A stretch of 16,539 nt of DNA from a bacterium (GTDB lineage: Bacteria > UBA9089 > JASEGY01). This document shows positions 1-16,539 of this stretch, in pieces (position 1 is the first letter of the stretch; each line of letters begins with the position of its first letter). The position numbers and the translations under genes are program-made. The stretch is taken from contig JASEGY010000033.1 in the NCBI GenBank assembly GCA_030019105.1, positions 1-16,539 on the forward strand. The letters are read 5' to 3'. A model generated the notes under the pieces. That model ran no database searches, was not told the origin of the DNA, and was given only the letters and a program-made list of their open reading frames with translations.

Positions 1-2
1 CG

Positions 3-22
3 CAATCTGCAATCCAAAATTG
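3..22. repeat. Degenerate CAATCCG-type intergenic repeat, copy 1
   Basis: Two heptamers (CAATCTG, CAATCCA) are followed by AAATTG. The same arrangement recurs in cleaner form at 521-554, where three CAATCCG, one AATTCCG and then AAATTG can be read. Short runs of this kind are, from general knowledge, scattered between genes in many environmental bacterial genomes. The function is unknown. Here the copy sits just upstream of the point where the antitoxin remnant starts, so it may mark an old rearrangement junction. Confidence 0.5.
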
Positions 23-30
23 GTTTGGTT

Positions 31-45
31 GCGGCCAGAGGCCGC
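31..45. repeat. Perfect GC-rich hairpin (GCGGCC-AGA-GGCCGC)
   Basis: Six G/C pairs close a three-base AGA loop. No run of T follows on either side, so it does not look like an intrinsic terminator. It lies between the CAATCCG-type repeat and the truncated antitoxin remnant, and could be the end of a small palindromic repeat that replaced the 5' end of that gene. Confidence 0.5.
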
Positions 46-50
46 GCTAA

Positions 51-284
51 GAAAGAGTAGAAGATTTAGCTGAAAGAGAGCAGGTTTCAAGAAGTGAGAT
101 TTTAAAAAGAGCTTTAAGGAACTACCTGGCATCAGAAGAAAGATGGCAGATGATAAGAAAATGGGGTGAGGAAACAGCTAAAAAATTCAACATTAAAACA
201 GAAGAAGATGTGGACAGGATAATTCATGAATTCAGGGAAGAGGCAGATCGCAGGCTATTGACCGTGAACCGTGGACCGTCTTAA
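51..284 (+). pseudogene. 5'-truncated ribbon-helix-helix (CopG/VapB-like) antitoxin remnant
   Basis: The frame ending at TAA 282-284 encodes about 77 residues beginning ERVEDLAERE, followed by VSRSEILKRALRNYLA. This is the helix-turn-helix half of a ribbon-helix-helix DNA-binding domain (family knowledge: CopG/VapB/ParD-type dimeric repressors, often toxin-antitoxin antitoxins). A tail follows with W-x-x-x-R-K-W and the antitoxin-like sequence KTEEDVDRIIHEFREE. The N-terminal beta strand that reads DNA bases is missing: a stop (TAA 48-50) lies directly upstream in frame, and no ATG, GTG or TTG precedes the homologous part. The last residues (LLTVNRGPS) are encoded by an ACCGTG-type repeat, so the natural C-terminus may also be lost. 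No toxin gene (PIN or RelE type) follows. I infer a dead remnant. Subfamily assignment is tentative. Confidence 0.7.
260..279. repeat. ACCGTG-type short repeat at the end of the antitoxin remnant
   Basis: Three near-tandem copies of an ACCGT core occur (ACCGTGA, ACCGTGG, ACCGTC). They supply the final codons and read-through tail of the antitoxin remnant. This is another simple intergenic repeat. Its position inside the residual reading frame suggests that the original 3' end of the antitoxin gene has been overwritten. Confidence 0.4.
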
Positions 285-303
285 AGTGGCCGAAACTTTT
301 CGA

Positions 304-488
304 CCTGTACGGTTAGCTTTATTCAATAATCACAAGGGTTAATAGCACACGGATAACACGGATTGTACGGATCAACACGGATAAAAAATCAGTGTAAATC
401 CGTTGAATCCGTGTCATCCGTGTCATCCGTGTGCTATTTACACTTTTCTAACTCAAAGCACTAACGGGTGAATATCTAACCGTACAGG
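304..488. mobile_element. Small nested inverted-repeat element (MITE-like)
   Basis: The outer ends are perfect 13-bp inverted repeats: CCTGTACGGTTAG at 304-316 and its complement CTAACCGTACAGG at 476-488. Just outside them the 13-base direct repeat GGCCGAAACTTTT occurs at 288-300 and 487-499; the right copy overlaps the inverted repeat by two bases. There is no room for a transposase, so if mobile it would be non-autonomous. The spacing of the direct repeats is not that of a clean target duplication, so recombination between repeats is an alternative origin. Confidence 0.55.
341..438. repeat. Palindromic ATCCGTGT repeat
   Basis: The left arm (341-363, starting AATAGCACACGGAT) and right arm (416-438, ending ATCCGTGTGCTATT) are complementary over 23 bases with one mismatch. 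The interior carries further ACGGAT and ATCCGT copies that extend the pairing in an imperfect way around an A/T-rich centre near 381-390. Direct copies of ATCCGTGTC are stacked at 408-430. From general knowledge, ATCCGTGT-type dyads are dispersed intergenic repeats in many environmental genomes. No function is established that I can name. Transcripts would fold into a long hairpin. Confidence 0.75.
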
Positions 489-520
489 CCGAAACTTTTG
501 ATCAATGCCCTGATTTCTTT

Positions 521-541
521 CAATCCGCAATCCGCAATCCG
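521..541. repeat. Three perfect tandem CAATCCG heptamers
   Basis: CAATCCG is repeated three times in register and followed by AATTCCG and AAATTG (542-554). The AAATTG overlaps the left target duplication of the downstream MITE-like element. It matches the degenerate copy at 3-22. I cannot assign a function. Confidence 0.7.
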
Positions 542-549
542 AATTCCGA

Positions 550-558
550 AATTGAATA
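550..558. repeat. Left 9-bp target-site duplication of the MITE
   Basis: AATTGAATA directly precedes the left terminal inverted repeat and is repeated exactly at 709-717 directly after the right one. A perfect 9-bp duplication at both borders is what transposition with a 9-bp stagger leaves. Families such as IS4 and IS1 make duplications of about this size. Confidence 0.85.
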
Positions 559-708
559 GGGTGCAGATACTCTCCGCTACCATCAACAAATCTGCCCTAT
601 TTACCCCCAAATTTCTGCAAATAAACAGGGTAATTTAGCACAAATCGCCCTGTTTGAAACCCGTTTTACCCCAAATGCTTGGGTCAGTAGCGGAGAGTAA
701 CTGCACCC
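559..708. mobile_element. 150-bp MITE-like non-autonomous transposable element
   Basis: Terminal inverted repeats of 22 bp lie at 559-580 (GGGTGCAG through CTCCGCTAC) and 687-708, differing at one position (A versus T in the ninth base). A perfect 9-bp target duplication AATTGAATA flanks the element (550-558 and 709-717). An internal 8-bp hairpin, AAACAGGG (623-630) with CCCTGTTT (648-655), lies between them. No transposase is encoded, so movement would need an enzyme acting in trans. The element sits immediately upstream of the ribosome binding site of the giant gene, so the insertion has separated that gene from its original upstream sequence. The parent insertion-sequence family cannot be named from the ends alone. 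Confidence 0.85.
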
Positions 709-717
709 AATTGAATA
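709..717. repeat. Right 9-bp target-site duplication of the MITE
   Basis: This is a second exact copy of AATTGAATA. Its last base is the first base of the AAGGGAGG ribosome binding site, and its TAA (716-718, completed by the next base) is the in-frame stop that bounds the giant gene upstream. Confidence 0.85.
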
Positions 718-724
718 AGGGAGG
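717..724 (+). promoter_or_regulatory. Strong ribosome binding site of the giant gene
   Basis: AAGGGAGG lies 9 bases before ATG 734, an ideal Shine-Dalgarno match and spacing. An in-frame stop at 716-718 rules out a longer N-terminus. This site therefore fixes 734 as the start. Confidence 0.9.
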
Positions 725-733
725 ATATCGTTA

Positions 734-868
734 ATGAATAACCAAAAGAATAACCAAAAGTATTGGAACAAGAGGAGACCCGGATCGTATCTCATAAGTC
801 TCCTCTTATTTTTTATCTTATTCTGGGTGGGGTCAGTTCTCCTCCCAGTCGCCCGGCATGTATTTGCT
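734..868 (+). other. Signal peptide, residues 1-45
   Basis: A long basic N-region (K5, K9, K13, R14, R15) precedes a hydrophobic core from about Y19 to V39 (SYLISLLLFFILFWVGSVLL). The probable signal peptidase I site is after A45 in HVFA-A. Cys47 follows, but the preceding FAA is a poor lipobox, so a lipoprotein is unlikely. The N-region begins with a perfect 12-base tandem repeat (737-748 and 749-760) coding NNQK twice. The product is expected to leave the cytoplasm by the Sec route. Confidence 0.85.
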
Positions 869-3800
869 GCCTGCGCCACAGTTACCTTCGACCGCCAATT
901 ATCCGGGGATAAAGTAGGCCAGCATAAGGTTCCTCCCACTGTGCCAATAGATATAACTGTCAGCGCCGAAGTCTCCTCTTCGGTTACCAGCGCCTCTCTG
1001 ATAGACTACTTCCCTGAGGATTGGACCATACTCGATGCCGGTGGAGGGACAGTAGATCCGGTTGCCCGCACCATCACCTGGTCGGTGGGCGATGTAACTA
1101 CTACCGTATCCAGATCCTACACCATCTTTAGCCCTGAAAGGACTACCCCGTCTACTAAATATTATTTCCACTCAGAATTGCATTTCTATAACAAGTGTAC
1201 AGAGACAAGTAGCGATTGGATGGTAATCGTAGCTGATCCGACCTGGTACGTGGAAGGTAATAGCCCTTACCTGGCCCTGGACAGCAATACCCCATGTGTT
1301 GATGGCCCTGAAATAGCTACGCTTTCGGCAACCGTGACTAACACCGGAGCTACCACGCTGACTAATGCGACCCTAAGTATAAGCTTTGGCGCTTCTTCAC
1401 CAAACAGTCTAATCCTGAGTTTAACCTCAGGAGATCAAGCTGTCAGGTATATTGCTGATCTTGACCCGGGTGATACTTACACTGCCTACTGGTTTGTTAC
1501 TTATCCCCGTTGTGATGCCGGAGACAATGGTTATTACAACGAGAGCTATCCCTATACCTTCACCTTTGATGCCGATAATGCCACGCCAGAGACCAGGAAT
1601 TTAACTATAACCTCTCAGAACGAAATCAGTGCTTCCGCTAATCAGATAAATGCAATTACTCTCTCTACTTCAGCGCTGTCGATCGGTCAGACTTTTGATG
1701 TTGTGGTAGATTATACTCTCGGCCAAATTGGTCAGGATGGTGATGCCTGGCTGCAACCAGTGGGCAACTCGACTTTTGATCCCTCAATGGTCAGATTGAT
1801 CCGGGCCAAAGCAACTCTCAACGGGATTTCTCAACCTGATAATCAACTATATTTCACCGGGTGGAAAAATAACAACGTCAGCGGAACGGTTGCCTATACC
1901 TTTATCGGGATAGGCCCTGGGAGCACTTCCATAAGCCCTTATCAAGAAGCTGCCTCTGGCGCTCAACAAAAGTACACCGGTAATTTTGGCGGCCCTGCGG
2001 TTACCGCCACTCCAAGCTTCACTAATACCTTAACCCTTGATAAATCTACGGACAAAGGCATTGCCCCCCCCGGAGATACTTTAGCCTACACTATTACCTA
2101 CGGTAACACCGGAAGTGATCCCCTCGGTGGTCCGGCCACTAATTCCTCAGTTGTAATAATTGATACCATTCCGGCTAACACAACTTATGTGGCGGGCAGC
2201 GCGGGCAGCGATACTATCTCGGCTACCATCTATTGGTCAACCGATGGAGGCAGCGCCTGGGTTGGAACCGAGCCTGCTCCTGCTTCGGTAACCCATATCA
2301 AGTGGGTGCTTGACGATGTAGTCCCGCCGAGCACCGACCCGGCCGGTTCAGTAGGCTTCCAGGCAACCATTAATACCGGCGTTAGTGAGTGGACTATTAT
2401 TCTTAACACCTGTGATATTGGTATTAATAACGGTTCTCCAGTGGGCAGTGATTCCACCAGCACCACGGTCAGGCTTCCGGATGGGGTTATGATCTCCAAG
2501 ACAGATGGCAAGACTTTAACTTCAGCAAGCGATACCCTGACCTACACCATCACCTACCAAAATACCGGCGATGCTGCGGCGATAGGCGTAGTCATCACCG
2601 ATACTATTCCAACCGACACTACCTTTTCCTCGGCTTCTGACGGAGGAACCGAATCCGGTGGAGTAGTCACCTGGAACATTGGCACTCTTGATGCAGGCGT
2701 CCAGGATTCGGTCACCCTGACCGTAGTCGTCAATGATACCGCCTCCCCTGGAACAAAGATCGTCAACACCGCCACCATTGCTGACAATGGCTTAGACTCG
2801 GATACGACCAATAACTCCCAGACAGATACCGACACCGTGGTTAATCCTCAACCGGATGTAACTATCACCTCCAAGACGGATGGCACGTCTACAGCCTCAC
2901 CGGGCGACACCCTGACCTACACCATCACCTATGAAAATATCGGCACCACTGGGGCTGTCGGCGTGGTCATTACCGATGTTGTTCCAACGAACACTACCTT
3001 TTCCTCGGCTACTGGCGGAGGGGCCGAATCCGGTGGGATGGTCACCTGGAACATTGGCGCCCTTGCCACAGATGGCCCCCATACGGCCACTGTTACCGTA
3101 GTAGTCGATGACCCCCTGCCCCAGAGAACAACTAATATCATCAATACAGCCAACATTGCCGACGATGGATCAGACTCGGATCCGACCAATAATTTTCAGT
3201 CCGATGTCGATTCTGTGATTGATAAAGTGGATGTGACTATCACCTCCAAGACAGATGGCACGGCTACAGCCTCGCCGGGTGACACCTTAACCTACATTAT
3301 TACCTACGAAAACACGGGTGGGGTCGGCGCCAATGTCTATTATGTCCGGCCTGATGGAAATAACTCTAACTCCGGGACCGGTTCTTCAGCTTCCGAGGCA
3401 TGGCAGACTATAGATTATGCTGCCTCAACTATAGGGCCAGGTGATATGGTCTATGTTGCCCCGGGAACCTATAATGAATTGGTCACTATAGATAATAGCG
3501 GCTCCTCGGGCAACCGTAGCTATTATATCGCGGATACCAACGGCTCAAAATTTTCTGACATCTCAGCCGGAGATGTAATTGTTGATGTCCAAAATAGCCG
3601 TAATTACTGTTTTTATCTCCTCGGGAAAAATTATATTACCATAGATGGATTTACAGTGAGAAATGGGGCGGGTACCTGGAGTAATGCCGATATCCATATT
3701 GCGAATTCAGACTATATTGAGGTGTATAATTGTACTGCTTCTGGAGGAAGCAACAAGGGAATAGTAGTGAAAGGAGATTCGGATAACTGTCTTATCTCTG

Positions 3801-6800
3801 ATTGTGAAATTAATGGAACCGGATATAGCTTCAGTGTAGAGGGTACCAGTAATGACTGCATCATCAGGCGGTGCAAAATTCACGATATCCCTGATGAGGG
3901 AATTACTATCTGGCATGGTTCAAATGGGAATTATAATACCATCGTCGAGAACTGTATTATTTACAATAATGAGGGGAACGGCGGTATTGAAATTGGTGGT
4001 AATTCTGATGGGAGTATAATAAGAAATAATACCCTGGTCAATAACGATGCTACTGGCTATGGAAATCTGAATAACAAAGGTGATAACACCATTTGTTTTA
4101 ATAATATCTTTGATAATGGTGCCAATATAACTATAACTACTACGGGAAGCAATTTCAGCTCTGACTACAACTGTATCCGGGGGACTACTTCTGGGTATAC
4201 TCCGGGGGCCAACGACCTGACTGGTACCAACCCAGACCTTGATGCCAGTTATCATCTTAATTCTACTTCTCCCTGTAGAGATTCAGGCGCTGATACTTTC
4301 AGCGGCCAGAGCGCCCCTTCGGAGGATATAGATACAGGTCCAAGACCATATAATAGTGGCTATGATATAGGTGCGGATGAATATGGGGCTAGTGCCCTCC
4401 CTGGTTCCTCCACTGCCGCCACCGGCGTGGTCATCTCCGATACCATCCCAACGAACACTACCTTTGTCTCGGCCAGTGATACAGGGACCGAATCCGGTGG
4501 AGTAGTTACCTGGAACATTGGCACCCTTGAAACAGGTGTTCAGGATTCGGTCACCCTGACCGTAACAGTCAATGATACCCTGCCCGCAGGGACAGCGAAT
4601 ATCGTCAATACCGCCACCATTACCGACGATGGATCAGACCTGGACCCGACTAATAATTCCGGGACAGATACCGACAGCGTGTTTGCTCAACCGGATGTGA
4701 TTATCACCTCCAAGACAGATGGTACGGCTACAGTCTCACCAGGCGATACCCTGACCTACACCATCACTTACCAGAACACGGGTGAGATCGGCGCCACCAG
4801 TGTGGTCATTACCGACACGATTCCAACCAATACCACCTTTTCCTCGGCTTCTGGTGGAGGGACATTATCCGGTGACACGGTCACCTGGACCATTGGCACC
4901 CTGGAAGTAGATGGCCCCCATCAGATCACCCTGACCGTGGTCGTCAATGATCCTCTACCCGGGGGGACGAAGATCGTCAACACAGCCACCATTGGAGACG
5001 ATGGCTCAGACTCGGATCCGACTAATAATTCCCAGACAGACACCGACACCGTAGTTGCTCCTCAACCGGATGTGACTATGACCTCCAAGACAGATGGCGC
5101 GGATACAGCCTCACCAGGCGATACCTTAACCTACACTATCACCTACGAGAATACCGGCGATGCTGGGGCTGCAAGCGTAGTCATCACTGATACCATTCCC
5201 ACGAACACCACTTTTGTCTCGGCTCATGGAGGGAGTGAATCCGGTGGGGTGTTTACCTGGAACATTGGCGCTCTTGATGCGAATGATTCCGGCCAGGTCA
5301 CCCTAACCGTAGTCGTTAATGATACCCTGCCCTATGGAACAACCAATATTGTCAACATCGCTACCATTGTTGACGATGGCTCAGATTCGGATTCGACCAA
5401 TAATTCCGGGACAGATACCGACACCGTGGTAGCTCAACCGGATGTGACTATCACCTCCAAGACAGATGGCACGGCTACGGCCTTACCAGGCGATACCCTG
5501 ACCTACACCATCACTTACGAAAATACAGGGGAGATCGGCACCACCGGCGGAGTCATCACCGATACCATTCCAACTAACACCACCTTTGCCTCCTGTAGTC
5601 CGGGAACGAGCAGTCAATCAGGACAAGTCCTTACCTGGAACATCGGCAACCTTGCAGTAGATGGCCCGCATACGATTACCCTGACCGTGGTCGTCAATGA
5701 TACCCTGCCCTACGGGACAGCGAATATCGTCAACATCGCTACTATTGCCGACGATGGCTCAGACTCGGATGTGACTAATAATTCCGGGACAGATACCGAC
5801 ACCGTGGTTGCTTATCCGGATGTGACCATCATCTCCAAGACAGACGGCACGGCTACGGCCTCCCCAGGCGACACCCTGACCTACACCATCACTTATCAGA
5901 ACACGGGCGAGATCGGCGCCACCAGCGTGGTCGTCACCGAGACCATCCCAACGAACACCACCTATGTCTCAAACACTGGCGGAGGAAGCTATTCCGGTGG
6001 GGTGGTTACCTGGACCATCGGCACTCTGGAAGCAGACGGCCCCCATCAGGTCAGCGTGACTGTAACAGTTAATAATCCTCTGCCCCAGGGAACAACGAAT
6101 ATCACCAACACCGCCACTATTGCCGACGATGGCTCAGACTCGGATCCGGCCAATAACTCTGCCACCGATACCGACAGCGTGGATGCTCAACCGGATGTGA
6201 CTATCACCTCCAAGACAGATGGTGCGGATACGGCCTCACAGGGTGATACCCTGACCTACACCATCACTTACCGGAACACGGGTGAGATGAACGCCACCGG
6301 TGTAGTCATCACCGACACTATTCCGACTAACACAACCTTTGTTTCGGCCTCTGCTCCAGGGTCTGAATCCGGCGGGGTGGTCACTTGGAACATTGGCTCC
6401 CTGGGAGTAGATGGTTCTCATCAGGTCACCCTGACCGTGGTGATCGATAATTCTCTGCCCCAGGGGACAACCAATATTGTCAACACCGCCACTATTGCCG
6501 ACGATGGCTCAGACTCGGATGCGACCAATAACTCCGGGACAGATACCACCTCCGTGACTGTTCAACCGGATGTGAGTATCACCAAGACAGATGGCCGGAG
6601 GAAGGCCTGGCCAGGCAGTACTCTGATCTATAACATCACCTACGAGAATATCGGCGATACTGGGGCTGTCAGCGTGGTCATCACTGATACCGTTCCGGAC
6701 CACACCAGCTTTGTCTCAGCCACGGAACCATATAATATAGTCTCTGAGGTGGTCACCTGGAACATTGGCTCCCTTGATGCAAATGATTCCGGTCAGGTCA

Positions 6801-9800
6801 CCCTGACCGTAGTGGTTGATGTTCCCCTGGCCGAAGGGACGGATATCTACAATACCGTCACCATTACCGACGATGGTTCAGACCCGGATCTGAGCAATAA
6901 CTCCTACACAGATATCGACCTGGATCCTCAACCGGAGGCCAGGTTTACCGATTCAAGCTGGACAGAGGTAATTTTTTATCAGGTCTGTGATAATGTCTAT
7001 ATCGAGGTCGTAGATGAGCCGGGTCAGGATACTATTACTATCACCCTTTACAGTTATGACTCTTCAGACACAATTGATGCGGAAACAGTAACACTGACCG
7101 AAGACCTGGTGGAGACCGATGTATACAGGGGGTCTATCTCCACTTGCTACCACTATGCCGCCGCTGGTTGTCCCCTCGGATATGACAATGGCATCCTCTC
7201 GGTCAACCCCTTTGATGACCCGGGAACGAAACAGTGGATCGAATATACCTATAAGGCCATCACACCCTCAGCAGATTTCCGCCGGCCCAATCTTGCCTTC
7301 CCCACTGTCCCGGGTACCGAATGGGTTACTCCTGCCTCGCTTAATGTTTGTCAAACAGATGGTGAATTCAGACTCACCTTTTTGAATAGCGGTCAGGACA
7401 CGGCTTACGATGCAGTCATCGTCATTGATACCCTGCCCGACGGATATAGCTATGTCCCTGGCTATGGCAAGATTATTTCCAATGATAATCCGACCGGATA
7501 TGCCGTTGAGCCGGATACTACTTCAGTTCCCGGAGACTGGATATGGAATTATGATGGATTGGACGGTAATCCCATCTGGGACATTGCCTCCGCTGATACC
7601 CGCACCCTGGTCTTTGCCCTCACCCCGAGCTGCAACTCTCCGGAAGCGAGCGAAATATGGTTCAGGACTTACTTTCGCATAGGGAGTTGTGCGACCGCCC
7701 TTGATCTTACTGGTGATGACCAGAACGGCAACAACTTCCAGGCGGTAAGTATAACCGTTAACCAGGCAAGTTTAAGCCTGACCAAGACGGCTATTGAGCT
7801 CAACGGCAGTTCCATTACCCCCACCTCTTCGCCTACTGCCTCGCCAGGCGATGAGATCACCTGGTTGATTACGGTTTCCAGCAATGGGGATACGGCTCCC
7901 TTAGTTAATGTTGAGGTCACTGACACCCTTGGGGCAGGTCTGACTTATGTAGCCGGCAGTTCCATCGCCGATGATTCTGATACGAAGCATCTGGTCTGGA
8001 CAAGCGCTCAGGAATCCGGTCTGGCCTCTATCGATCCTGGCGACACGGTCGGCCTCACCCTCAAGACCCTCGTAGGTTGTGCCGGACTTTCCAACAATGT
8101 CTCAGCTACCTGGGGATGTGATGAAAACAACGACTGTCAATCAACTGATGTGACGGCTGTAGCCAGCGTTACCCTTGATCCGCAGGGGCCGGACCTTGCC
8201 TTTAATCCACCTAACTTTAACTTCAGTTACTGTTATGATATTGATACTTACACTATTACTATTCAAAACAACGGCGGCGCTTATGCCCGTAATATCACCC
8301 TGATAGGTTCAGGGCTTTCTTCTTATTTAACCCTTACCAATGTATCTCCTTCCGGAAGCTATGATTCTCCTTCCCAAACCTTTACCTTGCCCGATCTTGC
8401 CCCTGGAGATACGGTGGAAATCACCTTTACCGCTGCCCCGCTGAATGGCTGGTGTAGTTGGTCCGGTCTCCAGCCGACAAGAATAGTAAATTGGACACTC
8501 AACTACTACAATGGTTGTAATAATTCCTTTAGCAAGACGGACTCATCTAACATCACTATTAGCCCTCAATCTACCCTCACCGTAACCAAGTCATCTAACC
8601 CCACCATTGAGATGTATCTGGGGGAGACGATCCAATATACCCTGACTGTCGATTACAATGGCACAACTTCCTGCCCGGGGCCATCTACTCAGGTCAGCGT
8701 AACTGATACTTATCCTAATGGTTTTACTGTCCTTGATGCAGATGGAGGAAATACAGACACACCAGGGATTATTACCTGGTCATATACCCCGGATGGTGTT
8801 ACTTCATGGGTAAAGACCGTCCTGCTTCAAGCTCCGCCCTATGATGAATGCGAAACATACGCCCAGACCTATGCCTACAACTATGTCTATGCTTCTCTAA
8901 CTGATTGCTGTGGTTGTTTCCTCTCTGATCAAGACAGCACCATGATTGCCTTAGAAGCTGAGGAATTTTTTACCTCAGAGCGAACACCTTATGCGACCAC
9001 CTTCCAGAAATGTTCATCCATAGATTTTGCTAATACCTACAGCTTTGACAACAGCAGTGTCTGGGATACAGTTAACTGGAGTGATATGATATTTTATGAG
9101 TCAGGGGCCAACAATATGGACTTTGTCGCGGGAAGCCTTAGTATTACTGTTGATAGTGGCACTCAAGACTGCACCATCTCCGGCCAAAACTTTAGTGATA
9201 CCACCTTTGTTCATGAGATTATTACCTATTACTATGAATTTGATTTTCCTGCTGACTGTGATGCCATCCCTGTCAAAGGTTCCACCATGGTCATTACCTA
9301 TCAGATGCAGGCTACTGACACCTCTTCACCAGGCTGTGATACTTCCTACTCCTTCTACGACTGGTCAACCCTCGATGTAGGCGTAGATTTGACCGGTAAT
9401 TGTTATGACGCAGACAGATATATTGAAGAAACCACCTATCTCACCCTCCAGAATCCTGATATGTACCTCACTGTCTCTGACCACACCATGGATGAATGTG
9501 ATACTACCACTGTCACTATTAATATCACCAAGACACCTTCTTCTTTAGCTGCCTATGATGTCCGGGTACAGCTTAACATGGGCAATTACGCTCGTATTTC
9601 TGATTTTAGTTACCCTGTTGGCCCTACCCCTACCTGGAATGATCCTTACCTTGAATACGGCGATGCCTTTGGCGTTGATACGAATAGCGCCCAGATCACC
9701 TTTGATCTGGAAAGATACTGCACCTCCTCAGGCGGAATCTCGGCCACTGTCTATTACGATGACTTGTGCAATAATGATGATCCTGATAGTTATGATCAGA

Positions 9801-12800
9801 TGTGTTCGTACTCTGATAATATGGTAGTCACCCTCCAGGATGGGGATCTCTCCATTATAGTCAGTCCTGACCCTATCATCATCACGGCTGATACGGTTGC
9901 CTGGACGGTTTACGCCTACAATAACGGAGTTGGGGCCATCCAGAATGTGGATATCCACGATACCCTGGGCAGCGGCTACTCTAATATGACTTATCAAATT
10001 ATTGACCACACTGGTTCTCCGGCGGCAGCAGATGGCTATGATACATTAGCTGCCGGAATACACGAACTCCATATTCGCATCCATGAGATCCCTGGTAACA
10101 GCAACTGGCAGATTCGGTTTACGGCTGATGTGGATGCATGCCAGGTCGGCGAACTTGAGAATCGTATTATCCAGGCCTTCTGGAGCTGTCACCCCACCAG
10201 TGACGCCTGTGAAACTGAAATCGCTACTCCGAGTATCACTCAGGCGATCCTGCGTGAGCCGTCACTTTATATAAAAGTTCAGCCCATCCCTACTTCGGTC
10301 AGTGCCATTAATATCTGTGGTACCCAGGATTTTCAGTTAATTATCCGCAATGACGGCCCAACATATAACTACGATGTTGTGTCCACGGCTTCTTTCATCC
10401 CCGGCCAACTGGACTATATCTCAGGAAGTGCGGTCATCACTAAAAATGGCTCTTCTATTGATTCGCCAACCCCCCATAATCCGACTGTCGTTCCAGGGGT
10501 TGGTCTTGTCTGGGACCTTTCTACCTGGGGGATTGATGACCTGGCCCCGGGAGATGAAATAATTATCAATTTTGATATAGATGTAGACTGTAGCTATGTA
10601 ACCAGCCAACTACTCCCGGAGGCATCTTACCTTGAACCCTGTGGCCAGGCCGGCACAGTCAGCGCCTATGGCCGGTATATAGCCGCTACTACCCCGGATT
10701 TAACCGTAGACAAGACCATCAATCCCTTCCCTGGCAAGCCAGGCCCTACAACCTGGACTATCAGGCTTTTCAACCAGGGGAATGGTGTCACCGACCGGAT
10801 CGTGGTTATTGATACCCTGCCCAGTTATATGTATTACACGGGTTCAAGTGAACCACCTTATTCCGGTAATATTGGAGATACGGTAATTACCTGGGTTTTT
10901 GATCGGCCGGACAGCACCATCAATCCCGGCAGTGCTTACGAATTTACTGTTACCGCCACTATGGATGACTGTCCCCCGCCGGCTTCCGCTAACGAGCCTA
11001 ATACAGCGGCAGCCATAGTGGGGTGTAAGGGTGCCGGAGAAAATGACTTTGAATGTATCATTAGCATTACCAAGGATTTTGATGCGTCTTCTCCCTATTG
11101 GAGCATCGGAGGGTCCAATCCGGACAGCTTCAGTGTCACTCAAACCATCGGCTCAACCACCTCCTGTGACACCGATGCTGCCTGGGTGTTATTATTTGAA
11201 AATAATGACGAAGTTGATGGCAAAGCCCCTATTACTATCTATGACACCTTACCGTCCGGGGTGGAATATGTCAGTTCCACCGTAAGCCATGATACCGGCA
11301 GTGGGTGGACACCAGTCAGCCCTGATTCAATCGACACCTCTACCCAGACCATTATCTGGAGCCTCTCAAGCACTGATCTTGCCGCCGGTGAGAAACTGAG
11401 GGTTGATCTGGTAGTGCGGAGTAACTGTGGTTTTGCCGGCGGGACGAATTCTATCTCTCTTAAGATTTTCAACTGTATTGGCACCGAGTATACACTACCT
11501 ACAGATGGCCCGGACACAGCCACTGTTTCTGATCCAGGCGAATCCGACATCTCGGTGACTAAAACCCCGACAGATACTCAAGATCCCTTTCCCGGCCGGG
11601 TCGGCTCAAGCAGGGCATGGACTATTAGTATTTCCAATAGTGGAGACGCGGCCACCGACCGGGTCGTGGTCACCGATACCTTGCCCAGGTATATGTCGTA
11701 TGCAAGTTCAAGTGAAGGGCCCTACAGTGTAGACAGTTCCGGAACCCGGACTGTCGTTACCTGGGTCCTTGATCGACCGGATAGCACCGTCGCTGTCAGC
11801 GGGTCTTATCAATTTACCCTCACCGCCAATATGGCTGAATGTCCTGCGGCAGCTTACGCTGATGAACTAAATGAGGTTAAAGCTGTGAACGGATGTAGGG
11901 ATGACGGAGATACGGAGCTTAGATGTATTGTTGATACTGCCTCGGACTCTGATGAGGCTACCCCCTATTGGAACATTGGAGAAGTCGATTCAGACAGCTT
12001 CAGTGTCACTCAAACCACTGAAAATCCCGTCTACTGTGATACCGATGCTGCCTGGGTGCTATTATTTGAAAATAACGACGAAGTTGATGGCAAAGGCCCC
12101 ATCACTATCTATGACACCTTACCGGCCGGGGTGGAATATGTCAGTTCCACCGTAAGCCATGATACCGGCAGTGGGTGGACACCAGTCAGCCCTGATTCAA
12201 TCGACACCTCTGCCCCGACTATTAGTTGGACCCTTCCCTCAGGGACTAATCTTGACGCCGGCGATAAACTGAAGGTTGATCTGGTGGTGCGGACTAACTG
12301 TAATTTTAACGGCGGAACAAATTATACCTCCCTTACTCTTTACAACTGTCTTACTCCACCTGAATTCTATTCACTGCCTGTGGATGGTCCTGATACTCAA
12401 ACAGTAACAGGGGATAATACCCCTCCGGATTTGTCTGTAGATAAGTTCAGTAAAGATACCACCTATTTTGCCGCGGAAGATACGGTTGCCTGGACCATTA
12501 CCGTCACTAATAGCGGCACTCCAACCAGCCGCACCATCATTATTGATACCCTGCCGGATTTTGTAACTTATAATATTTACTCTGTTACCAGCGAACATAG
12601 CTTGAACTGGATTACTTCTCCGACCGGCGCCCCGGGTGAGGTCCTGCAATGGGTAACTGACTCGTCAATAATAAACGGCTCTCCGCTAACCCTTACTTTA
12701 ACCGGCGATGTAACCTGTAACGATTCGACCACACCGAATGTGGTCCAGGTACTGACCGGTTGTCCTGACCTGGATGATACCACGGCAATCAAATATGTGT

Positions 12801-15800
12801 GTGAGGTGGATGTTGAATCCGATTCCTCGACTCCCTACTGGCAGGTAGCCGAGTATCATCCGGAAGATTTTGCGATTACGCAAAACCTGCCTGCGTTCGG
12901 ATATTGTGATACCGGGACCTTTACCTTAACCTTTGAGAATAAAGAAGATATTGGCGATATAACTGCGTATGGAGCAATTACTTTGACCGATACACTACCG
13001 GCCGAGTTGTTCTATATCGAGACGGTTTCGATTATCCATACCGATTCTACAGGCGCGACTACCCCAATTACCGCTACCGATAGCCCGGCCCAGGAGGCAG
13101 AAGGGCTGCTAAGCTGGATTCTGCCGGGAACTTTGGACCTGTCGCCAGGAGAAACTATTGCCCTGACCTTTAATGTCGGCAGCAGATGTGACTTTGCCGG
13201 CGGTCAGAACAATGTGCGGTTCACTGCCCACACTTGCTTTGGCGATACATATTCGCTGCCTGCTGCCGGGCCGGACACAGATAATGTGCCTGATGCTGCA
13301 GGAATGCCCAACATTTCTGTTGAGAAAATCCCGGCCACCTTTGATGCCGAAGGACCCAATACCTGGACCATCAGGCTAACCAATACCGGAACTGCCGCCA
13401 CTGACCGCACCATTGTGACTGATACCCTGCCGGATTATGTTACCTCCTATTCTGCCGGCCCCACCTGGACAACCGAAGAGGTGATCGGTGGGGATACGGT
13501 TCTCACCTGGGTAATTAACACCCCGATTGCGAGTGGCGGAGGAACCTTTGATATTAACTTCTCAGGCACTATCAGTTGTATCCACACGGATGAGGCCAAC
13601 ACGGTTTCAGTCGTAACCGGCTGCGCTGATCTGTTTGATTCGATGGCCTTGTATTGCGTAGTTAATAGTGATAGTGACGTCTCTACTCCTTATTGGGTCT
13701 TGAAAGAGACTGATATCTCCATTGTCCAGACCCTTCCTCCGGAAATCCAGGTCTGCACCCTCCATGATGGAAGTGACTCCGATACCTTTGTCATTACCTT
13801 CACCAATCTTAGCCCAGCGGAGACAAACAATGAGAGCATCACCGGTTATTCCCCGATCACCATCACCGATACCCTGCCCCAGGGGATAACTTATGTCTCC
13901 GGTTCGACTACCATTATCTGGACCGGAGAAGCAGACTGGACGACTAATCCGGCTACTACCGGCAGCGGAGTAGCCGGTGATACGCAGATCCTGGTCTGGA
14001 CCTTGCCTTACAATTTTGATCCACAGGATGTTATCTCAGTTACCTTCAAGATTGAAAACCCCTCTTCATTAAGCTGTGAGGACTTCCCTGAGTTGTCACA
14101 AAACACGGTTGGCATCCGGATGCATCCCTGTGACGGTGGGGACACTTATGGCTTTTCCAATACCTCTTCTAACATCCAGAAATTAGACCCCAACCTCTCC
14201 ATCACCAAATCAGTCGTAGATACTAATGCCACCGGTCGTGATCCAACCAATGCCTGGCTTATCCCTGGCGATACAGTAGCCTACACCATTACTGTCACCA
14301 ACAGTGGTGACGGCGAGGCCAGAAATGTGACCATTACCGATACCCTGAGTAATTATCTCCATTTTACCACTGAATCCCATTCTGCTGGTGACACCTTTGA
14401 AGGGTATACCGGTGGATATAACGACGGCAGTTGTTCGTGGACTATCGCCCGGATACTTCCTGCCGGAGGGACGGCCACGGTTACCCTTTATGCCACGGTC
14501 CTGCACGATCTTTACGGTGACAACTCTTCGGAACCGGATATGCCTGACGGCACTGTCATCACCAATGCGGCCGGCAGTCTGACCGCAACCGATGCCTGCT
14601 GCCCTGACGTAGTTGACACCGGGGCATTAAGCCTTGATGTTGAAGCCCCTTATGTCTGGGTAGAAAAACACCTGATTAACCCAGCCCCGCCTGACGTTCC
14701 CTCTGTGGGTGATCTAATAACCTTTAGAATTGACTACGGCAACACTGGCTCCAGCACCGCCTACGATATAGTCATTACCGATACCCTGCCTGGCGGACTT
14801 CAGTATGTCTCTGGTGGCAACTGGGATGGAAGTGTCATCACCTTTGCTGACGAATTCATTGAGCATGGTAGTGTCGGCAATCCGGGCTGGCTTGATCCCG
14901 GAGAAACCGCCTCGGTTTATTGGCAGGCTAATATTGTTTCTGCCCCCATAGGTGGAATAAACAACATCGCTGTCCTTGATCATCAAGATGATAACGGCAA
15001 TCCCAGGGAGCAAATCTCTGACACTGAATCCTTCTCGGTGTTTGTCCTTGATCTGGAAAAATCTGCTCCAGCAACAGCCGCCCCGGGAGATGCGATTACC
15101 TTCACTCTCACTATCGTCAATGACTCCTCTGACTCGATCTCCAGTTTGAACCTGACTGACACCTTACCAACCTGGGTCTCTTTCGTGTCCGCCAGTGATG
15201 GTGGCGACTATGATACATCTGCCCACACCGTCTACTGGCTCCTTGGCACTATCCACCCTCAGAGCAGCCGGGTAGTCACAATTGATGTCCTTGTCTCAGA
15301 AACGGCACCCGACCAGACCGTCCTTCAAAACAATGCCACCCTGGTCTATAGCGGTGGCACGATAGATGCCTCTTCCAGTACCACTGTTGGAGGGGCCGTT
15401 ATACTGGAGGTAAACAAACATGCCTCCTGCTATCCGGGCACTACTTGTACCCTTCAGCCAGGCGATACCTTCAGCTACACTATCCGCTATGAAAACATTG
15501 GTTCAGGTATAGCTAAAATAATCATTACCGATACCCTCCCGGCCGATGTGACTTATATCGAGGACAATTCCAGTTATTCCCATACCAATGTCGGGCAGGT
15601 CTACACCTGGCCTGATGTCTCCTCAGAAACCTATTCTGCCGCCGGATTTACCGTGGGATACTTTACCGTCACTGTCCGGCTCAACGATACTGTTACTCTC
15701 GGCAAGCTCTTCACCAATGAGGTCACCCTGAGTTATTGGGATAAGGGTAATGGCACCTTCTTTGGGACGTTATATGATTCGCTGACTTTAAGAACCTCTG

Positions 15801-16539
15801 CTTCCATTCCGGCTGCCCCCATTCAGATTCAGAAAGTCTCTACCACGCCGGTGGTCAATGCCGGCGACCCGGCCGGCTATATCCTGACCGTAACCAATAC
15901 CGGCACCTCAGACCTTGATAATATTGTCGTGAGGGACACCTTCCCCTCCGGCATAACATACAACCCAACCTATCCGTCTGTCCCGGCTGCAACCAATAGC
16001 CCCAGCAGCGGAGACACAATTTTAGTCTGGAACTTCACTACCTCAGCCGATCTACCGGACACCCTCCATCCAGGAGAATCAAGACAGATTCAAGTCACCG
16101 GCGTTGCTGATATTAGTGCCTCAGGAACCCTGGCCAATCAAGCTACGGCAGACGCCCTTGACATCTACGGCGTTCCGGTTGAGCAGGCCGCCGATACCAC
16201 CAGCGTGGTTGTTCTCACACCAACCCCAGCTTTACAGATCGAGAAGGTTACTTCTACCTCAGTGGTTAGCGCCGGTGATTCCATCACCTACATCTTAACT
16301 ATCAAGAACTACGGCAGCCAGTTAATCGACAATATTACCGTAACCGATACCATCCCGGCCGGCCTGGACTATGTCCGCTCAGAGCCGGCTCACAGCGGAA
16401 TCAATGGCCAGGCGGTGAGCTGGACGATCACCTCACTGGCCCGGGGAGAAGAAAGACAGATACAGGTAACGGCGGCTACGACCATTGATGATTCCGGCAG
16501 CTACATTAACCCGGCCAGCGTTTACGGCCAGGATGAGAA
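734..16539 (+). CDS. Giant secreted multi-DUF11 surface protein with nested beta-helix domain (3' end outside window)
   Basis: One uninterrupted frame encodes at least 5,268 residues; no stop is reached. The start is fixed by AAGGGAGG at 717-724 and an in-frame stop at 716-718. Order of parts: signal peptide (1-45), unique N-terminal region (46-432), one divergent DUF11 module (433-582), nine similar tandem DUF11 units (583-2067) of which the third contains a 363-residue right-handed beta-helix (867-1229), a non-DUF11 beta domain (2068-2196), divergent cysteine-rich modules (2197-3321), four paired-module super-repeats (3322-4486) and six canonical DUF11 modules (4487 onward). DUF11 modules (family knowledge) are Ig-like beta-sandwiches found in very long bacterial and archaeal cell-surface proteins. 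I infer an exported adhesin, fibre or sheath protein. No catalytic motif is evident. The anchor type (sorting signal, Por tail, S-layer domain) cannot be judged because the C-terminus is missing. Confidence 0.93.
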   Translation, partial: MNNQKNNQKYWNKRRPGSYLISLLLFFILFWVGSVLLPVARHVFAACATVTFDRQLSGDKVGQHKVPPTVPIDITVSAEVSSSVTSASLIDYFPEDWTILDAGGGTVDPVARTITWSVGDVTTTVSRSYTIFSPERTTPSTKYYFHSELHFYNKCTETSSDWMVIVADPTWYVEGNSPYLALDSNTPCVDGPEIATLSATVTNTGATTLTNATLSISFGASSPNSLILSLTSGDQAVRYIADLDPGDTYTAYWFVTYPRCDAGDNGYYNESYPYTFTFDADNATPETRNLTITSQNEISASANQINAITLSTSALSIGQTFDVVVDYTLGQIGQDGDAWLQPVGNSTFDPSMVRLIRAKATLNGISQPDNQLYFTGWKNNNVSGTVAYTFIGIGPGSTSISPYQEAASGAQQKYTGNFGGPAVTATPSFTNTLTLDKSTDKGIAPPGDTLAYTITYGNTGSDPLGGPATNSSVVIIDTIPANTTYVAGSAGSDTISATIYWSTDGGSAWVGTEPAPASVTHIKWVLDDVVPPSTDPAGSVGFQATINTGVSEWTIILNTCDIGINNGSPVGSDSTSTTVRLPDGVMISKTDGKTLTSASDTLTYTITYQNTGDAAAIGVVITDTIPTDTTFSSASDGGTESGGVVTWNIGTLDAGVQDSVTLTVVVNDTASPGTKIVNTATIADNGLDSDTTNNSQTDTDTVVNPQPDVTITSKTDGTSTASPGDTLTYTITYENIGTTGAVGVVITDVVPTNTTFSSATGGGAESGGMVTWNIGALATDGPHTATVTVVVDDPLPQRTTNIINTANIADDGSDSDPTNNFQSDVDSVIDKVDVTITSKTDGTATASPGDTLTYIITYENTGGVGANVYYVRPDGNNSNSGTGSSASEAWQTIDYAASTIGPGDMVYVAPGTYNELVTIDNSGSSGNRSYYIADTNGSKFSDISAGDVIVDVQNSRNYCFYLLGKNYITIDGFTVRNGAGTWSNADIHIANSDYIEVYNCTASGGSNKGIVVKGDSDNCLISDCEINGTGYSFSVEGTSNDCIIRRCKIHDIPDEGITIWHGSNGNYNTIVENCIIYNNEGNGGIEIGGNSDGSIIRNNTLVNNDATGYGNLNNKGDNTICFNNIFDNGANITITTTGSNFSSDYNCIRGTTSGYTPGANDLTGTNPDLDASYHLNSTSPCRDSGADTFSGQSAPSEDIDTGPRPYNSGYDIGADEYGASALPGSSTAATGVVISDTIPTNTTFVSASDTGTESGGVVTWNIGTLETGVQDSVTLTVTVNDTLPAGTANIVNTATITDDGSDLDPTNNSGTDTDSVFAQPDVIITSKTDGTATVSPGDTLTYTITYQNTGEIGATSVVITDTIPTNTTFSSASGGGTLSGDTVTWTIGTLEVDGPHQITLTVVVNDPLPGGTKIVNTATIGDDGSDSDPTNNSQTDTDTVVAPQPDVTMTSKTDGADTASPGDTLTYTITYENTGDAGAASVVITDTIPTNTTFVSAHGGSESGGVFTWNIGALDANDSGQVTLTVVVNDTLPYGTTNIVNIATIVDDGSDSDSTNNSGTDTDTVVAQPDVTITSKTDGTATALPGDTLTYTITYENTGEIGTTGGVITDTIPTNTTFASCSPGTSSQSGQVLTWNIGNLAVDGPHTITLTVVVNDTLPYGTANIVNIATIADDGSDSDVTNNSGTDTDTVVAYPDVTIISKTDGTATASPGDTLTYTITYQNTGEIGATSVVVTETIPTNTTYVSNTGGGSYSGGVVTWTIGTLEADGPHQVSVTVTVNNPLPQGTTNITNTATIADDGSDSDPANNSATDTDSVDAQPDVTITSKTDGADTASQGDTLTYTITYRNTGEMNATGVVITDTIPTNTTFVSASAPGSESGGVVTWNIGSLGVDGSHQVTLTVVIDNSLPQGTTNIVNTATIADDGSDSDATNNSGTDTTSVTVQPDVSITKTDGRRKAWPGSTLIYNITYENIGDTGAVSVVITDTVPDHTSFVSATEPYNIVSEVVTWNIGSLDANDSGQVTLTVVVDVPLAEGTDIYNTVTITDDGSDPDLSNNSYTDIDLDPQPEARFTDSSWTEVIFYQVCDNVYIEVVDEPGQDTITITLYSYDSSDTIDAETVTLTEDLVETDVYRGSISTCYHYAAAGCPLGYDNGILSVNPFDDPGTKQWIEYTYKAITPSADFRRPNLAFPTVPGTEWVTPASLNVCQTDGEFRLTFLNSGQDTAYDAVIVIDTLPDGYSYVPGYGKIISNDNPTGYAVEPDTTSVPGDWIWNYDGLDGNPIWDIASADTRTLVFALTPSCNSPEASEIWFRTYFRIGSCATALDLTGDDQNGNNFQAVSITVNQASLSLTKTAIELNGSSITPTSSPTASPGDEITWLITVSSNGDTAPLVNVEVTDTLGAGLTYVAGSSIADDSDTKHLVWTSAQESGLASIDPGDTVGLTLKTLVGCAGLSNNVSATWGCDENNDCQSTDVTAVASVTLDPQGPDLAFNPPNFNFSYCYDIDTYTITIQNNGGAYARNITLIGSGLSSYLTLTNVSPSGSYDSPSQTFTLPDLAPGDTVEITFTAAPLNGWCSWSGLQPTRIVNWTLNYYNGCNNSFSKTDSSNITISPQSTLTVTKSSNPTIEMYLGETIQYTLTVDYNGTTSCPGPSTQVSVTDTYPNGFTVLDADGGNTDTPGIITWSYTPDGVTSWVKTVLLQAPPYDECETYAQTYAYNYVYASLTDCCGCFLSDQDSTMIALEAEEFFTSERTPYATTFQKCSSIDFANTYSFDNSSVWDTVNWSDMIFYESGANNMDFVAGSLSITVDSGTQDCTISGQNFSDTTFVHEIITYYYEFDFPADCDAIPVKGSTMVITYQMQATDTSSPGCDTSYSFYDWSTLDVGVDLTGNCYDADRYIEETTYLTLQNPDMYLTVSDHTMDECDTTTVTINITKTPSSLAAYDVRVQLNMGNYARISDFSYPVGPTPTWNDPYLEYGDAFGVDTNSAQITFDLERYCTSSGGISATVYYDDLCNNDDPDSYDQMCSYSDNMVVTLQDGDLSIIVSPDPIIITADTVAWTVYAYNNGVGAIQNVDIHDTLGSGYSNMTYQIIDHTGSPAAADGYDTLAAGIHELHIRIHEIPGNSNWQIRFTADVDACQVGELENRIIQAFWSCHPTSDACETEIATPSITQAILREPSLYIKVQPIPTSVSAINICGTQDFQLIIRNDGPTYNYDVVSTASFIPGQLDYISGSAVITKNGSSIDSPTPHNPTVVPGVGLVWDLSTWGIDDLAPGDEIIINFDIDVDCSYVTSQLLPEASYLEPCGQAGTVSAYGRYIAATTPDLTVDKTINPFPGKPGPTTWTIRLFNQGNGVTDRIVVIDTLPSYMYYTGSSEPPYSGNIGDTVITWVFDRPDSTINPGSAYEFTVTATMDDCPPPASANEPNTAAAIVGCKGAGENDFECIISITKDFDASSPYWSIGGSNPDSFSVTQTIGSTTSCDTDAAWVLLFENNDEVDGKAPITIYDTLPSGVEYVSSTVSHDTGSGWTPVSPDSIDTSTQTIIWSLSSTDLAAGEKLRVDLVVRSNCGFAGGTNSISLKIFNCIGTEYTLPTDGPDTATVSDPGESDISVTKTPTDTQDPFPGRVGSSRAWTISISNSGDAATDRVVVTDTLPRYMSYASSSEGPYSVDSSGTRTVVTWVLDRPDSTVAVSGSYQFTLTANMAECPAAAYADELNEVKAVNGCRDDGDTELRCIVDTASDSDEATPYWNIGEVDSDSFSVTQTTENPVYCDTDAAWVLLFENNDEVDGKGPITIYDTLPAGVEYVSSTVSHDTGSGWTPVSPDSIDTSAPTISWTLPSGTNLDAGDKLKVDLVVRTNCNFNGGTNYTSLTLYNCLTPPEFYSLPVDGPDTQTVTGDNTPPDLSVDKFSKDTTYFAAEDTVAWTITVTNSGTPTSRTIIIDTLPDFVTYNIYSVTSEHSLNWITSPTGAPGEVLQWVTDSSIINGSPLTLTLTGDVTCNDSTTPNVVQVLTGCPDLDDTTAIKYVCEVDVESDSSTPYWQVAEYHPEDFAITQNLPAFGYCDTGTFTLTFENKEDIGDITAYGAITLTDTLPAELFYIETVSIIHTDSTGATTPITATDSPAQEAEGLLSWILPGTLDLSPGETIALTFNVGSRCDFAGGQNNVRFTAHTCFGDTYSLPAAGPDTDNVPDAAGMPNISVEKIPATFDAEGPNTWTIRLTNTGTAATDRTIVTDTLPDYVTSYSAGPTWTTEEVIGGDTVLTWVINTPIASGGGTFDINFSGTISCIHTDEANTVSVVTGCADLFDSMALYCVVNSDSDVSTPYWVLKETDISIVQTLPPEIQVCTLHDGSDSDTFVITFTNLSPAETNNESITGYSPITITDTLPQGITYVSGSTTIIWTGEADWTTNPATTGSGVAGDTQILVWTLPYNFDPQDVISVTFKIENPSSLSCEDFPELSQNTVGIRMHPCDGGDTYGFSNTSSNIQKLDPNLSITKSVVDTNATGRDPTNAWLIPGDTVAYTITVTNSGDGEARNVTITDTLSNYLHFTTESHSAGDTFEGYTGGYNDGSCSWTIARILPAGGTATVTLYATVLHDLYGDNSSEPDMPDGTVITNAAGSLTATDACCPDVVDTGALSLDVEAPYVWVEKHLINPAPPDVPSVGDLITFRIDYGNTGSSTAYDIVITDTLPGGLQYVSGGNWDGSVITFADEFIEHGSVGNPGWLDPGETASVYWQANIVSAPIGGINNIAVLDHQDDNGNPREQISDTESFSVFVLDLEKSAPATAAPGDAITFTLTIVNDSSDSISSLNLTDTLPTWVSFVSASDGGDYDTSAHTVYWLLGTIHPQSSRVVTIDVLVSETAPDQTVLQNNATLVYSGGTIDASSSTTVGGAVILEVNKHASCYPGTTCTLQPGDTFSYTIRYENIGSGIAKIIITDTLPADVTYIEDNSSYSHTNVGQVYTWPDVSSETYSAAGFTVGYFTVTVRLNDTVTLGKLFTNEVTLSYWDKGNGTFFGTLYDSLTLRTSASIPAAPIQIQKVSTTPVVNAGDPAGYILTVTNTGTSDLDNIVVRDTFPSGITYNPTYPSVPAATNSPSSGDTILVWNFTTSADLPDTLHPGESRQIQVTGVADISASGTLANQATADALDIYGVPVEQAADTTSVVVLTPTPALQIEKVTSTSVVSAGDSITYILTIKNYGSQLIDNITVTDTIPAGLDYVRSEPAHSGINGQAVSWTITSLARGEERQIQVTAATTIDDSGSYINPASVYGQDE
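869..2029 (+). other. Unique N-terminal region with Ig-like and cohesin-like modules, residues 46-432
   Basis: The mature protein starts with a cysteine-containing beta-rich segment. It carries a DUF11-like strand pattern (SLIDYFPEDWTILDAG, then TITWSVGDV) and a motif SPERTTPSTKYYFHSEL followed by SDWMVIVADP near residues 137-178. A second module (about 190-290) has the TATLS-like pattern ATLSATVTNTGATTLTNATL and LDPGDTYTAYW. A third (about 297-425) begins NEISASANQ and contains LSIGQTFDVVVDY and GTVAYTFIGIGPGS, resembling cohesin or Ig-like folds that bind partners. These assignments rest on pattern only. Their position after the signal peptide suggests that this is the free, distal end of the protein. 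Confidence 0.55.
2030..2479 (+). other. Divergent first DUF11 module, residues 433-582
   Basis: The module starts LTLDKSTDKG and shows the DUF11 core: PGDTLAYTITYGNTG, then VVIIDTIPANTTYVAGS. It is longer than the following units because of insertions around SDPLGGPATNSS and WSTDGGSAWVGTEP. An eight-C tract at 2064-2071 encodes A-P-P just before the PGDT motif. In place of the NTATIADDGS ending of later units it has NTCDIGINNGSPVGSDS. Confidence 0.75.
2480..6934 (+). repeat. Nine tandem DUF11 units of about 375 bp
   Basis: Unit starts, at the D of the DVTITSKTDG motif, are 2480, 2855, 3230, 4694, 5069, 5441, 5819, 6194 and 6569. Lengths are 375, 375, 1464, 375, 372, 378, 375, 375 and 366 bases. 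The 1464-base unit is 375 plus a 1089-base insertion. Each unit reads DVTITSKTDG, ASPGDTLTYTITYxNTG, VVITDTIPTNTTF, GGVVTWNIGTL, LTVVVNDTLP, NTATIADDGSDSDPTNNS, TDTDTV. The acidic loop DDGSDSD resembles calcium-binding loops, which is inference. Long stretches are identical between units at the DNA level, pointing to recent expansion or gene conversion. Apart from one Cys at 5594-5596 (unit 6) and those in the inserted domain, I saw no cysteine. Unit 9 is the most diverged (RRKAW, HTSF). Confidence 0.93.
3332..4420 (+). other. Right-handed beta-helix domain nested in DUF11 unit 3, residues 867-1229
   Basis: The segment opens with the classic leader VYYVRPDGNNSNSGTG, then AWQTIDYAAS, GPGDMVYVAPGTY and IDNSGSSGNRSYYIA (family knowledge: DUF1565 and parallel beta-helix proteins of the pectate-lyase-like fold). 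Rungs of about 22-26 residues follow, with a repeating x-N-C or x-D-C corner: YNCTASGG, SDCEING, RRCKIHD, ENCIIYNNEG, RNNTLVNND, FNNIFDNG. It closes with the usual ending SDYNC, NPDLDASYHLNSTSPCRDSG and YDIGADEY. No catalytic set of a known lyase is obvious, so carbohydrate binding is as likely as cleavage. It is longer than a whole DUF11 unit, lies in a loop between two strands, and is more A/T-rich than its host repeats. A linker SALPGSSTA joins it back. Confidence 0.9.
6935..7321 (+). other. Non-DUF11 beta-rich domain between repeat arrays, residues 2068-2196
   Basis: The DVTITSKTDG spacing ends here and a different sequence begins: EARFTDSSW, NVYIEVVDEPGQDTITITLYS, then AETVTLTEDLVETDVYRGSIS. 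The last motif resembles an Ig-like repeat common in large bacterial surface proteins, with a consensus like ETVTLTETGxxTGVFxGSI. It ends with KQWIEYTYKAITPSADFRRP. It contains several cysteines, unlike the preceding array. I infer a boundary domain between the homogeneous stalk and the cysteine-rich half. Confidence 0.6.
7322..10696 (+). other. Run of divergent, cysteine-rich DUF11-like modules, residues 2197-3321
   Basis: Probable module starts are 7322 (TFLNSGQDTAYDAVIVIDTLP), 7772 (SLTKTAIEL, VNVEVTDTLGAGLTYV), 8192 (YTITIQNNGGAYARNITL), 8570 (TLTVTKSSNP, VSVTDTYPNGFTV), about 8960 (FFTSERTPYATTFQKC), about 9458 (YLTVSDHTMDECDTT), 9845 (VAWTVYAYNNGVGA, VDIHDTLGSGY) and 10262 (CGTQDFQLIIRNDGPTYNYDV). 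The DTLP signature decays in several of them and the modules from 8960 to 9840 hardly show it, so boundaries are approximate. Most carry two to six cysteines, for example the CCGC cluster near 8909. Aromatic residues are frequent. I infer disulfide-stabilised Ig-like domains exposed outside the cell. Confidence 0.65.
11256..11341 (+). repeat. 86-bp identical repeat, copy 1 (partner at 12126-12211)
   Basis: This block encodes the segment starting SGVEYVSSTVSHD and running through GWTPVSPDSIDTS. It is base-for-base identical to 12126-12211, exactly 870 bases downstream. Similarity continues at a lower level upstream to about 11123. It is in-frame and would support deletion or duplication of 290 residues by recombination. 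Confidence 0.9.
12126..12211 (+). repeat. 86-bp identical repeat, copy 2 (partner at 11256-11341)
   Basis: Second copy of the block, 870 bases after the first, within super-repeat 2. Immediately after it the copies diverge (TACCCAG versus TGCCCCG), which marks one edge of the identity tract. Confidence 0.9.
14192..16539 (+). other. Run of canonical DUF11 modules cut by the window end, residues 4487-5268
   Basis: Six modules can be read, starting at 14192 (NLSITKSVVD, VAYTITVTNSG, VTITDTL), 14651 (YVWVEKHLIN, IVITDTLPGGLQYV), about 15044 (VLDLEKSAPA, LNLTDTLPTWVSFV), 15401 (ILEVNKHASC, IIITDTLPADVTYI), 15821 (IQIQKVSTTP, IVVRDTFPSGITY) and 16232 (LQIEKVTSTS, ITVTDTIPAGLDYV). They match the general DUF11 consensus better than the cysteine-rich half and contain few cysteines. 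The last two resemble each other (PVVNAGD and SVVSAGD). The sixth continues beyond the window, so further repeats and any cell-wall anchor lie downstream. Confidence 0.88.

Follow-up and report, generated by a model that had tools for sequence, protein, structure and literature searches.

A complete right-handed beta-helix domain of 363 amino acids was found to be inserted, in frame, into one unit of a tandem array of DUF11 domains within a giant open reading frame, and the same insertion was present in a second species of the same genus. The analysed stretch of DNA, which has a length of 16,539 nucleotides and is called the window in the following, is contig C320 of a metagenome-type genome (G000; 4.34 Mb, 1053 contigs). 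The open reading frame starts at position 734 of the forward strand and runs off the contig end at position 16537, and it encodes at least 5268 amino acids. Its translation and Pfam matches revealed a signal-peptide-like N-terminus (recognised by eye), an N-terminal region, the nine-unit DUF11 array and many more DUF11-type domains. The product is probably a giant, fibrillar surface protein, the C-terminus of which is missing at the contig end both in G000 and in the gene of the second genome, G001. The genome G000 is rich in giant repeat proteins: 29 Beta_helix and 142 DUF11 matches were listed (for DUF11, 150 of 164 candidates were scored), and many of these lie in reading frames 1000-5500 amino acids long.

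A nested domain in unit 3 of the DUF11 array

The nine DUF11 units occupy residues 584-2067. Their start-to-start spacing, determined from the DNA repeat, is 375, 1464, 375, 372, 378, 375 and 375 bases. Unit 3 comprises 488 amino acids, while seven of the eight other units have 124-126, and the ninth, the end of which was set by script or by hand, has 122. Units 1 and 2 (2483..3232, forward strand, as all features below) and units 4 to 9 (4697..6934, the last coordinate being the hand-set end of unit 9) are intact. Unit 3 is divided into an N-terminal half with the predicted strands A and B (3233..3331, residues 834-866) and a C-terminal half from strand C onward (4421..4696, residues 1230-1321), and the beta-helix domain lies between them (3332..4420, residues 867-1229). 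The original prediction had claimed such an in-frame, complete nested domain and lengths of 1464 versus 375 bases for unit 3 and its neighbours. Both claims were upheld: the excess of 1089 nucleotides equals 363 codons, a Pfam Beta_helix match is flanked by DUF11 matches, and the repeat spacing agrees; without the insert, the spacing is that of the neighbouring units. The Pfam family DUF11 (PF01345) matched the first 1349 residues with an E-value of 3.8e-50, and the C-terminal half of unit 3, taken by itself, reached 54.2 bits (cut-off 24.6). This half is the only one of the 142 DUF11 matches listed in G000 that starts beyond model position 20, namely at position 31.

The tetranucleotide GCCA is present at both borders of the insert (3329-3332 and 4418-4421), exactly as had been reported for the window, and therefore the insert ends are exact only to about one codon. 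The left border of the G001 insert reads GCTA, and thus the interpretation of GCCA as a target-site duplication was rejected. Because the repeat lies inside an alanine codon and is absent from the left border in G001, it is weak evidence for a capture by recombination.

The whole insert has a GC content of 0.433, and the array on its two sides has 0.532 and 0.541; at third codon positions (GC3) the values are 0.388 versus 0.58 and 0.60. Two earlier counts made by hand, 22 of 60 bases at 4021-4080 and 34 of 60 at 5041-5100, were both right. The longest frames of 12 beta-helix loci of G000 (L092-L103, on eight contigs, one being the giant gene itself) have GC3 values of 0.504-0.647, and the insert lies below every one of them. 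Nevertheless, a foreign origin is unproven by the base composition, since the G001 insert is equally low (GC 0.417) and a related gene on contig C17 of G001 also has a low value (GC3 0.42).

DUF11 has recently been renamed CLIPPER and described as a CnaA-like stalk domain, often with a Lys-Asn isopeptide bond; this bond, which is accompanied by an Asp, is absent in some members (PMC12617251). The CnaA-like nine-strand beta-sandwich of DUF11/CLIPPER domains is predicted for the host, although integrin domains fit the host fold equally well. With the family residues of that study (PMC12617251) as reference, Lys839 (codon 3248..3250) is the predicted isopeptide lysine, Asp1236 (4439..4441) the predicted catalytic aspartate and Asn1292 (4607..4609) the predicted isopeptide asparagine. 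The lysine is located before the insert and the other two residues after it, and their spacing is normal (34 and 90) once the insert is subtracted. Judged from the sequence, the putative triad and its spacing are present in all nine array units, with Glu in place of Asp in unit 7, and the predicted triad is also kept in the split unit of G001. According to the strand predictions, the insert falls into turn 32-36 (numbering of the unit), which separates strand 22-31 from strand 37-45. This agrees with the loop between two strands that had been proposed for it, and the site would correspond to the B-C turn. The split host unit was modelled less confidently than an intact unit, with means of 42-82 for blocks of 10 residues; in the model the first strand is shortened, one late strand is shifted and the last strand is absent.

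The region upstream of the gene contains repeats of its own. A MITE-like element of 150 bases (559-708, within 550-717 of the window) with the inverted ends GGGTGCAG/CTGCACCC and a 9-base target duplication, AATTGAATA, is located shortly before the start codon at 734. G000 contains seven further copies of nearly full length with 97-100% identity, and the three copies with flanks that were read by eye have different 9-base duplications. At another locus (L143, G000:C422:500-2700), MITE-related ends 1.8 kb apart surround a transposase-like open reading frame of 474 amino acids; its closest NCBIfam family is ISKra4, at 193.4 bits against a cut-off of 205, and it is possible that its product drives the element. 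At positions 293-499 of the window, inverted repeats are nested in one another; their arms are 24-39 nucleotides long, and two of the three pairs consist of ACACGGAT-like words.

Predicted fold and relatives of the inserted domain

The Pfam family Beta_helix (PF13229) matched positions 3482..3931 (residues 917-1066) with 42.4 bits (cut-off 25.9), and a choice-of-anchor Q-like tail at 4250..4384 (insert residues 307-351) scored 23.4 bits, just below the curated cut-off of 25. The solved folds nearest to the structure prediction of the insert are lyases and glycoside hydrolases. The predicted fold is of the PL9 kind, with PL9 lyases and further carbohydrate-active beta-helices as its nearest neighbours. 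In PL9, Lys273 is catalytic, and Asp209, Asp233 and Asp237 are the calcium residues (PMC10992409). This canonical site was not recognised in the insert with profile alignments. In the alignment to Pel9A (profile A1), Lys273 and the calcium residues had no reliable placement, and the insert was read as gapped at the coil in question; a second profile (A4) matched other beta-helix enzymes and missed Pel9A. By eye, GIEIGGN corresponds to the GFKLGGN-like motif. On the basis of the predicted fold, glycan binding is the likeliest function of the head; the failure to recognise the PL9 site makes glycan cleavage less likely.

When the insert by itself was searched against proteins, 38 were found; P0003 was the best match and the only one for which PF01345 is listed. 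The insert had been likened to a stand-alone beta-helix protein, and free-standing relatives indeed exist: in P0004 and P0005, inspected by eye, the mature chain starts at this same YYVR or WYVR landmark. In a tree with 16 rows, the inserts of G000 and G001 form a sister pair (100/99); forks deeper in the tree, near the free-standing relatives, are weak. The search for other beta-helix inserts in DUF11 arrays covered proteins outside the range of 635 to about 907 amino acids. In a set of 42 proteins that included the own protein (1106 candidates scored), BLASTP with the insert (E up to 1e-3) matched the own protein and, weakly, P0078, which does not have DUF11 among its listed domains. P0042 and P0045 have their DUF11 array on the C-terminal side of the best beta-helix match. 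A further search, for which 7994 candidates were scored, yielded 10 proteins, and PF01345 is listed for none of the 10.

Conservation in a second species and alternative explanations

G001 belongs to a second species of the same genus, and apart from G000 it is the one genome of the family that the comparison included. It has the insert at the identical site of a DUF11 unit, with 82% identity; P0003, encoded by the same gene, has it at that point too, with 81% identity over the whole insert. Chance is excluded by this recurrence of the insert at one and the same site. The split unit of G001 comes immediately after the signal peptide, and a run of N occurs in the array soon after it (L083, G001:C1:56000-74116). 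A comparison of the two species by the NG86 method revealed a dN/dS of 0.249 for the insert, in which 296 of the 365 columns of the alignment are identical and dS is 0.43. The corresponding dN/dS values are 0.153 and 0.190 for the two host halves of unit 3 and 0.245 for 3224 columns downstream (dS 0.65; 0.40-0.82 by block). Both the insert and the two host halves are under purifying selection. Of the 19 phylum genomes compared, only two, G000 and G001, have a match to the region downstream of the array; both have the insert, and an orthologue without the insert was not found among the 19. The N-terminal region of the open reading frame matched in four of them, G001 not being included; its best match outside G000 (L133, G007:C17) is a frame of 9835 amino acids in another family of the phylum, with 33% identity. 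The simplest reading is a single insertion in the ancestor of both species, which has been retained since.

The insert could be an artefact, if reads of a free-standing beta-helix gene had been joined into a repeat array during assembly of the metagenome. The repetitive array, the distribution of the genome over 1053 contigs and the run of N within the G001 array would all fit such a chimera. However, the same junctions recur in the genome of a second species with 82% identity, purifying selection spans them, and a second copy of the insert was not found in G000. An assembly chimera, which the original prediction itself had named as a possible refutation, is thus very unlikely. As an alternative to an insertion, the end of a half-unit might have been fused with the start of a beta-helix, so that two genes became one. 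In G001 the split unit indeed stands directly behind the signal peptide, and P0042 and P0045 exemplify a beta-helix on the N-terminal side of an array. Against a fusion, the two halves align to one unit with zero residues lost or gained and with the spacing of 34 and 90, and the same turn would need to have been hit from both sides by chance. This gives the fusion very little probability.

With regard to function, the helix might fold and bind nothing, as a passive spacer or decoy, and the host unit might be a broken domain that is tolerated. The unrecognisable canonical PL9 site and the drop of confidence for the host domain in the split model could be understood in this way, but the purifying selection on the insert and on the host halves and the triad retained in both genomes make it unlikely. 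Conversely, the split unit might carry an active polysaccharide lyase, and the fibre would then be a tethered enzyme. The lyases and glycoside hydrolases among the nearest solved folds speak for this view; it is nevertheless rather doubtful, because profile alignment did not reveal the PL9 catalytic residues.

A putative clamped side mount and comparison with known systems

The predicted isopeptide residues on both sides of the insert, which were no part of the original prediction, suggest a likely mechanism for the split. It is probable that unit 3 is a split, covalently clamped CLIPPER stalk domain that holds a glycan-binding or glycan-cleaving beta-helix sideways, an arrangement for which we infer the bond, the closure of the host fold, the load path and the function of the head. 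The chain would lay down strands A and B and exit at the B-C turn, the PL9-like beta-helix of about 363 residues would form, and the chain would then re-enter to complete the sandwich. Lys839 of the first piece is predicted, from the residues, to bond with Asn1292 of the second piece, with Asp1236 assisting, and the isopeptide bond would clamp both pieces around the inserted helix. Under tension, the load would pass from strand A via the covalent bond to a late strand; given the positions of the Lys and the Asn, it would bypass the helix. The helix could thus serve as a head on the side of the stalk, for the binding or perhaps the cleavage of a polysaccharide.

A split isopeptide domain with a head is already known, while the beta-helix as cargo and the CLIPPER array as host appear to be new. 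Among the literature matches listed, which came from a coverage that includes a minority of the subscription papers, none had a beta-helix within a split isopeptide domain or a split DUF11 domain. A more tentative idea is that the B-C turn of CnaA-like isopeptide domains might be a general cargo port, at which unrelated heads (von Willebrand domains in Mfa5 and in the streptococcal adhesins, the PL9-like beta-helix in the present case) were inserted independently; the reason would be that the insertion is bridged by the Lys-Asn bond, so that the cargo remains outside the load path. If this were true, many more split CLIPPER units with unknown heads would be expected in bacteria and archaea, and they could be found via Lys and Asn halves that are parted by an insert. 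The arrangement suggests a route by which a repetitive stalk might gain a head without loss of strength, and the split triad could serve as a sequence rule for hidden heads in giant surface proteins of uncultured bacteria. A clamped mount for a beta-helix of 363 residues could also be of use in protein engineering, where the split RrgA domain is already employed (PMC5333627).

The CLIPPER structure 9IFR has a similar host fold and Lys-Asn isopeptide residues, but it is uninterrupted, and a split CLIPPER is not described in the available part of that publication (PMC12617251). Sequence searches for 9IFR were unsuccessful. In ComZ of Thermus thermophilus a beta-solenoid sits in a sheet of a fibre protein (PMC6561018); in contrast to the present case, the host has a pilin fold, the site is between the last two strands, and DNA is bound. 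In RTX adhesins ligand-binding domains bud sideways from split Ig-like domains (PMC12077191, PMC10865825), and the word "isopeptide" is absent from the main text of PMC12077191. The lateral projection from a split domain of a giant protein is thus shared, while the cargoes of the adhesins are sugar-binding, RTX or vWFA domains and their secretion is of type I.

Domain D3 of RrgA is a von Willebrand domain. In RrgA of Streptococcus pneumoniae D3 is inserted in D2; the first piece of D2 contributes Lys191 and the second contributes Asp600 and Asn695, and isolated pieces of D2 weld covalently and spontaneously (PMC5333627). RrgA is a pilus tip protein with another cargo, while the host is a DUF11 array here. 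In domain D2 of Mfa5 of Porphyromonas gingivalis a von Willebrand domain is located between strands B and C, Lys111 belongs to the first segment and Asp432 and Asn518 to the second, and a Lys111-Asn518 bond is present (PMC7835359). The two N-terminal strands and the bond have identical positions in Mfa5, GBS104 and RrgA, and the latter two also possess a von Willebrand domain (PMC7835359). The protein described here resembles Mfa5 in the predicted position of the head in the B-C turn, with Lys before and Asp and Asn after the insertion, and it differs in that the von Willebrand cargo of a fimbrial tip protein is replaced by a beta-helix in a DUF11 array. Taken together, unit 3 would work like the von Willebrand-headed proteins, but it is not a member of that set, because its cargo is a beta-helix.
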